From NCBI RefSeq assembly GCF_028714975.1, contig NZ_JAQTLH010000007.1, positions 1 through 64,000 on the forward strand: 64,000 nucleotides of DNA, read 5' to 3'. This document shows, piece after piece, positions 1 to 64,000 of the stretch (positions are counted from its first letter, which is position 1; each line of letters opens with the position of its first letter). The translations under genes and the position numbers were made by a program. This DNA comes from Sulfurimonas sp. (GTDB taxonomy: Bacteria > Campylobacterota > Campylobacteria > Campylobacterales > Sulfurimonadaceae). Below the pieces are notes generated by a model. That model saw only the letters and a program-made list of their open reading frames with translations. It was not told where the DNA came from and made no database searches.

Positions 1-2238
1 TGCCAAATCAACTAAAACTTTGGCACGGCGGATAGAGACGATAGCATCCATGATAAGCTCAAATCTTGCCTCATCTTTTTCGCGTTTTTTGGTTTTAGTA
101 GGGTATCTCATAATCATAATCGAATCACTATCTTCCAGGCTTGTGCCTGAGAGTTCATGGTATAAATACTCCGTGATAAACGGCATAAACGGATGCAGAA
201 GCTTCATAGACTCTTTAAAAATCGCTCCAAGTTCGATGATGGCGCCTTTGTCTGCTTTGCTTAACTCAATGCCCCAGTCACAAAACTCATTCCAGATAAA
301 GCGATAAACTGCAGTCGCTGCGTCGTTAAATCTATACTCATCCATACATGCGCGGACTTCTGCAGTTGCCATGTTTAGTCTTGAGAGCATATATCTACCA
401 AGCCCGCTCTCTACACAAAAACCTTTAAGGTCTGGAAAAACATCTGCATTCATCTGCAGAAATTTTGCGGCATTGTAGAGTTTGTTTGTAAAGTTGCGGT
501 TTTGATCAAGCTTTGCTTTGCTCATACGGATATCGCGCCCTTGAGCAGCCGAGATGGCAAGCGTAAAACGGAGTATATCCGCGCTAAATTCGTTTACCAT
601 ATCAAGCGGGTCGATAACATTGCCTTTTGATTTAGACATCTTTTGTCCGTTTTCATCGCGGACAAGCGCATGAAGATAGATGTGGTTAAACGGCAATTCG
701 CCTATAAAGCTCTCACCCATCATCATCATTCTAGCCACCCAAAAGAAAAGGATATCAAAACCCGTGATTAGAAGCGAATTTGGGTAAAACTCTTTCATAT
801 CGTTTGAGGCAAAAAGTTTATCCATCTCAGCGTCGCCGTTACCCCAGCCTAAAGTTGAAAACGGCCATAGTGCGGAGCTAAACCAAGTGTCTAGTACATC
901 TGGGTCTTGATGAATATTTTTTGAAGCACATTTTGGACACTCATGCTCTTCGTCTTTGAGACTTGCCCACTCATGGTCGCACTCATCGCAGTAAAATACA
1001 GGAATTTGATGTCCCCACCAAAGCTGTCTTGAGATACACCAATCACGCAAATCTCCCATCCAAGAGTTGTATGAGTTTATCCAATGAGGAGGAAAAAATT
1101 TCGCTTCGCCGTTATTAGTTTTTTCAATCGATTTTTTTGCAACCTCGCTTCTGACAAACCACTGTTTTGAGATGTAAGGCTCAACGATGTTTTTACATCT
1201 GTAACAGTGTCCGACTTGATGTTTATGCTCTTCAATCTTTACGATAAAGCCCTCATCTTGAAGTCTTTTGACAATAATATTACGGGCTTCAAGGCGTTCT
1301 AATCCTTTGAACTCACCTGCATACTCGTTTAAGATACCTTTTTCATCAAAAACGGTGATGAACTCCAAGTCGTGTCTCTTACCCACTTCATAGTCGTTTT
1401 GGTCGTGTGCGGGAGTAACTTTTACCACACCGGTTCCAAAAGTTATATCGACATGCTCATCGGCAATAATTGCAACTTCTCTGCTTGTTAGCGGGAGTTT
1501 TACTTTTTTACCTATAAGATGTTTGTATCGCTCATCATCGGGATGAACCATAACCGCAGTATCGCCGAAATATGTCTCAGGTCTTGTTGTTGCAACTTCT
1601 ACAAAGCCGCTTCCATCTGCAAACGGGTACTTGATGTGGTAAAATTTGCCGTCATGGTCTTCATGTTCAACTTCGATATCGCTTAGTGCGCCGTCATGCG
1701 TACACCAGTTCACCATATAGTTTCCGCGAACTATTAGCCCTTGGTTGTAGAGATGAACAAACGCCTCTTTTACCGATTTTTGGAGTCCATCGTCCATAGT
1801 AAATCTCTCTCGTTTCCAAGCTGGACTTACTCCCATTTTACGAAGTTGTGAAGTCATAATCCCTGCAGATTCCTCTTTCCAAGCCCATGCACGATTTAAA
1901 AACTCTTCTCTGCCGATCTCTTCTTTTGTAGTTCCCTGCGCTAAGAGCTGTTTTTCAACAACATTTTGCGTAGCAATCCCCGCATGGTCTGTTCCCGGCT
2001 GCCAAAGAGTTTTATACCCGTCCATGCGTTTGTAGCGGGTGATGATATCTTGAAGCGTAAATGTGAGTGCATGACCTATGTGCAGGCGACCCGTGACATT
2101 TGGCGGAGGCATCATGATAGAGAAGTTTTTTCCCTCTTCTTGAATCTCTTTGTTGCCCTCTACTTCAAAGTAGCCTCTATCTTCCCAAATTTTATAAAAT
2201 TTATCTTCTGTAAGTTGCGGTTCGTAGCTGTTTGACAT
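1..2238 (-). CDS. valS: Valyl-tRNA synthetase, 3' end beyond window
   Basis: Charges tRNA(Val) with valine in the cytoplasm (class Ia synthetase with an editing domain). The first 746 codons are present; the C-terminal tRNA-binding region and coiled coil lie outside the window, since family members run to about 870-950 residues. The class I HIGH motif is seen in PPPNVTGRLHIGHAL near residue 53, and KMSKS in GQKMSKSKGN near residue 533. The ATG at 2238-2236 is preceded by AAGG at a normal distance, and the protein begins MSNSYEPQL. It is transcribed away from the neighbouring GGDEF gene, which is also on the minus strand but separated by 113 bases that hold a valS -10 box. Identification is secure. 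Confidence 0.97.
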   Translation of the reverse strand, partial: MSNSYEPQLTEDKFYKIWEDRGYFEVEGNKEIQEEGKNFSIMMPPPNVTGRLHIGHALTFTLQDIITRYKRMDGYKTLWQPGTDHAGIATQNVVEKQLLAQGTTKEEIGREEFLNRAWAWKEESAGIMTSQLRKMGVSPAWKRERFTMDDGLQKSVKEAFVHLYNQGLIVRGNYMVNWCTHDGALSDIEVEHEDHDGKFYHIKYPFADGSGFVEVATTRPETYFGDTAVMVHPDDERYKHLIGKKVKLPLTSREVAIIADEHVDITFGTGVVKVTPAHDQNDYEVGKRHDLEFITVFDEKGILNEYAGEFKGLERLEARNIIVKRLQDEGFIVKIEEHKHQVGHCYRCKNIVEPYISKQWFVRSEVAKKSIEKTNNGEAKFFPPHWINSYNSWMGDLRDWCISRQLWWGHQIPVFYCDECDHEWASLKDEEHECPKCASKNIHQDPDVLDTWFSSALWPFSTLGWGNGDAEMDKLFASNDMKEFYPNSLLITGFDILFFWVARMMMMGESFIGELPFNHIYLHALVRDENGQKMSKSKGNVIDPLDMVNEFSADILRFTLAISAAQGRDIRMSKAKLDQNRNFTNKLYNAAKFLQMNADVFPDLKGFCVESGLGRYMLSRLNMATAEVRACMDEYRFNDAATAVYRFIWNEFCDWGIELSKADKGAIIELGAIFKESMKLLHPFMPFITEYLYHELSGTSLEDSDSIMIMRYPTKTKKREKDEARFELIMDAIVSIRRAKVLVDLA

Positions 2239-2275
2239 ATTTAATACCTTGAATGTTTGCTGTAAAAATTTCGCG

Positions 2276-2281
2276 ATTATA
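2276..2281 (-). promoter_or_regulatory. -10 box for valS
   Basis: Perfect TATAAT on the minus strand, about 38 bases before the valS start codon. No convincing -35 hexamer, which is usual for vegetative promoters in Campylobacterota. Confidence 0.6.
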
Positions 2282-2351
2282 GCGTAAATGTTGTGATGGG
2301 TTGCTTATGCTAAATCTATGTTTTAAATAGATTGAAGAGAGAAGTTGAATT

Positions 2352-3179
2352 TTAATATATACCAGTAACTCTTTTTTTTATCTGAATTTTATCTTCATAC
2401 ATATTGCTATCTGCCAGTTCTATCACATCGGTTAAGATATCACTTTTTTTAAATTCACAAATACCAAAAGAGAAACTCACTTTAAACGAGGACTCTTTAA
2501 CTACTAAATGTTTTTTTATAATATTTTCTCTTATCTCATTTAGTTTTTTGTGAGCATCATTTTTTGTTGTCGAGGCAGAAAATATAATTATAAACTCATC
2601 TCCGCCGTATCTAATCACACTTTCGTTTGTCTTTTTAAGTTGATTTGCAACATAAATTAAAACTTTGTCGCCTATGATGTGTCCGTAGGTATCGTTTATA
2701 ATTTTAAAGTAGTTCAGATCAATCATTGCAAGCGTGCCGGAGTTTTTAAATCTTTGCGATTCATCTTCTAAAGAGTAGTCATACAGCCATTTTCTGTTAA
2801 ATACATCAGTAAGTTCATCTCTATAAACAGATTTTTTGAGTCTCTCTATTTCGCGTTGCAGATTTTGCGTCTCTTGTAAAACTTCCCTAAGGATAGTCTC
2901 ATTTTTATCTTTTATGGCTAGTAGTGCCTTGTCCGTGCTTTCACTCAGCTTTTTTGCGTTTTTTGCCGTTGTCTCTTGCAAATCCGTAAATTGGGAAATT
3001 TTTTTACTCAAGAGATAATCCGTAATTTTATGCTCGTTATCTACATCGGTGTTATGAGATGAAGCACATTTTAAAAAAATATCCGTATAGATAGTCGGAG
3101 TAACAATGCTTATATCATCGATAGAATTTTTTGTTTCATTAGATATTACCTGTAGCATCTCTTCATTTATCTGTTGCAT
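2352..3179 (-). CDS. GGDEF-domain diguanylate cyclase
   Basis: Predicted cytoplasmic diguanylate cyclase making c-di-GMP from two GTP. The 275-residue protein has an N-terminal helical, coiled-coil-like region (about residues 1-115) with no recognised sensor domain and no membrane segment. A GGDEF domain follows from about residue 118, with the intact active-site motif RYGGDEF at about 191-196 and the conserved DxLTxxxNR-type opening (DELTDVFNRK). The RxxD inhibitory site normally five residues before GGDEF is absent (KTNE here), so product inhibition may be weak. The start ATG follows AAAGG. A second protein of the same layout lies at 38216-39130. What it senses cannot be told from sequence. 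Confidence 0.9.
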   Translation of the reverse strand: MQQINEEMLQVISNETKNSIDDISIVTPTIYTDIFLKCASSHNTDVDNEHKITDYLLSKKISQFTDLQETTAKNAKKLSESTDKALLAIKDKNETILREVLQETQNLQREIERLKKSVYRDELTDVFNRKWLYDYSLEDESQRFKNSGTLAMIDLNYFKIINDTYGHIIGDKVLIYVANQLKKTNESVIRYGGDEFIIIFSASTTKNDAHKKLNEIRENIIKKHLVVKESSFKVSFSFGICEFKKSDILTDVIELADSNMYEDKIQIKKRVTGIY

Positions 3180-3222
3180 ATTTAATTACCTTTCATTAGA
3201 AATTTGCGGCATAGTCAGTAGA

Positions 3223-3228
3223 ATTATA
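3223..3228 (-). promoter_or_regulatory. -10 box for GGDEF gene
   Basis: TATAAT on the minus strand, 43 bases before the GGDEF start, within the divergent gap shared with the helicase gene. Confidence 0.55.
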
Positions 3229-3305
3229 GCAACATTTTATTTATAGGTGCACTTAAGTGAGTTTTTAGATGTGTTTTAAATAAAATTCAGTGAAGTTGTA
3301 TTTGG

Positions 3306-3311
3306 TATAAT
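3306..3311 (+). promoter_or_regulatory. -10 box for helicase gene
   Basis: TATAAT preceded by GG, 30 bases before the TTG start of the helicase. No clear -35 box. Confidence 0.6.
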
Positions 3312-3341
3312 CACGCTCTTAAAATTTTTATAGGAGTTTTT

Positions 3342-5417
3342 TTGCCACTTTCCCGCTTAAATGAAGAACAATACCTTGCCGCTACATCTGCATCTACGCA
3401 AAACCTTATTATTGCTTCAGCGGGAACCGGCAAAACTTCTACAATAGTCGGACGCATCGCTCATCTTTTAGGCTCCGGTACCAAACCGGAGGAGATATTG
3501 CTGCTGACTTTTACAAACAAAGCGGCTGCAGAGATGGTACAGCGGGTGGCTGATTTCTTCGGTAAAGATGTAGCCTCAAAAATAGATGCGGGAACATTTC
3601 ATGCGGTAAGTTACAGATGGCTAAAAAAAGAGAATAAAAAGGTTGTCTTAAAACAGCAAAGAGAGTTAAAAACTCTCTTTAGAAGTGTTTTTGAAAAACG
3701 CTCTTTTGGGCATTTGGGGGCAGAGATAGCACCCTATGGCGGAAACTATCTCTATGATGTTTACTCCTTTTATCAAAATACTGAGATGCATGCAAATTTT
3801 GAAGAGTGGATAAAGGGTAAATATCCTGAGCATGAGCCCTTTGCTATGATTTACGCTGACATCGTCGATGAGTTTGAGAGTCTAAAAAAAGAGTACGGTT
3901 TTGTAAATTTTAACGATTTGCTTCTTAATTTTAGAGAGATGTGTAAAAGCAGGGATTTGGGTTATAAAGAGGTGCTTGTGGATGAGTATCAAGATACAAA
4001 TGCGCTTCAAGGAACTCTCATAGATGCTATGAATCCGCCGTCGCTTTTTTGCGTCGGGGATTATGATCAGAGCATTTACGCTTTTAACGGTGCCGATATC
4101 TCCATAATCGGTACATTTTCAAAAAAATTTCCAAATGCAAAAGTTCATACCCTTACAAAAAATTACCGCTCAACCGTCCCGATACTCTCTCTTGCTACAA
4201 AAGTTATAGAGCATAATGAGAGGATCTATCCAAAAAAACTAGAAGTTACAAGAGGGCATAACTCAGAGCCTCCAAAACTGCTTGCCTATGATGAGCTTTT
4301 TGACCAATACCACGATATCGCCTATAAGATAAGTAACACGCTCACACCTAGAGAAGATATAGCCGTTATTTTTAGAAACAACTCATCGGCTGACGGTATA
4401 GAAGTTGGTTTAAGAGAGCTTGGCATCAATTGCAAGAGAAAAGGCGGAACTAGTTTTTTTGATTCAAGAGAGGTTAAGGCGGTACTTGATTTTTATACGC
4501 TTCTTGTCAATGAGTCGGATATGATGGCGTTTATCCACCTTTTTGAGTTTGCAAGAGGGATAGGGAGTGCGATGGCAAAAGAGATATATATTGCACTCAA
4601 AACTCTAGGGCTCGGAAGAATTTTTTATGGACTTTATGCGCCTGATGAGTCCATAAACAACCCTTTTGAGAAGAGAAAGCTTAATCATCAGCTGGGATTG
4701 TTTGATGATTTTTTAGAGCTTGGAAGTGTAGGAAAATTTGCAAAATGCGGATTTGAAGATAAGTTTATGAAAAATCCGATTTTAAAACATCCAAAACTTA
4801 CAAAAGAGAGCGCTACATTTTTGCACGATTTTTATCTTCTTTATCGTGATTTAAAAGGTGTCAAACAGCCTCGCGTTATCGTGAAAAAGATTTCTGAATC
4901 GGCGATTTACAGATATATATCCGAGAGTTTGGCAAGCAAAAGAGCAACGCTTAAAGACGGTACGATTGACGAGAAGCAAAAGGCGGATTCACTCTCAAAA
5001 ATAGCCAGAAAGATGATTTTGCTAGAAGAACTCTCAAAACCGTACTCTGAGCATGATAGATTTTTAAACGCTATGATTTTAGGCTCGTCGGATTTGACGC
5101 AAGGCGAGGGTGTAAACCTGCTAAGTGTCCACGCTTCAAAGGGTTTGGAGTACAAAGAAGTCTATATAGTCGACTTGATGGACGGGCGATTTCCAAACAG
5201 AAAACTTATGCAGCGCGGCGGCTCACTCGATGAAGAGAGAAGGCTTTTTTATGTCGCAGTTACCCGTGCAAAAGATATACTCTATCTTAGCTATGCAAAA
5301 TACGACAAAATCAAAAAAACAAACTTTTTGCCGTCTCAATTTTTGTATGAAGCGGGGCTTGTTCCAAAAGATGAAGCCTACCGTGCTATGGTTTTAAAAG
5401 ATGAGGATAAAGAGTAA
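3342..5417 (+). CDS. UvrD/Rep/PcrA-family superfamily 1 DNA helicase
   Basis: ATP-dependent 3'-5' DNA helicase of superfamily 1A, acting in repair or replication restart. At 691 residues it has normal family length. All helicase motifs are visible: Walker A ASAGTGKTST (about residue 26), motif Ia TFTNKAAAEM, motif II LVDEYQDTN, motif III GDYDQSIYAFNGAD, motif IV region TKNYRS, motif V VHASKGLEY and motif VI RRLFYVAVTRAKD. The start is TTG, placed six bases after a strong AGGAG, which decides it. Campylobacterota usually encode more than one such helicase, so the choice between UvrD, PcrA and Rep is not made here. It appears to be a single-gene unit with its own -10 box. Confidence 0.93.
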   Translation: MPLSRLNEEQYLAATSASTQNLIIASAGTGKTSTIVGRIAHLLGSGTKPEEILLLTFTNKAAAEMVQRVADFFGKDVASKIDAGTFHAVSYRWLKKENKKVVLKQQRELKTLFRSVFEKRSFGHLGAEIAPYGGNYLYDVYSFYQNTEMHANFEEWIKGKYPEHEPFAMIYADIVDEFESLKKEYGFVNFNDLLLNFREMCKSRDLGYKEVLVDEYQDTNALQGTLIDAMNPPSLFCVGDYDQSIYAFNGADISIIGTFSKKFPNAKVHTLTKNYRSTVPILSLATKVIEHNERIYPKKLEVTRGHNSEPPKLLAYDELFDQYHDIAYKISNTLTPREDIAVIFRNNSSADGIEVGLRELGINCKRKGGTSFFDSREVKAVLDFYTLLVNESDMMAFIHLFEFARGIGSAMAKEIYIALKTLGLGRIFYGLYAPDESINNPFEKRKLNHQLGLFDDFLELGSVGKFAKCGFEDKFMKNPILKHPKLTKESATFLHDFYLLYRDLKGVKQPRVIVKKISESAIYRYISESLASKRATLKDGTIDEKQKADSLSKIARKMILLEELSKPYSEHDRFLNAMILGSSDLTQGEGVNLLSVHASKGLEYKEVYIVDLMDGRFPNRKLMQRGGSLDEERRLFYVAVTRAKDILYLSYAKYDKIKKTNFLPSQFLYEAGLVPKDEAYRAMVLKDEDKE

Positions 5418-5420
5418 ATA

Positions 5421-5456
5421 TTGTTGTTGATTTGGAGTATAATTTAAGAACAACAA
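5421..5456 (+). promoter_or_regulatory. -10 box within an inverted repeat upstream of cytochrome c gene
   Basis: TATAAT at 5438-5443 is flanked by the 8-bp inverted repeat TTGTTGTT (5421-5428) and AACAACAA (5449-5456). The strong Shine-Dalgarno AAGGAG follows at 5458-5463. The arms sit where a repressor or activator could act, or where the 5' end of the transcript would lie. Function is inferred only. Confidence 0.45.
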
Positions 5457-5469
5457 AAAGGAGTAGAGT

Positions 5470-5904
5470 ATGAAAATTTTAATTTCGATTGTAGTAGCGC
5501 TGTTTTTAGTGGGATGTGGTAATGATAACAAACAACAATCAAATGCTCAGAAGGCGGTTGACGCCGTAAAAGAGGTGAAACAGGAAGTTGCTCTAAAAGC
5601 GCAAGATGTTAAACAAGAAGCTGCGGCAAAAGTTGAAGAAGTCAAAAAAGCAGTTTCAACACAAATGGATGGAGCAACAATCTATCAAGTCTGTGCAGGA
5701 TGTCATGGTGAGGATGCTTCTAAAGCAGCTCTTGGAAAATCGCAAATCATTAAAGGCTGGGATGCTAAAAAAATTGCAGATGCACTAAATGGCTATAAAA
5801 ACAACACATACGGCGGTGCAATGAAAGGCTTGATGGCAGGTCAGGTATCTAAACTAAGTGATGGCGATATAAAAGCTGTCTCGGAATATATTTCAAAACT
5901 ATAA
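5470..5904 (+). CDS. Class I cytochrome c, predicted lipoprotein
   Basis: Small monohaem c-type cytochrome likely anchored in a membrane as a lipoprotein and facing the periplasm. The signal peptide ends in the lipobox LVGC with Cys16. Residues about 28-65 form a charged Ala/Lys/Val/Glu-rich helical repeat (VKQEV/VKQEA/VEEVKK) that looks like a spacer or coiled coil. The haem site CAGCH is at residues 75-79, and methionines in the AMKGLM region could supply the axial ligand. The 144-residue protein could shuttle electrons to an oxidase or reductase. The gene stands alone between its own promoter and a strong terminator. The redox partner is not evident from context. Confidence 0.88.
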   Translation: MKILISIVVALFLVGCGNDNKQQSNAQKAVDAVKEVKQEVALKAQDVKQEAAAKVEEVKKAVSTQMDGATIYQVCAGCHGEDASKAALGKSQIIKGWDAKKIADALNGYKNNTYGGAMKGLMAGQVSKLSDGDIKAVSEYISKL

Positions 5905-5909
5905 CAGGC

Positions 5910-5936
5910 AGTATACGGAAATTATTTCCGTATACT
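5910..5936. terminator. Bidirectional terminator between cytochrome c gene and EI24 gene
   Basis: Perfect 12-bp stem (arm AGTATACGGAAA) with a 3-base loop, starting six bases after the cytochrome c stop and ending at the base before the stop of the convergent gene. It can serve both strands. Confidence 0.85.
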
Positions 5937-6719
5937 TTAAATCTCTCTTCTTATTTTCTTAACCTCCACAAAATATGTATGTCCAAGATAGATAACAAAA
6001 AATATAGCTCCGAAAAATACGGCGAATGGGATAAGCGATAGAAGATAGAGCGCTAAAGTTTTCATTCTTATTTTGTTTGCGTTGAAAAAGTTTATCTGTT
6101 TTTCCTCTTCAGCCGTACATATACTTGAAGAGACATCTAGTGTCAGCATCTTGTGAAAAAAGTAGTAAAGAGGGATATTTAGGGCGACTATATTTAAAAG
6201 CGGAATAAAATAAAAGGGTATAAGCAAGATAAAGAGCGCAAGCATAGCCAATGTCCATTTTATGGCAAAAAATATGAAGTAGAGTATATTTCCGTAACCT
6301 ATCATCTCAACATCTTTATAGTGTCTTGCTTGAATCTCTCTTAAGATAAACGGGGTCAAAAAGCCTATGATGACAACTGCAAAAAATATAGAGATGTAGA
6401 TAGTCAAAAAACCGCCTATTGCATAGATGAGAAAAGTAGCCAGCCAAGAAGTTATAGTATAGTTCATCAAAAATTTTATAATTGCAGAATCCTCAAGCAC
6501 GGCACTTAGACTCTCGGTGTGCGGGACGCCGTTTTGGATAGTAGTTTGAGAGCTGTACACCTGCAGAGTGCCGAGCTGCTCAATCCCGATTCCCGCTATG
6601 ATAAAAAAGAGAATGTACATAACAACCAAACTGATTATAAAAGGCAATATGGCAAATTTGAGCATTTGAGGAGTTAAAAAATCTTTGACGCTAAGAAGCG
6701 CTATATCTTTTTCGCTCAT
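5937..6719 (-). CDS. EI24-domain / CysZ-like integral membrane protein
   Basis: Polytopic inner-membrane protein of about 260 residues with several long hydrophobic segments (for example FAILPFIISLVVMYILFFII, YISIFFAVVIIGFLTPFIL and LALFILLIPFYFIPLLNIVAL). The family (EI24/CysZ-like, DUF540) is common in Campylobacterota; sulfate uptake is known only for the CysZ branch and should not be assumed. An ATG at 6731 is also open, but the start at 6719 is preferred. It overlaps the TGA of the upstream DUF3137 gene as ATGA and has GGAG six bases upstream. It is therefore translationally coupled to the DUF3137-LemA genes. Confidence 0.75.
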   Translation of the reverse strand: MSEKDIALLSVKDFLTPQMLKFAILPFIISLVVMYILFFIIAGIGIEQLGTLQVYSSQTTIQNGVPHTESLSAVLEDSAIIKFLMNYTITSWLATFLIYAIGGFLTIYISIFFAVVIIGFLTPFILREIQARHYKDVEMIGYGNILYFIFFAIKWTLAMLALFILLIPFYFIPLLNIVALNIPLYYFFHKMLTLDVSSSICTAEEEKQINFFNANKIRMKTLALYLLSLIPFAVFFGAIFFVIYLGHTYFVEVKKIRREI

Positions 6720-7660
6720 ACTTTGCTCCATAGTTTTTGATTTAGTTTTAACTCTTCTACGACACCGATGGCTAAATGCAGGGTTTTTACATACTCCATC
6801 GCCACTTTATAATCTAAAAGCGAATGAAATACTGACGGCTCAAACAAATCTTTGTCATAACTGATAGCCATATAGATATGAGTACCGATAAATGAGATAT
6901 AAACCGGATGTTTTGATTTGTGTTTAAAGTCAAGCAGTTTTTTCATAAGCGAGTGAGATAGGATATACCTTGCTTCTATCTGATTCGTGGAGTAGACTAC
7001 AAACTCTTTTTCAAATTCGGGGTCATCCATTTTAACCAGTTCATCTCTAGCTGCATTGTTTGATTGCAGCCAATGTCCGATGATATCGCCGAATGTGCTT
7101 TGAGCGGTATCGGGCAAAACAACCGTTTCTCCGTTAAAGTGTTTGTTAAAGTCGGCAACAATAAAAAGCCCTTGAAATATTGTGCTCCATGTATCTTTAC
7201 TTTTGGAGTTTTGATTTCTCTTTTGGGCATGTATGTCTGAAAATTGGATGTTTACACCGTCAATTTGACCTTTTACATAATCATTTCCGCTTATCTTATC
7301 GGGGTTGCTAAAGAGCTTTGAGTGTTCAAAAAGATACTCTGAGACATGAGTTGCACTTGAGTAGAGCAGAGTCTTATCTATAGCATGAATAAGCGGTTTT
7401 ATGACATTCATCTTAAATTCATGTGTGTAATCTTTTATCATAAATTTATAAAGCAAAGCAATAAGAGCAATATATATAAAGATGATAAAGTCGTAATAAT
7501 TATTTAAAGTATAAGCAATAGAAGCAAAAATAGCAGTAACGGTTATAGCAACAAAGATAATTCGATGTCTGAGATTTTTTCTATCATTCTCCAGCCTTTG
7601 CAGAGTAGGAAATAGATTGTTGTAGTAAAAATCGGTAAGTTCACTTACGCTCTTCATCAC
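6716..7660 (-). CDS. DUF3137-family membrane protein
   Basis: Protein of 314 residues resembling DUF3137. Two adjacent transmembrane segments lie near residues 33-75 (IIFVAITVTAIFASIAY and FIIFIYIALIALLYKFMI), followed by a soluble domain of about 230 residues that would face the cytoplasm. The family has no established biochemical role but is very often encoded beside LemA, exactly as here (lemA ends 8 bases before this ATG). Together with the downstream EI24 gene this makes a three-gene membrane operon. The repeated start MM leaves the exact N-terminus open by one residue. Confidence 0.8.
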   Translation of the reverse strand: MMKSVSELTDFYYNNLFPTLQRLENDRKNLRHRIIFVAITVTAIFASIAYTLNNYYDFIIFIYIALIALLYKFMIKDYTHEFKMNVIKPLIHAIDKTLLYSSATHVSEYLFEHSKLFSNPDKISGNDYVKGQIDGVNIQFSDIHAQKRNQNSKSKDTWSTIFQGLFIVADFNKHFNGETVVLPDTAQSTFGDIIGHWLQSNNAARDELVKMDDPEFEKEFVVYSTNQIEARYILSHSLMKKLLDFKHKSKHPVYISFIGTHIYMAISYDKDLFEPSVFHSLLDYKVAMEYVKTLHLAIGVVEELKLNQKLWSKV

Positions 7661-7668
7661 AAAAGCCT

Positions 7669-8223
7669 TTAGCTAAAAAGCTCTTTGACATTGACATTTT
7701 GGCGCTGCTCTTCAACTATCGAAAATACCTCTTTTCGTTTGTAGTTCATAAGCGAAGCCATAAAACTTGTCGGAATCATCTCTATAGCATTGTTGTAGTC
7801 CGTTACGCTTTGGTTGTATGCGCGTCTAGCCGCAGATATCTGCTCTTCAACCTCGTGCAGAGTGTGTTGCAGGTGCATAACATTTTCGTTTGCTTTTAGC
7901 TCGGGGTAGTTCTCAACTGCCACCATAATAGAGCCTAAAGCAGAGCTAACCTTCGCATCAAGAGCAATTTTCTCTCCATCGCTTAGATTTGGCTTATTCG
8001 CTTCTGCACGAAGGCGTGTAACATTTTCAAGAAGCGATTTTTCATGCTCCATGTATTTGCTCACACTTGCTACAAGGTTTGGGATAAGGTCGTAGCGTTT
8101 TTTTAGAACCGTATCTACACTTGCAAAGATATTTTCAACCTGATTTTTCTTTCCTACAAGCGAGTTATACATCAAAACTAAAACAAGTGCTAGAACTATA
8201 ACTATAATGAGTGAAGTTGACAT
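7669..8223 (-). CDS. lemA: LemA family protein
   Basis: Membrane-anchored helical protein of 184 residues. The N-terminal segment SLIIVIVLALVLVLMYNSLV (about residues 3-23) is followed by the LemA core with the family hallmark VEN(I/V)FASVDTVLKKRYDLIPNLV and long helices containing RAEANKP and RRAYNQSVTDYN. LemA proteins are typically N-out, single-pass and of unknown function. Pairing with DUF3137 is a recurrent arrangement. The gene heads a minus-strand operon whose promoter must lie in the 188-base divergent gap that also serves the FIST-HD-GYP operon. Confidence 0.92.
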   Translation of the reverse strand: MSTSLIIVIVLALVLVLMYNSLVGKKNQVENIFASVDTVLKKRYDLIPNLVASVSKYMEHEKSLLENVTRLRAEANKPNLSDGEKIALDAKVSSALGSIMVAVENYPELKANENVMHLQHTLHEVEEQISAARRAYNQSVTDYNNAIEMIPTSFMASLMNYKRKEVFSIVEEQRQNVNVKELFS

Positions 8224-8261
8224 GAGTAATTCCTTTGGATGAGGTTAGTGTAATAGTTTAC

Positions 8262-8354
8262 CTTAAAATAGTTAAAAGTATTTTAAGATTTCTTTATATT
8301 ATGCTTCTTACAAAATTTATAAGTTATATTCTTAATCAAGTTTAAAATTAAGAA
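8262..8354. promoter_or_regulatory. Two AT-rich inverted repeats in the lemA / FIST-HD-GYP divergent gap
   Basis: IR-A has 9-bp arms CTTAAAATA (8262-8270) and TATTTTAAG (8279-8287) with an 8-base spacer. IR-B has 8-bp arms TTCTTAAT (8329-8336) and ATTAAGAA (8347-8354) with a 10-base spacer. IR-B covers the expected -35 region of the plus-strand promoter whose -10 is at 8371-8376. Possible operators; the binding protein is unknown. Confidence 0.4.
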
Positions 8355-8370
8355 ATTACTGAAAAATAGT

Positions 8371-8376
8371 TATAAT
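8371..8376 (+). promoter_or_regulatory. -10 box for FIST-HD-GYP operon
   Basis: TATAAT 36 bases before the GTG start. The AGGA Shine-Dalgarno at 8401 precedes the start. Confidence 0.55.
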
Positions 8377-8411
8377 AATCACTGAATTTTTATACTTTTA
8401 AGGAATTTAGT

Positions 8412-11030
8412 GTGAAGTTATTGAATTATAGATATAAAGATAGAGATTCATTAAAAAAATTTATACAAAAAAATAGTATTTTAGATACAAATTTTACCTT
8501 TATACAGCTTTTTTATTCAGATAGTGATATAAAAAATGTTTATAAAGCAAGAGATGATTTAAACTCAATACTACCAAACGCATCTTTTATGGCTACATCT
8601 ACTGCCGGCATTGTAAAGGGCGGAGAAATAGTTGATGGTGAGATAGTTATCTCCTTTTCTCTTTTTGAGCATTCATTTACAAAATCTCTTTGTTATGTAT
8701 CAAAAACTGCCGATGAGATAGTTGAGAGTATCTCAAAAGATTTAATAACCTCCAGCACAAAACTTCTTGTAATTTTTGCAAATACATTTAAAATAAATTC
8801 TGAATATATTCTTAAAGAAATATCACTTAAGCATCCAAATATTGTCATATCCGGCGGAAATGCCGGAGATGATTTTAAATTTAAAACATCAAATGTTTTT
8901 TCTTCTAAATGCAATACCTGTGATGTGGTGGTTGGCGTTATATATTCTGATATTTTAAAGGTTGAAACAAAATACCTCTTTAATTGGCAAACTATCGGAA
9001 AACAGATGGTAGTTACGAAATCCTCTGAAAATATAGTGTATGAGATAAATAATCAAAGTGTTTTGGATATTTATAAGCACTATCTAGGTGATGAAATAGC
9101 AGAAAATATGCACACTTTAGGGATAGAATTTCCATTAATTTTTAGTGAAGATGGAGTTGATGTTGCAAGGGCTCCTATTGCAGTGGATGAAGCACAGGGG
9201 AGTGTACAATTTGCAGGCGACATAAAAGAGGGTAGTTATGTAAAATTTGGCTATGCAAATATAGAAAATATTAAAAATGCAAATATTGAAACAATCAATC
9301 AAAATAGATTTAAAAACGAAGCTATATATATTTACTCTTGTGCAACTAGAAGACAAGTATTAGGAAGTTATTTTAAAGAGGAACTTAAATCACTTCATAC
9401 TTTAGCACCACTATCTGGTTTCGCCACTTACGGTGAATTTTTTCACGACTCAAAGAGTTGCAGTAACAATCTTTTAAATATAACTACAACTTATGTGGTT
9501 TTAAATGAGGGTAATAAAGAAGAGATTATTGAACAAAAAAGAGTAGATAGAAATAAGAACATAGAAGAAATTAGATTAAAAGCTATTACGACACTTGTTG
9601 CAAAAATAGGTGAAGAATTGGATGAAAATTTATATTATTTAGAACAATTTAAAAGAATTGTAAATAATTTTTCAATAATATCTGCAACCGATGAAAAAGG
9701 AATTATCAAAGATGTAAATGAAAATTTTATAAGTTTGTCCGGATACTCCAAAGAAGAACTTATAGGAAAGTCGCACAATATTGTAAGACATGAAGATATG
9801 CCAAAAGAGGTATATAGAGATATGTGGGAAACCATAAAAAGCGGCAAATCATGGAGAGGGCTTGTAAAAAACAAAACAAAAGAGGGTAAGCCATACTATG
9901 TAATCTCTGAAATAAGTGAAGTCTTAAATAAAGATGGAAGCTTTAAAGAGTATTTAGGATTTAGAACCGATATAACAGAGCTTGAAGAGTATAAAAATAT
10001 TTTAAGAGTTGAGCTAGATATTAAAAGTAACAATCTTGAAGATAACCTGCACTATATGCAACAGTATGAAAATATAATAAATTCATCTATAGCCATTTTA
10101 AAGACAGATACAAAGAGCATCATAAAATATGCAAATAAAAAGTTTTGTGATTTAAGCGGCTATACGGAAGATGAATTAGTAGGAAAAAATTGCTCAGAGC
10201 TACGACATCAAAAACATAGAGAGTCTCATCTCTGTGATAAAATAACTGAAAAATTATCTAAAAAAGAGAGTGTTCAGTATATTTTAACAAACATTGCTAA
10301 AGATGGCTCAGAGTACATTATAGATTCACTTTTTTACCCACTATTAAATAGAAACAATGAAGTCTCAGAGTATATACAAGTTATGCTTGATGTAACAGAG
10401 ATATATGCACTCAATGAAGAGATTATAAATACGCAAAGGGAGGTAGTTCTCACTATGGGCGCTATCGGTGAGACGAGAAGCAAAGAGACAGGTTTGCATG
10501 TAAAAAGAGTAGCTGAATACTCTTATCTTTTGGCAAAATTAGCGGGGATTAGTGAAGAGGAAGCAAGCCTTCTAAAGCAAGCCTCTCCTATGCACGATAT
10601 AGGTAAAGTCGGCATTTCAGATAATATACTTAACAAACCGGCAAAGCTCACTTTGGAAGAGTTTGAAGTAATGAAAACACATGCCATAATAGGATATGAG
10701 ATGTTGCAACACTCAAAAAGACCTATCCTAAGAGCTTCTGCACAAGTTGCACTCACCCATCATGAAAAATATGATGGAAGTGGATATCCAAGAGGTTTAA
10801 AAGCAGAAAATATTCCTATTTATGGGCGTATTACCGCTATAGCCGATGTTTTTGATGCACTTGGACATGATAGATGTTATAAGAAAGCGTGGGAGTTAGA
10901 TAAAATTTTAGAACTTTTTGAGAAAGAGAGAGCAAAACATTTTGATCCAAATCTTATAGATCTATTTTTTAAAAATCTTGATAAATTTTTAGAGATTAGA
11001 GATAGATTGCAAGATAATGTACTAATTTAA
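8412..11030 (+). CDS. FIST-PAS-PAS-HD-GYP c-di-GMP phosphodiesterase
   Basis: Large cytoplasmic signalling protein of 872 residues. Order: FIST N domain (about 20-200), FIST C domain (about 210-360), a coiled-coil linker, PAS1 (about 415-525), a linker, PAS2 (about 550-660) and HD-GYP (about 670-865). FIST domains are thought to sense small ligands such as amino acids. PAS1 carries the Aer-like signature NIVRHEDMP, common in redox-sensing PAS domains. The output domain is intact: HDIGK near 727 and HHEKYDGSGYP near 782-793, so hydrolysis of c-di-GMP is expected. The start is GTG after AGGA; no ATG fits better. The next gene, 18 bases downstream, encodes a GGDEF protein, so synthesis and breakdown are co-transcribed. 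No membrane segment was seen. Confidence 0.9.
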   Translation: MKLLNYRYKDRDSLKKFIQKNSILDTNFTFIQLFYSDSDIKNVYKARDDLNSILPNASFMATSTAGIVKGGEIVDGEIVISFSLFEHSFTKSLCYVSKTADEIVESISKDLITSSTKLLVIFANTFKINSEYILKEISLKHPNIVISGGNAGDDFKFKTSNVFSSKCNTCDVVVGVIYSDILKVETKYLFNWQTIGKQMVVTKSSENIVYEINNQSVLDIYKHYLGDEIAENMHTLGIEFPLIFSEDGVDVARAPIAVDEAQGSVQFAGDIKEGSYVKFGYANIENIKNANIETINQNRFKNEAIYIYSCATRRQVLGSYFKEELKSLHTLAPLSGFATYGEFFHDSKSCSNNLLNITTTYVVLNEGNKEEIIEQKRVDRNKNIEEIRLKAITTLVAKIGEELDENLYYLEQFKRIVNNFSIISATDEKGIIKDVNENFISLSGYSKEELIGKSHNIVRHEDMPKEVYRDMWETIKSGKSWRGLVKNKTKEGKPYYVISEISEVLNKDGSFKEYLGFRTDITELEEYKNILRVELDIKSNNLEDNLHYMQQYENIINSSIAILKTDTKSIIKYANKKFCDLSGYTEDELVGKNCSELRHQKHRESHLCDKITEKLSKKESVQYILTNIAKDGSEYIIDSLFYPLLNRNNEVSEYIQVMLDVTEIYALNEEIINTQREVVLTMGAIGETRSKETGLHVKRVAEYSYLLAKLAGISEEEASLLKQASPMHDIGKVGISDNILNKPAKLTLEEFEVMKTHAIIGYEMLQHSKRPILRASAQVALTHHEKYDGSGYPRGLKAENIPIYGRITAIADVFDALGHDRCYKKAWELDKILELFEKERAKHFDPNLIDLFFKNLDKFLEIRDRLQDNVLI

Positions 11031-11048
11031 TAAACAAGGAAAAATAAA

Positions 11049-12677
11049 ATGAAGAAAATACTCATCATAGAAGCTTCAAGCGTTTTTATAAATATGTTAA
11101 AAAATATGTTTATAAAAAACATAGGCATGAAAGTATTTAGTGCTAAATCTTTAGAAGAAGCAAGTTATTTGATTGACACACACAATTTTTTTCTTGTTAT
11201 ATCAAACTTGGTGCTGCCGGATGCATTAAATCTTGAGATATTGAAACTACTTGCTAAGCATAAATTGCCTACTATTGTTTTTAGCTCAAGAGTAGAGAGC
11301 AATCTTCTTAACAATCCTGAGTATCCAAATATTATAGACTATGTGATAAAAGATTTCAACTACGGAATAAATTATCTCTCTCATTTAGTTGAAGCTATAG
11401 AGTATTGTAGAGGCAAAGAAGTTTTAGTTGTAGATGATTCAACTGCTGTTTCTAAAAATATTCAGCAGATATTAGAAAAGATTTTGTTGAAGGTTCATGT
11501 TGCTAAAGATGGCGTAAATGCAATTGAACTACTTGCTAAAAATAGTTATATTTCTTTGATAATAAGCGACTACAATATGCCAAATATGAATGGGCTTGAG
11601 CTAATAAAAACTTTAAAATCAGATATAAAATACTCAAAACTGCCTATTTTGATTATAACCGGTGAAAATGATAATGACCTAAAGATAAAATTGTATAAAT
11701 ATGGTGCAAATGATGTGATTTTAAAACCGGTCTTAGAAGAGGAGCTTAGTTCAAAAATAATACATATTTTTTTAAATATGAAGCAGATGGAAGAGATAAG
11801 TGAGTTTAATAAAATTGTTGATGACAATGTTATCACTTCATCTACGGATACAAGTGGAAAAATAATCTTAGTATCAAATGCTTTTTGTGAAATATCCGGA
11901 TACACAAGAGAAGAACTGATTGGAAAAAATCATAATATCTTAAGACATCCTGATATGCCGGATTTACTCTATGTTGATCTTTGGAAAACTATAACTTCCG
12001 GAAAAGTTTGGAGAGGTGAGCTAAAAAATAGAAAGAAAGATGGCTCTTACTACTGGGTAGATGCTATCATAGAGCCAAAGTTTAGTAAAGATAACCATAT
12101 AATAGGCTTTAATGCGTTAAGACATAATATAACTGATAAGAAAAAGATATATGAACTCTCCATCACCGACGGACTAACCTCTTTATATAACAGAAGGCAT
12201 TTCAATGATATAGCAGACTCCGTACTTGAGAATTCTTTGAGAAATAATAAAATATTTGCATTTGTCCTTTTAGATGTTGATAACTTTAAAAAGTACAACG
12301 ATAATTATGGTCACCAAGATGGTGATAGTGTACTTATAAATCTAGCAAATGTATTAAAAGAGAGCTTTAAACGCAGTGAAGACACTGTATTTAGACTAGG
12401 CGGTGAGGAGTTTGGAGTTTTGATAAGTGCAAAAAGTATAGATGATATATATACTCTAGTAGAGAGCGCTAGAAAAAACATAGAATCTCTAAGTATAGAA
12501 CACAAGCTCAACCCACCGCTAAATACAGTAACAGCTTCTTTTGGTGTAGCTATCATATCAAGTAGCACTAAAGATAAATTCATATTGGATACTGTTTATA
12601 AACAAGCAGATGATGCACTTTATGAGTCTAAAGAGAGAGGAAGAAATAGGATTACATATAAGCAACTTGGAAATTAG
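11049..12677 (+). CDS. REC-REC-PAS-GGDEF response regulator diguanylate cyclase
   Basis: Response regulator of 542 residues with two receiver domains, a PAS domain and a GGDEF output. REC1 (about 1-115) is degenerate: the acidic pocket reads IIEAS and the phospho-acceptor position reads SNLVLPD, with Asn for Asp. REC2 (about 120-240) is intact (VVDDS, ISDYNMPNMNG, and a Lys in LKPVLEE). PAS (about 255-370) has the Aer-like NILRHPDMP and closely matches PAS1 of the preceding protein. The GGDEF motif is GGEEF near residue 451, and an RxxD inhibitory site (RSED) sits five residues before it, so c-di-GMP synthesis with product inhibition is expected. It follows the HD-GYP gene by 18 bases with AAGGA in the gap. 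Confidence 0.92.
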   Translation: MKKILIIEASSVFINMLKNMFIKNIGMKVFSAKSLEEASYLIDTHNFFLVISNLVLPDALNLEILKLLAKHKLPTIVFSSRVESNLLNNPEYPNIIDYVIKDFNYGINYLSHLVEAIEYCRGKEVLVVDDSTAVSKNIQQILEKILLKVHVAKDGVNAIELLAKNSYISLIISDYNMPNMNGLELIKTLKSDIKYSKLPILIITGENDNDLKIKLYKYGANDVILKPVLEEELSSKIIHIFLNMKQMEEISEFNKIVDDNVITSSTDTSGKIILVSNAFCEISGYTREELIGKNHNILRHPDMPDLLYVDLWKTITSGKVWRGELKNRKKDGSYYWVDAIIEPKFSKDNHIIGFNALRHNITDKKKIYELSITDGLTSLYNRRHFNDIADSVLENSLRNNKIFAFVLLDVDNFKKYNDNYGHQDGDSVLINLANVLKESFKRSEDTVFRLGGEEFGVLISAKSIDDIYTLVESARKNIESLSIEHKLNPPLNTVTASFGVAIISSSTKDKFILDTVYKQADDALYESKERGRNRITYKQLGN

Positions 12678-12703
12678 ATTAGACTTTGCATAACCATAAA
12701 TTA

Positions 12704-12770
12704 GATTCCAAATCAAGTTTGGAATGACGGAGTATATGAATTTTCGTCATCCTGAACTTGATTCAGGATC
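12704..12770. repeat. Pair of related palindromic repeats in inverted orientation
   Basis: Two hairpins lie between the GGDEF gene and dgt. The first has a perfect 7-bp stem TTCCAAA/TTTGGAA with loop TCAAG (12706-12724). The second has a perfect 8-bp stem ATCCTGAA/TTCAGGAT with loop CTTGA (12749-12769). The two units are imperfect reverse complements of each other (20 of 26 positions) including flanking GATGAC-type ends, so they can also pair with one another. They resemble the dispersed GTCATTCC/GGAATGAC palindromes seen in many bacterial genomes. They may double as the terminator of the c-di-GMP operon, although no T-run follows. Confidence 0.7.
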
Positions 12771-12886
12771 CAAGTTATGTAAGAATTCTAGTGTACTAGT
12801 CTATCCAAAAATGGTTGAAATTTATATTTTTGAAGTTTTGTTTTAGTACTATGGCAATATAAAATCCCTAGAGATGGAAATAAAAA

Positions 12887-14224
12887 ATGTTTGAAAAACT
12901 ACTCTGTAAAAAAAGATACTACTCCGATGATAAGATACAAGAGGATGAAAATCAACAATATTACAGAAGCAGTTTTCATAAAGATTATGACAGGATAATA
13001 TTTTCCAACTCATTTAGAAGGCTCTCAAAAAAGACGCAAGTGCATCCGCTTTCAAAAAACGACCATGTTCACAACAGACTCACGCACAGCTTGGAAGTTG
13101 CGAGTGTCGGCAGAAGTTTAGGGCTTCGAGTCGGAGAATTTCTAAATAAAAAATACCCGCAGATAGAGATAAATCCTTATGATGTCGCATACATAATCCA
13201 AACTGCTTGTCTGGCGCATGATATCGGTAATCCGCCTTTTGGACACGCAGGGGAAGAGGTTATAAAAGAGTGGTTTGAGACTAATAAAAATGAGGATTTT
13301 TTAAAAGAGTTATCGCAAAACGAGATAGAGGATTTTATCCATCTCGATGGTAACGCTCAAAGTTTTAGAGTAGTTACTCAGATAGAAAATAACCTTTTTG
13401 AGGGAGGAATGAATCTTACTTTTGCAACGCTTGGGGCTTTAGTAAAGTACCCGCATCCATCGAGCAGTTGCAAAAATATCGGCAAATCGAAGTTTAACTA
13501 TTTTCAAAGCGAAGCTGCCTTTTTTAAAATCCTTTTTGATGAGCTTGGATTAATTAAAGCAGACGGTATATTTAAAAGACATCCCCTTTCTTACCTTATG
13601 GAAGCCTCGGACGATATCTGTTACGGTTTGCTGGATTTGCAAGATGCTCTGGAGCTTAAAATCATAACGCTTGGGGATACGAAAAATATATTTACCCTCA
13701 TTTGCGGCGAAGATGAGGTTGCAAAAATATACTCTGAGAGGAGTATTGAGGATACAAAAAAAGTCTCAAGACTGGTTGCCATCTCCATACATCTCTTAGC
13801 GGTACACACAATGGAGGTTTTTGAAGAGAATTTTGATGCCATCATAAGCGATGAGCAGCCAAAAGATTTGATTGAACTCTTTAGAAAAAAAGAGTTTCAA
13901 ACTGCCATCAAAGAAGCAAAAAGACTTGGAAGCCAAAAAATATTTAATGAAAAAAGAAAAATAGAACTTGAACTCGGAGCTTACAATATTATAGAAACTC
14001 TGCTTAAAAATCTGATGCATGCCTCGTACGAACTTTACAAAAAAGAGGATGAGTCAAAACTCTCTTTTAGATACAAAAGAGCACTAGAACTTATGGGTGA
14101 AAACAGACCAAAAAAAACAGAGAGTTTGTACACTATGTATCAAAGGGTTATTGACTATATCGTCGGAATGACCGACAATCACGCGATGTATGTGGCAAAT
14201 CAGTTGAATGGAATGGGGATTTAA
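12887..14224 (+). CDS. dgt: Deoxyguanosinetriphosphate triphosphohydrolase-like protein
   Basis: HD-superfamily dNTPase of 445 residues, hydrolysing dGTP (or other dNTPs) to deoxynucleoside and tripolyphosphate. Visible family features are FSNSFRRLSKKTQVHP near residue 41, the first metal-ligand His in NRLTHSLEVA, the HD pair in AHDIGNPPFGHAGE near residue 105, and the C-terminal dGTPase tail. It could regulate nucleotide pools or limit phage replication; the substrate is not decided by sequence. It stands alone between a repeat pair and the MazEF-like genes, with a GGAAAT-type Shine-Dalgarno before the ATG. Confidence 0.93.
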   Translation: MFEKLLCKKRYYSDDKIQEDENQQYYRSSFHKDYDRIIFSNSFRRLSKKTQVHPLSKNDHVHNRLTHSLEVASVGRSLGLRVGEFLNKKYPQIEINPYDVAYIIQTACLAHDIGNPPFGHAGEEVIKEWFETNKNEDFLKELSQNEIEDFIHLDGNAQSFRVVTQIENNLFEGGMNLTFATLGALVKYPHPSSSCKNIGKSKFNYFQSEAAFFKILFDELGLIKADGIFKRHPLSYLMEASDDICYGLLDLQDALELKIITLGDTKNIFTLICGEDEVAKIYSERSIEDTKKVSRLVAISIHLLAVHTMEVFEENFDAIISDEQPKDLIELFRKKEFQTAIKEAKRLGSQKIFNEKRKIELELGAYNIIETLLKNLMHASYELYKKEDESKLSFRYKRALELMGENRPKKTESLYTMYQRVIDYIVGMTDNHAMYVANQLNGMGI

Positions 14225-14281
14225 GGGTTTATGATTTAGCAATACTATGATATACTTTGGATATACATTAAGGAGTTAAAA

Positions 14282-14527
14282 ATGACTGCTATTATTTCAA
14301 AATGGGGAAATTCACAGGGGCTTAGAGTTCCAAAAGATATTATGCAAACTCTGCATTTATCTGTCGGTGATGAAGTTAATATATTTGTGCAAAACAATAA
14401 AGCGATAATCGAGCCTATAAAAAAAGAAAAAATAAAATATGACATCAATGAGCTTGTCGCAAAAATTCCAAAAGATTATCAAGCAAAAGAAGAGTTTATT
14501 TTATCAGTCGGAAAAGAAGAATGGTGA
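14282..14527 (+). CDS. mazE: MazE-like AbrB/SpoVT antitoxin
   Basis: Swapped-hairpin AbrB-type DNA-binding antitoxin of 81 residues. It begins with the typical ISKWGNSQGLRVPKDIM (about residues 5-21), followed by LSVGDEVNIFV and an acidic or disordered tail that would block the toxin. The ATG follows AAGGAG. The gene overlaps the toxin gene by seven bases, so the pair is translationally coupled. Upstream the near-direct repeat GATATAC...GGATATAC (about 14248-14266) overlaps the likely promoter and could be the autoregulatory site. Confidence 0.88.
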   Translation: MTAIISKWGNSQGLRVPKDIMQTLHLSVGDEVNIFVQNNKAIIEPIKKEKIKYDINELVAKIPKDYQAKEEFILSVGKEEW

Positions 14528-14856
14528 AAGAGTATATCCCAAAAAAAGGTGACTTAGTCATACTAACTTTCGACCCATCAGCCGGACATGAGCAACAAGG
14601 CAGAAGACCGGCTCTTATTATCTCAAATGAAGTTTTTAATAAACATGTAGGGTTAGCCATAGCTTGCCCAATAACTAACACCGATAGAAATTTCCCTTTT
14701 CATGTAAAAGTAGAAAGTGACAATTTAACGGGTTTTATAATGACTGAGCAGGTAAAATCCATAGACTACAATGTTAGAAAAGTTAAGTTTGTTGAGAGAG
14801 TCAGCGATGAGGTTTTAGAAAAAGTTTTAGGGATGCTAGAGAGCGTTGTGTTTTGA
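14521..14856 (+). CDS. mazF: MazF/PemK-family mRNA interferase toxin
   Basis: Predicted sequence-specific endoribonuclease toxin of 111 residues. MazF/PemK features are the N-terminal YIPKKGDLVILTFDPSAGHEQQGRRPALIIS, the central ACPITNT and FPFHV strands, and MTEQVKSIDY with a conserved Gln and Asp near the active site. It begins inside mazE (seven-base overlap), as in other mazEF pairs. Its action is on free or ribosomal mRNA when the labile MazE partner is lost. It lies at the 5' edge of the stretch rich in toxin-antitoxin genes. Confidence 0.9.
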   Translation: MVKEYIPKKGDLVILTFDPSAGHEQQGRRPALIISNEVFNKHVGLAIACPITNTDRNFPFHVKVESDNLTGFIMTEQVKSIDYNVRKVKFVERVSDEVLEKVLGMLESVVF

Positions 14857-14937
14857 ATATGCTTATTTAATTCAAGAGTCTCAATAATAAATAAAAATAA
14901 CTAGTATATTGCAATAGACTTATAGCATATTTTATAG

Positions 14938-14943
14938 TATAAT
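14938..14943 (+). promoter_or_regulatory. -10 box for DUF4143 ATPase gene
   Basis: TATAAT (TAGTATAATGC) 27 bases before the ATG at 14970, in an AT-rich 113-base gap after mazF. Confidence 0.55.
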
Positions 14944-14969
14944 GCAAAAAACAAACTAAGGCTTAATGT

Positions 14970-16175
14970 ATGCAAAAAATACTTGAAAATGCAAAAAGAC
15001 TTTATGCTCTTAAGGCAAATCAAAAACTGCCGTTATATAAAAGATATATTTTTGACGCTCTTTATAATTCGCCTGCAAAAATAACCGCAGTTTATGGGAG
15101 CAGAGGAATCGGAAAAACTACTACACTTATGCAAATACTTCAAAAATCAGAACTTTCTATCAGTGCTAAACTCTATATCTCATGCGATTATGCAATGTTT
15201 CAAGATATTTCACTTTTTGATTTTGTAGATGAGTTTAGCAAAAGAGGAGGCGAGCTTATCTGCATAGATGAGGTTCATGAAGCTTTAAATTTTGAGAAAG
15301 AGCTGAAGTCTATCTATGATTTTTTAGATATTAAAGTCTATTTTACAGGCTCATCTGCACTTCATTTAACAAGTCCTGATTTTGCAAGAAGATACTCTAT
15401 GTACCATCTTTATCCACTGAGTTTAAAAGAGTATTTGGAGCTTTCGTTTGATATATCTTTAAAATCTTATAGTTTGGAGGAGATTTTGCATAGTCATGAA
15501 AATATAGCAAATGAGATAATTCAAACTCTGCCAAATAAAAAGATACTAAAATATTATGATGAGTTTTTAAAAGTTGGAACTTATCCATTTTATTTTGAAG
15601 ATAAAGATAAATATGTAGATAGAATCATAGAGACTATAAATACTATTTTGCATACAGATTTAAGCAAGCTTTTTATGATTCAGCCGGACAAAATAGATAC
15701 TTTAAAAAAATTGCTGCTTACGATTTGTGTATCAAAACCTTTGGAATTTAGTATAGATAAATTGGCTTCAACTATCGGTATAACAAAAACCACGCTTTAC
15801 AAATACATTGAATATCTTGATGATGCAGAACTCATCAAACAAATCACACATGAAGGCAAAAGGTTTGCAGCTATTAGAAAATCAGATAAGCTCTACCTTG
15901 CCAATACAAATCTTTTTGAGGCTCTTTGCATCTCCAAAGATATCGGAACTCTAAGAGAAACATACTTTGTTAGTAATGTTTGTACAAAACATAAACTCCA
16001 CTATCTTGATAAGGGTGATTTTTTGATAAATGAAAAATATACGGTTGAAATAGGCGGTAAAAATAAAGGATTTGAGCAGATAAAAGATTTGCCAAACTCT
16101 TATGTTATTGCCGATGATATTGAGATGGGATTTGGCAATAAGATACCGCTTTGGCTGTTTGGATTTTTGTACTAA
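14970..16175 (+). CDS. AAA-family ATPase with DUF4143-type C-terminal region
   Basis: Protein of 401 residues with an N-terminal AAA ATPase domain: Walker A GSRGIGKTTT near residue 43 and Walker B ELICIDEVHEA near residue 94. A winged-helix-like middle follows (SIDKLASTIGITKTTLYKYIEYLDDAELI) and then a C-terminal DUF4143-like segment with KYTVEIGGKNKG. Such ATPases are widespread single genes with unknown function, frequently next to toxin-antitoxin and other accessory genes and variable between close strains. It has its own -10 box and is not in an operon with mazEF. Domain assignment is firm; role is not known. Confidence 0.85.
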   Translation: MQKILENAKRLYALKANQKLPLYKRYIFDALYNSPAKITAVYGSRGIGKTTTLMQILQKSELSISAKLYISCDYAMFQDISLFDFVDEFSKRGGELICIDEVHEALNFEKELKSIYDFLDIKVYFTGSSALHLTSPDFARRYSMYHLYPLSLKEYLELSFDISLKSYSLEEILHSHENIANEIIQTLPNKKILKYYDEFLKVGTYPFYFEDKDKYVDRIIETINTILHTDLSKLFMIQPDKIDTLKKLLLTICVSKPLEFSIDKLASTIGITKTTLYKYIEYLDDAELIKQITHEGKRFAAIRKSDKLYLANTNLFEALCISKDIGTLRETYFVSNVCTKHKLHYLDKGDFLINEKYTVEIGGKNKGFEQIKDLPNSYVIADDIEMGFGNKIPLWLFGFLY

Positions 16176-16255
16176 AACCTAGTTATATCTCTTGTAGCCA
16201 AATATCTGCTTGTCTATGTAAAGGCAAAGTTGTAGCCTCCGTGGCGACCGACAAT

Positions 16256-16274
16256 ATCTAAAACTAGTTTAGAT
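16256..16274. repeat. Small hairpin upstream of hypC
   Basis: Perfect 7-bp stem ATCTAAA/TTTAGAT with loop ACTAG, about 80 bases after the ATPase stop and 75 bases before hypC. It may end the ATPase transcript. The rest of the 172-base gap shows only an AT-rich stretch before hypC, with AGAG as a weak Shine-Dalgarno. Confidence 0.4.
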
Positions 16275-16347
16275 TGATATAGCAATATGTTTAAAAAAAA
16301 GATAAAATAAGTCATAAGAGAAAGTAAGTTAAATACAAAGAGTAGAT

Positions 16348-16629
16348 ATGTGCCTTTCAATTCCCAGCCGTGTAACAAAAATAGATAAAACTACAAACAC
16401 CGCAACCGTCGATACTATGGGAGTGAGCCGTGACGCTTCTTTAGACCTTATGCAAGATGGCAGTGTAGAGGTCGGGGATTATGTTCTTATACATGTCGGT
16501 TTTATTATGAACAAAATCGACAAAGAGGATGCGCTGTTGTCTCTTGAAGCGTTTGAAGAGATACTTGGGCGGATGGATGATGATGAACTGCAACAGAGCA
16601 TAATAGATAGCGATAAGTGTTTTCAATGA
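16348..16629 (+). CDS. hypC: Hydrogenase maturation factor HypC
   Basis: Small chaperone of 93 residues for NiFe-hydrogenase assembly. It carries the Fe(CN)2CO unit with HypD and delivers it to the hydrogenase large subunit. The essential N-terminal MCLSIPSRV places Cys2 correctly, and the OB-fold signature GDYVLIHVGFIMNKID is present. The stop codon overlaps the ATG of hypD (ATGA), so the two partners are translationally coupled. It is the first gene of the hyp set in this window; no hypB or hydrogenase structural gene is upstream. Confidence 0.97.
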   Translation: MCLSIPSRVTKIDKTTNTATVDTMGVSRDASLDLMQDGSVEVGDYVLIHVGFIMNKIDKEDALLSLEAFEEILGRMDDDELQQSIIDSDKCFQ

Positions 16630-17753
16630 GTAAAAAATTAGAATTAAAAGAGCTCTATTTCGGCTTTAGAAATCCACAAACCATAAAAGCGTACGCAAAG
16701 CTTATAGAAGAAGAATCAAAAAAGCTTACACACGATGTAAATATCATGGAAGTTTGCGGAGGGCATACGCATACCATTATGAAGTACGGGTTAAATCAGA
16801 TTTTGCCTGAAAATGTCAAGTTCATTCATGGTCCCGGTTGTCCTGTTTGCATCATGCCAAAAGAGAGGATAGACCACGCCTACATCTTGGCACTGCAAAA
16901 AGATGTGATTTTGATTACCTTGGGTGATATGATAAAAGTTCCAGGAAGTCACGGAAGCCTGCAAGATGCAAGGGCCCTTGGAGCCGATGTCAGATTTGTC
17001 TACTCTCCTGCCGACACTCTAAAAATAGCTTTGCAAAATCCAGATAAAACCGTTATATTTTTTGCCATAGGTTTTGAGACGACTACGCCTATGACATCCG
17101 CGCTTATAAATATGGCAATAAAACAAAACATTAAAAATATTCTCTTTCACATCAACCATGTAACCGTTCCTGAGCCTATGAGGGTTTTGCTAGACGATGA
17201 GACAAACAAGATAGACGCTTTCATCGGTCCGGCTCATGTGAGCGTTATAAGCGGGAGCAAGATTTACGACGAATTTGCCAAAAAATATAAAAAGCCCTTG
17301 GTTGTAAGCGGATTTGAGCCTGTCGATGTGATGAAATCTCTCTATATGATTTTAAAACAGTTCAATGAAAAAAGATGCGAAGTTGAGGTCGAGTACAGCA
17401 GAAGCGTAACAAAAGAGGGCAACACCGAGGCGCAAAAACTAAATGAGAAGTTCTTTGAGAGACGGGAGCATTTTAGATGGCGAGGTATCGGCGACATAGC
17501 CCAAAGTGCGCTAAAGTTAAAAGATGAGTTTAGCTATCTTGATGCGGAAGCCCTTTACAGAGATATACTACCGAGCCAAATGATAGACGACCATAAACTC
17601 TGCATCTGCGGAGATATCTTAAAAGGCAAAGCAAACCCGAAAGATTGTAAAGTCTTCTCTAAAGCCTGTACGCCATCAACCCCGCTTGGAAGCTGTATGG
17701 TAAGCAGCGAGGGTGCATGCGCGGCATACTACAAGTATGGAAATCTGTTATAA
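16626..17753 (+). CDS. hypD: Hydrogenase maturation protein HypD
   Basis: Iron-sulfur scaffold protein on which the Fe(CN)2CO group of NiFe hydrogenases is built, acting with HypC and HypE. Signature motifs are MEVCGGHTHTI, HGPGCPVCIMP, FFAIGFETTTP and the C-terminal cysteine cluster CICGDILKG...CKVFSKAC that ligates the 4Fe-4S cluster. A GTG at 16617 is open in frame, but the ATG at 16626, forming ATGA with the hypC stop, is the likelier start and gives 375 residues. In related genomes hypE usually follows directly; here about 9.3 kb of other genes separates hypD from hypE. Confidence 0.97.
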   Translation: MSKKLELKELYFGFRNPQTIKAYAKLIEEESKKLTHDVNIMEVCGGHTHTIMKYGLNQILPENVKFIHGPGCPVCIMPKERIDHAYILALQKDVILITLGDMIKVPGSHGSLQDARALGADVRFVYSPADTLKIALQNPDKTVIFFAIGFETTTPMTSALINMAIKQNIKNILFHINHVTVPEPMRVLLDDETNKIDAFIGPAHVSVISGSKIYDEFAKKYKKPLVVSGFEPVDVMKSLYMILKQFNEKRCEVEVEYSRSVTKEGNTEAQKLNEKFFERREHFRWRGIGDIAQSALKLKDEFSYLDAEALYRDILPSQMIDDHKLCICGDILKGKANPKDCKVFSKACTPSTPLGSCMVSSEGACAAYYKYGNLL

Positions 17754-17754
17754 T
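17749..17754 (+). promoter_or_regulatory. -10 box for Fic gene, overlapping hypD stop
   Basis: TATAAT overlaps the hypD stop codon and lies 28 bases before the Fic ATG, so the inserted block can be transcribed independently of hypCD. GGAG follows at a normal distance from the ATG. Confidence 0.55.
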
Positions 17755-17781
17755 AACTAACATAAGATTTGGAGCAAAGTT

Positions 17782-18795
17782 ATGAGCTATAAACCGCCTT
17801 TTACGATTACATCTAAGATGATTAATCTTGTGAGTGAGATAAGTGAAGCCTTAACAAAAATAGAGGTGTATGAACATACTCTAATAACTCCATATTTAAG
17901 AAAAATAAATCGTATAAAAACATTGGCAGGAACTTTAGAGATAGAGGGAAATTTTTTAGGCGAAGAGAAAATTACAGCTATTTTGGATGGTAAAAGAGTT
18001 TTAGCTACCGTATTGGAATTGGCAGAAGTTAACGGTGCTATAAAAGCTTATGAAAAATTTGAAGAGTATGATTGTTATTCTTTAAATGATTTGCTTAAAG
18101 CTCATAAAATTTTGATGGGAGAAATTTTAACGACAGCCGGAACTTTTAGAAGTGTTAATGTTGGAGTCGGCGGACAAAGCGGAGTAACGCATGTTGCACC
18201 TCCGTTTTACAGAGTGCCGGATTTGATGTGTGATTTGTTTGAGTGGTTAAAAAGTTCAGATGAGCATCCGCTGATAAAAAGCAGCGTATTTCATTATGAG
18301 TTTGAGTTTATTCATCCTTTTAGCGATGGAAACGGCAGAATAGGGCGGCTTTGGCAAAGTGCTATTTTATACAAGTGGAAAAATATTTTTTCTTCAGTGC
18401 CGACTGAGAGCATAGTTAGAGATTATCAAAATAGTTACTATAAAGCTTTGGAAGATTCTACAGAGTTAGGCGAGAGTACACCGTTTATAGAGTTTATGCT
18501 TGAAGTTATTTTAGAATCTATAGAAAAGGTCGGTAATAAGGTCGGTAATAAGGTCGGTAATAAGGTCGGTAGTAAGGTCGGTAATGATTTGAATGAAAAT
18601 CAGAAGTTAATTATTCAAAGTATGAGCCAAAACCCAAAAATATCAGCTAAAAAACTCTCAGATATTGTTGGAATATCGGTTAGAAAGATAGAAGAAAATA
18701 TTTCAAAACTAAAAGAGATGAGAGTTATTGAAAGGGTCGGCGGAACTCGTGGGCATTGGAAGACTATGGTATCTTACAAAAAAACAGAGCAATGA
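17782..18795 (+). CDS. Fic-domain AMP-transferase-like protein with C-terminal winged helix
   Basis: Protein of 337 residues. The Fic motif HPFSDGNGRIGR (His178) is complete, so transfer of AMP or another nucleotide moiety to a target protein is expected. The inhibitory motif (S/T)xxxE(G/N) appears near the N-terminus as TLEIEG (Thr51-Glu55), so this is a class II self-inhibited Fic protein. After the Fic core comes a tetrapeptide linker VGNK repeated about five times (residues 249-268). A winged-helix domain of about 60 residues then follows (AKKLSDIVGISVRKIEENISKL). Family members of this layout are usually stand-alone and of unknown target. It sits between hypD and hypE in place of the usual hyp gene neighbour. 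Confidence 0.92.
   Translation: MSYKPPFTITSKMINLVSEISEALTKIEVYEHTLITPYLRKINRIKTLAGTLEIEGNFLGEEKITAILDGKRVLATVLELAEVNGAIKAYEKFEEYDCYSLNDLLKAHKILMGEILTTAGTFRSVNVGVGGQSGVTHVAPPFYRVPDLMCDLFEWLKSSDEHPLIKSSVFHYEFEFIHPFSDGNGRIGRLWQSAILYKWKNIFSSVPTESIVRDYQNSYYKALEDSTELGESTPFIEFMLEVILESIEKVGNKVGNKVGNKVGSKVGNDLNENQKLIIQSMSQNPKISAKKLSDIVGISVRKIEENISKLKEMRVIERVGGTRGHWKTMVSYKKTEQ
18526..18585 (+). repeat. 12-bp tandem repeat, five units, inside the Fic gene
   Basis: Five consecutive copies of AAGGTCGGTAAT, the fourth with a single A-to-G change, encoding the VGNK linker between the Fic domain and the winged helix. Being a multiple of three, unit gain or loss keeps the frame, so the linker length can vary between strains. 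Confidence 0.95.
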
Positions 18796-18811
18796 AAGAG
18801 CTTGAAATATT

Positions 18812-19507
18812 ATGCAAAATAAACTTTTATCAAAAAAACTAGAAGAGTTTAAAAAGTATATCGGTCAGTTTATACTAAAGCGAAGAAGCAGTGTTAAAAG
18901 CATCCATTCATTAAGGGTCAATAGTAGGGAGTTGCTCTCTTTGGTAAGTGTGGATGATCCGTTTTCAACTGAGCTTAAAAAAGTAATCAAGCAAAGTAAC
19001 AAGATACGGGATATGGATGTGTTTATACAAACATATCTCGGCTCTTTGCCAAAAAAATATATTTTGAAATTAGATATCAAAACTATCAAAAAGTTTATAA
19101 ATAAAAAAAGAGAAAAGAAGATAAAAGAGCTTCATCTTTATTTAAAATCTTTAGTTATTCCCCATAGTGCCGAGTTTGAAAATAATGTGCATAACAAATC
19201 TCTAAAAAGTATAAAAATAGAAACGCTAAATCAAGAAGAGTTGCATAAGTACAGGATTTACATAAAAAAAAGGTTGTATAACGAGAAAAACAGCACTCCT
19301 TTAGATGAGGAGAGAGTAGAGATTCTTACAAAAATAAAAGATTTACTGGGAAAGATAAACGATAATTATAACGGTTTGAAAAGATTAAACCACTTTGTGG
19401 TTAAACATAAGCTCTACAAAGAGATTCAAGATTTCACAAATATAGAAAATTTAAAAATTTTTAAAGAGTTTAAAAATATAGAAGATGAGTATGGATATGC
19501 ATTATGA
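18812..19507 (+). CDS. CHAD-domain protein
   Basis: Lysine- and arginine-rich helical protein of 231 residues matching the CHAD family (conserved histidine alpha-helical domain). Two family signatures are visible: IHSLRVNSRELLSLV near residue 30 and LHKYRIYIKKRLY near residue 144, each with the conserved His and basic residues. CHAD domains bind polyphosphate and are often linked to phosphate metabolism or polyphosphate granules. The stop overlaps the start of the SixA gene (ATGA), which is a frequent CHAD partner. Sequence divergence from textbook CHAD proteins is large, so the family call is likely but not certain. Confidence 0.75.
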   Translation: MQNKLLSKKLEEFKKYIGQFILKRRSSVKSIHSLRVNSRELLSLVSVDDPFSTELKKVIKQSNKIRDMDVFIQTYLGSLPKKYILKLDIKTIKKFINKKREKKIKELHLYLKSLVIPHSAEFENNVHNKSLKSIKIETLNQEELHKYRIYIKKRLYNEKNSTPLDEERVEILTKIKDLLGKINDNYNGLKRLNHFVVKHKLYKEIQDFTNIENLKIFKEFKNIEDEYGYAL

Positions 19508-20001
19508 AAAAACTATATATCATTAGACATGCAAAATCAAGTTGGAAAGATGAAGCTTTAAATGATTTTGATAGACCGCTAAACAAAAGAGGCAAGCAAA
19601 ACGCTCCTTTTATGGGAAAAAGACTAAAAGAGAATGGCATAATGCCTGATATTATCGTATCAAGCCCTGCATTAAGAGCCAAAACTACGGCAAAAATGAT
19701 TGCCAAAGAGATAAAGTATGCTAAAGATATTCTCTTTAACCAAGATATCTATGAGTCAAGCCAAAGCACACTTCATAAGATATTGACTAAAATTGATGAT
19801 AAGTGCGGCATACTTTTTTTAGTAGGACACAACCCCGCTCTAAATATGTTGGCAGAATATTATGTCGATTTTAGCCAAAACATCCCTACAAGCGGAGTTG
19901 TCGAGATAGAGTTTGATTGCGATAAATGGGCGGATATAAGTGCGAAAAATGCAAAATTTATATCATTTGATTATCCAAAAAAATATAAGGATACTTATTA
20001 A
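19504..20001 (+). CDS. sixA: SixA-like phosphohistidine phosphatase
   Basis: Histidine-phosphatase (RHG superfamily) of 165 residues, typical of SixA, which dephosphorylates phosphohistidine proteins. The catalytic signature IIRHAKSSW is at residues 6-14, the SxRLRA-type segment appears as VSSPALRAKTT, and the second His is in FLVGHNPALN. It starts within the stop of the CHAD gene and ends two bases before the pyruvate kinase ATG, so the three genes form a tight operon. The natural substrate is not evident: phosphotransferase HPr-like or polyphosphate-linked proteins are possible. Confidence 0.9.
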   Translation: MKKLYIIRHAKSSWKDEALNDFDRPLNKRGKQNAPFMGKRLKENGIMPDIIVSSPALRAKTTAKMIAKEIKYAKDILFNQDIYESSQSTLHKILTKIDDKCGILFLVGHNPALNMLAEYYVDFSQNIPTSGVVEIEFDCDKWADISAKNAKFISFDYPKKYKDTY

Positions 20002-20003
20002 TC

Positions 20004-21467
20004 ATGAAAAGAAGAACAAAAATAATAGCAACGCTTGGACCATCATCCGATAGTTTAGAAAAAATCATAGCCTTAATACGAGCCGGAGTAAATGTCTTTA
20101 GACTAAATTTTTCTCACGGTACTCATGAGTATCACGCCAGTGTTTTGCAAAGGATTAGAGAGGCAGGCAAACTGACAAATTTGTTTATCGGAGTTTTACA
20201 AGACATTAGCGGTCCAAAGATAAGGGTAGGGGCTTTAGAGGGTGCTTTTGAGATAGCAGTAGGCGAAAGAATAGAGATTTTAAAAAATGATATAGTCGGA
20301 TATAAAAACCAAAATAGTGGTTATACGCTAAGTATATGTGAGCCGAAAATTTTGCAAAATCTTCAACCGGATAGTTATATCTTTTTTTGCGACGGACAAA
20401 TCAAGACAAAAGTAGTGCAAATCGAAGACGACAGGGTGGTAGTAGAGGCTCATAGCGGCGGCGTGTTGTCTTCTTATAAAGGGGTGAATTTTCCAAACAC
20501 AAAACTTGGGCTTGAGGTACTTACGCCAAAAGATATAAAAGATATAGAGTGGGGTGTAAAAAATGATGTGGATTTTATGGCAATATCGTTTGTCCAGCAT
20601 GCCGGGGATATCATAAAAGCCAGAGAACTTGTGACTTCTTTTGGCGGAGATGTGCAACTCTTTGCCAAAATAGAAAAATTTGACGGCGTTGAAAATATTG
20701 ATGAAATCATAGATGTAAGTGACGGTATAATGGTCGCAAGAGGCGATTTGGGTATAGAAATTCCATACTATGAAGTGCCGCAAGTTCAAAAAATGATTAT
20801 CAAAAAAGCAAATGAGATGAGTAAACCCGTAATCACCGCTACTCAAATGCTTCTCTCCGTAACAAACTCTAAAAGCGCGACAAGGGCCGAGATAAGCGAT
20901 GTGGCAAATGCGATACTCGACGGCAGCGATGCGGTAATGTTATCCGAAGAGACAACCGTCGGCAAGTATCCGATTGAAGCAGTAACGATTATGATGGAAA
21001 CCATCAAAGCAACAGAGAGATCCACTTATCCTTACTATAAATTTGGAGATTTTGAAATGCACGACTCTACTGATAGTATAAACTATTCGGCTGCAAGGTT
21101 GTCAAATCATCTAAAAACAGACGGAATTTTTACTATGACAAACTCCGGCGACAGCGCTAAAAAGATAGCCAGATATAGACCGAGTCAAGCCATTTATGCT
21201 GTTTTTCATACAGAAAAAACCGCAAGACTGCTCACTATCGTTTGGGGAGTAGTTCCCGCATTTTTGGTAAAAAAAGGCTCAATCGGGCAGATGTTAAATC
21301 AAGTATTTACAGACGGAGTAAATCGCAATTTTATCAGCCCTGATAAAAGCTATATCCTAACGGCAGGCGACCCGTCTGATGTCAGAGGCAGTACAAATAT
21401 GATAAGAGTGCTTAAAAAAGATGAGATAGAGTTTTTTATCAATCTAAAAGATTTAGATTGTTATTAA
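20004..21467 (+). CDS. pyk: Pyruvate kinase
   Basis: Catalyses phosphoenolpyruvate + ADP to pyruvate + ATP in the cytoplasm. At 487 residues it is of normal length. Visible motifs are RLNFSHGTHEYH, DISGPKIRVG, the catalytic Lys-containing VQLFAKIEKFDGVENIDEI, MVARGDLGIEIP and KPVITATQMLLSVTNSKSATRAEISDVANAI. The usual MLESM reads MLLSV here, a mild deviation. The start ATG lies two bases after the sixA stop. Linkage of pyk to a CHAD-SixA pair inside a hyp locus is unusual; in autotrophic relatives pyruvate kinase has a limited catabolic role. Confidence 0.95.
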   Translation: MKRRTKIIATLGPSSDSLEKIIALIRAGVNVFRLNFSHGTHEYHASVLQRIREAGKLTNLFIGVLQDISGPKIRVGALEGAFEIAVGERIEILKNDIVGYKNQNSGYTLSICEPKILQNLQPDSYIFFCDGQIKTKVVQIEDDRVVVEAHSGGVLSSYKGVNFPNTKLGLEVLTPKDIKDIEWGVKNDVDFMAISFVQHAGDIIKARELVTSFGGDVQLFAKIEKFDGVENIDEIIDVSDGIMVARGDLGIEIPYYEVPQVQKMIIKKANEMSKPVITATQMLLSVTNSKSATRAEISDVANAILDGSDAVMLSEETTVGKYPIEAVTIMMETIKATERSTYPYYKFGDFEMHDSTDSINYSAARLSNHLKTDGIFTMTNSGDSAKKIARYRPSQAIYAVFHTEKTARLLTIVWGVVPAFLVKKGSIGQMLNQVFTDGVNRNFISPDKSYILTAGDPSDVRGSTNMIRVLKKDEIEFFINLKDLDCY

Positions 21468-21498
21468 AAATGAAAATTCTTTGGTAGAGGAGCTTTAA

Positions 21499-22518
21499 AT
21501 GCAGTACAGATACATAGGAAAAACGGGGCTTAGAGTAACTTCTATCGGGCTTGGGACAATGAGTTTTGGCAGTTGGAGCGACGAGGCGGAGGCTTTTAGG
21601 ATTATGGATAAGGCGTATGATAGAGGGATTAACTTTTTTGATACCGCCGAACTCTATCCTGTACCGCCGAGGGTTGAAGATGCGGGCATAACCGAGACAA
21701 TAATCGGAAAATGGCTAAAAGGCAAACCAAGAGATAGCATTATTTTAGCTTCAAAAGTCGCAGGTGCCGCAAACGGCTGGTTTGTTCCGCCCATCCGACA
21801 TGGGTATACAGCCATTGATAATTTTCATATTAAAAGAGCAATCGAAGGGAGTTTAAAGCGGCTTCAAACGGATTATATCGACCTCTACCAGATGCATTGG
21901 CCGGATTCAGTCGTACCCATAGAGGAGTCGTTAATGGCTTTTGACGAGCTTATAAAAGAGGGCAAAGTTAGATATATAGGAACTTCAAACGACACCGCTT
22001 ACGGACTCACAAAAGCAAATGAGACTTCAAAACGATTGAGTATTGCAAGATTTGAGTCCATACAAAACAACTTTTCACTGAACAATCCGCGGTTTTTGGA
22101 TGAGCTCTCATATGTGTGCAAAAGAGAGCAGATATCGCTTCTGGCGTACTCACCCATAGCAGGAGGAGTGCTCAGCGGTAAATATAACGGGGAGCTTTAT
22201 CCGCAAAATGCGAGATACTCGGACTATCTCATCAGTAAAAATATTCGTCTAAACTCTCAAGCCGCAAAGTTTGTAAATGAAAAATCACTCAAGTCCACAG
22301 CACGCTATCTTGGTATTGCAAAAAAGCTTGAAATCTCTCCCGCGACTTTGGCAGTAGCCTATACAAAACAGTTTGACTTTGTTGCATCGACGATAATAGG
22401 TGCAAGAAACAGAGAGCAGATGGATGAGTCACTAGCCGCGCTAGATATGACTTTGAGTGAAGAGACCATGAGTGAGATAAAAGCAGTGCAGCAAGAGATA
22501 ATGTACCCGATGGGGTGA
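21499..22518 (+). CDS. Aldo/keto reductase (Tas/YajO-type)
   Basis: NADPH-dependent aldo/keto reductase of 339 residues with a TIM-barrel fold. The catalytic tetrad is visible: Asp and Tyr in FFDTAELYP, Lys in ILASKVAG, and His in DLYQMHWPD. NADPH-binding residues lie in the C-terminal IIGARNREQMDESL. Length and the N-terminal YRYIGKTGLRVTSIGLGTMSFG fit the Tas/YajO group. The substrate cannot be predicted. GAGGAGC precedes the ATG. The last codons and stop (22498-22520) are repeated at 23823-23845, beyond the next two genes. Confidence 0.93.
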   Translation: MQYRYIGKTGLRVTSIGLGTMSFGSWSDEAEAFRIMDKAYDRGINFFDTAELYPVPPRVEDAGITETIIGKWLKGKPRDSIILASKVAGAANGWFVPPIRHGYTAIDNFHIKRAIEGSLKRLQTDYIDLYQMHWPDSVVPIEESLMAFDELIKEGKVRYIGTSNDTAYGLTKANETSKRLSIARFESIQNNFSLNNPRFLDELSYVCKREQISLLAYSPIAGGVLSGKYNGELYPQNARYSDYLISKNIRLNSQAAKFVNEKSLKSTARYLGIAKKLEISPATLAVAYTKQFDFVASTIIGARNREQMDESLAALDMTLSEETMSEIKAVQQEIMYPMG

Positions 22519-22520
22519 GT
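22498..22520 (+). repeat. Direct repeat, copy 1 (3' end of aldo/keto reductase gene)
   Basis: 23-base segment containing the codons for IMYPMG and the stop. It matches 23823-23845 at 22 of 23 positions; the single difference is GGG versus GGA, synonymous in the reductase frame. The two copies bracket the HTH-nucleotidyltransferase module. Confidence 0.9.
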
Positions 22521-22593
22521 GAATCATAAGCTTATACATTTCAGATTTACTTTACAAGTATATGATAACAAAAAATTTTTAATATTTCAGGTA

Positions 22594-22623
22594 TTGACAT
22601 TATAGGCGAATATCGCCTATAAT
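22594..22623 (+). promoter_or_regulatory. Consensus sigma-70 promoter with embedded palindromic operator
   Basis: TTGACA at 22594-22599 and TATAAT at 22618-22623, both perfect, are separated by 18 bases. A perfect inverted repeat with 11-bp arms (ATTATAGGCGA and its complement) and a 3-base centre spans 22599-22623, from the last base of the -35 to the last base of the -10. A protein bound there would exclude RNA polymerase. The HTH protein encoded 25 bases downstream is the obvious candidate for autorepression. Confidence 0.85.
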
Positions 22624-22647
22624 ATTAAAAATAGCAAAGGATTTACT

Positions 22648-23097
22648 ATGACACAGCAACAAATTAGTAAATTACTAGATGTACCAGATAGAACTTTAAG
22701 AGACTGGAAAAAGAATCGCTATAGGCTGTACCATCTACTAGAATCATTAGAGTATGATGAAGCAAAAGAGAAGATCAATGCAGTTGATATTGATGATGTA
22801 GTTGTATTTAATCCACAAAAATACTCACACAATCTTTTTTGGCAGACAAACGAGCAAAGCGAACAAAAGGTTTATTCTATCATCTCGAACTATTTATCGA
22901 GCATGAATGAAAATGATATAAAAACACTATGTGAGCAGTTTGGTAAAAATCTAGTTAGGAGCGTACTCAAAGATAAATATAAAAAGATGTACGCAAAGGG
23001 CTACATTGCTACAAGTGGCATAGACATACCCTTAAGTGGCAGATATGAAGAAAATGGAGTATATAAACAACTGCTAGGCATCATAAATGACTGTTAA
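22648..23097 (+). CDS. HTH protein, likely antitoxin/repressor of nucleotidyltransferase module
   Basis: Protein of 149 residues with an N-terminal helix-turn-helix (TQQQISKLLDVPDRTLRDWKK, about residues 2-22) and an unrecognised remainder. It overlaps the downstream AbiEii-type nucleotidyltransferase gene by 11 bases, so the pair is translationally coupled. By analogy with AbiE systems it would be the antitoxin and transcriptional repressor, but it does not look like the canonical AbiEi winged-helix antitoxin. The palindromic promoter directly upstream fits autoregulation. AAGGA precedes the ATG. Family is not recognised; the antitoxin role is inferred from position. Confidence 0.7.
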   Translation: MTQQQISKLLDVPDRTLRDWKKNRYRLYHLLESLEYDEAKEKINAVDIDDVVVFNPQKYSHNLFWQTNEQSEQKVYSIISNYLSSMNENDIKTLCEQFGKNLVRSVLKDKYKKMYAKGYIATSGIDIPLSGRYEENGVYKQLLGIINDC

Positions 23098-23752
23098 TGT
23101 CAAAAATGCACTAGATAAAATCTGCAACAATGAAATTTTTAACAATGAGCTGTACTTCGTAGGAGGTACGGCTCTGGCTTACTATCTAAACCACCGAATC
23201 TCAGAAGATATAGATATAATCTCTGCTAAAACATTAAATCATAGATATATCATCCCAAGTATGAGCGTTGTTGGAGCCAAAAAACTAGAAGATGAAAATG
23301 TAACTGCTTTGAGATTAGCGGGATTGTTCCCTGATGAGTACATGATAAAGTTTGTGCTAGACAATGTAAAATTAGAGTTTTTTCAGGCAAATCGTCCAAT
23401 CCAAAAAGAGATACTTTCAACCGCTACATTTACAAACTATGAAAACTCAAGATTAAAGATACTTGATGTTAAATCTGTCGCAAAACTAAAAATAGTGGCA
23501 TTGATTATGAGAGAAAAATCAAGGGATTTGTTTGATTTTAGTGCTATATTGGAAAACAAGGTACTGCCTATAGATGAGATTATTGAACTATTTTCTAAAG
23601 TTGATAGTAAAATTAGTTCGGTTGATGGTGTTGTACATTTTATGAAGTTGAAAAAAGAGCCTAAAAATGATGAAGCTGTCTATCTAAGCGAAAGTGATAA
23701 AATGGATTTGAGTTTTGAAGAGATTAAAGAGCGAGTACTTGAAAAAATATAG
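23087..23752 (+). CDS. AbiEii/AbiGii-type nucleotidyltransferase toxin
   Basis: Nucleotidyltransferase of 221 residues resembling the AbiEii/DUF1814 group. The N-terminal active-site motif GGTALAYYLNHRISEDIDII (about residues 26-45) supplies the GG(T) loop and the DxD metal ligands. Later motifs include KLKIVALIMREKSRDLFDF, matching the family's K...R..RDLYD signature. Relatives (AbiEii, MenT) act as toxins by modifying tRNA or by other nucleotidyl transfer, giving phage resistance through growth arrest. The gene is coupled to the HTH gene by overlap. Catalytic residues look intact, so an active enzyme is expected. Confidence 0.82.
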   Translation: MTVNVKNALDKICNNEIFNNELYFVGGTALAYYLNHRISEDIDIISAKTLNHRYIIPSMSVVGAKKLEDENVTALRLAGLFPDEYMIKFVLDNVKLEFFQANRPIQKEILSTATFTNYENSRLKILDVKSVAKLKIVALIMREKSRDLFDFSAILENKVLPIDEIIELFSKVDSKISSVDGVVHFMKLKKEPKNDEAVYLSESDKMDLSFEEIKERVLEKI

Positions 23753-23822
23753 AAAAAATGTATTGTGTACTATGTTGTTAAAAAGTCCTTATTTAAGGCA
23801 TTTGGATGCTGAACAATACAAA

Positions 23823-23845
23823 ATAATGTACCCGATGGGATGAGT
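23823..23845 (+). repeat. Direct repeat, copy 2 (remnant of reductase 3' end)
   Basis: Second copy of the 23-base end of the aldo/keto reductase gene, 71 bases after the nucleotidyltransferase stop. It keeps the IMYPMG-stop reading. Bases further upstream do not match the reductase, so only the tail is duplicated. The rest of 23753-23936 shows nothing beyond this and the promoter region below. Confidence 0.9.
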
Positions 23846-23902
23846 TTTATTTTTATGTAGGGTTTGATTATCCGAAAAAAGAGATTGTTAGAGGGAATGT
23901 GT

Positions 23903-23924
23903 TACAATGACAATATTCTGTCAT
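23903..23924 (+). promoter_or_regulatory. Promoter and inverted repeat of the Phd/ParE-type operon
   Basis: A -10-like TACAAT (23903-23908) overlaps an inverted repeat with 6-bp arms ATGACA (23907-23912) and TGTCAT (23919-23924), 6-base spacer, 13 bases before the antitoxin ATG. Likely antitoxin-binding site, by analogy with other Phd/YefM operons. Confidence 0.5.
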
Positions 23925-23936
23925 AAAGGTTTTTAA

Positions 23937-24191
23937 ATGCAAGCACTAAATTACACAAATGCTAGAAATAGTTTTAAAAGTATCATAGAAAATGTGTGTG
24001 ATAACAATGAAGAAGTGATAGTTACAACAAAAAATAATAAGTCGGTCGTAATCATTTCACTTGATGAGTATAATGCCACACATACAAAACTAAAGCAAGA
24101 TGTACAAAATGCTATAAAAGATATTCAAAAGGGTGACTTTTTGGATATTGACGATGCCTTTGAGTTAGCGAAAAAGTCCTATCGTGCATAA
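23937..24191 (+). CDS. Phd/YefM-family antitoxin
   Basis: Antitoxin of 84 residues. The N-terminal half has the Phd/YefM pattern: ALNYTNARNSFKSIIENV, then EEVIVTTKNNKSVVIISLDEYNA. The C-terminal tail would wrap and neutralise the toxin. It overlaps the toxin gene by eight bases. An AAAGGT Shine-Dalgarno precedes the ATG. The family both neutralises the toxin and represses its own promoter, which agrees with the inverted repeat just upstream. Confidence 0.87.
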   Translation: MQALNYTNARNSFKSIIENVCDNNEEVIVTTKNNKSVVIISLDEYNATHTKLKQDVQNAIKDIQKGDFLDIDDAFELAKKSYRA

Positions 24192-24471
24192 AATAGTTTT
24201 TTCAAAAATAGCAGCTCTTAGCTTAGTAGAACAAGCTAAATATATTTTTGAACAAACAAAAAATGAAGATGTAGCCGATAGATACTTAGATAAGATGAAA
24301 AACTACATCATCCAAACGCTCTCTAACTTCCCAAAATCAGGAAGACCTACGGAAGAACTTTTATCAAATACCAGAAAACTAGTCTATCAAGGATACTCTA
24401 TAATTTATAGTGTTTCTGACACGCAGATAGAGATTTTAGTGATTTTTAGAGAAAACTTGCCTAAGTTATGA
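24184..24471 (+). CDS. RelE/ParE-family toxin
   Basis: Toxin of 95 residues with the ParE-like core: FSKIAALSLVEQAKYIFEQT, RPTEELLSNTRKLVYQGYSIIYSV and IEILVIFRENLP. The start is GTG at 24184, overlapping the antitoxin by eight bases; no ATG is available nearby. ParE members inhibit DNA gyrase and RelE members cleave mRNA in the ribosome. The GRP and RKLVYQGYSIIY pattern favours ParE, but the target is not certain. Confidence 0.85.
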   Translation: MHKIVFSKIAALSLVEQAKYIFEQTKNEDVADRYLDKMKNYIIQTLSNFPKSGRPTEELLSNTRKLVYQGYSIIYSVSDTQIEILVIFRENLPKL

Positions 24472-24500
24472 AAAATGTAATCTAGGATACGCCGTTATGA

Positions 24501-24506
24501 TATAAT
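24501..24506 (+). promoter_or_regulatory. -10 box for MntA-like gene
   Basis: TATAAT 24 bases before the ATG at 24530, followed by an AAAGGA Shine-Dalgarno. Confidence 0.6.
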
Positions 24507-24529
24507 TTTTGAATGTTTAAAGGAAAAAG

Positions 24530-24844
24530 ATGAGAGCAACAAAAGAGAGTATATTGCACTATTTAATAGAATTAAAAGCAGAGTTCTCAAAAGATGGCAT
24601 TACGACATTTGCACTTTTTGGAAGTTTCGCCAAAGATACGCATGGTGTATATAGCGATATAGATGTAGCCATTGCAAAAAGAAGCGACTACCTATCTCAC
24701 AACTCTTCTTACTCCTATTTCGAGACTATCTCAAAGATTAAAGATAAAATAAGAAAAAAATTTCACCGCAATATAGATATATTTGACCTTGACAGCCAAA
24801 GCCCATTTAAAGAGACAATACAAAAGGAACTTATATATGTTTAG
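24530..24844 (+). CDS. MntA-type minimal nucleotidyltransferase antitoxin
   Basis: Minimal nucleotidyltransferase of 104 residues with the motif FALFGSFAKDTHGVYSDIDVAIA (about residues 27-49), giving the GSxA loop and the DxD metal site. A third carboxylate is likely in NIDIFDL. In HepT/MntA systems such proteins AMPylate and neutralise a HEPN-domain RNase toxin. No HepT gene is next to it: upstream is the ParE gene, and downstream only two tiny ORFs remain. The next ORF begins inside its 3' end, as a HepT partner would, but stops after 29 codons. It is therefore an orphan or the remnant of a broken pair. Confidence 0.82.
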   Translation: MRATKESILHYLIELKAEFSKDGITTFALFGSFAKDTHGVYSDIDVAIAKRSDYLSHNSSYSYFETISKIKDKIRKKFHRNIDIFDLDSQSPFKETIQKELIYV

Positions 24845-24926
24845 TCAAAAAGCCATAGAAACACAAGGACTTCCTATCATAAAAGAGTCTGTGGATAAAA
24901 TAATGAAAATGAGAGAGGATTTATAA
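24837..24926 (+). pseudogene. 29-codon ORF, possible truncated partner gene
   Basis: ATG at 24837 overlaps the MntA stop and has AAGGA eight bases upstream, the arrangement expected of a coupled toxin partner. The reading frame (beginning MFSQKAIETQG) ends at TAA after 29 codons. No HEPN motif (RxxxxxH) is present. Either a small real peptide or the start of a gene lost by deletion; not recognised. Confidence 0.4.
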
Positions 24927-24927
24927 A

Positions 24928-25029
24928 ATGCAGACAATAAACCTAAAAATAGACGATGCTTTTTTTCCGTATTTTAAAGCTATTGACATAATCGGCGGAG
25001 CTCGTAGGTATTTGGAGATAGTAAAATAA
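24928..25029 (+). pseudogene. 33-codon ORF, possible chimeric remnant
   Basis: Begins one base after the previous stop, with GAGG at a usable distance. The first 17 residues (MQTINLKIDDAFFPYFK) look like the start of a small antitoxin-type protein, while the remainder (IIGGARRYLEIVK) reads as unrelated. It ends 15 bases before the KAP gene. A deletion junction is likely; the family is not certain. Confidence 0.35.
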
Positions 25030-25044
25030 TTATGAGGATAAAAA

Positions 25045-27075
25045 ATGCGACATCGTGACATACCAAAAAAAAATATAGAAGATGGTGATGATTTAAAGTT
25101 TGCTCCATATGCTTCAAGGGTGGCTCAAGGGATATTGAATTATTCTCAAAATGAAACATTTATTATATCCCTTGAAGGAGAGTGGGGCAGCGGTAAGACT
25201 AGCGTTATAAATTTTATTAAAGAGGATTTAAAAAAGCAACAAGAAAAAGTTGAAATTTTAGATTTTAATCCTTGGCTAATCACGGGTATAGAACAAATCA
25301 TAAAAGTTTTTTTTGGTGAGCTGATAAAGGTTTTATCATACGGTTCATTTGCTGTAAAATGGAATGAAGATATAAAAAAAGATTTGCAAACATTGGCATC
25401 ATTGATTTTGCCTGATAATATCAATATAGATGTAGGTTTAATTAAGCTTGGATATAAACCAAAAGATGTTTTATTGCCAAAAAGTGAAAAGACCTTAGCA
25501 CAAATCAAAGAAAAAATAAATAAATATTTAAGAGACTCTGGTAAAAAAATAGTTGTTATAATAGATGATATTGATAGACTTACGGATAAAGAGACCGAGC
25601 TTATATTTAGACTTGCAAAAGGGATTGCAGATTTTGATAATCTTATCTATATACTACTTTATGATAAAAAAGTAGTGACAAAATCACTTGAAAAGTTCAA
25701 ATCGGAGAATGGTCAAAAATATCTTGAAAAGATAGTTCAGTATCCGCTAACTATTCCCAAAGCACATAAAATTAAGATAAAAAATTTATTATTTAAAGAA
25801 CTTGATAAGATACTTAAAAGACTCCATTTTAAAAAAGTAAAATATATTTTTAATCAAGAAACTTGGAATCAAGTTCATTTAGTAATTGATAAATATATAA
25901 AAACAGTAAGGGATATAAACCAGATAGCAAATATTATCTCATTTGAATATCCAATAATTGCAACGGAAGTTAATTTTACAGATTTTTTTATAATTTCACT
26001 TATTAAACTAAAAAACCATACTCTTTATGAATTAATTCAAAATAAGCCTAATAATTTTTTTATTGATGAACATAAAACTTATGAACCTGAAAAAGAGGAA
26101 AAAAGAATCATAGAAAATTTTGAAAATAATATGAAAGATTTTCATGAATTTAAAGATTTGTTGGAAATAATTTTTCCTGTATTTAGTGAAGATGATTATA
26201 GAAGCTCTGACAGTCATAAAGCAAAATATATTAGTGATATTTATTATTTTGAGAATTATTTTTCATTTTCAGTATCTGATGATAAATTGTCAATGAAAGA
26301 ATATTATGAGATAAAAAATTTATTTATCAGTAGTGATTTTGAAGCATTTAAAGAGATTATGCTAAAAGCTGATAAAGAGCAAAAAAGTACATATTTTTTG
26401 GATATGTTTGAGGAATTTGATGAACATATAAAAAAAGAAGAAATAGAAAATGTATTCTTCAACGCATTGAAAATGACAACGAAAGATAATCTATTATCTT
26501 TGCTGCTTAATGTAAGTAGTAGCTATCAAGAACTGGCATATGATGTTTTAGTTAAACATCCAGAACTAGATGAATTCATATTAAATTTTTATAAAACTAA
26601 TAAAGAAGTAGATTTTAAACTAAAAGTTAATTTATTACAAAAAATAAATAAAGAAATAAAAGAAGCACATAGTGATAAAAAGCTAAAAATTTTAAATAAA
26701 ACACTTTTAGAACTTAATAGCCTTGTAAAAAAAGAACTAGAATCTATCAGATTTGAGAATATTGGTAATTATAAAGGAACTCTAGGTTTAATAGGTCGTT
26801 TTGATTTGTTTGGAGCTTCTATTGATAAATTGAAAGAGGATATAAACAAAAACATATTTAAATCAACTGATAATTTCTTTAAAATATTAAATATATTTAA
26901 GGGTACTAATATTGTTAATGGTAGCTATGAAGAACACTATATATCAAAAGAAAGTCTTGAAAAACTATTAGAATTAAAAGAAGTAGAAAACTATATAGAT
27001 AATTTGGATAAATCAGATTTAACAAATGAACAAAATACTTTATTAACCTATTGGAAGAATAATTATGGATGGTAA
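25045..27075 (+). CDS. KAP-family P-loop NTPase
   Basis: Protein of 676 residues in the KAP NTPase family. Walker A GEWGSGKTSV is near residue 46. The KAP feature EILDFNPWLITG follows, and Walker B reads VVIIDDIDRLT near residue 170. The C-terminal 400 residues are helical, charged and unrecognised. The paired hydrophobic segments seen in many bacterial KAP proteins are not obvious, so it may be soluble. Some family members (PifA) exclude phage, and its position after several toxin-antitoxin genes fits a defence role, but that is inference. The gene is strikingly AT-rich compared with hypE, 18 bases downstream, suggesting recent acquisition. GAGGA precedes the ATG. Confidence 0.85.
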   Translation: MRHRDIPKKNIEDGDDLKFAPYASRVAQGILNYSQNETFIISLEGEWGSGKTSVINFIKEDLKKQQEKVEILDFNPWLITGIEQIIKVFFGELIKVLSYGSFAVKWNEDIKKDLQTLASLILPDNINIDVGLIKLGYKPKDVLLPKSEKTLAQIKEKINKYLRDSGKKIVVIIDDIDRLTDKETELIFRLAKGIADFDNLIYILLYDKKVVTKSLEKFKSENGQKYLEKIVQYPLTIPKAHKIKIKNLLFKELDKILKRLHFKKVKYIFNQETWNQVHLVIDKYIKTVRDINQIANIISFEYPIIATEVNFTDFFIISLIKLKNHTLYELIQNKPNNFFIDEHKTYEPEKEEKRIIENFENNMKDFHEFKDLLEIIFPVFSEDDYRSSDSHKAKYISDIYYFENYFSFSVSDDKLSMKEYYEIKNLFISSDFEAFKEIMLKADKEQKSTYFLDMFEEFDEHIKKEEIENVFFNALKMTTKDNLLSLLLNVSSSYQELAYDVLVKHPELDEFILNFYKTNKEVDFKLKVNLLQKINKEIKEAHSDKKLKILNKTLLELNSLVKKELESIRFENIGNYKGTLGLIGRFDLFGASIDKLKEDINKNIFKSTDNFFKILNIFKGTNIVNGSYEEHYISKESLEKLLELKEVENYIDNLDKSDLTNEQNTLLTYWKNNYGW

Positions 27076-27093
27076 ATATATAAGGATAAATCA

Positions 27094-28086
27094 ATGACTA
27101 AAACAATAAAACTTTCCCACGGAAACGGTGGGCAGGAGAACAACGAGCTGATAAGCGATGTTTTTTACAAGGCATTTAAAAACGACATCCTAGATAAGAG
27201 CGAAGATGCGGCTATCATTGAGGGTGGAAAGCTGGCATTTTCAACTGACAGCTTTACGGTAACTCCGCTTTTTTTTGCAGGGGCGGATATAGGCAAACTT
27301 GCCGTTTGCGGAACTTGTAATGACCTTGCAATGATGGGTGCAAAGCCGAAATATCTTACTTGTAGTGTGATAATCGAAGAGGGTTTTAGCGTAGATGAGC
27401 TTGAGCTCATAGTTTCATCTATGCAAAAAGAGCTTGAAATCAACGGTGCAAAAGTCGTAAGCGGGGACACTAAAGTGGTACCTCGCGGAAGCGTTGACAA
27501 GATATTTATAAACACGACGGGCATCGGCGAAGTTCTTCATGGTGGGATTAGCTCAAATGCCATTTCAATCGACGATATTATACTTCTTAGCCGCGATATT
27601 GGGTGTCACGGGGCGACTATATTTGCATCTCGCGAGGGGATTGAGTTAAGTTCTGCGCTTCAAAGCGACTGCACCTCTCTTTATCCAACCGTAAAGAGTT
27701 TGATAGATGCCGGCATAGATATAACGGCTATGAGAGATGCAACGCGCGGCGGAGTTAGTGCGGTGTTAAACGAGTGGGCAAAACAGTCAAATATCTGTAT
27801 AGAGGCAGATGAGAGCAAAATCGTTATAAGTGACGAAGTTATGGGACTTTGCGAGCTTTTAGGGTTTGATGCTATGTCTTTGGCAAATGAGGGAACTTTT
27901 TTGCTTGCAGTTAAAAAAGAAGAAGCAGTGAGGGCAGAGCAGATTTTAAAAACATTTAACAAAAATGCTTCCATCATCGGCAAAGTGACAAATCTGCATC
28001 CAAAAAAAGTCATTATAAATTCGGCGTGGCAAACGCAGAGGTTTTTAGATATGCCAAGCGGTGAACTGCTCCCAAGGATCTGCTAA
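27094..28086 (+). CDS. hypE: Hydrogenase maturation protein HypE
   Basis: Dehydrates the thiocarbamate carried on its C-terminal cysteine to thiocyanate, giving the CN ligands of the NiFe site. The PurM-like ATP-binding fold is visible: KLSHGNGGQENNELI, AFSTDSFTVTPLFF and the GATIFA segment. The conserved C-terminal PRIC ends the protein with the carbamoyl-accepting Cys. At 330 residues it is of normal length. It follows the KAP gene by only 18 bases with AAGGA, so it may be read from a transcript starting in the inserted block. hypA begins immediately after its stop. Confidence 0.97.
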   Translation: MTKTIKLSHGNGGQENNELISDVFYKAFKNDILDKSEDAAIIEGGKLAFSTDSFTVTPLFFAGADIGKLAVCGTCNDLAMMGAKPKYLTCSVIIEEGFSVDELELIVSSMQKELEINGAKVVSGDTKVVPRGSVDKIFINTTGIGEVLHGGISSNAISIDDIILLSRDIGCHGATIFASREGIELSSALQSDCTSLYPTVKSLIDAGIDITAMRDATRGGVSAVLNEWAKQSNICIEADESKIVISDEVMGLCELLGFDAMSLANEGTFLLAVKKEEAVRAEQILKTFNKNASIIGKVTNLHPKKVIINSAWQTQRFLDMPSGELLPRIC

Positions 28087-28428
28087 ATGCATGAGTATAG
28101 CATTGTGCTCTCACTCATTGATAGTTGCGAAGAACATGCAAGAGCGAACTCTGCAAAAAAGGTAACAAAAGTTGTAGTTAAAATAGGCGTTTTAAGCGGA
28201 GTTGAGCCTCATCTTTTAAGTGAAGCTTACGAGATGTTTAAGCTCGGTACAATATGTCAGGAAGCTGATTTGGTTGTAAATCTTCAAAAAGTAAAGATAC
28301 ACTGCAACAGCTGTTTGGTTGAATCAGAGCTTGAAAAAAATGAATTCATCTGTCCGTTATGCGGTAGTTTTGACCTAAAGGTTCTTGATGGCGAAGAGAT
28401 GTATTTGATGAGTTTGGAGCTGGAATAA
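28087..28428 (+). CDS. hypA: Hydrogenase/urease nickel incorporation protein HypA
   Basis: Nickel metallochaperone of 113 residues. The N-terminal MHEYSIV supplies the nickel-binding His2, and the zinc site is CNSC...CPLC (about residues 75-95). It normally works with the GTPase HypB to load nickel into the hydrogenase large subunit, but hypB is not in this window. The ATG follows the hypE stop with no gap. Confidence 0.96.
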   Translation: MHEYSIVLSLIDSCEEHARANSAKKVTKVVVKIGVLSGVEPHLLSEAYEMFKLGTICQEADLVVNLQKVKIHCNSCLVESELEKNEFICPLCGSFDLKVLDGEEMYLMSLELE

Positions 28429-28445
28429 ATGAGATTTGATTTTTT

Positions 28446-28473
28446 TGTCACTGCGAGCGCAGCGCGGCAGTCT
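28446..28473 (+). repeat. Dispersed TGCGAGCGCAGCG-type repeat between hypA and hypF
   Basis: GC-rich segment TGTCACTGCGAGCGCAGC followed by GCGGCAGTCT, out of keeping with its surroundings. It resembles the GTCATTGCGAGCGTAGCGAAGCAATC-type element scattered in many bacterial genomes. It occupies most of the 63-base hypA-hypF gap. Confidence 0.55.
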
Positions 28474-28491
28474 ATGATAGGATTTTAAATT

Positions 28492-30723
28492 ATGTTTTAT
28501 TCAATAGAGATAAGAGGTGTGGTGCAGGGGGTCGGTTTTCGTCCTTTTATCTACAACCTTGCCGCTTCATCTGGGTTAAAGGGTCAAGTTTCAAACAACG
28601 GTTACGGCGTGCTGATACTTCTTGATGCTTGCCAAGAAGAGCTAGATGCGTTTGTCCAAAAAATAAGAGCCAATCCGCCGCCCCTTTGCGAGATAGACTC
28701 CATAAAAATAACTCAAATAAAAAAAACAAAATCGTTTGAGTGCTTTAGTATCCAAATGAGCGAAAGCGCCAAAAGTCTATCGAGTCATATACCGTCTGAC
28801 ATTGCAATGTGTGCGGAGTGTGAGAGCGAACTTAAAGATAAAACCAACCGCAGATTTGAGCACCCGTTTATCACATGCACAAATTGCGGACCAAGATACA
28901 GCATCATAAGAAATCTTCCCTATGATAGAAAAAATACATCTATGGATGAATTTGTTATGTGCAAAAAGTGCGCGGCAGAGTATGAAAACCCGCATGACAG
29001 AAGATACCACGCTCAGCCGATAGGGTGTCATGAATGTGGAGCAAGGCTCTCTTTATTGGATAATAAAGGCAAAATAATAGAGAGCGTAAATATAATAGAT
29101 AAAGCAGTAGAACTTATAGCTGAGGGCAAGATTGTGTGTGTAAAGGGAATCGGCGGCTATCATCTGATTTGCGATGCTACAAATGATGATGCCGTGAAAC
29201 TTTTGCGAGAGAGAAAAAAGCGACCCTCAAAACCTTTTGGAGTAATGGTAGAAGATATTGATGTCGCAAAAAAAATTGCTATCATAAATGCAAAAGAGGA
29301 GGAGTTGCTCTGTTCAAATAGACGACCGATAGTTTTGCTTAAAAAAAGAGACGATAACAGTTTGAGTGATTTTGTCGCTCCAAATATCAATCAAGTCGGT
29401 CTTTTTTTGGCATACACTCCGCTTCATCATCTTATCTTGCAGCGTTTAAATACTCCCATAGTCGCTACAAGCGCAAATATATCTGATGAGCCGTTATGTA
29501 CTACTTATGATGATATTATGAAGCTACGGGGCATTTGGGACTACTGTTTGGAGCATAATAGAGAGATACTAAACAGCTGCGATGACTCGGTTGCTTTTGT
29601 TGAAAATGAAAAAGTATTTATGCTGAGAAACGCAAGAGGATACGCGCCTCTCTACTTAAGGCTTCCGCAAACGACATCTAAAAAGATTCTCTCTCTTGGA
29701 GCGAATCAGAAAAGCACGGTTGCCATAACCGTAGAAGATAGCGTAATTCTCTCACCATATATAGGGGATTTGGGAAGTTTGTCAAGCATAAACCATTTCA
29801 AATCACATATAGAGACGCTTAAGAGAATCTATGATTTTACTCCCGATGTGGTTGTCTGCGACAAACATCCAAACTATGAATCCACCAAATACGCCAAAGA
29901 GCTAGTAGCGCAAAATCAAGAGGTAGAGCTACTGCAAGTTCAGCATCACTACGCGCACATTCTGGCAACTATGGGTGTAAAGGGTATAACGACAAAAGTT
30001 TTGGGCGTGAGTTTTGACGGAACGGGGTATGGGGATGACGGCAATCTTTGGGGCGGAGAGTTTTTGGTGTGTGACTTAGAGGGCTATGAGAGAGTAGGGC
30101 AGTTTAAATATTTTAAGCTTATCGGCGGTGAGAAGGCGATAAAAGAGCCGCGGCGTGTTGCACTTGGCTTTTTGTTTGAGATATACGGCGATGGAGTTTT
30201 TAATCTCAATAATCCGATAACCAACTCTTTTTCTGCCGCTGAGATAAAAACTTTATATACGGCATACAAAAACGGACTAAACTCGCCGCTTTCAAGTTCA
30301 TGTGGGCGACTCTTTGACGCTGTTGCATCTCTTTTGGATGTTGTTCAGGTTTGCAGTTACGAGGGTGAGAGCGGACTGCTTTTGGAGAGTCTATATGATG
30401 AAAATATCACGGAGTATTATAAGTTTAGCATGCAAGATAATGAGATAGATTTTAGCCAAATAGCAAAACAGATTTTAGATGAAGAAAACAGTCGTATTGC
30501 AGTTTCAAAGTTTTTTAACACGATAGTGGAGATTATTTATCTGGTGCAAAAAAAGTACGATTTGCCATTGGTTCTAAGCGGAGGAGTGTTTCAAAACAGA
30601 GTACTTTTAAGGCTGATTATGAAGAAAATCCCTGATGTTATTCTACCTGAATCGTTTGTCAGTAATGACGCCTCAATCGCTTACGGACAAGCGATAGCCG
30701 CTTTAAATCTCAAAACTCTTTGA
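28492..30723 (+). CDS. hypF: Carbamoyltransferase HypF
   Basis: Converts carbamoyl phosphate to the carbamoyl group transferred to HypE, the source of the cyanide ligands. Domains in order in 743 residues are: acylphosphatase-like (IEIRGVVQGVGFRPFIYNLA, residues 4-23); two zinc-finger-like CxxC pairs (CAECE...CTNCG and CKKCA...CHECG, about 105-185); the YrdC-like domain (about 200-380); and the Kae1-like carbamoyltransferase domain with HHYAHILATM, VSFDGTGYGDDG and LSGGVFQN. The stop lies inside the 3' end of the convergent aroE gene (21-base overlap). Confidence 0.97.
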   Translation: MFYSIEIRGVVQGVGFRPFIYNLAASSGLKGQVSNNGYGVLILLDACQEELDAFVQKIRANPPPLCEIDSIKITQIKKTKSFECFSIQMSESAKSLSSHIPSDIAMCAECESELKDKTNRRFEHPFITCTNCGPRYSIIRNLPYDRKNTSMDEFVMCKKCAAEYENPHDRRYHAQPIGCHECGARLSLLDNKGKIIESVNIIDKAVELIAEGKIVCVKGIGGYHLICDATNDDAVKLLRERKKRPSKPFGVMVEDIDVAKKIAIINAKEEELLCSNRRPIVLLKKRDDNSLSDFVAPNINQVGLFLAYTPLHHLILQRLNTPIVATSANISDEPLCTTYDDIMKLRGIWDYCLEHNREILNSCDDSVAFVENEKVFMLRNARGYAPLYLRLPQTTSKKILSLGANQKSTVAITVEDSVILSPYIGDLGSLSSINHFKSHIETLKRIYDFTPDVVVCDKHPNYESTKYAKELVAQNQEVELLQVQHHYAHILATMGVKGITTKVLGVSFDGTGYGDDGNLWGGEFLVCDLEGYERVGQFKYFKLIGGEKAIKEPRRVALGFLFEIYGDGVFNLNNPITNSFSAAEIKTLYTAYKNGLNSPLSSSCGRLFDAVASLLDVVQVCSYEGESGLLLESLYDENITEYYKFSMQDNEIDFSQIAKQILDEENSRIAVSKFFNTIVEIIYLVQKKYDLPLVLSGGVFQNRVLLRLIMKKIPDVILPESFVSNDASIAYGQAIAALNLKTL

Positions 30724-31494
30724 CATATGGGTTTTTATATCATCAGTTTTTAACTCATAATTTACGAATAGCTCGTTTGCCAAAACACCTTGACCTAAAA
30801 GCATATCGGCACCGTCTTTACAGGTAATATTTTTGCTTTGTGATAGTTTTAAAAACGGTGTTACTTTACCGTAGATAGCATCTGCTACAAAAGAGGTGTT
30901 GTATAAAATCTCTTCTATTAATGTTAAAGGAGCCGGCAACTCTTCATCTTTGAGTCCGGCACTTGTTGTATTTACTACCAAATCATATTTTTTTAGTTTA
31001 AAATCTTCCCAGCTAAAACACTCACACCCAAGTTCCCTAAAGTATGCAAGTCTCTCTTTGCTTCTGTTTAAAACGCTTACTTTTATGCCGGCATCTATAA
31101 ATCTTGCAGACAAAGCCTTCGCAGTTCCGCCTGCACCGAGAACTAAAATATTTTTTATATCGCCGAACTCTTTTATAGCGAACATAAAACCGTCCGCATC
31201 GGTGTTGTAGCCTATTAACTTGCCATTTTCATTTACAAGGGTATTTACAACGCCCACTTTTTTTGCAAAACCGCGAACTTCATCACAAGCCTTGTATGCC
31301 GCTTCTTTATGAGGAACGGTAACATTAGCTCCACTTAGTCCAAGAGCAAAAAAAGTTTCTCTGAGTTTTGAACCGTCTGTTAGATGAACTCTCGTGTAGC
31401 AAGCTTTGTAGTTTAAGTTTTTAAATACGCTGTTGTGCATAAGCGGAGAGCGGGAGTGCGCAACAGGGTCGCCAAATATGGCAAACAATTTCAT
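30703..31494 (-). CDS. aroE: Shikimate dehydrogenase
   Basis: Reduces 3-dehydroshikimate to shikimate with NADPH. In 263 residues the substrate site appears as FGDPVAHSRSPLMHN, the catalytic Lys as NVTVPHKEAAYKACDE, and the nucleotide loop as VLGAGGTAKAL. The catalytic Asp is in GYNTDADGF. The gene follows trpE with no gap (trpE stop directly adjoins this ATG), so the two aromatic-pathway genes are coupled. The 3' end overlaps hypF on the opposite strand. Confidence 0.96.
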   Translation of the reverse strand: MKLFAIFGDPVAHSRSPLMHNSVFKNLNYKACYTRVHLTDGSKLRETFFALGLSGANVTVPHKEAAYKACDEVRGFAKKVGVVNTLVNENGKLIGYNTDADGFMFAIKEFGDIKNILVLGAGGTAKALSARFIDAGIKVSVLNRSKERLAYFRELGCECFSWEDFKLKKYDLVVNTTSAGLKDEELPAPLTLIEEILYNTSFVADAIYGKVTPFLKLSQSKNITCKDGADMLLGQGVLANELFVNYELKTDDIKTHMSKSFEI

Positions 31495-32898
31495 TTAGTC
31501 TAAATCCTCTAACGAAGCAACAAGCGCGCCGAGTTTGTTTTTTACTTCCAAGTACTCAAGCTCGTTTTGGCTATCGGCTACAACGCCTGCACCTGCTTGA
31601 AGAACAACTTTGTCCTCTTTTACCAAAGCAGTCCTGATAGTGATTGCGCTGTCCATATTGCCATCAAATCCGAAGTAGCCTATGCTTCCGCTGTAAAAAC
31701 CTCTTTTTAGACCCTCAAACTCTGCTATAAGCTCCATTGCTCGTATTTTTGGCGCACCAGTCATAGTTCCTGCCGTAAAAGTTGCCATAAATAGGTCAAA
31801 CATATCTTTATCGTCCGCAAGCGTAGCCGTAACATCCGAGACGATATGCATAACATGTGAAAATCTTTCGATATGCATCATATTTTCAACTTTTACGCTT
31901 CCCGTCTTTGCTACTCGGCTAACATCATTTCTTCCAAGGTCTATCAGCATAAGATGTTCAGATAACTCTTTTGGGTCATTAAGCAGCTCCATTTCAAGCT
32001 CCATATCTCTTTGCTTTGTAGCGCCTCTTTTTCTTGTTCCTGCTATCGGGCGAAGAAGAAGTTCCCCGTTTGTAACTCTTACCATAACTTCAGGAGAACT
32101 CCCGACAATATTAAAATCTTCATACTCCATCAAAAACATATAAGGGGAGGGGTTTTTACTTCTTAGGATTCTGTAAAAACTAAAGGGATCGACTTTTATC
32201 TTTCTTGTAAAACGGTTTGTCATAAGGATTTGAAAAACATCACCGCTTCTTATCATCTCTTTTGATTTGTCGACCATTTTGAAAAACTGCTCTTTAGAAA
32301 ACGCAAAGCTGCCTTTGTCATCCCCGATGTTTCTCTTCATATGAACATATTCATAAGAGTTTTTTAGCTCGGCTTCAATCGTGTCAAATTTATCACTCAT
32401 CTCTTTTAGCGTTGAAACAAGAGTTAATTGATAATTTTTATGAGAATAGACCAAAATCATTTTTGGAAGTATAAGATCCAAATCTGGAGTATTTAGCTCA
32501 TCTTTTAAACTATCCATAATATTATGGAGTTTTGGCTCAAAAACCTTGACCATATCATAACCGATATAGCCGATAAACCCGTCTACATAACCGACTTTAA
32601 GTTCACTTGTAGCTTTTTTATATATTGAAGTGTCTATGTTTTTGTAGTAGTTTTTTAAAAAAACAAACGGAGATTCTTCTTTTACATGTACTGTACCGTT
32701 TGCATCCGTATATAGCGTTTGATTGTTTATGTACTGAACTCTTTCTCTTGCACCGATACAGATGAAGCTGTAGTTTCCTTCGCTTCCTCCTGCACTCTCA
32801 AAAAGATACGAAATCTCATCTTTAAAGATGTTTTTTAATTTTGCATAAACTGCAATAGGAGCTAGCTGGTCTTGTATGAATTGTTTAGAGTAAATCAA
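31495..32898 (-). CDS. trpE: Anthranilate synthase component I
   Basis: Chorismate-utilising enzyme of 467 residues making anthranilate for tryptophan with a glutamine amidotransferase partner that is not next to it. Catalytic-core motifs are RPIAGTRKRGAT, HLMLIDLGRNDV, TAGTMTGAPKIRAMELI and QAGAGVVADS. The N-terminal LFESAGGSEGNYSFI fits the regulatory region of TrpE, although PabB cannot be fully excluded. The start is TTG, seven bases after AAGG. A terminator-like hairpin with a U-run ends about 13 bases before this start. aroE follows directly. Confidence 0.9.
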   Translation of the reverse strand: MIYSKQFIQDQLAPIAVYAKLKNIFKDEISYLFESAGGSEGNYSFICIGARERVQYINNQTLYTDANGTVHVKEESPFVFLKNYYKNIDTSIYKKATSELKVGYVDGFIGYIGYDMVKVFEPKLHNIMDSLKDELNTPDLDLILPKMILVYSHKNYQLTLVSTLKEMSDKFDTIEAELKNSYEYVHMKRNIGDDKGSFAFSKEQFFKMVDKSKEMIRSGDVFQILMTNRFTRKIKVDPFSFYRILRSKNPSPYMFLMEYEDFNIVGSSPEVMVRVTNGELLLRPIAGTRKRGATKQRDMELEMELLNDPKELSEHLMLIDLGRNDVSRVAKTGSVKVENMMHIERFSHVMHIVSDVTATLADDKDMFDLFMATFTAGTMTGAPKIRAMELIAEFEGLKRGFYSGSIGYFGFDGNMDSAITIRTALVKEDKVVLQAGAGVVADSQNELEYLEVKNKLGALVASLEDLD

Positions 32899-32910
32899 AT
32901 GGGTACCTTG

Positions 32911-32941
32911 TAAAAAAGAGTCGCTCCCGTAAAAGGAGCAA
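32911..32941 (-). terminator. Terminator or attenuator between SPOR gene and trpE
   Basis: On the minus strand a hairpin with stem GCTCC/GGAGC (plus two weaker pairs), loop TTTTACG, is followed by GACTC and six T. It lies five bases after the SPOR stop, and its T-run is next to the trpE Shine-Dalgarno. It has the form of an intrinsic terminator. Confidence 0.65.
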
Positions 32942-32946
32942 ATTAA

Positions 32947-33663
32947 TTATATTTTCGTTAAAAAAGCACCCGGTTCAACAGAGCTTCTCACTTTTACCAA
33001 TGCTTTTCTTGCTTCTTCTTGAGAGGAAAACGGACCTACTAAAACTTTGCTCACCGTTCTAGTGTTTATTTTAACCTCATGAAACTTATATTTGTAACCT
33101 AATTTCGTAATTGAACTCAATAGTTTTTCATCAGGCTGGCTTTTTTCAAAAGAACCGACTTGAATATAGTGATTGCCGAGGGAATCGTCTGCAACAGTAG
33201 GTGCACTAGCCGTCTTAGGCGTAGGAAATGCAGGTACGGTTGCTTCTTTAGCCGCTACCTTTTTAGTTTCTGCTTTTTTTGGCTCTTCAACAACTGCCGC
33301 TGCTTTAGCACTCTCTTTTTTTACTGTTTCAGCTGTTTTACTACTCTCTTTTATGCTCTCTTCTTTTAATTTTTGTGCGATTTTATCAAGAGAGCCGTTT
33401 TCCGGTGCACCTTCTTGAACAACTTTTACTTCTTCAAAAAGAGGTTCGTTATTTCCTGCGATAATCTCTTTTTGAGGTTCAGGAGGAAGCGCTGCTTGAG
33501 GTAAATTTTTCGTACCGCTTGATGCAAGTGAATTCATAAGCATTACTACAATAATTAAAATAATACCTAAAGTAGCAACTGCCAAAATGATTTTTCTATT
33601 TCCGGCAGATGAGCTATTTTTATTTAAGATAATATCATTAAGTTGATTTCTTTCTTCTTCCAT
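32947..33663 (-). CDS. SPOR-domain inner-membrane protein
   Basis: Single-pass membrane protein with a periplasmic peptidoglycan-binding SPOR domain. A hydrophobic segment (IILAVATLGIILIIVVMLM) lies near residues 21-41. A long Lys/Ala/Glu/Val-rich linker follows, then the SPOR domain (YIQVGSFEKSQP...KVLVGPFSSQEEARKALVKV) at the C-terminus. An ATG at 33684 is open, but only the ATG at 33663 has a Shine-Dalgarno (AAGGAG seven bases before), so 238 residues is preferred. It corresponds in position to the SPOR gene next to aroE in Campylobacter; a role in cell division or wall remodelling is inferred. Confidence 0.88.
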   Translation of the reverse strand: MEEERNQLNDIILNKNSSSAGNRKIILAVATLGIILIIVVMLMNSLASSGTKNLPQAALPPEPQKEIIAGNNEPLFEEVKVVQEGAPENGSLDKIAQKLKEESIKESSKTAETVKKESAKAAAVVEEPKKAETKKVAAKEATVPAFPTPKTASAPTVADDSLGNHYIQVGSFEKSQPDEKLLSSITKLGYKYKFHEVKINTRTVSKVLVGPFSSQEEARKALVKVRSSVEPGAFLTKI

Positions 33664-33710
33664 AACTTCTCCTTCTTTATTCATAGTTTATAATAATACC
33701 CAAAACTTAT

Positions 33711-34253
33711 TTACATATGCTTTGACCAAGAAGCACCTCGTTCTTTAGAATAAACTTCATACGGAAGAGTAAGTATGTTATACTCTTCAGGCATCTCGTC
33801 ATTTGGAAACATTCTCCACTGTTTAGGCTGTTTTGCCGCTAGTTTCATAGATATCATTTTTCCGAGTTGGATAGCCTCTTGAAGCGTGGTGTGACCTTTA
33901 TGAATGTAAACATGAAGATGACCCTCTGTTTTTGTTTTAAAAGCGGTAAAGTTTATAAAACCCTCTTCACGAAGAAGAAGTTGAGTCTTGTGGTAAAAAC
34001 GTTCAGGATCTCTTCCGTTATAGTCGATTACTATATTTTCGACTTTGCCGAGTTTGTTGATCAGAGAGTGAGCTATGGTTATCTCACCCTTTGTGTGTTG
34101 GTTTATGACGCTTTGCGATAATGTGGAGTTTACTTTTTCAAACTTATTGTAAAATGTGCGACCCTTGAAAACTATTTTATTGACTACTTCATCTTTTTTG
34201 ATCCAGTAGTGATCTGTTAGCATTTTTATAAGTTTTAAATCCATCGCCGTCAT
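33711..34253 (-). CDS. DUF1882-family protein
   Basis: Conserved protein of 180 residues known mainly from Campylobacterota and annotated as DUF1882. No membrane segment or catalytic motif is obvious; the sequence is mixed alpha/beta with a His-rich patch ([13 protein letters not shown]). It is always found near glyA and the SPOR gene in this phylum, as here (10 bases after the glyA gene ends). The function is unknown. Confidence 0.8.
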
Positions 34254-34262
34254 AAGTTATCC

Positions 34263-35510
34263 TTAGTATGTAGGTTGATTGTATATTACAAAATTTTGAG
34301 CTAATTCTTTTAACTCTTTTTTGATATTTGCTTGCAGCTCAGTATTGTTGATATCATCAAGAACATCAGCAATCTTATTTGCAATAAATTCAAACTCTTT
34401 CTCTTTCATTCCTCTGCTTGTAAGCGCAGGGCTTCCGATGCGGATACCTGAGGTTACAAACGGACTTCTTGTCTCACCAGGAACCGTGTTTTTGTTTACG
34501 GTAATACCCGCATTTCCAAGTGCGATATCTGCATCTTTACCTGAAAAATCACGATTTAAAAATGAGAGTAAAACTAGATGGTTGTCAGTTCCGCCGCTTA
34601 CTAAGTCATAACCTCTTTTAACCAAAACTTCTCCAAGAACTTTAGCATTAGCTTTTACTTGCTTTGCGTAATCTTTCCATTCAGGAGAGAGGTTGTATTT
34701 AAATCCGACTGCTTTTGCAGCGATTACATGAACAAGCGGTCCGCCTTGAAGAGCAGGGAAAATTGCAGAGTTCATTTTTTTAGCTATCTCTTCATCGTTT
34801 GTCATAATCATACCGCCGCGAGGACCTGCAAGAGTTTTATGTGTTGTAGTCGTTACTACATGTGCATAAGGAAACGGGCTAGGGTGCTCACCGGCTGCAA
34901 CAAGTCCGGCAACATGCGCGATGTCGGCAAATAAAATTGCTCCGACTGCGTCGGCTATTTCACGGAATTTTTTAAAGTCAATCTCTCTGGCATAAGCAGA
35001 AGCGCCGCAAACAATAATTTTTGGTTGAACCGTTTTTGCAATCTCTAAGATTTTATCATAATTCATGCGACCGTCAAGCTCAACGCCATATGTAAAACTT
35101 GAATAGTTTTGACCGGAAAAACTAGGCTTACTTCCATGTGTCAAGTGTCCGCCATGACTTAAGTCCATACCGAGAAGTTTATCACCTGCTTTTAAAAGTC
35201 CGGCATATACGGCAGCGTTTGCTTGGCTTCCTGAATGAGGCTGAACATTTGCAAAGTTACATCCAAAAAGTTTACATGCTCTGTCGATTGCTAACTGCTC
35301 AACACCGTCTGCGTACTCACAACCGCCGTAGTAACGCTTACCAGGATAACCCTCTGCATACTTGTTCGTAAATACGCTTCCCATAGCTTCCATAACAGCC
35401 GGAAGCGTAAAGTTTTCAGATGCAATCATCTCTAAATGGTCAGTTTGTCTCTCCAACTCTTTTTCGCATAAATCGAAAATTTCTTTATCGTAATCTTGTA
35501 AAAAACCCAT
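34263..35510 (-). CDS. glyA: Serine hydroxymethyltransferase
   Basis: PLP enzyme interconverting serine and glycine with tetrahydrofolate, the main source of one-carbon units. At 415 residues it is of standard length. Seen are the substrate motif [34 protein letters not shown], and the PLP lysine in [16 protein letters not shown]. It lies between lysS and DUF1882 in the order conserved in the phylum. AAAAGGA precedes the ATG. Confidence 0.97.
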
Positions 35511-35542
35511 TTTTATATCCTTTTCTATTTAAATTAAAATGC

Positions 35543-35560
35543 CAAAGAAGAATTTCTTTG
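35543..35560 (-). terminator. Small hairpin between lysS and glyA
   Basis: Perfect 7-bp stem CAAAGAA/TTCTTTG with 4-base loop just after the lysS stop on the minus strand, followed by a weak T-rich stretch. It could trim or partly terminate the lysS transcript before glyA. Confidence 0.35.
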
Positions 35561-35561
35561 A

Positions 35562-37076
35562 CTACTCGTTCTCTTCATTCTTCTCTTCGTTATGCAATGG
35601 TTTCATAGCGGGAAATAGTAAAACATCTCTAATTGAATGTTCATTTGTAAGCAGCATTACCAATCTATCTATGCCTATGCCTTGACCTGCCGTCGGGGCC
35701 ATACCGTAGCTAAGTGCTTCAACGAAATCCAAATCCATCTCATGCGCTTCATCGTCACCGCCCTCTTTTGCTGCACCTTGAGCTTCAAATCTTTGAAGTT
35801 GATCAATCGGGTCGTTTAACTCGCTAAAAGCGTTTGCAATCTCGCGCCCTGCAATGAAAAGCTCAAAACGCTCAGTGATATCCGGATTTTTATCGCTTCT
35901 TCTTGCAAGAGGAGAGATTTCAACCGGATATTCTGTGATGAAAGTCGGATTTATAAGTTTTTCTTCAACAAACTCGTCAAATAGTTCGCCTTGAAGTTGA
36001 CCTAAGTTTAGACCATTTTTAACTTGAATATTACGGCTTTTTAAAAACTCTACTATCTTATCTTTGTCATTTACTATCTCTTGCGGAACTCCGCCGATAG
36101 TGTATAGCGACTCTATTAGAGGTACTTCGCTAAAGCGGCTAAAATCAACTTCCATATCTCCGTAAGGAAGCTGTGTAGGCAGATTTAAGTGATCAAAGAG
36201 GTATCTAAAATACTCTTTTGTAATCTCAATCAAATCTTTGTATGTTTTGTATGCCCAGTAGAACTCTATAGAGGTAAACTCAGGGTTGTGAGTAGCGTCC
36301 ATACCCTCATTTCTAAAGTTACGGTTTATCTCAAAAACAGCTTCAAATCCGCCGACAATAAGTCTTTTTAGATATAGTTCAGGAGCGATTCTTAAGTATC
36401 TGTCGATGCCGAGCGCGTTGTGATGAGTTATAAACGGCTTAGCGTTTGCACCGCCGGCAATAGGATGCATCATAGGAGTTTCAACTTCTAAAAAGCCCTT
36501 GTCTTCAAAGAAGCGGCGAGTTAGAGAGATGACTTTTGAACGAATTTTGAATGTTTTACGGACATCTGCGTTCATTATAAGATCGAGATATCTTTTTCTG
36601 TATCTAGTCTCTTTATCGGTAATACCGTGAAATTTTTCAGGCAGCGGTGATATAGCTTTTGTTAAGAGTTTTAGTTCATCCGCATGCAGAGATAACTCTC
36701 CTTGACCTGTTACAAAAGGGTAACCGCTCACTTCTACTATATCGCCGACTTCTATATTTTTCTTAAAAGTCTCATTATAAAAATTTTCAGGAAGGTTATC
36801 TCTTGCTACATAGACTTGAAGAACTCCACTCTCATCTTCGATTTGGATAAAGCTGGCTTTTCCCATAATTCTAAATAGTTTTATTCGACCGCTTAAAGTA
36901 TAGTGGCGATTTTCGTCTCTTTTGTTCTCTTTGTTAATAATGTCAGAATTTACATTTAAAAATTTTTCAATCGTCGTATTTCTTTTAGAGTCGTTAGAGT
37001 ATGGATTGATTCCATCACGTCTTAGAAGTTCTGCTTTTTCAATTCTTTGTTGTATAAATTTATTATCAAAAACCAA
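35562..37076 (-). CDS. lysS: Lysyl-tRNA synthetase (class II)
   Basis: Charges tRNA(Lys). An N-terminal OB-fold anticodon-binding domain ([23 protein letters not shown]) precedes the class II core, with motif 2 [20 protein letters not shown] and motif 3 [15 protein letters not shown] longer frame opens at 37103 but overlaps fur and lacks a ribosome-binding site. The TTG at 37076 has AAGGA seven bases before it and gives 505 codons, normal for the family, so it is the chosen start. It follows fur by 11 bases. Confidence 0.95.
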
Positions 37077-37087
37077 TAGTTTTTCCT

Positions 37088-37564
37088 TTATTTTTTTTGG
37101 CAATTCTTACAAATTCCGTAAATTTGCATAGAGTGGTCTTGCATATCAAAACCTAGCTCATCGGCAATTTTATGCTGTCTCTCTTCTATCTGTTCGTCAA
37201 CAAACTCCGTGATACTCCCGCATACCGTGCAGATAAAGTGATCATGGTGATGTTTGGCACCGAGTTCATACTTCTTTCCTTGCGCGCCGAAAGAGAGCGA
37301 TGTAACCATATCCGACTCTTCTAAGAGAGATAGAGTTCTATATACCGTTGCAATTCCTGTTTTTAAGTCGGGAAACTTCTCTTGTATAAGATTGTGAAGC
37401 GATTCCGGCGTTAAATGTTCGTCAGAGTTGTACAAAGTTTCGAGTATCACTTCTCTTTGAATTGTAAACTTTAGGTTGTTTTTTTTAAGCAGCTCTTTAA
37501 AGTTATTAAGTAATTGTTTGTATGCAACTGTTTTATCATTAAAATCGGTTGTAATTTCAGACAT
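37088..37564 (-). CDS. fur: Fur-family transcriptional regulator
   Basis: Metal-responsive repressor of 158 residues. The N-terminal winged helix ([33 protein letters not shown]) is followed by the metal-binding and dimerisation domain with [12 protein letters not shown] and the C-terminal IYGICKNC, giving two CxxC zinc sites. Position upstream of lysS-glyA matches fur of Campylobacter jejuni, so iron-sensing Fur is preferred over PerR or Zur. It is separated from cvpA by one base. Confidence 0.9.
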
Positions 37565-37565
37565 A

Positions 37566-38216
37566 TTATTTACTCTCTTTATTAGGTGTATTTTGCTCTA
37601 CATTTTCATTTAATATTTTCTTTGTCTCTTCTAAAGTTTTTAGTGTTGAGTTTTGCAGAGTTTCACTGATGCTCTCTTGCATCATCTCCGTACCTTTATT
37701 TATAGTTTTATTAAGGTCTTGGGAAATTTCAATGGTATCAAGTTTCATAATAACGCTTCCGATTTTAACCAGCATAGGAAACACGATGCTGTTTTTCATC
37801 ATTTGGTCGATATTTGTTTTTACGGCTTTAATATTATAAGCTGCATATGCAATAACCGAGGCAATAAGAAAAAATTTACTTGCACTAAAGATAAAACCTA
37901 AAGTTTTATCAAAAACACCGAGCCCGCTTACAGAGCTGAGTTTTTTAAATAGTGCTCCCACTCCGACCATAAAGAGCCAAAAAAGTGCAAGGGTAATTAA
38001 AAAGCCGGTAAAGCTAACGGCTGCACTGCTTTGAAGTTTAAAAATAGAGTCGCTTACCAGTTTACCTACATTTTCACCTACTCTAGAAGCTATAAAAATA
38101 CCGCCGATAATGCCTAAAAGACCAAACAACTCTTTGAAAAAGCCGTTTATGACCCCTTTAAGTCCTAAAAAAAGAATAATAATAGAAACTACGATATCAA
38201 AATAACTAAACGCCAT
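37566..38216 (-). CDS. CvpA-family membrane protein
   Basis: Inner-membrane protein of 216 residues with four hydrophobic segments (for example FDIVVSIIILFLGLKGVINGFF at the N-terminus, LFGLLGIIGGIFIASRVG and FTGFLITLALFWLFMVGVGALF). A C-terminal hydrophilic tail follows. It matches the colicin V production protein family, associated with envelope maintenance. The start ATG overlaps the stop of the upstream GGDEF gene (TAATG), and fur follows, the same order as in Campylobacter. Confidence 0.88.
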   Translation of the reverse strand: MAFSYFDIVVSIIILFLGLKGVINGFFKELFGLLGIIGGIFIASRVGENVGKLVSDSIFKLQSSAAVSFTGFLITLALFWLFMVGVGALFKKLSSVSGLGVFDKTLGFIFSASKFFLIASVIAYAAYNIKAVKTNIDQMMKNSIVFPMLVKIGSVIMKLDTIEISQDLNKTINKGTEMMQESISETLQNSTLKTLEETKKILNENVEQNTPNKESK

Positions 38217-39130
38217 TATTTAATAACCTTAGAAACCATGTTTTTGCCGTTGTGTTTAGAAGCATAAAGAGCTTTATCCGCTCTTGAGAGGAGTGTGTCA
38301 GGCGTATCGTTTTCAATAAATTTCGTCATACCGATACTTGCGGTTACGGATATATTTTCACCCATATAAACCAGTTTATTTGAGCAAATCAGCTTTAAAA
38401 TTCTATTCGCAATAGCTTCACTGTCTTCATCATTGTTGCGATTTAGTATGACCGTAAACTCTTCACCGCCGAATCTAAAGATTTTATCTCCGTCTCTGAG
38501 TGTTTTTCTGAGGATATTTGAAATAAAAATCAAAATTTTATCACCGGCTATATGCCCATAAGTATCATTAATAATTTTAAAATTATCTATATCGAGCATT
38601 AACACATGCAGAGTATACGGTATGTTTTTATTTGAACATACGCCGTTAAGATAAGAGATTAGAGCTCTTCTGTTAAAAACTTTTGTAAGCGGATCTAAAT
38701 TTGTAGTTTCTTCTAATGTTCTAACTTTTTCCGAGAGTTCCGAAATGATTTGATTTGCTTTTTTTACTTCGTCGGTCATATGAGTTTGAATCTCGCTAAA
38801 TTTACTCGTTAAAGTTTCCAAATCAATTTGTTTGTTATTGCATTTTTGCAGTGTTTGTTCGTTGAGCTGTGTAAGCTCTCCAAATTTTTGATTGGTATTT
38901 TTATAAGAGCTTAAACTTTGACTTACAAGTTCTTTGTATGAATTACCAAAAGCTGCTTTTGCATGTTCTATGGAGTCGATATCTTTATCATTTATGTTTG
39001 AAACGATATCAATAGCATCTTTTAGATAGTTGACAACTTGCCCTTTTGTCGCATTTTCATCTGCATCAATGCGCTCAAGGAGGTTTTCGTAAATCTCTTC
39101 TATAAGTGCTTTTAAATCGTTTTTTTGCAT
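38216..39130 (-). CDS. GGDEF-domain diguanylate cyclase
   Basis: Protein of 304 residues. The N-terminal 140 residues are helical with coiled-coil character; the GGDEF domain starts at DPLTKVFNRRAL (about residue 146) and has GGEEF at 221-225. RDGD at 212-215 is an RxxD inhibitory site five residues before it, so a regulated, active cyclase is expected. Overall layout resembles the protein at 2352-3179, which lacks the inhibitory site. It leads the operon GGDEF-cvpA-fur by overlap with cvpA. Confidence 0.92.
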   Translation of the reverse strand: MQKNDLKALIEEIYENLLERIDADENATKGQVVNYLKDAIDIVSNINDKDIDSIEHAKAAFGNSYKELVSQSLSSYKNTNQKFGELTQLNEQTLQKCNNKQIDLETLTSKFSEIQTHMTDEVKKANQIISELSEKVRTLEETTNLDPLTKVFNRRALISYLNGVCSNKNIPYTLHVLMLDIDNFKIINDTYGHIAGDKILIFISNILRKTLRDGDKIFRFGGEEFTVILNRNNDEDSEAIANRILKLICSNKLVYMGENISVTASIGMTKFIENDTPDTLLSRADKALYASKHNGKNMVSKVIK

Positions 39131-39169
39131 AATATATAATCCATAAAAAAATATTTTGCATTATACATT

Positions 39170-39175
39170 TTTAAG
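39170..39175 (-). promoter_or_regulatory. -10 box for GGDEF-cvpA-fur operon
   Basis: TATAAT on the minus strand, 39 bases before the GGDEF ATG. Confidence 0.55.
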
Positions 39176-39259
39176 CATAAAAAATAGCTTTTATACTTTT
39201 TTATCAAGTTTAAATTTATGGTATCTATATGAATCAGTCCTATTTTAGGTACCGTAATG

Positions 39260-39265
39260 TATAAT
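39260..39265 (+). promoter_or_regulatory. -10 box for DAHP synthase gene
   Basis: TATAAT on the plus strand 33 bases before the ATG at 39299; AAAAGG precedes the start. The intervening 168-base divergent gap otherwise shows only AT-rich sequence. Confidence 0.6.
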
Positions 39266-39298
39266 CACAAAAAATAGATAATTTAAAAAGGTTTTATT

Positions 39299-40648
39299 AT
39301 GAGTATTTGGAGTCCGTCAAGTTGGAGAGAAAAGCCTATTGTGCAACAACCGACTTATCCAAACGAAAATGAATTAAACAGAGTTTTGGCTGAGTTAAGA
39401 AATTATCCGCCGCTTGTTTTTGCAGGTGAAGCGCGTTCGCTGAAGAGTCAACTGGCTAATGTTGTAGAAGGTAAAGCATTTTTGCTTCAAGGCGGAGATT
39501 GTGCCGAGAGTTTTAGCGAGTTTCATGCTCATAATATTCGCGACACTTTTAAAGCGGTTCTTCAGATGGCGGTAGTCATGACATACGCAGGCGGGCTTCC
39601 GGTCGTAAAAGTAGGTCGTTTAGGCGGTCAATTCGCAAAACCTCGCTCAAGCAATACCGAAACAATTGACGGCGTAACGCTTGATGCGTATCGCGGCGAT
39701 ATAATCAACGGTGTTGATTTTACTTCAGAGGCGCGCATACCAGATCCGCAAAGAATGATAAAAGCTTACAACCAATCGGCTGCGACGCTAAATCTACTTC
39801 GTGCATTTGCATCGGGCGGTTTGGCTGATTTACATGAAGTTCATAAGTGGAATTTAGATTTTACACATCAGAGCGAGATAAGTAAAAAATATGAAGATTT
39901 GGCAGAAGAAATCGGTAAATCTCTAAAGTTTATGGAAGCGTGTGGAATTACATCCAAAACACATAGAACTCTGCGTGAAACTGATTTTTACACCTCTCAC
40001 GAAGCTCTTTTGCTCCCTTATGAAGAGGCATTTACAAGAAAAGATTCTCTAACGGGAGAGTGGTACGATACTTCTGCGCATATGTTATGGATAGGGGACA
40101 GAACTCGCCAGCTTGAGGGTGCACATGTCGAGTATATGAGAGGTATTAAAAACCCTATCGGGTTAAAAGCGGGTCCGTCAATGGATCCTGAAGATTTGGT
40201 AAGACTTTGCGATATTTTAAATCCTAATAATGAAGCGGGTCGTCTGAATGTTATTGTAAGAATGGGTGCTGATAAAGTAGCTGATGGTATGCCGAAGCTT
40301 ATCCACGCAATCGAGAGAGAAGGTAAAAAAGTTCTCTGGAGCTGTGACCCGATGCACGGAAACACCATCAAATCATCAAACAACTTTAAAACTCGTCCTG
40401 TGGATTCTATCCTTAGAGAGATGAAGCAGTTTTTCCAAGTGCATAAAGCCGAGGGTACATTTGCAGGCGGTGTTCATTTGGAGATGACGGGTAAAAATGT
40501 AACCGAGTGTATAGGCGGTTCATTTGTCGTAACCGAAGAGGATTTAAGTTCTCGTTACCATACTCATTGTGACCCTCGCTTAAACGCAGACCAAGCATTA
40601 GAGTTGGCGTTTTTGATAGCGGACACTCTAAAAGAAGCTCAAAAGTAA
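39299..40648 (+). CDS. aroF: 3-deoxy-7-phosphoheptulonate synthase, class II
   Basis: First step of the shikimate pathway: phosphoenolpyruvate + erythrose 4-phosphate to DAHP. This is the class II (plant/actinobacterial-like) enzyme typical of Campylobacterota, 449 residues. Motifs are [62 protein letters not shown] and [18 protein letters not shown]. The gene is monocistronic, with a strong terminator directly after the stop. It supplies the pathway to which aroE and trpE on the other strand belong. Confidence 0.97.
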
Positions 40649-40670
40649 ATAACGCATTTATGCGTTATTT
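40647..40670. terminator. Bidirectional terminator between DAHP synthase and ABC-F genes
   Basis: Perfect 10-bp stem (AAATAACGCA) with a 4-base loop. It overlaps both the DAHP synthase stop codon and the stop codon of the convergent ABC-F gene. T-rich on both sides. Confidence 0.85.
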
Positions 40671-42602
40671 ATTTATCTCTTCCTCTTTTAACTGAATAGT
40701 CAGTAACTCTTCAACTTTTTGTTCATATAGCTTTTCAAGCTCTTCCAGCTCGCGTGCAAGTTGCATTATGCCTATCTTCTCGTAGCATGCGGGATTTGCC
40801 AAACAGCTGTTTTTTTCTTCTAGTTTTGCTTCAAGCTCTTCTATCTCAAGAGGCAGTTTTTCCAGTGCGATCTTCTCTTTAAAAGTAAGTTTTAACTCTT
40901 TTGGTTTGCTCTCTTTTATTTTCGGCTCTGCTTTTTGACTCTCTTTCTCCATATCGCTAAGCTCTTTTAACTCTTTTTCAAGTTCCAAATACTCGGAGTA
41001 GTTCTGGTAACTCTCTTCAATATGCTTATCTTCTTTAAAAATAAAGAGTTTTTTTGCAATCTTATCTACGAAATATCTATCGTGGCTTACTATGATTACC
41101 GCTCCGCTAAAGTTGGTTAACTGCTCTTCTAAAATGTTTATGGTCGGGATATCCAAATCGTTTGTCGGCTCATCGAGTATGAGAATATCGACATTTTTTG
41201 TAAAGAGCAGGGCTAATGCGATACGGTTTTTTTCACCGCCGCTGAGGATGCCTATCTTTTTATCTAAAAACTCTCTTGGAAAAAGAAAGTTTTTTAAGTA
41301 ACCGTAAACATGCATATCGCGACCGCGAACACTTACACGATCCCCTCCGTGAGGGCAAAAAGTCTCTATAAGATTTTTATCGTCATCAAGCATTTCGCGA
41401 TGCTGATCAAAGTAGCCTATTTTGAACTCACCTCTTTTTATGGTTCCGCTTGTCGGTTGTATGCGTCCTAAAAGAGCTTTAAGCAGGGTTGATTTGCCGC
41501 TTCCGTTTGGACCTACTATGGCTATTACATCTTTTTGAAGGATTCTGGTAGTGAAATTTTTTAAAAGTTCTTTGTCTCCGAGTGTTAAACCCAAATTTTC
41601 CACTTCAAAGAGCATTTTTTGTTTGTTTACACTTTTGTCACGATTGAAGTGTTTAGCTTCACGTTCTAGCTCCAGTGTCATTTTTTTAATTTTAGATGGG
41701 TTTGTTTTTGCATCTTCTCTAAGAGACATAAGTCGCTCTTTGCGACCTTCGTTTCTTTTTAGTCTTGCTTTTACGCCTCTTGAAAACCACTCATTTTCTC
41801 TCTTTAGAATTGTCAGCAGAGTTTCATGCTGTTTCTCTAAAGTTCGCATATACTCCTCTTTTTGAGTCAAGTAACTGCTATAACCGCCGCTATACTCCCT
41901 AATAGAACAATCTTCAACTTCAACGCATTTTGTAGCTACTCTATCTATAAAATATCTATCGTGTGAGATAAAAACCAGTGTAAATTTTTCTTTTAAAAGC
42001 AACTCTTCTAAAAACTCAACCATATATACATCAAGGTGATTTGTAGGCTCGTCAAGCAGTAAAATATCGGGTTTTTGAAGCAGCAGCGAGGCAAGTGCAA
42101 CTCTTCTTTGTTCTCCGCCGCTAAGCATAATTACCGGTTTGTCTTCATACTGCACAAGATCAAAATGTTGGATAATTCTCTCAATTTTATCATCTAAATT
42201 CCAAGCGTTGTGATGCTCAATATAGCGAGACAGTCTCTCATGTTCGTCGATGAGAAGCTTGTTGTCAAAATCATCGGCGAGCAGCAATGAGAGTTCATCG
42301 TATCTTTTTTTTGCACGGTTAAGTTCATCCAAGCCTGCTTCAACAGCTTCTCTTACCGTATCGCCCTCTTTAAACTCAGGTTTTTGGGATAGCATTTTTA
42401 CTTCTAAATTTTGTCTGCATATCCTCTCACCGCCGTCTTGCTCAAGCGTTCCGTTTACAATCTTCATCAGAGTAGATTTTCCGCTGCCGTTTTTACCGAT
42501 GATAACGATTCTCTCGCCTTCGTCTACATGAAAATTTACATCGATTAAAATCTTTTGAGCTTCATAATGTTTTGATATATTTAGTAAGTCTATTAGTGCC
42601 AT
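40665..42602 (-). CDS. uup: ABC-F family ATPase (Uup-like)
   Basis: Soluble tandem ABC ATPase of 645 residues without membrane segments, of the ABC-F class that acts on ribosomes or DNA-related processes. NBD1 has IGKNGSGKST, LSGGEQRR and LLLDEPTNHLDV. The linker contains charged helices, and NBD2 has VGPNGSGKST, LSGGEKNR and LILDEPTNDLDI. The C-terminal 110 residues form a Lys/Glu-rich coiled coil as in Uup. Uup is therefore the best subgroup fit, but the exact ABC-F paralogue is not proven. -10 box at 42636-42641 on the minus strand. Confidence 0.9.
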   Translation of the reverse strand: MALIDLLNISKHYEAQKILIDVNFHVDEGERIVIIGKNGSGKSTLMKIVNGTLEQDGGERICRQNLEVKMLSQKPEFKEGDTVREAVEAGLDELNRAKKRYDELSLLLADDFDNKLLIDEHERLSRYIEHHNAWNLDDKIERIIQHFDLVQYEDKPVIMLSGGEQRRVALASLLLQKPDILLLDEPTNHLDVYMVEFLEELLLKEKFTLVFISHDRYFIDRVATKCVEVEDCSIREYSGGYSSYLTQKEEYMRTLEKQHETLLTILKRENEWFSRGVKARLKRNEGRKERLMSLREDAKTNPSKIKKMTLELEREAKHFNRDKSVNKQKMLFEVENLGLTLGDKELLKNFTTRILQKDVIAIVGPNGSGKSTLLKALLGRIQPTSGTIKRGEFKIGYFDQHREMLDDDKNLIETFCPHGGDRVSVRGRDMHVYGYLKNFLFPREFLDKKIGILSGGEKNRIALALLFTKNVDILILDEPTNDLDIPTINILEEQLTNFSGAVIIVSHDRYFVDKIAKKLFIFKEDKHIEESYQNYSEYLELEKELKELSDMEKESQKAEPKIKESKPKELKLTFKEKIALEKLPLEIEELEAKLEEKNSCLANPACYEKIGIMQLARELEELEKLYEQKVEELLTIQLKEEEINK

Positions 42603-42635
42603 AAAGTGTTTTGTCTTTCTTGTTTATTATGTTGA

Positions 42636-42641
42636 ATTATA
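42636..42641 (-). promoter_or_regulatory. -10 box for ABC-F gene
   Basis: TATAAT on the minus strand, 33 bases before the ABC-F ATG. Confidence 0.5.
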
Positions 42642-42670
42642 GTATAAGTTTCATAATAGTTAAATTTGAA

Positions 42671-42676
42671 TATAAT
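42671..42676 (+). promoter_or_regulatory. -10 box for beta-CASP gene
   Basis: TATAAT on the plus strand, 27 bases before the preferred ATG at 42704, which supports that start over 42611. Confidence 0.6.
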
Positions 42677-42703
42677 CAAGCAGTTTTTATCAAGGATTTA
42701 ATA

Positions 42704-44101
42704 ATGGTAACTGTAACATCATACGGAGCGGCGCAAACTGTAACGGGTTCGTGTCACTTGCTCAAGATAGGCTCTATACGAATATTGATTGATTGCGGTA
42801 TGTTTCAAGGCAATGGCGGTGATGAAAAAAATTATAAGCCTTTTGAGTTTATCCCATCAAAAATAGACTACCTTATCTTGACTCACGCGCATCTTGACCA
42901 TATCGGAAGAGTACCAAAGCTGGTAAAAGACGGATTTCACGGTACTATAATTTCTACGGAGGCAACTTGCGAGATAGCAAAAATAATGCTTCTTGACAGC
43001 GCTTCTATACTCCAAGAAGAGTATAAAACGATAAGAAAAAAAGCTCGAAGACGCGGTGAAGAGGATAGTATATTTGAGCCTCTATATAGCAAAGAAGATG
43101 TAAAAGAGGTTTTTGCTAAAAAATGGTGCACGCTTGAGTATTTTGAAGAGCATAAGCTAAAACAGCATATAAGGGTGTCTTTGGGCAATGCAGGACATAT
43201 CATGGGTAGTGCTTTTGTTATGATTGATTATCAAGAGGAGAATCAACATAAGCGAATTGTATTTTCAGGTGATATAGGCTCCCCACAGAGGATGATAATA
43301 GACAGCCGCGACAATATCGGCGAAGCGGATTCACTCTTTATCGAGTCAACATACGGAGATCGTAATCACAAACCGTTAGAGCAAAGCATAGAGGAGTTTA
43401 AAGAGGCGGTTGTCTCAACGCTTAAACATAACGGCAGTGTTCTAATCCCTTCTTTTGCGTTAGAGAGAACACAGGAGATACTGTGGCTGCTTCACGGGAT
43501 GCATGACAACGGAGAACTGCCTAAGTGCCGTATCTTTCTCGATAGTCCGCTTGCTATAAAAGCGACAAAACTCTACAATCGTTACCCGATTCATCTGAGT
43601 GACGAGGTTGAATATTCAACCGGAAGCGGAAAAGATCCGTTTTCATTTGCATGGCTTGAACCGACTACTACAAGAGAACAATCAGTAGCAATAAATAGAG
43701 TAAAAGAGAAGTGTATAATAATTGCAGGCAGCGGTATGTGTAACGGCGGTCGTATAATGCACCACTTAAAACATAGACTTTGGAATCCAAAAAATGCAGT
43801 CGTCTTTGTCGGATATCAGGTTAAAGAAACATTAGGACGAAGCATAGTTGACGGTGAAAAACTAATCAAAATTTACGGTGAAGATATCGCCGTAAAAGCT
43901 AAAGTTTATACTATTAACGGCTTTTCGGCTCATGCGGATCAGAGTGAGTTGATTGAGTGGATAAGACCGATTGAGGGTATAAAAAATCTTTGTTTGATTC
44001 ACGGTGAAGTCGATAAAATGGAAGTATTTGCCGATGTCATTAAAAGAGAATTGGGACATGATAGCTGCATTATGGTTCACGGCGTTCCTATGAAGCTCTA
44101 A
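42704..44101 (+). CDS. Metallo-beta-lactamase / beta-CASP RNA-processing nuclease-like protein
   Basis: Cytoplasmic MBL-fold hydrolase of 465 residues with the beta-CASP insert, the CPSF73/RNase-J-like superfamily. Metal site motifs are LTHAHLDHIGR, GNAGHIMGSAFV, FSGDIG and GFSAHADQSEL; the beta-CASP segment includes FIESTYGDR and IAGSGMCNGGRIMHHL. An earlier ATG at 42611 would add 31 hydrophobic residues but lies upstream of the -10 box. The ATG at 42704 has AAGGA and is chosen. The target RNA is unknown; RNase J itself is a different, longer protein. Confidence 0.9.
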   Translation: MVTVTSYGAAQTVTGSCHLLKIGSIRILIDCGMFQGNGGDEKNYKPFEFIPSKIDYLILTHAHLDHIGRVPKLVKDGFHGTIISTEATCEIAKIMLLDSASILQEEYKTIRKKARRRGEEDSIFEPLYSKEDVKEVFAKKWCTLEYFEEHKLKQHIRVSLGNAGHIMGSAFVMIDYQEENQHKRIVFSGDIGSPQRMIIDSRDNIGEADSLFIESTYGDRNHKPLEQSIEEFKEAVVSTLKHNGSVLIPSFALERTQEILWLLHGMHDNGELPKCRIFLDSPLAIKATKLYNRYPIHLSDEVEYSTGSGKDPFSFAWLEPTTTREQSVAINRVKEKCIIIAGSGMCNGGRIMHHLKHRLWNPKNAVVFVGYQVKETLGRSIVDGEKLIKIYGEDIAVKAKVYTINGFSAHADQSELIEWIRPIEGIKNLCLIHGEVDKMEVFADVIKRELGHDSCIMVHGVPMKL

Positions 44102-44147
44102 TGAGTTTCATAATACAATCTTAAGGGAGGCTCTAATGAGCCTCATA
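44092..44147. repeat. Two copies of a 21-base hairpin at the ends of convergent genes
   Basis: Copy 1 (44092-44112) and copy 2 (44127-44147) agree at 18 of 21 positions. Each folds as a 6-bp stem around the loop CTAATG: GAAGCT/AGTTTC and GAGGCT/AGCCTC. The changes keep or improve pairing (A-T to G-C, and G-T to G-C). Copy 1 contains the stop of the beta-CASP gene, copy 2 the stop of the convergent 102-residue gene. Confidence 0.7.
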
Positions 44148-44441
44148 GCATAACTCTTTTGCCGTATACCAGTCGGCTATCCCTTTATCGTTATAGTGAT
44201 ACTCTCTTTGAGCATGGGGAATTACGCTGTTTCGTAGTTTTGAACGAACTATGCCCATTACTATAAAAGTTAGAACTAGAGTTAGCATCGCTATAAAATA
44301 GTCATACATATACCATGCTGCCAAACTAGATAGCGGCGTAGTAAATTGTAAAAATAGTTTCAGTAAAAAAGAGATAAATTTACATTTTTTTGAATAAAGC
44401 TTAGGCGTCGGCTCAAGCATGTCTATAAAATTATCCGACAT
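44133..44441 (-). CDS. Small membrane protein of unknown function
   Basis: Protein of 102 residues, not recognised. Hydrophobic stretches (FISFLLKLFLQF near residues 22-34; LSSLAAWYMYDYFIAMLTLVLTFIVMGIV near 37-66) predict two membrane helices, with a hydrophilic C-terminal tail. AGGAGA precedes the ATG, so it is likely expressed. It is alone between convergent and divergent neighbours; no partner is suggested. Confidence 0.65.
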   Translation of the reverse strand: MSDNFIDMLEPTPKLYSKKCKFISFLLKLFLQFTTPLSSLAAWYMYDYFIAMLTLVLTFIVMGIVRSKLRNSVIPHAQREYHYNDKGIADWYTAKELCYEAH

Positions 44442-44500
44442 ATCATTCTCCTGTAAAAAATCTATTTTAAAATTATATCAAAAAAAATATTAATAAATTT

Positions 44501-44542
44501 TAGACTAAATATAGTTGAGTAGACTAGACTAAATCAAGTTGA
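44501..44542 (+). promoter_or_regulatory. Direct repeats upstream of htpG
   Basis: Two 18-base units TAGACTAAATATAGTTGA (44501) and TAGACTAAATCAAGTTGA (44525), 16 of 18 identical, spaced 24 bases apart, ending 68 bases before the htpG ATG. The second unit is preceded by a TTGAGT...ATCAAG pattern faintly like the HspR-binding HAIR element. Candidate heat-shock regulatory site. Confidence 0.5.
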
Positions 44543-44610
44543 TTTGATTTGTACTCATTAACTTTTTTTTGTTAGAATCACAAAATATTTTAACCAAAAG
44601 GATTCAAAAG

Positions 44611-46506
44611 ATGGCAAAACATCAGTTTCAAACAGAAGCAAATCAAATATTAAATCTTATGATACACTCGCTATATTCAAATAAAGAGATATTTATTCGT
44701 GAGTTGGTTTCAAACGCATCAGATGCGCTTGATAAATTAAATATGTTGGTTTTAACTAATGATACTTATAAAGGCGTAAATTTTGTTCCTCGTATAGATA
44801 TCGTAGCAAATAAAGAGACAAAAACTCTAACTATCAAAGATAGCGGTATCGGTATGAACGAAGAGGACTTGATGAATAATCTAGGTACTATCGCAAAGTC
44901 CGGTACGAAAGCGTTTTTAGAAAATCTAACGGGCGACCAAAAAAAAGATTCAAATCTTATCGGTCAATTCGGGGTAGGTTTTTATGCTTGTTTTATGGTT
45001 GCGCATAGAGTTGAAGTAACAACAAAAAAAGCGGGCGAAGAGCAGGCTTATCTATGGATAAGCAAAGGTGATGGCGAGTTTGAGATAGAGCATACGACGC
45101 AAGACGGTCACGGTACAACGATAGTTATGCATTTAAACGATGATGAGAGTGAATTTTTAGATAGTTATAGAATCCAAAATATTATCAAAAAATATTCAAA
45201 TCATATACCGTTTCCAATTTTTATGGATAAAGAGAAGTTTATTGCAGCCCTAAAGGATGATGATGGCAAAGAGACAGAGCCTTCAAGAACAGAGATAGAA
45301 AATGTACAAATCAACCGTGCAAACGCACTTTGGACAATTTCAAAAAATGAGATAAGCGATGAAGAGTACAAAGATTTTTACAGCTCAATCGCTCACTCCT
45401 CAGAAGAGCCTCTTGCTTGGATGCATAACAAAGCCGAAGGTGCCATAGAGTATACGACACTCTTTTATATCCCGTCAAAAGCACCGATGGATTTGTATAG
45501 AGTAGATTATCAAACGGGTATAAAACTCTACATCAATCGCGTGTTTATCACCGATGACGAAAAAGAGCTTATGCCTACATACCTCAGATTTTTACGCGGT
45601 GTGATTGACTCTAAAGATTTGCCTCTAAATGTATCCCGTGAGATTTTGCAATCAAACGCGGTTATGGCAAAAATCAAAAATGCTTCCGTTAAAAAAGTTC
45701 TCTCTGAACTATCTAAAATGGCGAAAAACGATGCTAAAAAGTATGATGACTTCTTTGCACAGTTTGGCAATGTTTTAAAAGAGGGAATTTACAGCGATTA
45801 CGGTAATCGTGAAAAAATCTTAGAGCTTATGAAGTTTAATACTCTAAACTCAAGCCAAAAGGTTATGATAGAGGATTTTGTAAAAACCGTAGATGAAGCT
45901 AAAAAAGAGATTTACTATATTACGGGTAAAACTTCGCTCTCAATGCTTAGAAATTCACCGTCATTAGAGAGATTTAAGTCTCGCGGCATAGATGTTTTAG
46001 TTTTAAATGAAGAGATAGATACCATAATTTTCCCGATGGTAACGGAGTATAAAGAGTATAAGCTAGTGCATGTCAGCGATGCTAAGTTTGAAGAGAATGA
46101 AAATGATAAAAAAGCTCACCAAGAGAGTGCCAAATCATTTGAAAGTCTAACTAAAGAGCTAAAAGACGCGCTCGGCGAGAGTGTAAAATCGGTTGAAGTG
46201 ACTTTTGATTTGGTCGACTCTCCGGTAAAACTCAAAGAGGATAAAGAAGATTCGGCTTATATGATGGCTAAAATTATGAGACAGATGGGACAAGGTTCAG
46301 AGATGCCGACTCCGGCACCTATTTTACAGATAAATCCTAACCATGATTTGATTATAAAGTTGAAAAATTCCGTAGATCAAAACTTGATTAACGATGCAGC
46401 GCATGTACTTCTTGATCAGGCAAAACTTTTTGACGGAGTTGAGCTTGAAGATACGGCAGGCTTTATTTCAAGATTAAATAGAATTATTGCAAAGGCTGTT
46501 GTATAA
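44611..46506 (+). CDS. htpG: Molecular chaperone HtpG (Hsp90)
   Basis: ATP-dependent cytoplasmic chaperone of 631 residues. The Bergerat ATP fold is clear: ELVSNASDALDKL, DSGIGM, GTIAKSGTKAF and IGQFGVGFYACFM. The middle-domain segment SREILQ follows, and the C-terminal dimerisation region is present. An upstream ATG at 44569 is open, but the ATG at 44611 has AAAGGA and is the standard start MAKHQFQTEA. It is a single-gene unit with direct repeats upstream and a strong terminator downstream. Confidence 0.97.
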   Translation: MAKHQFQTEANQILNLMIHSLYSNKEIFIRELVSNASDALDKLNMLVLTNDTYKGVNFVPRIDIVANKETKTLTIKDSGIGMNEEDLMNNLGTIAKSGTKAFLENLTGDQKKDSNLIGQFGVGFYACFMVAHRVEVTTKKAGEEQAYLWISKGDGEFEIEHTTQDGHGTTIVMHLNDDESEFLDSYRIQNIIKKYSNHIPFPIFMDKEKFIAALKDDDGKETEPSRTEIENVQINRANALWTISKNEISDEEYKDFYSSIAHSSEEPLAWMHNKAEGAIEYTTLFYIPSKAPMDLYRVDYQTGIKLYINRVFITDDEKELMPTYLRFLRGVIDSKDLPLNVSREILQSNAVMAKIKNASVKKVLSELSKMAKNDAKKYDDFFAQFGNVLKEGIYSDYGNREKILELMKFNTLNSSQKVMIEDFVKTVDEAKKEIYYITGKTSLSMLRNSPSLERFKSRGIDVLVLNEEIDTIIFPMVTEYKEYKLVHVSDAKFEENENDKKAHQESAKSFESLTKELKDALGESVKSVEVTFDLVDSPVKLKEDKEDSAYMMAKIMRQMGQGSEMPTPAPILQINPNHDLIIKLKNSVDQNLINDAAHVLLDQAKLFDGVELEDTAGFISRLNRIIAKAVV

Positions 46507-46513
46507 TTTCTTA

Positions 46514-46540
46514 TTATGAGTGCTTTTGTAGCACTCATAA
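46514..46540 (+). terminator. Terminator of htpG
   Basis: Perfect 11-bp stem TTATGAGTGCT/AGCACTCATAA with 5-base loop TTTGT, eight bases after the htpG stop, followed by T-rich sequence. Confidence 0.85.
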
Positions 46541-46598
46541 ATTGTTTATATAGTTTTTTGTTGTTAAATTATGATAAAGAAAAAAATTATGATATTGT

Positions 46599-47111
46599 AT
46601 GTTTATGGATAATAAATACAAAGATAAGAGACGGCCTGAAAATGCCGAACTTCGGCGCAAGATAGATAGATTGCTCGATGAGGGAGAATCTTTTATTAAA
46701 GAAAATCTTCAACATTTAGAAATATCCGATTATCGCTATGAAGTTGCTGAAGCAATAGAAGAGTTGTCTTTGGATGAAGAGATTATCCGTCAGCTTATAG
46801 AAGATTATGTAATTCAAATTTTAAAATCAAAAATAGCTTTTTATAAATATATTCACGAATTAAAAAAAGATGAATTAGAGGGTAAGAGTTTAGATTATAC
46901 AAATGTTAGAAATCTTGCGCATAAAAACTTGGGAGTTGTTAGAAATCTTCGAATTAAAGACGCCCAAAAGCTGCTTGAAGTGATAATGCATGAGGATGAT
47001 TTGGACTATTTAAGACTTTGCATAAAAGCTTTAGAGATGTCTGCAGTTAAGTTAAACCCGCTCTGCGCTTATGAAACGCTAAAGCTAATCGAAGTTAAAA
47101 AATCTTTATAG
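46599..47111 (+). CDS. Conserved hypothetical helical protein
   Basis: Soluble protein of 170 residues, not recognised. It is strongly helical and charged, without cysteine clusters or membrane segments; the centre (YRYEVAEAIEELSLDEEIIRQLIEDYVIQILKSK) looks like a helical bundle. A second ATG at 46605 (MDNKYKDKRR) is equally possible; neither has a good Shine-Dalgarno. It is a single gene after htpG, convergent with a small membrane protein gene. Confidence 0.65.
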   Translation: MFMDNKYKDKRRPENAELRRKIDRLLDEGESFIKENLQHLEISDYRYEVAEAIEELSLDEEIIRQLIEDYVIQILKSKIAFYKYIHELKKDELEGKSLDYTNVRNLAHKNLGVVRNLRIKDAQKLLEVIMHEDDLDYLRLCIKALEMSAVKLNPLCAYETLKLIEVKKSL

Positions 47112-47117
47112 TTTTTA

Positions 47118-47426
47118 TTAATCTAATTTGTTTAACTGATTTGTAGTCATATATATCCAAAACTCTTTATGCGTATAACCTTTATCTAAAAAAAATATCT
47201 GCAAAATCGCAACTCTATAAAGTGTAACTATCATCTTTGCATACGGTATAAAAAGACTAAGGCTGACAAATAGCGATTGTTCTTTGTCGCCTTTTAGTTT
47301 AATCATCTCCTGCATACCTATATTTTTACTAAGGTACATTCCAAAAAGTATAGAAAAAGTAAAATTTAGTATTAATCCAAATATGATATACGCCATTAAA
47401 TCTTGTTCGTTCATTCCAGCAATCAT
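47118..47426 (-). CDS. Small membrane protein of unknown function
   Basis: Protein of 102 residues with two or three hydrophobic segments (AYIIFGLILNFTFSILFGMYL near residues 12-32 and SLFVSLSLFIPYAKMIVTLYRVAILQIFF near 50-78). It is not a recognised family. AAAGGG lies eight bases before the ATG. The stop is seven bases from that of the convergent helical protein gene. Confidence 0.6.
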   Translation of the reverse strand: MIAGMNEQDLMAYIIFGLILNFTFSILFGMYLSKNIGMQEMIKLKGDKEQSLFVSLSLFIPYAKMIVTLYRVAILQIFFLDKGYTHKEFWIYMTTNQLNKLD

Positions 47427-47454
47427 AAATACATCCCTTTTATTTAATTTAAAC

Positions 47455-47480
47455 GCTAAATGAGCAAAAGCCCATTTAGC
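47455..47480. repeat. Palindromic repeat GCTAAATG...CATTTAGC
   Basis: Perfect 8-bp arms with a 10-base centre AGCAAAAGCC, in the 98-base gap between two minus-strand small membrane protein genes. It shares its architecture (GCTA-ATGAGC-AGCCCAT-TAGC) with the hairpin at 63924-63952. Confidence 0.65.
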
Positions 47481-47524
47481 TACGCTAGCCGCTATGGCAC
47501 TAAAGCTTTAATAAAATATTTTAA

Positions 47525-47842
47525 CTAAACAAAACTTTTTAATTCATAAGTTTTAATTTTAGTTTTAGTAAAAAAAGTTCCAAACGGTATAAGCGAAGCT
47601 ATAAAAAATATCATATTTTCTTTAAATGACCATTCGCTCTCTTGCCATGCTTTTATGAGATATAAACAAAATAGTACAAATAGTATGCCGTGAATCATAC
47701 CGACTATTTTTACCGCTAAAGCTATTCCAAATAGATATTTTAACGGCATCGCAATAAAAACGAGTGCTAAGTAGGAGTATCCTTCTATTGTATTGATTAA
47801 CCCAAACTTTACAACATTTTCATTTTTTATAATATGACCCAT
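47525..47842 (-). CDS. DUF3817-family membrane protein
   Basis: Small membrane protein of about 105 residues matching DUF3817. Features are NTIEGYSYLALVFIAMPLKYLFG, AVKIVGMIHGILFVLFCLYLIKAW and a third hydrophobic segment near the C-terminus, giving about three helices. A longer frame begins at 47890, but the ATG at 47842 has AGGA at the right distance and is preferred. Function is unknown; relatives are annotated only as integral membrane proteins. Confidence 0.78.
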   Translation of the reverse strand: MGHIIKNENVVKFGLINTIEGYSYLALVFIAMPLKYLFGIALAVKIVGMIHGILFVLFCLYLIKAWQESEWSFKENMIFFIASLIPFGTFFTKTKIKTYELKSFV

Positions 47843-47984
47843 CTTCGTCCTATTTATTTTTTTATGAATTATATAATCAAAAAGTAACAATCTGACTATT
47901 TTTTAACATTACAAAAAGTTGTACAAACTCTTTTTAAACATTAATATTGTAAAGTACCGCGAAAGATGTTAGAAAGGCATATTG

Positions 47985-48017
47985 ATGGAAACCAAACCTT
48001 GTAGTAGAGAGTTCTAA
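47985..48017 (+). CDS. 10-codon leader ORF before oadG-like gene
   Basis: ATG preceded by AAAGG at normal distance, 10 codons and TAA that ends one base before the ATG of the oadG-like gene. That gene lacks a Shine-Dalgarno of its own, and a stop in its frame at 47983-47985 rules out an earlier start. The short ORF may deliver ribosomes by reinitiation. No amino-acid bias suggests attenuation. Confidence 0.4.
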   Translation: METKPCSREF

Positions 48018-48018
48018 A

Positions 48019-48234
48019 ATGGAAGTCGTTTTTTTATTTATCGGAATAATAATTGGGATAGTAGTAAGTAAAACGAATACTGTGTCATGTATTATAAAAA
48101 AATTCTATCCTGAAGTAGAGCCTGAAGTAACCCCTGAAGTAAAACCTACATTAAACAATGCTCAAAATCAAGATAATCAAAAAAAAGTAGTTGCTGCAAT
48201 AACGGCTGCAATTAAATATCATAGAGAAGGTTAA
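48019..48234 (+). CDS. OadG-like small membrane subunit of biotin decarboxylase
   Basis: Protein of 71 residues. An N-terminal membrane segment (VVFLFIGIIIGIVVS, residues 3-17) is followed by a Pro/Glu/Val linker (PEVEPEVTPEVKP). The C-terminal motif VVAAITAAIKYHREG resembles the end of the gamma subunit of oxaloacetate decarboxylase. The gene ends six bases before the alpha-subunit gene, the usual oadGA order. The beta subunit (OadB) is not in the window. The call rests on position and on the C-terminal motif; similarity elsewhere is slight. Confidence 0.7.
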   Translation: MEVVFLFIGIIIGIVVSKTNTVSCIIKKFYPEVEPEVTPEVKPTLNNAQNQDNQKKVVAAITAAIKYHREG

Positions 48235-48240
48235 AATAAA

Positions 48241-50070
48241 ATGGCTAAAAAATTTATAGATGTAATGGATACAACATTTAGAGACGGTGTTCAGTCCGTC
48301 TTTGGCGGTCGTGTATTGATGAACGATTTTTTTCCGGCTGTTGAAGCGGCAAAAAGAGCGGGAATTACTCACTTTGAATTTGGCGGCGGCGCTAGATTTC
48401 AGTCACTCTACTTTTACTTAAGAGAAGATGCATTTGTGATGATGGACAAGTTTCGCAGCATTGTAGGACCGGATGCAAATCTTCAAACATTATCTCGCGG
48501 TATTAATACTGTAATGTTAGATACAGGCTCTAAAGAGCTTATAGATTTACATGCAAAAATGTTTAAAAAGCACGGTACGACGACTATTAGAAATTTTGAT
48601 GCATTAAACGATGTTGAAAATTTAAAATATTCGGCAGAGCGAATAACGCATCATGGATTAAAGCATGAAGTAGTAGTTACAATGATGGATCTGCCTCCGG
48701 GTTGTTTTGGTGCTCATACGGTAGAATTTTACGAAAAAACATTACGCGAGATACTAGACAGCGGTATTCCTTATGACAGTATCTGTTTTAAAGATGCATC
48801 AGGAACTTCAAATCCTCAAAAAGTTTTTGAAACTATTCAAATGGCAAGACGCTTGATCCCTGAGGGAACACACTTAAGACTTCATACTCATGAAACGGCA
48901 GGTGTTTCGGTCGCTGCATATATGGCTGCTCTTGAGGCGGGCGTAGACGGTATTGATTTAGCTGCTGCACCTGTAAGCGGGGGAACTAGTCAACCGGATA
49001 TTTTAACTATGCTTCATGCTACAAAAGGGATGAATTATGACCTTGGCGGACTTGAGATAGATAAAGTATTGACTTATGAAAAAGAGCTTCAACACTGTTT
49101 ATCAGACTATTTTATGCCTCCTGAAGCAACAATGGTTTCTCCGATTATTCCATTCTCTCCAATGCCAGGCGGAGCGCTTACTGCAAATACTCAAATGATG
49201 CGTGATAACGGCATTATGGATAGATTTCCGGAAGTAATCGCTGCTATGACTGAAGTTGTAAAAAAAGGCGGATACGGAACATCTGTTACACCTGTTTCAC
49301 AATTTTATTTTCAACAAGCGCTTAACAATGTTATGCAAGGTCCATGGAATGCAATCGCTCCGGGATACGGAAGAATGGTTCTGGGTTACTTCGGTAAAAC
49401 TCCGGTTGCACCTGATCCTGAAGTTGTTAAAATTGCTTCTGAAAAATTAGGTTTAGCGCCTACGACAGAGAAAGCTCTTGATATCGCAAATGCTGATGAG
49501 AGTAAATCTTTGGCTACATGGATTGACAAATTAAAAGCAGAAAATATCGAAATAACTGAAGAGAATATTTTTATAGCCGCAGCTTGTCATGAAAAAGGAA
49601 TCGCTTTTCTAAAAGGTCAAGGTGAACTAATGGTTCGCAAACTGTCGGATATGAAAAAAGAAGAAGAGAAAAAAGAACAAAATAATAAAGAACAAGGGAG
49701 TAGAAAAATGGGAAGCGGAAATTATACGGTAGTTGTTGACGGTCAAAAATATAGTGTTCAAGTTGCTGAAGGTGATGTAAATATTCAAGTAACTGCGGTA
49801 AACGGCGAGAGCGCAGCAGTTGCTCCTGTAGCAGCTGCTCCAAAAGCGGTAGTAAACGGATTTGAAGTAAAAGCGCTTCTTCCTGGAAATGTATGGAAAA
49901 TAGTTGCTAATCCGGGTCAAAGCGTAAATGAAGGTGATGTTATCTTAATATTAGAATCTATGAAAATGGAAATAGATGTAGTTGCGCCAAAAAGCGGTAT
50001 AATTAAATCTATAGATGTTGCAACTAACGATAGAGTAACTGAAGGTCAAGTTATAGCGTTGATGTCATAA
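48241..50070 (+). CDS. oadA: Oxaloacetate decarboxylase alpha / pyruvate carboxylase subunit B
   Basis: Carboxyltransferase plus biotin-carrier protein of 609 residues. The N-terminal HMGL-like barrel starts with DTTFRDGVQSVFGGR, has the metal-binding HTHET (LRLHTHETAG) and continues with the conserved carboxylase region (about 1-450). A Lys/Glu linker (about 460-485) leads to the biotinyl domain with the biotinylation site ESMKMEID near residue 575. In Campylobacterota such a protein works either as PycB of two-subunit pyruvate carboxylase or as OadA. The adjacent OadG-like gene favours the membrane-linked form, but the missing oadB leaves it open. It is anaplerotic or gluconeogenic. Confidence 0.9.
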   Translation: MAKKFIDVMDTTFRDGVQSVFGGRVLMNDFFPAVEAAKRAGITHFEFGGGARFQSLYFYLREDAFVMMDKFRSIVGPDANLQTLSRGINTVMLDTGSKELIDLHAKMFKKHGTTTIRNFDALNDVENLKYSAERITHHGLKHEVVVTMMDLPPGCFGAHTVEFYEKTLREILDSGIPYDSICFKDASGTSNPQKVFETIQMARRLIPEGTHLRLHTHETAGVSVAAYMAALEAGVDGIDLAAAPVSGGTSQPDILTMLHATKGMNYDLGGLEIDKVLTYEKELQHCLSDYFMPPEATMVSPIIPFSPMPGGALTANTQMMRDNGIMDRFPEVIAAMTEVVKKGGYGTSVTPVSQFYFQQALNNVMQGPWNAIAPGYGRMVLGYFGKTPVAPDPEVVKIASEKLGLAPTTEKALDIANADESKSLATWIDKLKAENIEITEENIFIAAACHEKGIAFLKGQGELMVRKLSDMKKEEEKKEQNNKEQGSRKMGSGNYTVVVDGQKYSVQVAEGDVNIQVTAVNGESAAVAPVAAAPKAVVNGFEVKALLPGNVWKIVANPGQSVNEGDVILILESMKMEIDVVAPKSGIIKSIDVATNDRVTEGQVIALMS

Positions 50071-50077
50071 TTTTAAC

Positions 50078-50115
50078 TTACATCGTTAATGTTTTATTTA
50101 GCATTAGCGATGTAA
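50078..50115 (+). terminator. Terminator after oadA
   Basis: 14-bp stem with one G-T pair (first arm TTACATCGTTAATG), 10-base loop, starting eight bases after the oadA stop; AT-rich tail. Confidence 0.75.
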
Positions 50116-50136
50116 ATTTATCTGCCACCTTTAAAA

Positions 50137-51513
50137 TTAATCAAACTCTTTTTTATTATTTGATTTATCCAACGGAATATTTATAGTAAATTTTGCGCCG
50201 TTACTGCCGTTTTGAACATCTATCTTACCTTTACAGTGCTCTTCAATAATCATTTTAGACATATACAGACCGATGCCGGTTCCCTCTTTATCTTTTTTTG
50301 TACTAAAATACGGCTCGAAAATTTTGCTCATTACCTCATCAGAAATGCCTCCACCGTTATCTTCAATGGTTAATTCTGCATATTTTTCATCTTTGCGTCC
50401 CTTAACCCAGATAGTTGCATTTGCAATATTTTTTTCAAGCAGTACATCCTCTGCATTTTTTATAATATTTAACAACACCTGCTTTATTTCCGTGATGTAG
50501 GTATATACAAAGATATCATCATCTATATCGGTGCTTATGGTGATGTTTTTTGTTTCTATGCAAGGAGCAATAATTTTAAAACTTTTCTCGACAATATCTT
50601 TTAACTCTCCGTGTTCGAGTTTTTTATCGTTTTTAAAAAAATTTCTAAAATCATCAATAGTGCGAGAGAGGTAATTTGCCAGTTCGTCAATAGAGTCTAA
50701 TTTTGCTTGAAAAAAATCGGCTTTGTAGTTATCCATCATGATATCAAGTGAAAGAGTTCCCGATATTGCCGATATTGATGCTAGCGGTTGACGCCATTGA
50801 TGAGCAATCATATTAAGCATCTCTCCCATTTGTGCCAGTTTTGATTGTTGAATAATTTGCAGTGTTTTTTCCCTATTTTTATATACTTCATCCATAACAC
50901 GCTCTTGGAGATCTTTATTTATATCTTCTAACTCTTTTGTTTTTGCTTTTATCTCATTTTCCGTCGGTAAGAATATGAAAAAAGCTTCAAAAGCTAACAG
51001 TAGAAGCAACAGTATCAAAAGAAGTGTTTTTATAAATACTATATTTTGGGTTGATTCTTCACTCTCTTTTTGAATCACAAGAGCGTAATTACCGATATTT
51101 TTTATTAGAACATCATATTTTTTTTGAAGAAAAACATCAATTTCTTCAATCTTATCATTTCGTTTATCATCAGATATATTTAAAAACTGTTTTACACTTT
51201 CAAGATACTCTTTTTTACTCTCTTCTTCAAAAATATACCCTTTGCCTTTTAAGATAAGTTCAGTTCTCTCAAACTCTTCAATCGCCTCCTTTAGAGATTC
51301 TTTATGCCCATTTGACACATGGTGAGACATATAATTGATACAGTAAATAATCTTTGCCGTAATCATCTGCTCTTTTGCTACTAGATTTATATCTTGGGCA
51401 TATTTATCATGGTTTCTGACAAGAGTGATAGTCGTGGTATGAAACAGTAGCGCATATACGGCTACTAGGATTAAAGCGAATGTATACTTTTTTCTTAAGC
51501 TTATTTTGTTCAT
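50137..51513 (-). CDS. Membrane sensor histidine kinase
   Basis: Two-component kinase of about 458 residues. Two membrane segments (TFALILVAVYALLFHTTTITL near residues 9-29 and IKTLLLILLLLLLAFEAFFIFL near 160-181) frame a periplasmic helical sensor region. A coiled coil follows and then the kinase core: H-box MLNMIAHQWRQPLASIS, N-box IIKNAEDVLLEKN, G1 EDNGGGIS and G2 GTGIGLYMSKMI. A longer frame begins at 51579, inside the regulator gene. The ATG at 51513 follows AGGAG and is chosen. It lies 16 bases after the REC-PilZ gene, its probable partner. Confidence 0.92.
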   Translation of the reverse strand: MNKISLRKKYTFALILVAVYALLFHTTTITLVRNHDKYAQDINLVAKEQMITAKIIYCINYMSHHVSNGHKESLKEAIEEFERTELILKGKGYIFEEESKKEYLESVKQFLNISDDKRNDKIEEIDVFLQKKYDVLIKNIGNYALVIQKESEESTQNIVFIKTLLLILLLLLLAFEAFFIFLPTENEIKAKTKELEDINKDLQERVMDEVYKNREKTLQIIQQSKLAQMGEMLNMIAHQWRQPLASISAISGTLSLDIMMDNYKADFFQAKLDSIDELANYLSRTIDDFRNFFKNDKKLEHGELKDIVEKSFKIIAPCIETKNITISTDIDDDIFVYTYITEIKQVLLNIIKNAEDVLLEKNIANATIWVKGRKDEKYAELTIEDNGGGISDEVMSKIFEPYFSTKKDKEGTGIGLYMSKMIIEEHCKGKIDVQNGSNGAKFTINIPLDKSNNKKEFD

Positions 51514-51529
51514 TTCGACTCCTGCTGTT

Positions 51530-53047
51530 TTATAACGGTGAATTGATATCCGTTGATTTAAACTCACGGATAAGTTCAATTTGGCGATTGGAGAGGTACT
51601 CTCTTATATTGTTTAGATTTTTTTTGTCAAGCTCATAAATAAGTACGATATTGTAGTCATATTTGTTTTCGTCAATTCTATAAACTTTGCCTAATGTGAT
51701 AAATGACATCGGTTTTCCTTTTAGTTTTAGAAATATGGCTACTTTAACCGTTGTGCCGATTTCTATTCCTGCGGGCAACGCATCAATTTTTATTTTTACG
51801 GAGACTTCAGAAATGTCTACAATATGAGTTTCACCTGGAAATTTTATATTTTTATAATAGAGTGTACATCCGTGATCAAGATCAGGCTCTAGGCGGGTGT
51901 ATTTTCTGTCTGCCGCACTTCTTGATGCAAAAGAGAAATCATCTATAACAATTATTTGAGTGTCGGAGTCAACATTTTTGATGGATTTACATACGATGTC
52001 TTTTGGAAATATTTCAGAAGTGATTGTCATAAATCTGGTAATTTGCACAATTTTCAGTTGAGTATTTACTGTTTTTAACGAGAAATTATTTTCATTTATA
52101 TCTATAATAACGGCGGGATTTATAATAGTCAACCCTTTATAAAAATTGTGTATTTTTATCTCTGCAGAGTTATCTTTTATAACTTTTAGCAAAGATAAAA
52201 TAGCTGTTTTATCTTTGGAATTTTCATCATCTCTTGATGCATTTACATCAAATAGAGTCATCAGATTTAACTCGGTTACATCATCAAAAGAGAGTATATA
52301 GTGCTTCTTTTTTTGGGGAATCTCTCTAACTTTTAAGATAAGATGTCTTTTTTCGCCTTTATAATTTTGTATTTTTGTGTGAAAAAGTTTTCCCGGATTT
52401 TTAATAGCGGTATCTATCCATTTAGATGATGGCGTAGTATATAAAAATTCTTTATGTTCAAGCAGCAATTTGTCGATGTTACTATGCTCCTTTGTAAACT
52501 CATCTATACTCTCTACGCCAAAGAACTCATTAAAACGCTGATTTACCAAAACAAATTTATCTTCATGCATCATGATTACTATATTGTTTTGATAGTTAAA
52601 AATATTTTGAAGCTGATTTAAAAATATACGGCTGTTTTCGTCTTTTTGTATTGCTATGGTTGCATTATATATAGCATCTACAAGTTCAGGAGCTTTTGCA
52701 GGTTTGTGTAGATAGGAAAATACACCCAGTTCAAGAGCTTTGTAAAGGTCTTCTTTTTCATCGTAAGCTGAGAGGATAATTATTTTACACTCCAACTCTA
52801 ACGCTTTGATTTTTTTTATCATTTCAAAGCCGCTCATTATGGGCATATTTACATCTGTTATAACGATTTTGGGTTTATGCTTAATATATTCGTTATAGCC
52901 TTGCTCGCCGTCATATGCTACATATACATTATCAAATATTCTACTTAAGAGTGTCTCCATATTTTTAGATAAACCTTGATTGTCTTCCACATACAAGATG
53001 CCGATATCTTTTGATAGTTTTTTTATTGTCTCTATTTTTTCATTCAT
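51530..53047 (-). CDS. Response regulator with PAS-like middle and PilZ output domain
   Basis: Protein of 505 residues. The REC domain (about 10-130) has GILYVEDN, VVITDVNMPIMSG (phospho-acceptor Asp) and LHKPAKAPE. A middle PAS-like region (about 145-265) contains VMMHEDKFVLVNQRFNEFFGV. A further unassigned segment follows, then a C-terminal PilZ-like domain with RKYTRLEPD near residue 380, HIVDISEVSVKIKID and VKVAIFLKLKG. PilZ domains bind c-di-GMP, so kinase phosphorylation and c-di-GMP level would meet on one protein. The RxxxR-like start is somewhat degenerate (RKYTR), so c-di-GMP binding is probable, not sure. Co-transcribed with the kinase. Confidence 0.83.
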   Translation of the reverse strand: MNEKIETIKKLSKDIGILYVEDNQGLSKNMETLLSRIFDNVYVAYDGEQGYNEYIKHKPKIVITDVNMPIMSGFEMIKKIKALELECKIIILSAYDEKEDLYKALELGVFSYLHKPAKAPELVDAIYNATIAIQKDENSRIFLNQLQNIFNYQNNIVIMMHEDKFVLVNQRFNEFFGVESIDEFTKEHSNIDKLLLEHKEFLYTTPSSKWIDTAIKNPGKLFHTKIQNYKGEKRHLILKVREIPQKKKHYILSFDDVTELNLMTLFDVNASRDDENSKDKTAILSLLKVIKDNSAEIKIHNFYKGLTIINPAVIIDINENNFSLKTVNTQLKIVQITRFMTITSEIFPKDIVCKSIKNVDSDTQIIVIDDFSFASRSAADRKYTRLEPDLDHGCTLYYKNIKFPGETHIVDISEVSVKIKIDALPAGIEIGTTVKVAIFLKLKGKPMSFITLGKVYRIDENKYDYNIVLIYELDKKNLNNIREYLSNRQIELIREFKSTDINSPL

Positions 53048-53119
53048 AGTGTTGCTACCTATTGGTAAATGTATTAGATTTTATTATAAAATGCCTTTGG
53101 CTGAAATTAGAAGTACCTA

Positions 53120-54064
53120 TTAATTTTTATTCATAATCTCTACAATCAGCGGAATAATATTTTGACTTTTTGTTTTGTCTATAAAGCCGTCAGCTCCCAA
53201 AACTTCCGCTTCTCTTTTATTGTTAAGTCCGGTCATAGAGCTGTTTACTATAACAGGTATATTTTTTGTTTTTAAACTGCCCTTTAGCAGTTTTACAACC
53301 GTAAAACCGGACATCTCCGGCATCTCTATATCCGTAATAATCGCCGGTATCTCCGAAACATTATCGCCCAATGAGTTTATATAATCAACTAGTAGTTTTC
53401 CATTGTCAAATAGTCTCATTGAAAGATTTGCATGTTCAAAAATTTGTTTGAGATGTTTTTGTGCCGTTTTAGAATCTTCGGCTATTAAAACCGTTCCATT
53501 TTTTAGCTTTTGTGGTATATTAAAATCTTTTAGATTTGCAGGTGATTCAGATACATCCACCATAGCTTGTGGGATAACATCGGCTAAGAGTTTTTCATAA
53601 TCCAGTACAAGGCACAAGCTGCCGTCTTCAAGCCTAGTGTCGTTGATAACGACATTGTCTTCGCCGATTCTGTAGCTATCAGGGGCATGCATCTCATTCC
53701 AATTTTTCTTCAAAACTCTATAAGCCGACATAATTCTAAGTCCGATTACGATACCGTTAAAATCGCAAATAAGAATATTTGATTTATCAATATCCTCTTT
53801 ATTTAGGGTTGTTCCAAGCCACAGCGGAAGGTTTAGTATGGGAATTTGCATTCCGCGCAGAATTATCGTGCCTTCTAACATTTTATGGGATGAGGGAATT
53901 TGAGTAATATGGTGATTTTTAGATTCCACTACTTCTCTCGTTTTAAAAACATTGATAGCGTAATAAGCGGAGTCAGGTTTATCGCTGACTCTAAATACTA
54001 AAAGTTGAACTTCATTGTTTTTAGCCAGATTTGTAGCAGCATCGACATTATCTAAAACGGACAT
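53120..54064 (-). CDS. cheV: Chemotaxis protein CheV
   Basis: Coupling protein of 314 residues with an N-terminal CheW-like domain (about 15-165: QLLVFRVSDKPDSAYYAINVFKTREVV, LEGTIILRGMQIPILNLPLWLG) and a C-terminal REC domain (about 190-312: VLIAEDSKTAQKHL, ITDIEMPEMSGF, Lys in FIDKTKS). It links chemoreceptors to CheA and may act as a phosphate sink. AAAGGG precedes the ATG. Campylobacterota commonly have several CheV or CheV-like proteins. It is separate from the kinase-regulator pair by 72 bases. Confidence 0.95.
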   Translation of the reverse strand: MSVLDNVDAATNLAKNNEVQLLVFRVSDKPDSAYYAINVFKTREVVESKNHHITQIPSSHKMLEGTIILRGMQIPILNLPLWLGTTLNKEDIDKSNILICDFNGIVIGLRIMSAYRVLKKNWNEMHAPDSYRIGEDNVVINDTRLEDGSLCLVLDYEKLLADVIPQAMVDVSESPANLKDFNIPQKLKNGTVLIAEDSKTAQKHLKQIFEHANLSMRLFDNGKLLVDYINSLGDNVSEIPAIITDIEMPEMSGFTVVKLLKGSLKTKNIPVIVNSSMTGLNNKREAEVLGADGFIDKTKSQNIIPLIVEIMNKN

Positions 54065-54114
54065 TTAAACCCTTTATGTTTTGGTTATTTAATATCGGTA
54101 GATAGTACCGAAAA

Positions 54115-54120
54115 TATAAT
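54115..54120 (+). promoter_or_regulatory. -10 box upstream of leader ORF and molybdopterin oxidoreductase
   Basis: TATAAT on the plus strand, 65 bases before the 20-codon leader ORF. Nearby CGGTA-N5-TACCG (54097-54111) is a short inverted repeat. Confidence 0.4.
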
Positions 54121-54184
54121 GAATTATGCTTGAATATTAGTAATGAAATGATAAAATGCCCATGATTATTCGAAGGTATTGTTA

Positions 54185-54247
54185 ATGAAAATTTTTATGT
54201 TAATTTTATTAAATATAAATAAAAGATTTTGGATTGGTTGTTTATGA
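54185..54247 (+). CDS. 20-codon hydrophobic leader ORF
   Basis: ATG preceded by GAAGG, then 20 codons of a mostly hydrophobic peptide beginning MKIFMLILLNINK, ending in TGA that overlaps the ATG (54244) of the molybdopterin oxidoreductase as ATGA. The downstream gene has no clear Shine-Dalgarno of its own, so coupling is plausible. It could be a chance ORF in AT-rich DNA. Confidence 0.4.
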   Translation: MKIFMLILLNINKRFWIGCL

Positions 54248-55980
54248 TGAGTAGTGTTACGGCGTGTCCGCTTGACTGTTATGATGCATGCGAGATAGTT
54301 TTTGAAAACGGCAGATTAAAAGGTTTAAAAAACGGTTATACACAGGGATTTTTATGTCCGCATCTAAACCATTTTGATAAGCATGAGTTTATAAAAAAAC
54401 CGAGATATAACGGTAGAGAAATTTCCATTCAAGAGGCATTGGCAATTCTAAAAGAGATGATAAAAGAGAGTCAAAAAGATGAGATTCTGCACTACAGAGG
54501 AAGCGGAAACTTTGCTCTGATGCAAGAGGTTACGGATCATTTTTTTGCTTCCTACGGTGCCACACTTACAGAGGGAACTTTATGTGACGGAGCAGGAGAA
54601 GCAGGAATAGAAGAAGGAAGAGGGAGCAATAAAAATATGCCTATTACGGAGGTTGCAAAGTCCGATGTAGTCATATTTTGGGGAAGAAATCCTCATACGA
54701 CTTCAAGCCATGTCTTGCCGCTTATAAAAAACAAAACCGTTATCGTTATAGATCCGGTAAAAACCCAAATAGCAAAGACGGCAGATGTCCATATCCAACT
54801 AAAGCCTCATACGGATATATTTTTAGCAATGCTGCTTAGCCGTTTTTTACACATAGAAAACGGGTGTGACGAGGAGTTTTTAGAGAAGTATGCAAGCGAA
54901 TATGAAGATTATTATGAGCTGACGCAAAATATAAGGATAAAAGCTGTTTTAGATCAAATGGATGTCTCTATCGGTCAGCTTGGAGATGTTCTTAGGTTGG
55001 TAAAAGATAAGAAAGTCGCTATCGTTTGCGGTGTAGGTATCCAAAAATATAGTGACGGTGCGGATGTTATGAGAGCGATTGATGCTTTTGCCGCGATGCT
55101 GGGGCTATTTGGCAAAGAGGGGTGTGGAGTTAGTTATCTCGGCTCTTCGAGAGCAAACATAGTCTCGCCTTTTAATAAAAAAAGCAAAAAGGTTTCTAAA
55201 GTAAATACGGAGTTTAGCGATTTTAAAACCGTTTTTATTCAGGGCGCAAATCCTCTTTCGCAAATGCCGAATTCCACAAGAGTAAAAGAGACCATAAGCA
55301 AGGTAAGAAATATTGTCTATTTTGGACTTTATGAGAATGAAACAAGCGAAATGGCAAATCTAATCATTCCTGCTAAGAGTTTTTTATATAAAGATGACAT
55401 TAGAACATCATATTCTCATAATAAAATGTCGTTTATGCCTAAAGTTGCACAAAGCGATATAGGTATAAGCGAGTATGATTTGAGCGCATATTTGTGCAGA
55501 GAGTTCGGTGTTGAGCTGCAAAGCGAAGAGTTTTATATAAAACATTTTAGAAACTTTGCGGTGCAGAGAATCGACGGCTCTTGGTATGTGGAAAATAGAG
55601 AAGAGATTCCCTATATAGACGGTTTTGATACTGATGACGGAGAATTTGCGTTTTTAGACGAACTTGACTCAAAAGTAGATGAAGAGGGCAGTATGTATCT
55701 TATCACATGCAAGAGTCCGACAAGCCTAAACTCTCAGTTTAATCGCAGCGAGCATGTTTATCTGCATAGTTCTTTGGGATTTTGCGAAGGAGAACTTGTG
55801 ACTATTAGTTCGGTTGATGGGAGCGTTAGCTTAAGAGTTAAACACAATAATGATTTAAGAGAGGATTGTGTTTTAATCTACAGCGGTACGAGAGGTGTAA
55901 ATAATTTAACGACCAAAAAGCATTCATTAAGTGCAAAGAGTGCAATATTTCAAGAAAATAAGGTGGAAATCAGAAGATGA
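54244..55980 (+). CDS. Molybdopterin-dependent oxidoreductase, cytoplasmic
   Basis: DMSO-reductase-family catalytic protein of about 578 residues, smaller than most (700-900). The N-terminal 4Fe-4S site is CPLDCYDAC followed by GFLC. Cofactor-binding segments include LHYRGSGNFALMQEV, VIFWGRNPHTTSSHVLPL, FIQGANPLSQMPNS and the C-terminal dinucleotide-binding domain (MYLITCKSPTSLNSQFN). Cys in TLCDGAGEAG could ligate molybdenum or tungsten. No Tat signal is present, so it is cytoplasmic. Substrate is unknown. A TTG at 54229 is open, but the ATG at 54244 (overlapping the leader stop) or 54247 is likelier. The stop overlaps argD (ATGA). Confidence 0.85.
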   Translation: MMSSVTACPLDCYDACEIVFENGRLKGLKNGYTQGFLCPHLNHFDKHEFIKKPRYNGREISIQEALAILKEMIKESQKDEILHYRGSGNFALMQEVTDHFFASYGATLTEGTLCDGAGEAGIEEGRGSNKNMPITEVAKSDVVIFWGRNPHTTSSHVLPLIKNKTVIVIDPVKTQIAKTADVHIQLKPHTDIFLAMLLSRFLHIENGCDEEFLEKYASEYEDYYELTQNIRIKAVLDQMDVSIGQLGDVLRLVKDKKVAIVCGVGIQKYSDGADVMRAIDAFAAMLGLFGKEGCGVSYLGSSRANIVSPFNKKSKKVSKVNTEFSDFKTVFIQGANPLSQMPNSTRVKETISKVRNIVYFGLYENETSEMANLIIPAKSFLYKDDIRTSYSHNKMSFMPKVAQSDIGISEYDLSAYLCREFGVELQSEEFYIKHFRNFAVQRIDGSWYVENREEIPYIDGFDTDDGEFAFLDELDSKVDEEGSMYLITCKSPTSLNSQFNRSEHVYLHSSLGFCEGELVTISSVDGSVSLRVKHNNDLREDCVLIYSGTRGVNNLTTKKHSLSAKSAIFQENKVEIRR

Positions 55981-57161
55981 ACAATATAAAAGATTTAGAT
56001 AAAAAATATGTTTTGCCGACTTATGCAAGAGCGGATGTAGAGTTTGTGAGCGGTAATAATGCAAGACTTGTTGATGCAGAGGGTAAGAATTATGTAGATT
56101 TTGCTTCGGGCATAGCGGTTTGCAGTGTCGGACATGCAAATAAGAGAGTAAATGATGCTATTTGTAAGCAAATATCAAATATAACACATACATCAAACCT
56201 CTACTATATCGCTCCGCAAGCAAAAGCCGCCGAGAAAATTGTTGAGGCTAGCGGATACGATATGAAATGCTTTTTCGGTAACAGCGGGGCAGAGGCAAAT
56301 GAAGGGGCTATAAAGATAGCTAGAAAGTTCGGCGAAAAAGACGGCGAGTTAAAGAGATATAAGGTTATAACGCTTCAGCACTCTTTTCACGGAAGAACGA
56401 TTACGACGGTAAAAGCGACGGGTCAAGAAAAAATGCATAACTATTTCGGACCTTATCCCGACGGGTTTGTTTACGCGGACAATATAGACCATGTCGAGAG
56501 TCTTGTTGATGATCGCACTTGTGCGGTTATGATAGAGCTTGTTCAAGGAGAGGGCGGAGTTCAGCCTTTAGATAGAGAAGCGGTTCAAAAGCTTGCAAAG
56601 TTTTTAAAATCAAAAAATGTTTTGCTAATCATCGATGAGGTGCAGACGGGAGTTTACAGAACTGGTAAATTTTTGGCATCAAACTACTATGACATTGAAC
56701 CTGACATAGTAACTTTGGCAAAAGGTTTAGGCGGCGGAGTACCAATCGGCGTTGTTATGACAACTCTAAAAGATATCTTTAACGCAGGGGACCATGGTTC
56801 TACTTTTGGCGGGAACTTTTTAAGCACGGTTGCGGCATGTGAAGTTGTAGATATTTTAAATGAGATTTATGCAAGCGGCGAGCTTCAGAGTATGATTAAC
56901 TATTTTGATAGTGAATTAGAGAAATTTTATAGCGCTCATAGAGATATATTTACTTCAAAAGTCGGTATAGGTATGATGTGCGGATTACGCGTCAAAGACG
57001 GCGAAACTTTAACAAAAGTAATCTCAAATGCAAGAGAAGAGGGTGTTATAGTGCTTAAAGCAGGACGAGACACGCTTAGACTTTTACCGGCTTTAACAAT
57101 TACAAAAGAGGAAATAGATGAAGGTTTTATGTGCCTCAATCGAGCTGTTAGTTCTCTTTGA
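55977..57161 (+). CDS. argD: Acetylornithine aminotransferase
   Basis: Class III PLP aminotransferase of 394 residues, converting N-acetylglutamate semialdehyde to acetylornithine in arginine synthesis, possibly also acting in lysine synthesis. Motifs are FASGIAVCSVGHAN, CFFGNSGAEANEGAIKIAR, HSFHGRTITTVKATGQ, LLIIDEVQTGVYRTG and the PLP lysine in TLAKGLGGGVPIG. ATG overlaps the oxidoreductase stop, so the two are translationally coupled, an odd pairing. A MidA-like gene follows after 26 bases. Confidence 0.95.
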   Translation: MNNIKDLDKKYVLPTYARADVEFVSGNNARLVDAEGKNYVDFASGIAVCSVGHANKRVNDAICKQISNITHTSNLYYIAPQAKAAEKIVEASGYDMKCFFGNSGAEANEGAIKIARKFGEKDGELKRYKVITLQHSFHGRTITTVKATGQEKMHNYFGPYPDGFVYADNIDHVESLVDDRTCAVMIELVQGEGGVQPLDREAVQKLAKFLKSKNVLLIIDEVQTGVYRTGKFLASNYYDIEPDIVTLAKGLGGGVPIGVVMTTLKDIFNAGDHGSTFGGNFLSTVAACEVVDILNEIYASGELQSMINYFDSELEKFYSAHRDIFTSKVGIGMMCGLRVKDGETLTKVISNAREEGVIVLKAGRDTLRLLPALTITKEEIDEGFMCLNRAVSSL

Positions 57162-57187
57162 GTTATTGACGCTAAATGAGATGTAAG

Positions 57188-58180
57188 ATGATAAAATTTA
57201 GCGACTATATGAGCGAATGGCTATACGGCAAAGACGGCTACTATGCAACCTATAAAAACATCGGAAAGAGCGGGGATTTTTATACGGCAGTAAGTACGAG
57301 TAAATTTTTTGGCGGGACGATTGCAAAACATATCATCTCTTTAGTCGATGAGGGTTTTTTGGATGAAGAGGGTGTCGTTTGTGAAATCGGAGCGCATCAC
57401 GGCTATTTTTTAGCGGATGTGATAGAGTTTATATATACTCTTAGACCAAAACTGCTGAGTAGTTTAAAATTTGCGATAATCGAGAGATTTGACTCGCTTC
57501 AAGAGTTTCAGAAGAACTACTTTTTTGAGAGTTTCGGCGATGCCATAAAGCTTACCCACTATAAATCTTTAAGCGAGCTAAAGTGTAAAAATGCTTTTTT
57601 TATAGCAAATGAGATATTTGATGCGTTCCCGTGCGAACTCTACTACAAAGGCAAAAGTGCAAGAGTTGAGCGGCATGAAGTTGTTTTTGATGTAGATGAT
57701 GAGTGGGTAGAACAAAAAGCAAAAAAGTACCATAAAGATAGAGGCGAAATAGCAAAAGGATATGAAGAGTTCGCCATTGAGATGGCATCGTCATGCAAAA
57801 AATTTGAGTTTATGAGTTTTGATTACGGAGAGATGCAAGCCCGCCCCGATTTTTCACTAAGAGTTTATGCAAAACACGAAGTAATTCCATTTTTCGATGA
57901 AAACATAAAAAGAGAAGAACTATTTGCAAAGTCGGATATAACCTATGATGTAACATTTGCCCATGTCAAGGACGCATTTCTTGAAGCGGGGGTAGAGTTT
58001 ATAGAGCTAAAAGCTCAAATGGTAGCTCTTGTAAATATGGGAATCTTGGAACTTTTAGAGATACTAAAAGAAAAAGCGGATGAGAAAATCTACAAACAAG
58101 AGTTGGAAAAGGTAAAAATCTTAATCATGCCGAATTTTTTAGGTGAACGGTTTAAGATGGTAAGGTTTAGAAAAGCTTAA
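57188..58180 (+). CDS. MidA/NDUFAF7-family SAM-dependent methyltransferase
   Basis: Protein of about 330 residues matching the MidA/NDUFAF7 (DUF185) family. In mitochondria this family methylates an arginine of a complex I subunit. Motifs are YMSEWLYGKDGYYAT and KSGDFYTAVSTSKFFGGTIAKHI; a glycine-containing SAM loop is VVCEIGAHHGYFLAD; then FIANEIFDAFPCELY and the conserved FDYGEM. A start at 57176 is also possible; the ATG at 57188 (MIKFSDY) agrees better with the family. Given complex I in such organisms, Nuo modification is plausible but inferred. Confidence 0.88.
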   Translation: MIKFSDYMSEWLYGKDGYYATYKNIGKSGDFYTAVSTSKFFGGTIAKHIISLVDEGFLDEEGVVCEIGAHHGYFLADVIEFIYTLRPKLLSSLKFAIIERFDSLQEFQKNYFFESFGDAIKLTHYKSLSELKCKNAFFIANEIFDAFPCELYYKGKSARVERHEVVFDVDDEWVEQKAKKYHKDRGEIAKGYEEFAIEMASSCKKFEFMSFDYGEMQARPDFSLRVYAKHEVIPFFDENIKREELFAKSDITYDVTFAHVKDAFLEAGVEFIELKAQMVALVNMGILELLEILKEKADEKIYKQELEKVKILIMPNFLGERFKMVRFRKA

Positions 58181-58184
58181 GGTC

Positions 58185-58207
58185 TTGACATGCGTAAAAC
58201 ATGTCAA
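58185..58207. terminator. Terminator between MidA-like gene and pilT
   Basis: Perfect 8-bp stem TTGACATG/CATGTCAA with 7-base loop, four bases after the plus-strand stop; six T follow on the plus strand and AT-rich sequence on the minus side, so it can serve both. Confidence 0.8.
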
Positions 58208-58215
58208 AAACTTTT

Positions 58216-59298
58216 TTACAGATTATGAATAATTTTCATAAGCTCTTCAGGTCTGTTTGAGGCTGTTATCGCAGTCTCTTTTGAGATAACTTTTTTACGC
58301 AGCAGAGCTAAAAGTTGATCGGTTTGAGTAGTCATATTCGTCTCATTTTGATTTAACTGCATTTGAGAGTAGATTTGGTGAACTTTGTCTTCTCTAATCA
58401 AGTTTTGTATAGCAGGATTTGCTATTAGCACTTCTTGAGTTGCGACTATGCCGCCGCCGATTCTGGGCATAAGAGATTGTGAGATAATAGAGATAAGCGA
58501 AGATGCAAGTTGTGCTCTAGCTTGAGCCTGTTCTCCGGAGTCAAATACATCGATAATACGGTTGATTGTTGCAGGTGCCGAATTTGTGTGAAGAGTAGCA
58601 AAAACAATATGACCGGTCTCCGCAGCCGTAAGTGCAGCTTCGATCGTCTCTTTATCCCTCATCTCCCCGATTAGTATGACATCGGGATCTTGTCTTAGCG
58701 CATACTTAAGTGCCGTTGCAAATGTTCTGGTATTGGCACCGACCTCTCTTTGTGAAAAGAGTGATTTTATGTTTGTGTGGACAAACTCAACAGGATCTTC
58801 GATTGTAATGATATGTTTATTTGCCGTCATGTTTATCTCATGAAGCATTGAAGCCAGAGTAGTAGATTTACCGCTACCTGTCGGTCCCGTTACAAGGATT
58901 AGACCTTTTTCTCTTTTAACGAGTTCTTTGAAAATAGGGTTGTTGTTAAACTTCTCTAATGGTGGTATGTCTATGGGAATCATACGAAATGCACAAGCAA
59001 CACCGCCGATTGTACGGTAATAGTTTGCACGAAAACGACCGACATTTTCTAACTCAAAAGAGAAGTCAAGTTCGTCTTTTTCTTCAAATATTTTCTTTTG
59101 TTTATCTTCAATAAGCGCATAAGCCATCTCTTCTATCTCTTTAGCGGATAAAATAGGAAGATTGAGAGGTTTTAACGATTTATCAATCCTGATTTGCGGC
59201 TCACTTCCGGGAACAAGATGCAAATCCGAGGAGTTAAAGTGCAGAACACTTTTTAGCAGTTTTTTAATGTCGATGGGTTTATTTGTCTCTTCACTCAT
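58216..59298 (-). CDS. pilT: Type IV pilus retraction ATPase PilT
   Basis: Hexameric secretion-type ATPase of 360 residues that drives pilus retraction. Motifs are Walker A TGPTGSGKSTT near residue 140, the Asp box TIEDPVEFVH, Walker B DPDVILIGEMRD and the His box GHIVFATLHTNSA. The C-terminal AIRNLIRE-type retraction segment appears as AIQNLIREDKVHQIYSQ. AGGAG precedes the ATG. It shares a minus-strand unit with gatC (12 bases upstream). The N-terminal PAS-like domain is present (about residues 1-100). Confidence 0.95.
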   Translation of the reverse strand: MSEETNKPIDIKKLLKSVLHFNSSDLHLVPGSEPQIRIDKSLKPLNLPILSAKEIEEMAYALIEDKQKKIFEEKDELDFSFELENVGRFRANYYRTIGGVACAFRMIPIDIPPLEKFNNNPIFKELVKREKGLILVTGPTGSGKSTTLASMLHEINMTANKHIITIEDPVEFVHTNIKSLFSQREVGANTRTFATALKYALRQDPDVILIGEMRDKETIEAALTAAETGHIVFATLHTNSAPATINRIIDVFDSGEQAQARAQLASSLISIISQSLMPRIGGGIVATQEVLIANPAIQNLIREDKVHQIYSQMQLNQNETNMTTQTDQLLALLRKKVISKETAITASNRPEELMKIIHNL

Positions 59299-59310
59299 AA
59301 TACTCTCCTG

Positions 59311-59601
59311 TTACTCGATTATTTTAGGCACGATAAAGAAATGATCACTAGACATAGGCGCATTTTTAAGAATGCTATCGTTTATTTCTGAATTGCAAAA
59401 TGCGATATCTTCTCTTAAAAATGTCGCCTCATCGCTCATAGCAAATTTGTCATCGACATTATCCGTGTTTAATTCACTTAAATTATCTACAAAATTAACA
59501 ATTTGTGAGAGCTGATTTACTATCTCCTCCCGTTTATCGTCTGAAATTTTTAAAAATGACAACTTTTCCAATTTAGTCAATAACGCGTCATCTACTTGCA
59601 T
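59311..59601 (-). CDS. gatC: Asp-tRNA(Asn)/Glu-tRNA(Gln) amidotransferase subunit C
   Basis: Small subunit of the GatCAB enzyme that converts misacylated Glu-tRNA(Gln) or Asp-tRNA(Asn) to the correct amide. The 96-residue helical sequence shows the family start VDDALLTKLEKLSFLKISDDKREEI, FVDNLSELNTDNVD and the C-terminal LREDIAF and NAPMSSDHFFIVPKIIE. gatA and gatB are elsewhere. AGGA lies eight bases before the ATG. Confidence 0.93.
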   Translation of the reverse strand: MQVDDALLTKLEKLSFLKISDDKREEIVNQLSQIVNFVDNLSELNTDNVDDKFAMSDEATFLREDIAFCNSEINDSILKNAPMSSDHFFIVPKIIE

Positions 59602-59729
59602 ATGATAATCCTATTATAATAATTTACAAGATTGTAACAAAAAAAATCTATCTATTTGATGAAACTTTAACAAACTATGCGATATTATTTTAAGGTTTTA
59701 ATAATTATATGTAGAATGAAGGAATATTT

Positions 59730-60317
59730 TTGAGTTTAAAAGACAATATTACTATGGTAAAAGAGGAGTTAAACTCCGAAGAGAAGTTTTTTGAAAAAGC
59801 GGTGATAACCGAAAAATTTATTAAAAAATATAAAAAGGTTATGATAGCTTCAGTGGCTGTGGTTGCTTTTGTTATCGCCGCTAATTTGCTTTATGATGCT
59901 AATGAGAAAAGTAAAGTAGCAGCTGCGAACGCTGCGCTTTCTAAACTTCAAGCAGATGCAAACAATGCTACCGCTCTAAATGAATTAAAAGCGTTGAGCC
60001 CTAATTTGTATGATGTTTGGGTTTTCTCTCAAGCGGTAGCTAAAAAAGATTTAGAAGCTTTAAAGGGTTTGAAAAACTCAAAAGCATTGATTGTCGGCGA
60101 TTTGGCTAAGTATGAAGCTGCCCAAAATTCAGCTTCTTTGGAAGAGTATGCTTCAAAGCAGGATGCTATATTTAGAGATTTGGCACTTGTTGAGAGTGCG
60201 GTAATGCTTTTTGGCGAAAATAAAATAGATGAAGCTAAAGAGAAGTTATCAAAAGTGTCGAAAGACTCTTCGCTAAATAAGATGGTTTTAGCTCTTATGC
60301 ATTATGGTATAAAGTAA
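59730..60317 (+). CDS. YfgM-like single-pass membrane protein
   Basis: Protein of 195 residues with a TTG start seven bases after AAGGA. A cytoplasmic N-terminus (about 1-37) is followed by a membrane segment (VMIASVAVVAFVIAANLLY, about 38-56) and a helical periplasmic domain with tetratricopeptide-like features. It lies directly upstream of a BamB-like lipoprotein gene, the same order as yfgM-bamB in Escherichia coli, where YfgM is a SecYEG-associated chaperone helper. Sequence resemblance is low, so the call leans on topology and neighbourhood. Confidence 0.65.
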   Translation: MSLKDNITMVKEELNSEEKFFEKAVITEKFIKKYKKVMIASVAVVAFVIAANLLYDANEKSKVAAANAALSKLQADANNATALNELKALSPNLYDVWVFSQAVAKKDLEALKGLKNSKALIVGDLAKYEAAQNSASLEEYASKQDAIFRDLALVESAVMLFGENKIDEAKEKLSKVSKDSSLNKMVLALMHYGIK

Positions 60318-60321
60318 TATT

Positions 60322-61317
60322 TTGAAAATTTTACTTATTATTTTAATATCGGTTACAGCACTTGTTTTTTCTGCATGTAGTTCCAAAGAGGTATTTAAAC
60401 CATCTGGGGTTGCAGGTAAATGGGAATCTCACGGAAATAGCGAATTTACAATTAAAAATATCTCACCGGATGCGGCGCTAGTAGAAGAGAAAAAAGTATT
60501 TGCAGACGGAAGAGTTTTAGATATCAAGATTCAAGACGGCTATAAATTGTTAGGATATAGTGACGGTTGGGTTATGAGTTCAGATGTTGACGGGAATTTG
60601 ACACTGCAATACTCTGCTGATACTAAAAATGTTAATAAGTTTAACTTAAAAAGAACGATAGCTACTGCGGCAATTAAAGATGATATATTGGCCGTTTTGT
60701 TTTCAAACAATGAGATGGCGCTCTACTCAATAGCAAATAAATCTCCGCTTTTAAAAGAGCAGGGAAATGCACCGATAGTCGTAAATTCTAAAATAGTAAA
60801 ACCGCATTTTAAAGATGATTTAGTTATTTTTTCAACACTTGACGGGAAAATAGTCATTATAAATTCAAAAACAAAAAAGAAACTAAGAACCGTTATTGTT
60901 AGCGGTGAAGAGCATTTTAATAATGTTATATTCTTAAGTCTTATAGACAATAAAATCGTAGCGGCAACAGGACATAAGATACTCTCTTTAGCTCAAAAAG
61001 AGATTAGACAGGCCTACGATATAAGAAGTGTTACTACTGATGATAAAAATATATTTGTAGCTACAAAGCAGGGTGAGATAATTTCACTAACGCCTGATTT
61101 ACAGCAAAATGCAAAATTAAAATTTCCATTTGCTCACTTTTTGGGGATGATAGTCAGCGGTGAAAACCTTTATGCTTTGGAAAAAGAGGGTTATATTATA
61201 GAGATTTCAAGAGATTTATCAAAACATAAAGTGTATAAGGTAAATGTAGAGGACGGTTTCGTATTCATTAATGATAAAATATTTTTCGTGGATGATGAAT
61301 ATATCTCGGTAGAGTAA
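60322..61317 (+). CDS. BamB-like beta-propeller lipoprotein
   Basis: Lipoprotein of 331 residues. The signal peptide ends in the lipobox FSAC (Cys19). The rest is beta-rich with repeated blades of the type DILAVLFSNNEMALYSI, DDLVIFSTLDGKIVIINSKTKKKL, NKIVAATGHKILSL and KNIFVATKQGEIISL. The DGKI/NGK-like turns are those of PQQ-type propellers, so it resembles BamB of the outer-membrane beta-barrel assembly machinery. The start is TTG four bases after the YfgM-like stop. The stop overlaps the recombinase ATG (TAATG). Confidence 0.75.
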   Translation: MKILLIILISVTALVFSACSSKEVFKPSGVAGKWESHGNSEFTIKNISPDAALVEEKKVFADGRVLDIKIQDGYKLLGYSDGWVMSSDVDGNLTLQYSADTKNVNKFNLKRTIATAAIKDDILAVLFSNNEMALYSIANKSPLLKEQGNAPIVVNSKIVKPHFKDDLVIFSTLDGKIVIINSKTKKKLRTVIVSGEEHFNNVIFLSLIDNKIVAATGHKILSLAQKEIRQAYDIRSVTTDDKNIFVATKQGEIISLTPDLQQNAKLKFPFAHFLGMIVSGENLYALEKEGYIIEISRDLSKHKVYKVNVEDGFVFINDKIFFVDDEYISVE

Positions 61318-62144
61318 TGTCAAACGAGCTAGAAGCTTTTATAGAGTATATCAGCGTTATAAGAGCTCTTAGCAAAAAAAGCGTCGAGGCGTATAGAAGC
61401 GACCTTGATGCTCTTGAGAAAACTCTAAACAAACCTCTTATAAAACTAGATTCTGCCTCTCTTTTTGCCGCACTCGGCATATATAAAAATAAAAGAACAC
61501 TAAATAGAAAACTCTCTTCAGTCAATGCTTTTTTTGATTTTTGCTATAAAAATCAATTTTCGCAGGAAAAATCAAAACTTAAATTTTCAAAAATCCCGAA
61601 ACTTCTTCCGAAATTTTTATCATACAAAGAGATACAAAACGGGCTTAATCAAATAGATAAAAGTACATCCATAGGTCTTCGCGACTATGCATTGATACTC
61701 TTTTTATATGCATCGGGGACTAGAATAAGCGAATGTTTAGCTTTAAGACGAGAAGATATTGAGGGTGAATGGCTTCATATAAGACATGCCAAAGGTGAAA
61801 AAGAGCGTATCGTTCCCATAGCAAAAGTTGCAATTAAAGCAGTAGAGAGTTACTTAAATGAGATGAAAAAAAACAATACGTTTGTTTGGTGCAACTACAA
61901 AGGCGATAAGCTTAGCCGTATATCAGCCTATAAAATAACGCAAAAGTATTTAGGCGTCTCTCCCCATGTTCTTCGTCATTCTTACGCAACATCGCTTATA
62001 ACCGGAGGAGCCGATTTGAGGGTTGTTCAAGAGCTGCTAGGTCATGCTTCGCTTCTAACTACTCAAATATATACGCATATACAAAAGCAGGATTTAAAAG
62101 AGACGGTTGAAGTTTGTCATCCCATGGCAAAAGAGCAGATATGA
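61317..62144 (+). CDS. Xer-family tyrosine recombinase
   Basis: Site-specific recombinase of 275 residues. The N-terminal SAM-like core-binding domain (about 3-85) is followed by the catalytic domain with the active residues: Arg in ASGTRISE, Lys in HAKGEKERIVP, HxxR in HVLRHSYAT, His in LLGHASLLTT and the nucleophile Tyr in QIYTHI. Family XerC/D/H; the chromosome-dimer resolvase in this phylum is XerH acting at difH. Its length is shorter than typical XerH, so the subtype is not assigned. The gene is flanked by housekeeping genes, and no mobile element is seen. Confidence 0.85.
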   Translation: MSNELEAFIEYISVIRALSKKSVEAYRSDLDALEKTLNKPLIKLDSASLFAALGIYKNKRTLNRKLSSVNAFFDFCYKNQFSQEKSKLKFSKIPKLLPKFLSYKEIQNGLNQIDKSTSIGLRDYALILFLYASGTRISECLALRREDIEGEWLHIRHAKGEKERIVPIAKVAIKAVESYLNEMKKNNTFVWCNYKGDKLSRISAYKITQKYLGVSPHVLRHSYATSLITGGADLRVVQELLGHASLLTTQIYTHIQKQDLKETVEVCHPMAKEQI

Positions 62145-62614
62145 ACAGAGTCAACAACAGCTTTTTTTCAAGACCGTTTTTGGAATCTCTTTTTTTTGTT
62201 CAAAATAAGTGGCATCAGCACGGAGTTTTGGTTCATACTCTTCGCGTTATATATCATATTTTAAAAGCAAAAGAGTTTAGGTTTTTTGCTGCGGGGCTTC
62301 TTCACGATATCGGTAAGCCTTTTTGTGCTTTTAAAAAAGATGAAGAGGATATCGAGTTTGAAGAGTATAGTTTTACGGATCATGAAGAGCGGAGTTATGA
62401 GATAATTAAAAATTGGTTTTTTATAAGCGAATATACAAAAAATATTGTTCGTTATCATTATCTGATACGAGATATCATAAAGAGCAAAGAAGAGGATTAT
62501 GCCAGATATGAGAGAAAAAAAAAGATTTGGGACAGTCTAAGCGAAGATTTTAAAAAAGATTTGGAGAAATTTATACAATATGATGATTTGGGTAAAGGGA
62601 AAAAAAGAAGATAA
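62141..62614 (+). CDS. HD-domain metal-dependent phosphohydrolase-like protein
   Basis: Protein of 157 residues with an HD domain: His in HGVLVHTLRVIYHIL, the HD pair in GLLHDIGKPF (about residues 48-57), and a further His in DHEERSYEIIKNW and YHYLIRDI. The relationship is to RelA/CCA-type or nucleotidase HD proteins; the substrate is unknown. A frame opens at 62114, but the ATG at 62141 overlapping the recombinase stop (ATGA) is preferred, implying translational coupling. Confidence 0.8.
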   Translation: MNRVNNSFFSRPFLESLFFVQNKWHQHGVLVHTLRVIYHILKAKEFRFFAAGLLHDIGKPFCAFKKDEEDIEFEEYSFTDHEERSYEIIKNWFFISEYTKNIVRYHYLIRDIIKSKEEDYARYERKKKIWDSLSEDFKKDLEKFIQYDDLGKGKKRR

Positions 62615-62684
62615 ATAGAGTACAAATCTAACACAAATGTAACAAAAAGAGTGTAAAATTTACCTTTATTTAAGGTTGCGGGTC

Positions 62685-63191
62685 ATGATGAAAAAAATTA
62701 TTCCTTTGTTTGTAGTTTTAGTAATAGTAATAGCGATAGTAACACTCTTTGTTTTTTTAGGAGCATCAAAAAAAACGATTGTAGTAAAAGAGGGAAATAT
62801 AGAGCAGCTCCCTATTGAGATGCAAGTCGGTCTTTATCAAGACAGCGATTGTAAAATGGTTATTGACAACCTAACGGATGCTTCCCAAGTCATTATAAAG
62901 AGCGGAAAAAGCTGGTTTTTTCATGATCACGGCGGAATGACAAAGTGGCTTGAAGATAAGGAGTTTAGAGATAGTGCAAAAATTTGGGTTATGAGCAGAG
63001 ATACAAAGAGATGGATAGACGCAAAAGAGGCTTTTTACTCGCTAAAGGATGAGACGCCTATGGGTTACGGCTTTGGGGCATATGAAAAAACAAGCGACGG
63101 ATATGTTAATTTCGATACAATGCGTATTAGAATGTTAAGAGGCGAGACTTTGCGTAATCCTCTAATAAGAAAACAGCTTTTAGGAAATTAA
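62685..63191 (+). CDS. NosL-like membrane-anchored protein
   Basis: Protein of about 168 residues. An N-terminal membrane anchor (IIPLFVVLVIVIAIVTLFVFLG) is followed by a periplasmic domain with a CxM motif (DCKMVIDNL) and a FHDHGGMTKWLEDK segment. NosL and related copper chaperones have a similar C-x-M site and an FDDIGCM-type segment. It lies 11 bases before a SafE-like gene linked to copper or haem-protein maturation in other genomes. Start choice between 62685 and 62688 is open. Copper binding is inferred. Confidence 0.65.
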   Translation: MMKKIIPLFVVLVIVIAIVTLFVFLGASKKTIVVKEGNIEQLPIEMQVGLYQDSDCKMVIDNLTDASQVIIKSGKSWFFHDHGGMTKWLEDKEFRDSAKIWVMSRDTKRWIDAKEAFYSLKDETPMGYGFGAYEKTSDGYVNFDTMRIRMLRGETLRNPLIRKQLLGN

Positions 63192-63202
63192 TTAAGCAAA
63201 TA

Positions 63203-63916
63203 ATGGAAACGGTAAATATTATAAGCATCATAACTATTGCATTTTTAGGCTCTTTCGGTCACTGTATCGGGATGTGCGGCGGAATTGTTTTAGCATATTC
63301 AACCATAAAAATTGAACCAAAGAGCTCTAAAGTTTCACAAACCGTTGCGCATCTGCTCTACTCGTTTGGCAGAGTGTCGACATATTCGATTTTAGGTGCT
63401 ATTTTTGGGGCACTCGGCGGTGTCGTGACATTTAGCAATAAAGCAAACGGAATAATGCTTATCGTTGCGGGAGTCGCTATGGTTCTTGCCGGGCTCTCTC
63501 TTATGGGTAAAATAAAATTTTTGACTCTCATAGAGCACTCATTTTCATCTTCGCCTACATATAAAAATCTATTTAAAAAAGTTCTAAATTCAAAATCAAA
63601 TTTTAGTTTTTTTATTCTCGGTATGCTTAACGGTCTTTTACCGTGCGGATTTGTCTACTTTTTTGCTATAACTGCCGCAAGTACGGCAAGCCCGCTTTAC
63701 GGTGCTTTGGTAATGGCGATATTTGGTCTTAGTACAATTCCTGCAATGTTTGGTCTTGGTTTTTTAGCATCTCTTTCAAATGCAACAAGTTTTAGAAATA
63801 TGATGGTAAGTCTCTCCTCTTTTGCGGTTATTCTTTATGGTTCTTATACGATTTATAACGGCTACGACTATATGGCTAGAGCCGAAAAAACATTAACAGA
63901 GTGCCATTCTAACTGA
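63203..63916 (+). CDS. SafE/DsbD-like sulfite exporter-family membrane protein
   Basis: Inner-membrane protein of 237 residues with about six hydrophobic segments. The signatures are GSFGHCIGMCGGIVLAY (about residues 15-31) and LNGLLPCGFVYFFAI, typical of the TauE/SafE-like family (sulfite exporter, DsbD-type transmembrane fold). In Campylobacterota such genes often lie near cbb3 oxidase or copper maturation genes; the NosL-like gene 11 bases upstream fits that. The conserved cysteine motifs suggest metal or thiol handling. Transported substrate is not known. Confidence 0.85.
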   Translation: METVNIISIITIAFLGSFGHCIGMCGGIVLAYSTIKIEPKSSKVSQTVAHLLYSFGRVSTYSILGAIFGALGGVVTFSNKANGIMLIVAGVAMVLAGLSLMGKIKFLTLIEHSFSSSPTYKNLFKKVLNSKSNFSFFILGMLNGLLPCGFVYFFAITAASTASPLYGALVMAIFGLSTIPAMFGLGFLASLSNATSFRNMMVSLSSFAVILYGSYTIYNGYDYMARAEKTLTECHSN

Positions 63917-63923
63917 TATTACA

Positions 63924-63970
63924 CGCTAGAATGAGCGGAGCCCATTCTAGCGGCAGGGACAAATGTCCCT
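63924..63970. terminator. Two hairpins after the SafE-like gene, repeat-like
   Basis: The first hairpin has 10-bp arms CGCTAGAATG/CATTCTAGCG with a 9-base loop (63924-63952), eight bases after the stop. The second is AGGGAC/GTCCCT with loop AAAT (63955-63970). Together they can end transcription, but no T-run follows. The first has the same architecture as the palindrome at 47455-47480. The last 30 bases of the window show nothing more. Confidence 0.65.
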
Positions 63971-64000
63971 ACAACCCCCTGAAGCTACACAAAGTAAACT

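Follow-up and report, generated by a model that had tools for sequence, protein, structure and literature searches.

What reads a palindrome that fills a near-consensus promoter ahead of the genes for an HTH protein and a nucleotidyltransferase, and what kind of operon does such a promoter serve? In the window (the whole stretch of Sulfurimonas sp. DNA analysed, 64,000 nucleotides), the locus is very probably a promoter under self-regulation, serving an AbiE-like toxin–antitoxin operon gained by horizontal transfer, with the HTH protein, P0001, as the predicted autorepressor acting on the palindrome. The features concerned are as follows.

22594..22599, + strand: -35 hexamer TTGACA, a hexamer also found in 17 of 24 close homologues
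22618..22623, + strand: -10 hexamer TATAAT, which overlaps the right arm of the putative operator and is also found in 23 of 24 close homologues
22599..22623, unstranded: putative operator palindrome ATTATAGGCGA-ATA-TCGCCTATAAT, conserved core TAGGCG-n5-CGCCTA, dyad centre 22611
22648..23097, + strand: HTH protein P0001 (149 aa), proposed autorepressor and antitoxin, with the HTH at residues 3–23 and a separate C-terminal domain at about residues 46–149
22687..22716, + strand: recognition-helix codons, residues 14–23 (DRTLRDWKKN), from the structure model and mutual information
23087..23752, + strand: AbiEii-family nucleotidyltransferase P0002 (221 aa), proposed toxin, PF08843, motif GGTAL...SEDID

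The sequence-only reading of this DNA had described TTGACA, an 18-bp spacer and TATAAT, and these were found exactly at 22594–22599 and 22618–22623; the palindrome likewise runs, as had been written, from the last -35 base (22599) to the last -10 base (22623). It is perfect, with 11-bp arms around a 3-bp centre, fills the gap between the hexamers, includes the -10 and has its dyad centre (22611) 7 bp upstream of the -10. Consensus at both hexamers had also been called rare, which is true of the window (a single TTGACA-N16..19-TATAAT, where chance predicts 0.17 and 16% of shuffles contain one) but not of the whole genome, where 16 such sites (spacers 16–18) were found versus 2 for a reversed control. 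By itself, the double consensus is weak evidence, as it is not very improbable. The perfect palindrome, in turn, exceeds chance (five distinct perfect inverted repeats in the window with arms of at least 11 and loops of up to 9, versus one in total across 12 Markov resamples), and we regard its conservation across close homologues, described below, as the decisive evidence. Most promoters of Campylobacter jejuni lack a clear -35 and carry a periodic A/T-rich pattern with an extended -10 (PMC3656092); the consensus -35 may have been retained here because the operator occupies the space of such a pattern.

Both products of the operon were then characterized. P0001 gave no match above any Pfam or NCBIfam cutoff, and no AbiEi match was found in Pfam either for P0001 (E up to 1) or for the other HTH subfamilies (E up to 0.1). 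Its structure model (pLDDT 89) opens straight into a bare, minimal N-terminal HTH (residues 3–23) without a wing, in which residues 14–23 form the second helix, that is, the recognition helix. Neither Foldseek nor VIA returned a meaningful fold match for P0001, which does not imply a novel fold; no recognized fold was found for its C-terminal domain, and nothing convincing came from the PDB when it was searched by sequence with P0001, P0002 or the profile of the toxin. From its position and co-occurrence, the C-terminal domain would be the antitoxin part. P0002 belongs to the AbiEii/DUF1814 family (58.8 bits against PF08843, cutoff 22.5) and is matched by 15 PADLOC AbiEii models. Examined for the nucleotidyltransferase motif hG[G/S]x(9-13, longer in AbiEii)DhD together with an arginine in motif II, it was found to carry both (VGGTALAYYLNHRISEDID), with G26, G27, R37, D41 and D43 invariant in 13 intact homologues. 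Its top PDB fold matches were a putative nucleotidyltransferase of H. pylori (4ok0, the best match; E 1.1e-5, TM 0.50, 18% identity), which we take to be JHP933, and MenT1 (8an5). The predicted toxin is of the AbiE/MenT kind and, by analogy with MenT, would probably act by tRNA nucleotidylation. The HTH and nucleotidyltransferase genes overlap by 11 bp, their start-to-start offset is 439 in the close homologues checked (bar one start call), and the layout is that generally expected of an autorepressed toxin–antitoxin operon: two genes, the DNA-binding one first, and a palindrome overlapping the promoter.

Searching 228 genomes of the same family with the HTH protein gave 17 further good matches (64–92% identity over all or most of the length), as well as fragments of a second copy in the window's own genome; more homologues came from Arcobacter, Sulfurospirillum and other Campylobacterota. 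We grouped as close homologues those with readable upstream sequence (n = 24, including the window's own). Aligning their upstream regions, the check that had been proposed for this site, revealed the -10-fused palindrome at the same place in 24 of 24, with the conserved core TAGGCGn5CGCCTATAAT (TAGGCG-n5-CGCCTA plus the -10). The outermost bases of the left arm, which bring the window copy to a perfect 11 bp, are particular to it and unconserved in relatives, as is its 18-bp spacer (17 between TTGACA/TTGACT and the -10 in the close homologues), and ahead of the -35 the loci have unrelated sequences. A scan of the 228 genomes for AGGCGNNNNNCGCCTATAAT (AGGCGn5CGCCTATAAT) recovered 15 distinct sites, all 15 directly upstream of the HTH gene, compared with one site for the reversed control pattern. 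Palindromic operators within promoters are common for host repressors, so this one might belong to a host regulator, with the module plugged into an existing regulon. We consider that very unlikely, since the core site occurs in these genomes only before the HTH gene and never before host genes, its bases vary together with the recognition helix of the protein encoded next to it, and homologues of the C-domain that carry another DNA-binding domain have no such palindrome (the last two points are taken up below).

To follow the site beyond close homologues, 70 distinct HTH relatives were gathered and a register test was applied to 37 representatives (HTH clusters at 85%). A per-locus test with a free palindrome centre is uninformative, since chance palindromes of the same quality arise in AT-rich upstream regions, and it was replaced by a fixed register relative to the -10. 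Most distant HTH relatives also have a palindrome fused to the -10, centred 7 bp upstream of it and made of other letters; in three further cluster representatives it lies 2 bp nearer the -10. Across the 37 representatives, 64% of pairs were complementary at the fixed register versus 48% or less at any other, and pairs 3, 5 and 6 were compensated left to right through several base-pair types (column shuffling, P < 0.0005). Some loci have weak palindromes despite the HTH (L108, L026 and L126; 2–3 of 6 pairs), and no recognizable operator was found in a few HTH relatives (L151, L153 and L158). In the RTLRSWK subfamily (L154, L156, L157, L118 and L124), the -10-fused palindrome is accompanied by a second one just downstream (CGGCAGATATTGCCG), an arrangement that suggests two-site repression. 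A perfect inverted repeat can also form a stem, and the palindrome might function as an RNA element (5' hairpin, attenuator or terminator); the chance of this is very small, however, given that no T-run follows it, that its register to the -10 is fixed and that, judging by the -10 (22618–22623), transcription would start downstream of it and leave it out of the RNA.

The letters of the palindrome follow the recognition helix of the protein encoded next to it: TTCCGATATTCGGA stands upstream of STLSDW proteins, CGGCG...CGCC upstream of RTLRDWKxGxR proteins, GGCAnATATTGCC upstream of RTLRSW proteins, AGCCGATATTCGGCT and AGACGATATTCGGCT upstream of K18 proteins, and ACGATTATCGT or ACGATATTCGT upstream of N18 proteins. 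Mutual information with the half-site bases was highest for residues 18 and 15, then 21, 13, 3 and 19, such that helix residues 15, 18, 19 and 21 co-vary with operator bases; kinship inflates these statistics, and z values of about 4 to 5 were also seen for residues beyond the helix. Because all residues share one phylogeny, the fact that those of the helix stand out serves as an internal control, not a full correction for kinship. These associations would be accounted for by a recognition code in which R15/R18 pair with CC, S15/S18 with GG(A/T), K18 with GGC and N18 with TA, and in which the inner C becomes T where residue 19 is S or N. If so, an R15S/R18S variant of P0001 would shift its preference from CGCC to CGGA half-sites (the TTCCGATATTCGGATATAAT promoter), and diversification of specificity could prevent cross-repression between co-resident modules.

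Together, the position of the palindrome, its conservation in 24 of 24 close homologues, its exclusivity to the HTH gene, its compensated co-variation with the recognition helix and its absence from C-domain homologues with other DNA-binding domains make it the predicted operator of an autorepressor, and repression by the HTH protein, as first proposed, gains strong support from the sequences. Beyond these patterns, we infer strong transcription from the promoter, binding and tight repression by P0001, neutralization through its C-domain, toxicity of the nucleotidyltransferase and any part in phage defence. P0001 would bind the palindrome through two symmetrically paired HTH domains and, once bound, would cover the -10 and block RNA polymerase; the near-consensus promoter would fire only when the repressor is scarce, re-supplying the antitoxin first and then, by overlapping translation, the nucleotidyltransferase toxin.

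Comparisons among relatives suggest that this operon is built of two parts, an N-terminal HTH with its operator and a C-terminal domain with its toxin. P0001 and its counterpart at locus L117 agree in the HTH (62% over 40 residues) and in having the CGCC half-site; they do not share the C-domain, and the toxins of the two loci correspond only in a short segment at the catalytic motif. Conversely, P0001 and L189 have a common C-domain (44% over 105 residues) and toxin (52% over 219) and different DNA-binding domains. In 11 proteins that join the P0001 C-domain to another N-terminal domain, no -10-fused palindrome was found (at most 4 of 6 pairs, mostly 0–3), and several of the C-domain homologues with another DNA-binding domain (L109–L112 and L189) have a different conserved promoter motif, TTGACAAACGGGACA, followed by a -10; this motif is possibly their own operator. 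On the basis of L117, L189 and these 11 comparisons, the operator appears to travel with the HTH and the toxin with the C-domain, and the two pairs behave as exchangeable blocks. The order is operator, HTH, C-domain and toxin, and a single crossover within the first gene would therefore swap the blocks cleanly. Such a crossover inside the antitoxin gene would keep the repressor matched to its operator and the antitoxin matched to its toxin, which suggests how toxins could be swapped without regulatory damage: the operator lies beside the DNA-binding domain and the toxin beside the neutralizing domain. More broadly, we tentatively propose, at a little under an even chance, an unannotated superfamily of Campylobacterota HTH antitoxins, with two exchangeable blocks in a fixed order and a residue-to-base recognition code.

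The operon had also been read as an addiction or defence module acquired from outside, and its acquisition from outside is supported: the module is patchily distributed among relatives, its flanks are unrelated between loci, relatives have an empty site, and the window's genome holds two copies. The aldo/keto reductase gene and hypE that bracket it in the window adjoin each other in L073 and L076; relative to these two, the entire block from 22519 to 27093 is inserted, and contains, besides the HTH–AbiEii pair and another of Phd/ParE type, an MntA-like gene and one for a PifA-related KAP NTPase (PADLOC 6e-72). Searches found no relatives of the module in phage records and viral contigs, and three partial matches in plasmids. 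A direct repeat flanks the module.

22498..22520, + strand: direct repeat, left copy ATAATGTACCCGATGGGGTGAGT, 23 bp, at the 3' end of the aldo/keto reductase gene
23823..23845, + strand: direct repeat, right copy ATAATGTACCCGATGGGATGAGT, 22 of 23 identical

The right copy is followed by the apparent 3' end of a sixA-like gene (GGGTTTGATTATCCGAAAAAA); in relatives L069–L071, aldo/keto reductase and sixA-like genes adjoin each other. The repeat was considered as a general target-site duplication and rejected, other loci having no equivalent save L038, with a tRNA-like repeat, and L043, with a weaker one. This 23-bp repeat, and the fact that homology between loci starts near the -35, might point to the palindrome as a recombination or integration site at the left end of a mobile cassette, its likeness to a promoter being secondary. 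That is extremely unlikely, however: the right end has no copy of the palindrome, the register to TATAAT is fixed while the arms vary with the HTH, the module encodes no recombinase, and loci with enough flanking sequence have, apart from those two exceptions, no equivalent of the flanking repeat.

As for the addiction claim, the second protein is a predicted AbiEii-family toxin and broken modules lose it while keeping the HTH gene, which is how addiction modules decay. The second copy in the window's genome is split by a contig break (127-base overlap), with an intact HTH gene and a toxin (L032, G000 contig C8) interrupted within the catalytic motif; the cut toxin is followed by a P-loop kinase gene resembling zeta-toxin-type proteins. 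At six further loci (L006, L101, L028, L147, L188 and L114) the HTH gene is intact and the toxin broken or missing, for a tally of seven loci with a broken toxin and intact HTH gene versus none with the reverse. This pattern agrees with a toxin that does harm when its partner is absent, although 7 versus 0 is modest and the toxin gene is the longer. Several broken toxins, and a fold relative (JHP933) with no antitoxin described in its paper (PMC4125220), would also suit an autoregulated operon that is no addiction or defence module, its nucleotidyltransferase being housekeeping or inactive. This is unlikely, in that the catalytic motif is invariant in the 13 intact homologues, the distribution is patchy and mobile, decay hits only the toxin, and other toxin–antitoxin pairs adjoin the module. 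In one of its neighbours (24530–24926), the MntA-like nucleotidyltransferase is followed only by a 29-aa open reading frame (24837–24926), possibly the remnant of a HepT-like partner, with the antitoxin kept and the toxin lost.

The predicted toxin–antitoxin operon can be set beside three known systems. JHP933 of Helicobacter pylori, from the same phylum, is presumably the protein behind the best fold match of P0002 (4ok0). It differs in that its paper describes no HTH partner, operator or antitoxin (PMC4125220). Autorepression is established for the antitoxin of AbiE (AbiEi–AbiEii, type IV, Streptococcus agalactiae; Dy 2014, PMC3985639) and for Rv2827c, which acts via inverted repeats overlapping its own promoter (PMC7319586), and the principle is therefore already known. 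Like AbiE, the module has a DUF1814/AbiEii nucleotidyltransferase second, a two-domain DNA-binding protein first and inverted repeats in the promoter (PMC3985639); unlike AbiE, P0001 is by Pfam not an AbiEi-family (COG5340/COG4861) winged HTH and has a different C-domain, and where AbiE has two 23-bp inverted repeats 3 bp apart, the module has a single -10-fused palindrome of about 17 bp. Because the module has neither the AbiEi antitoxin family nor the two-repeat operator layout, we do not file it as AbiE. With Rv2827c–Rv2826c/MenAT of Mycobacterium tuberculosis it has in common a DUF1814 toxin, MenT1 being among the best fold matches of P0002 (PMC7319586, PMC11375011), but the antitoxins there are AbiEi-like, or small and without a DNA-binding domain (MenA1; PMC7319586, PMC11375011), and Rv2827c has four repeats and negative cooperativity (PMC7319586). 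The module would nevertheless be regulated as AbiE is, with an AbiEii-type toxin and a non-AbiEi, HTH-first antitoxin, and the interpretation first given for the site is largely supported. This antitoxin family, its single -10-fused operator and its co-varying specificity are not described in the literature that we found.

Such a family would hold dozens of natural repressor–operator pairs in one promoter frame, differing at few helix residues and base pairs, and could offer ready-made orthogonal repressors. It would likewise be a natural experiment in which specificity shifts while self-regulation persists, showing joint change of repressor and target site in nature, and many AbiEii partners currently called hypothetical could be annotated through it.

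Elsewhere in the window, 17782–18795 encodes a Fic-family protein with a run of KVGN tetrapeptide repeats (KVGNKVGNKVGNKVGSKVGN) ahead of a winged-helix domain. Further perfect inverted repeats with arms of at least 11 lie at 5910–5936, 40646, 46514 and 52190, the first of them between converging genes and resembling an ordinary terminator.
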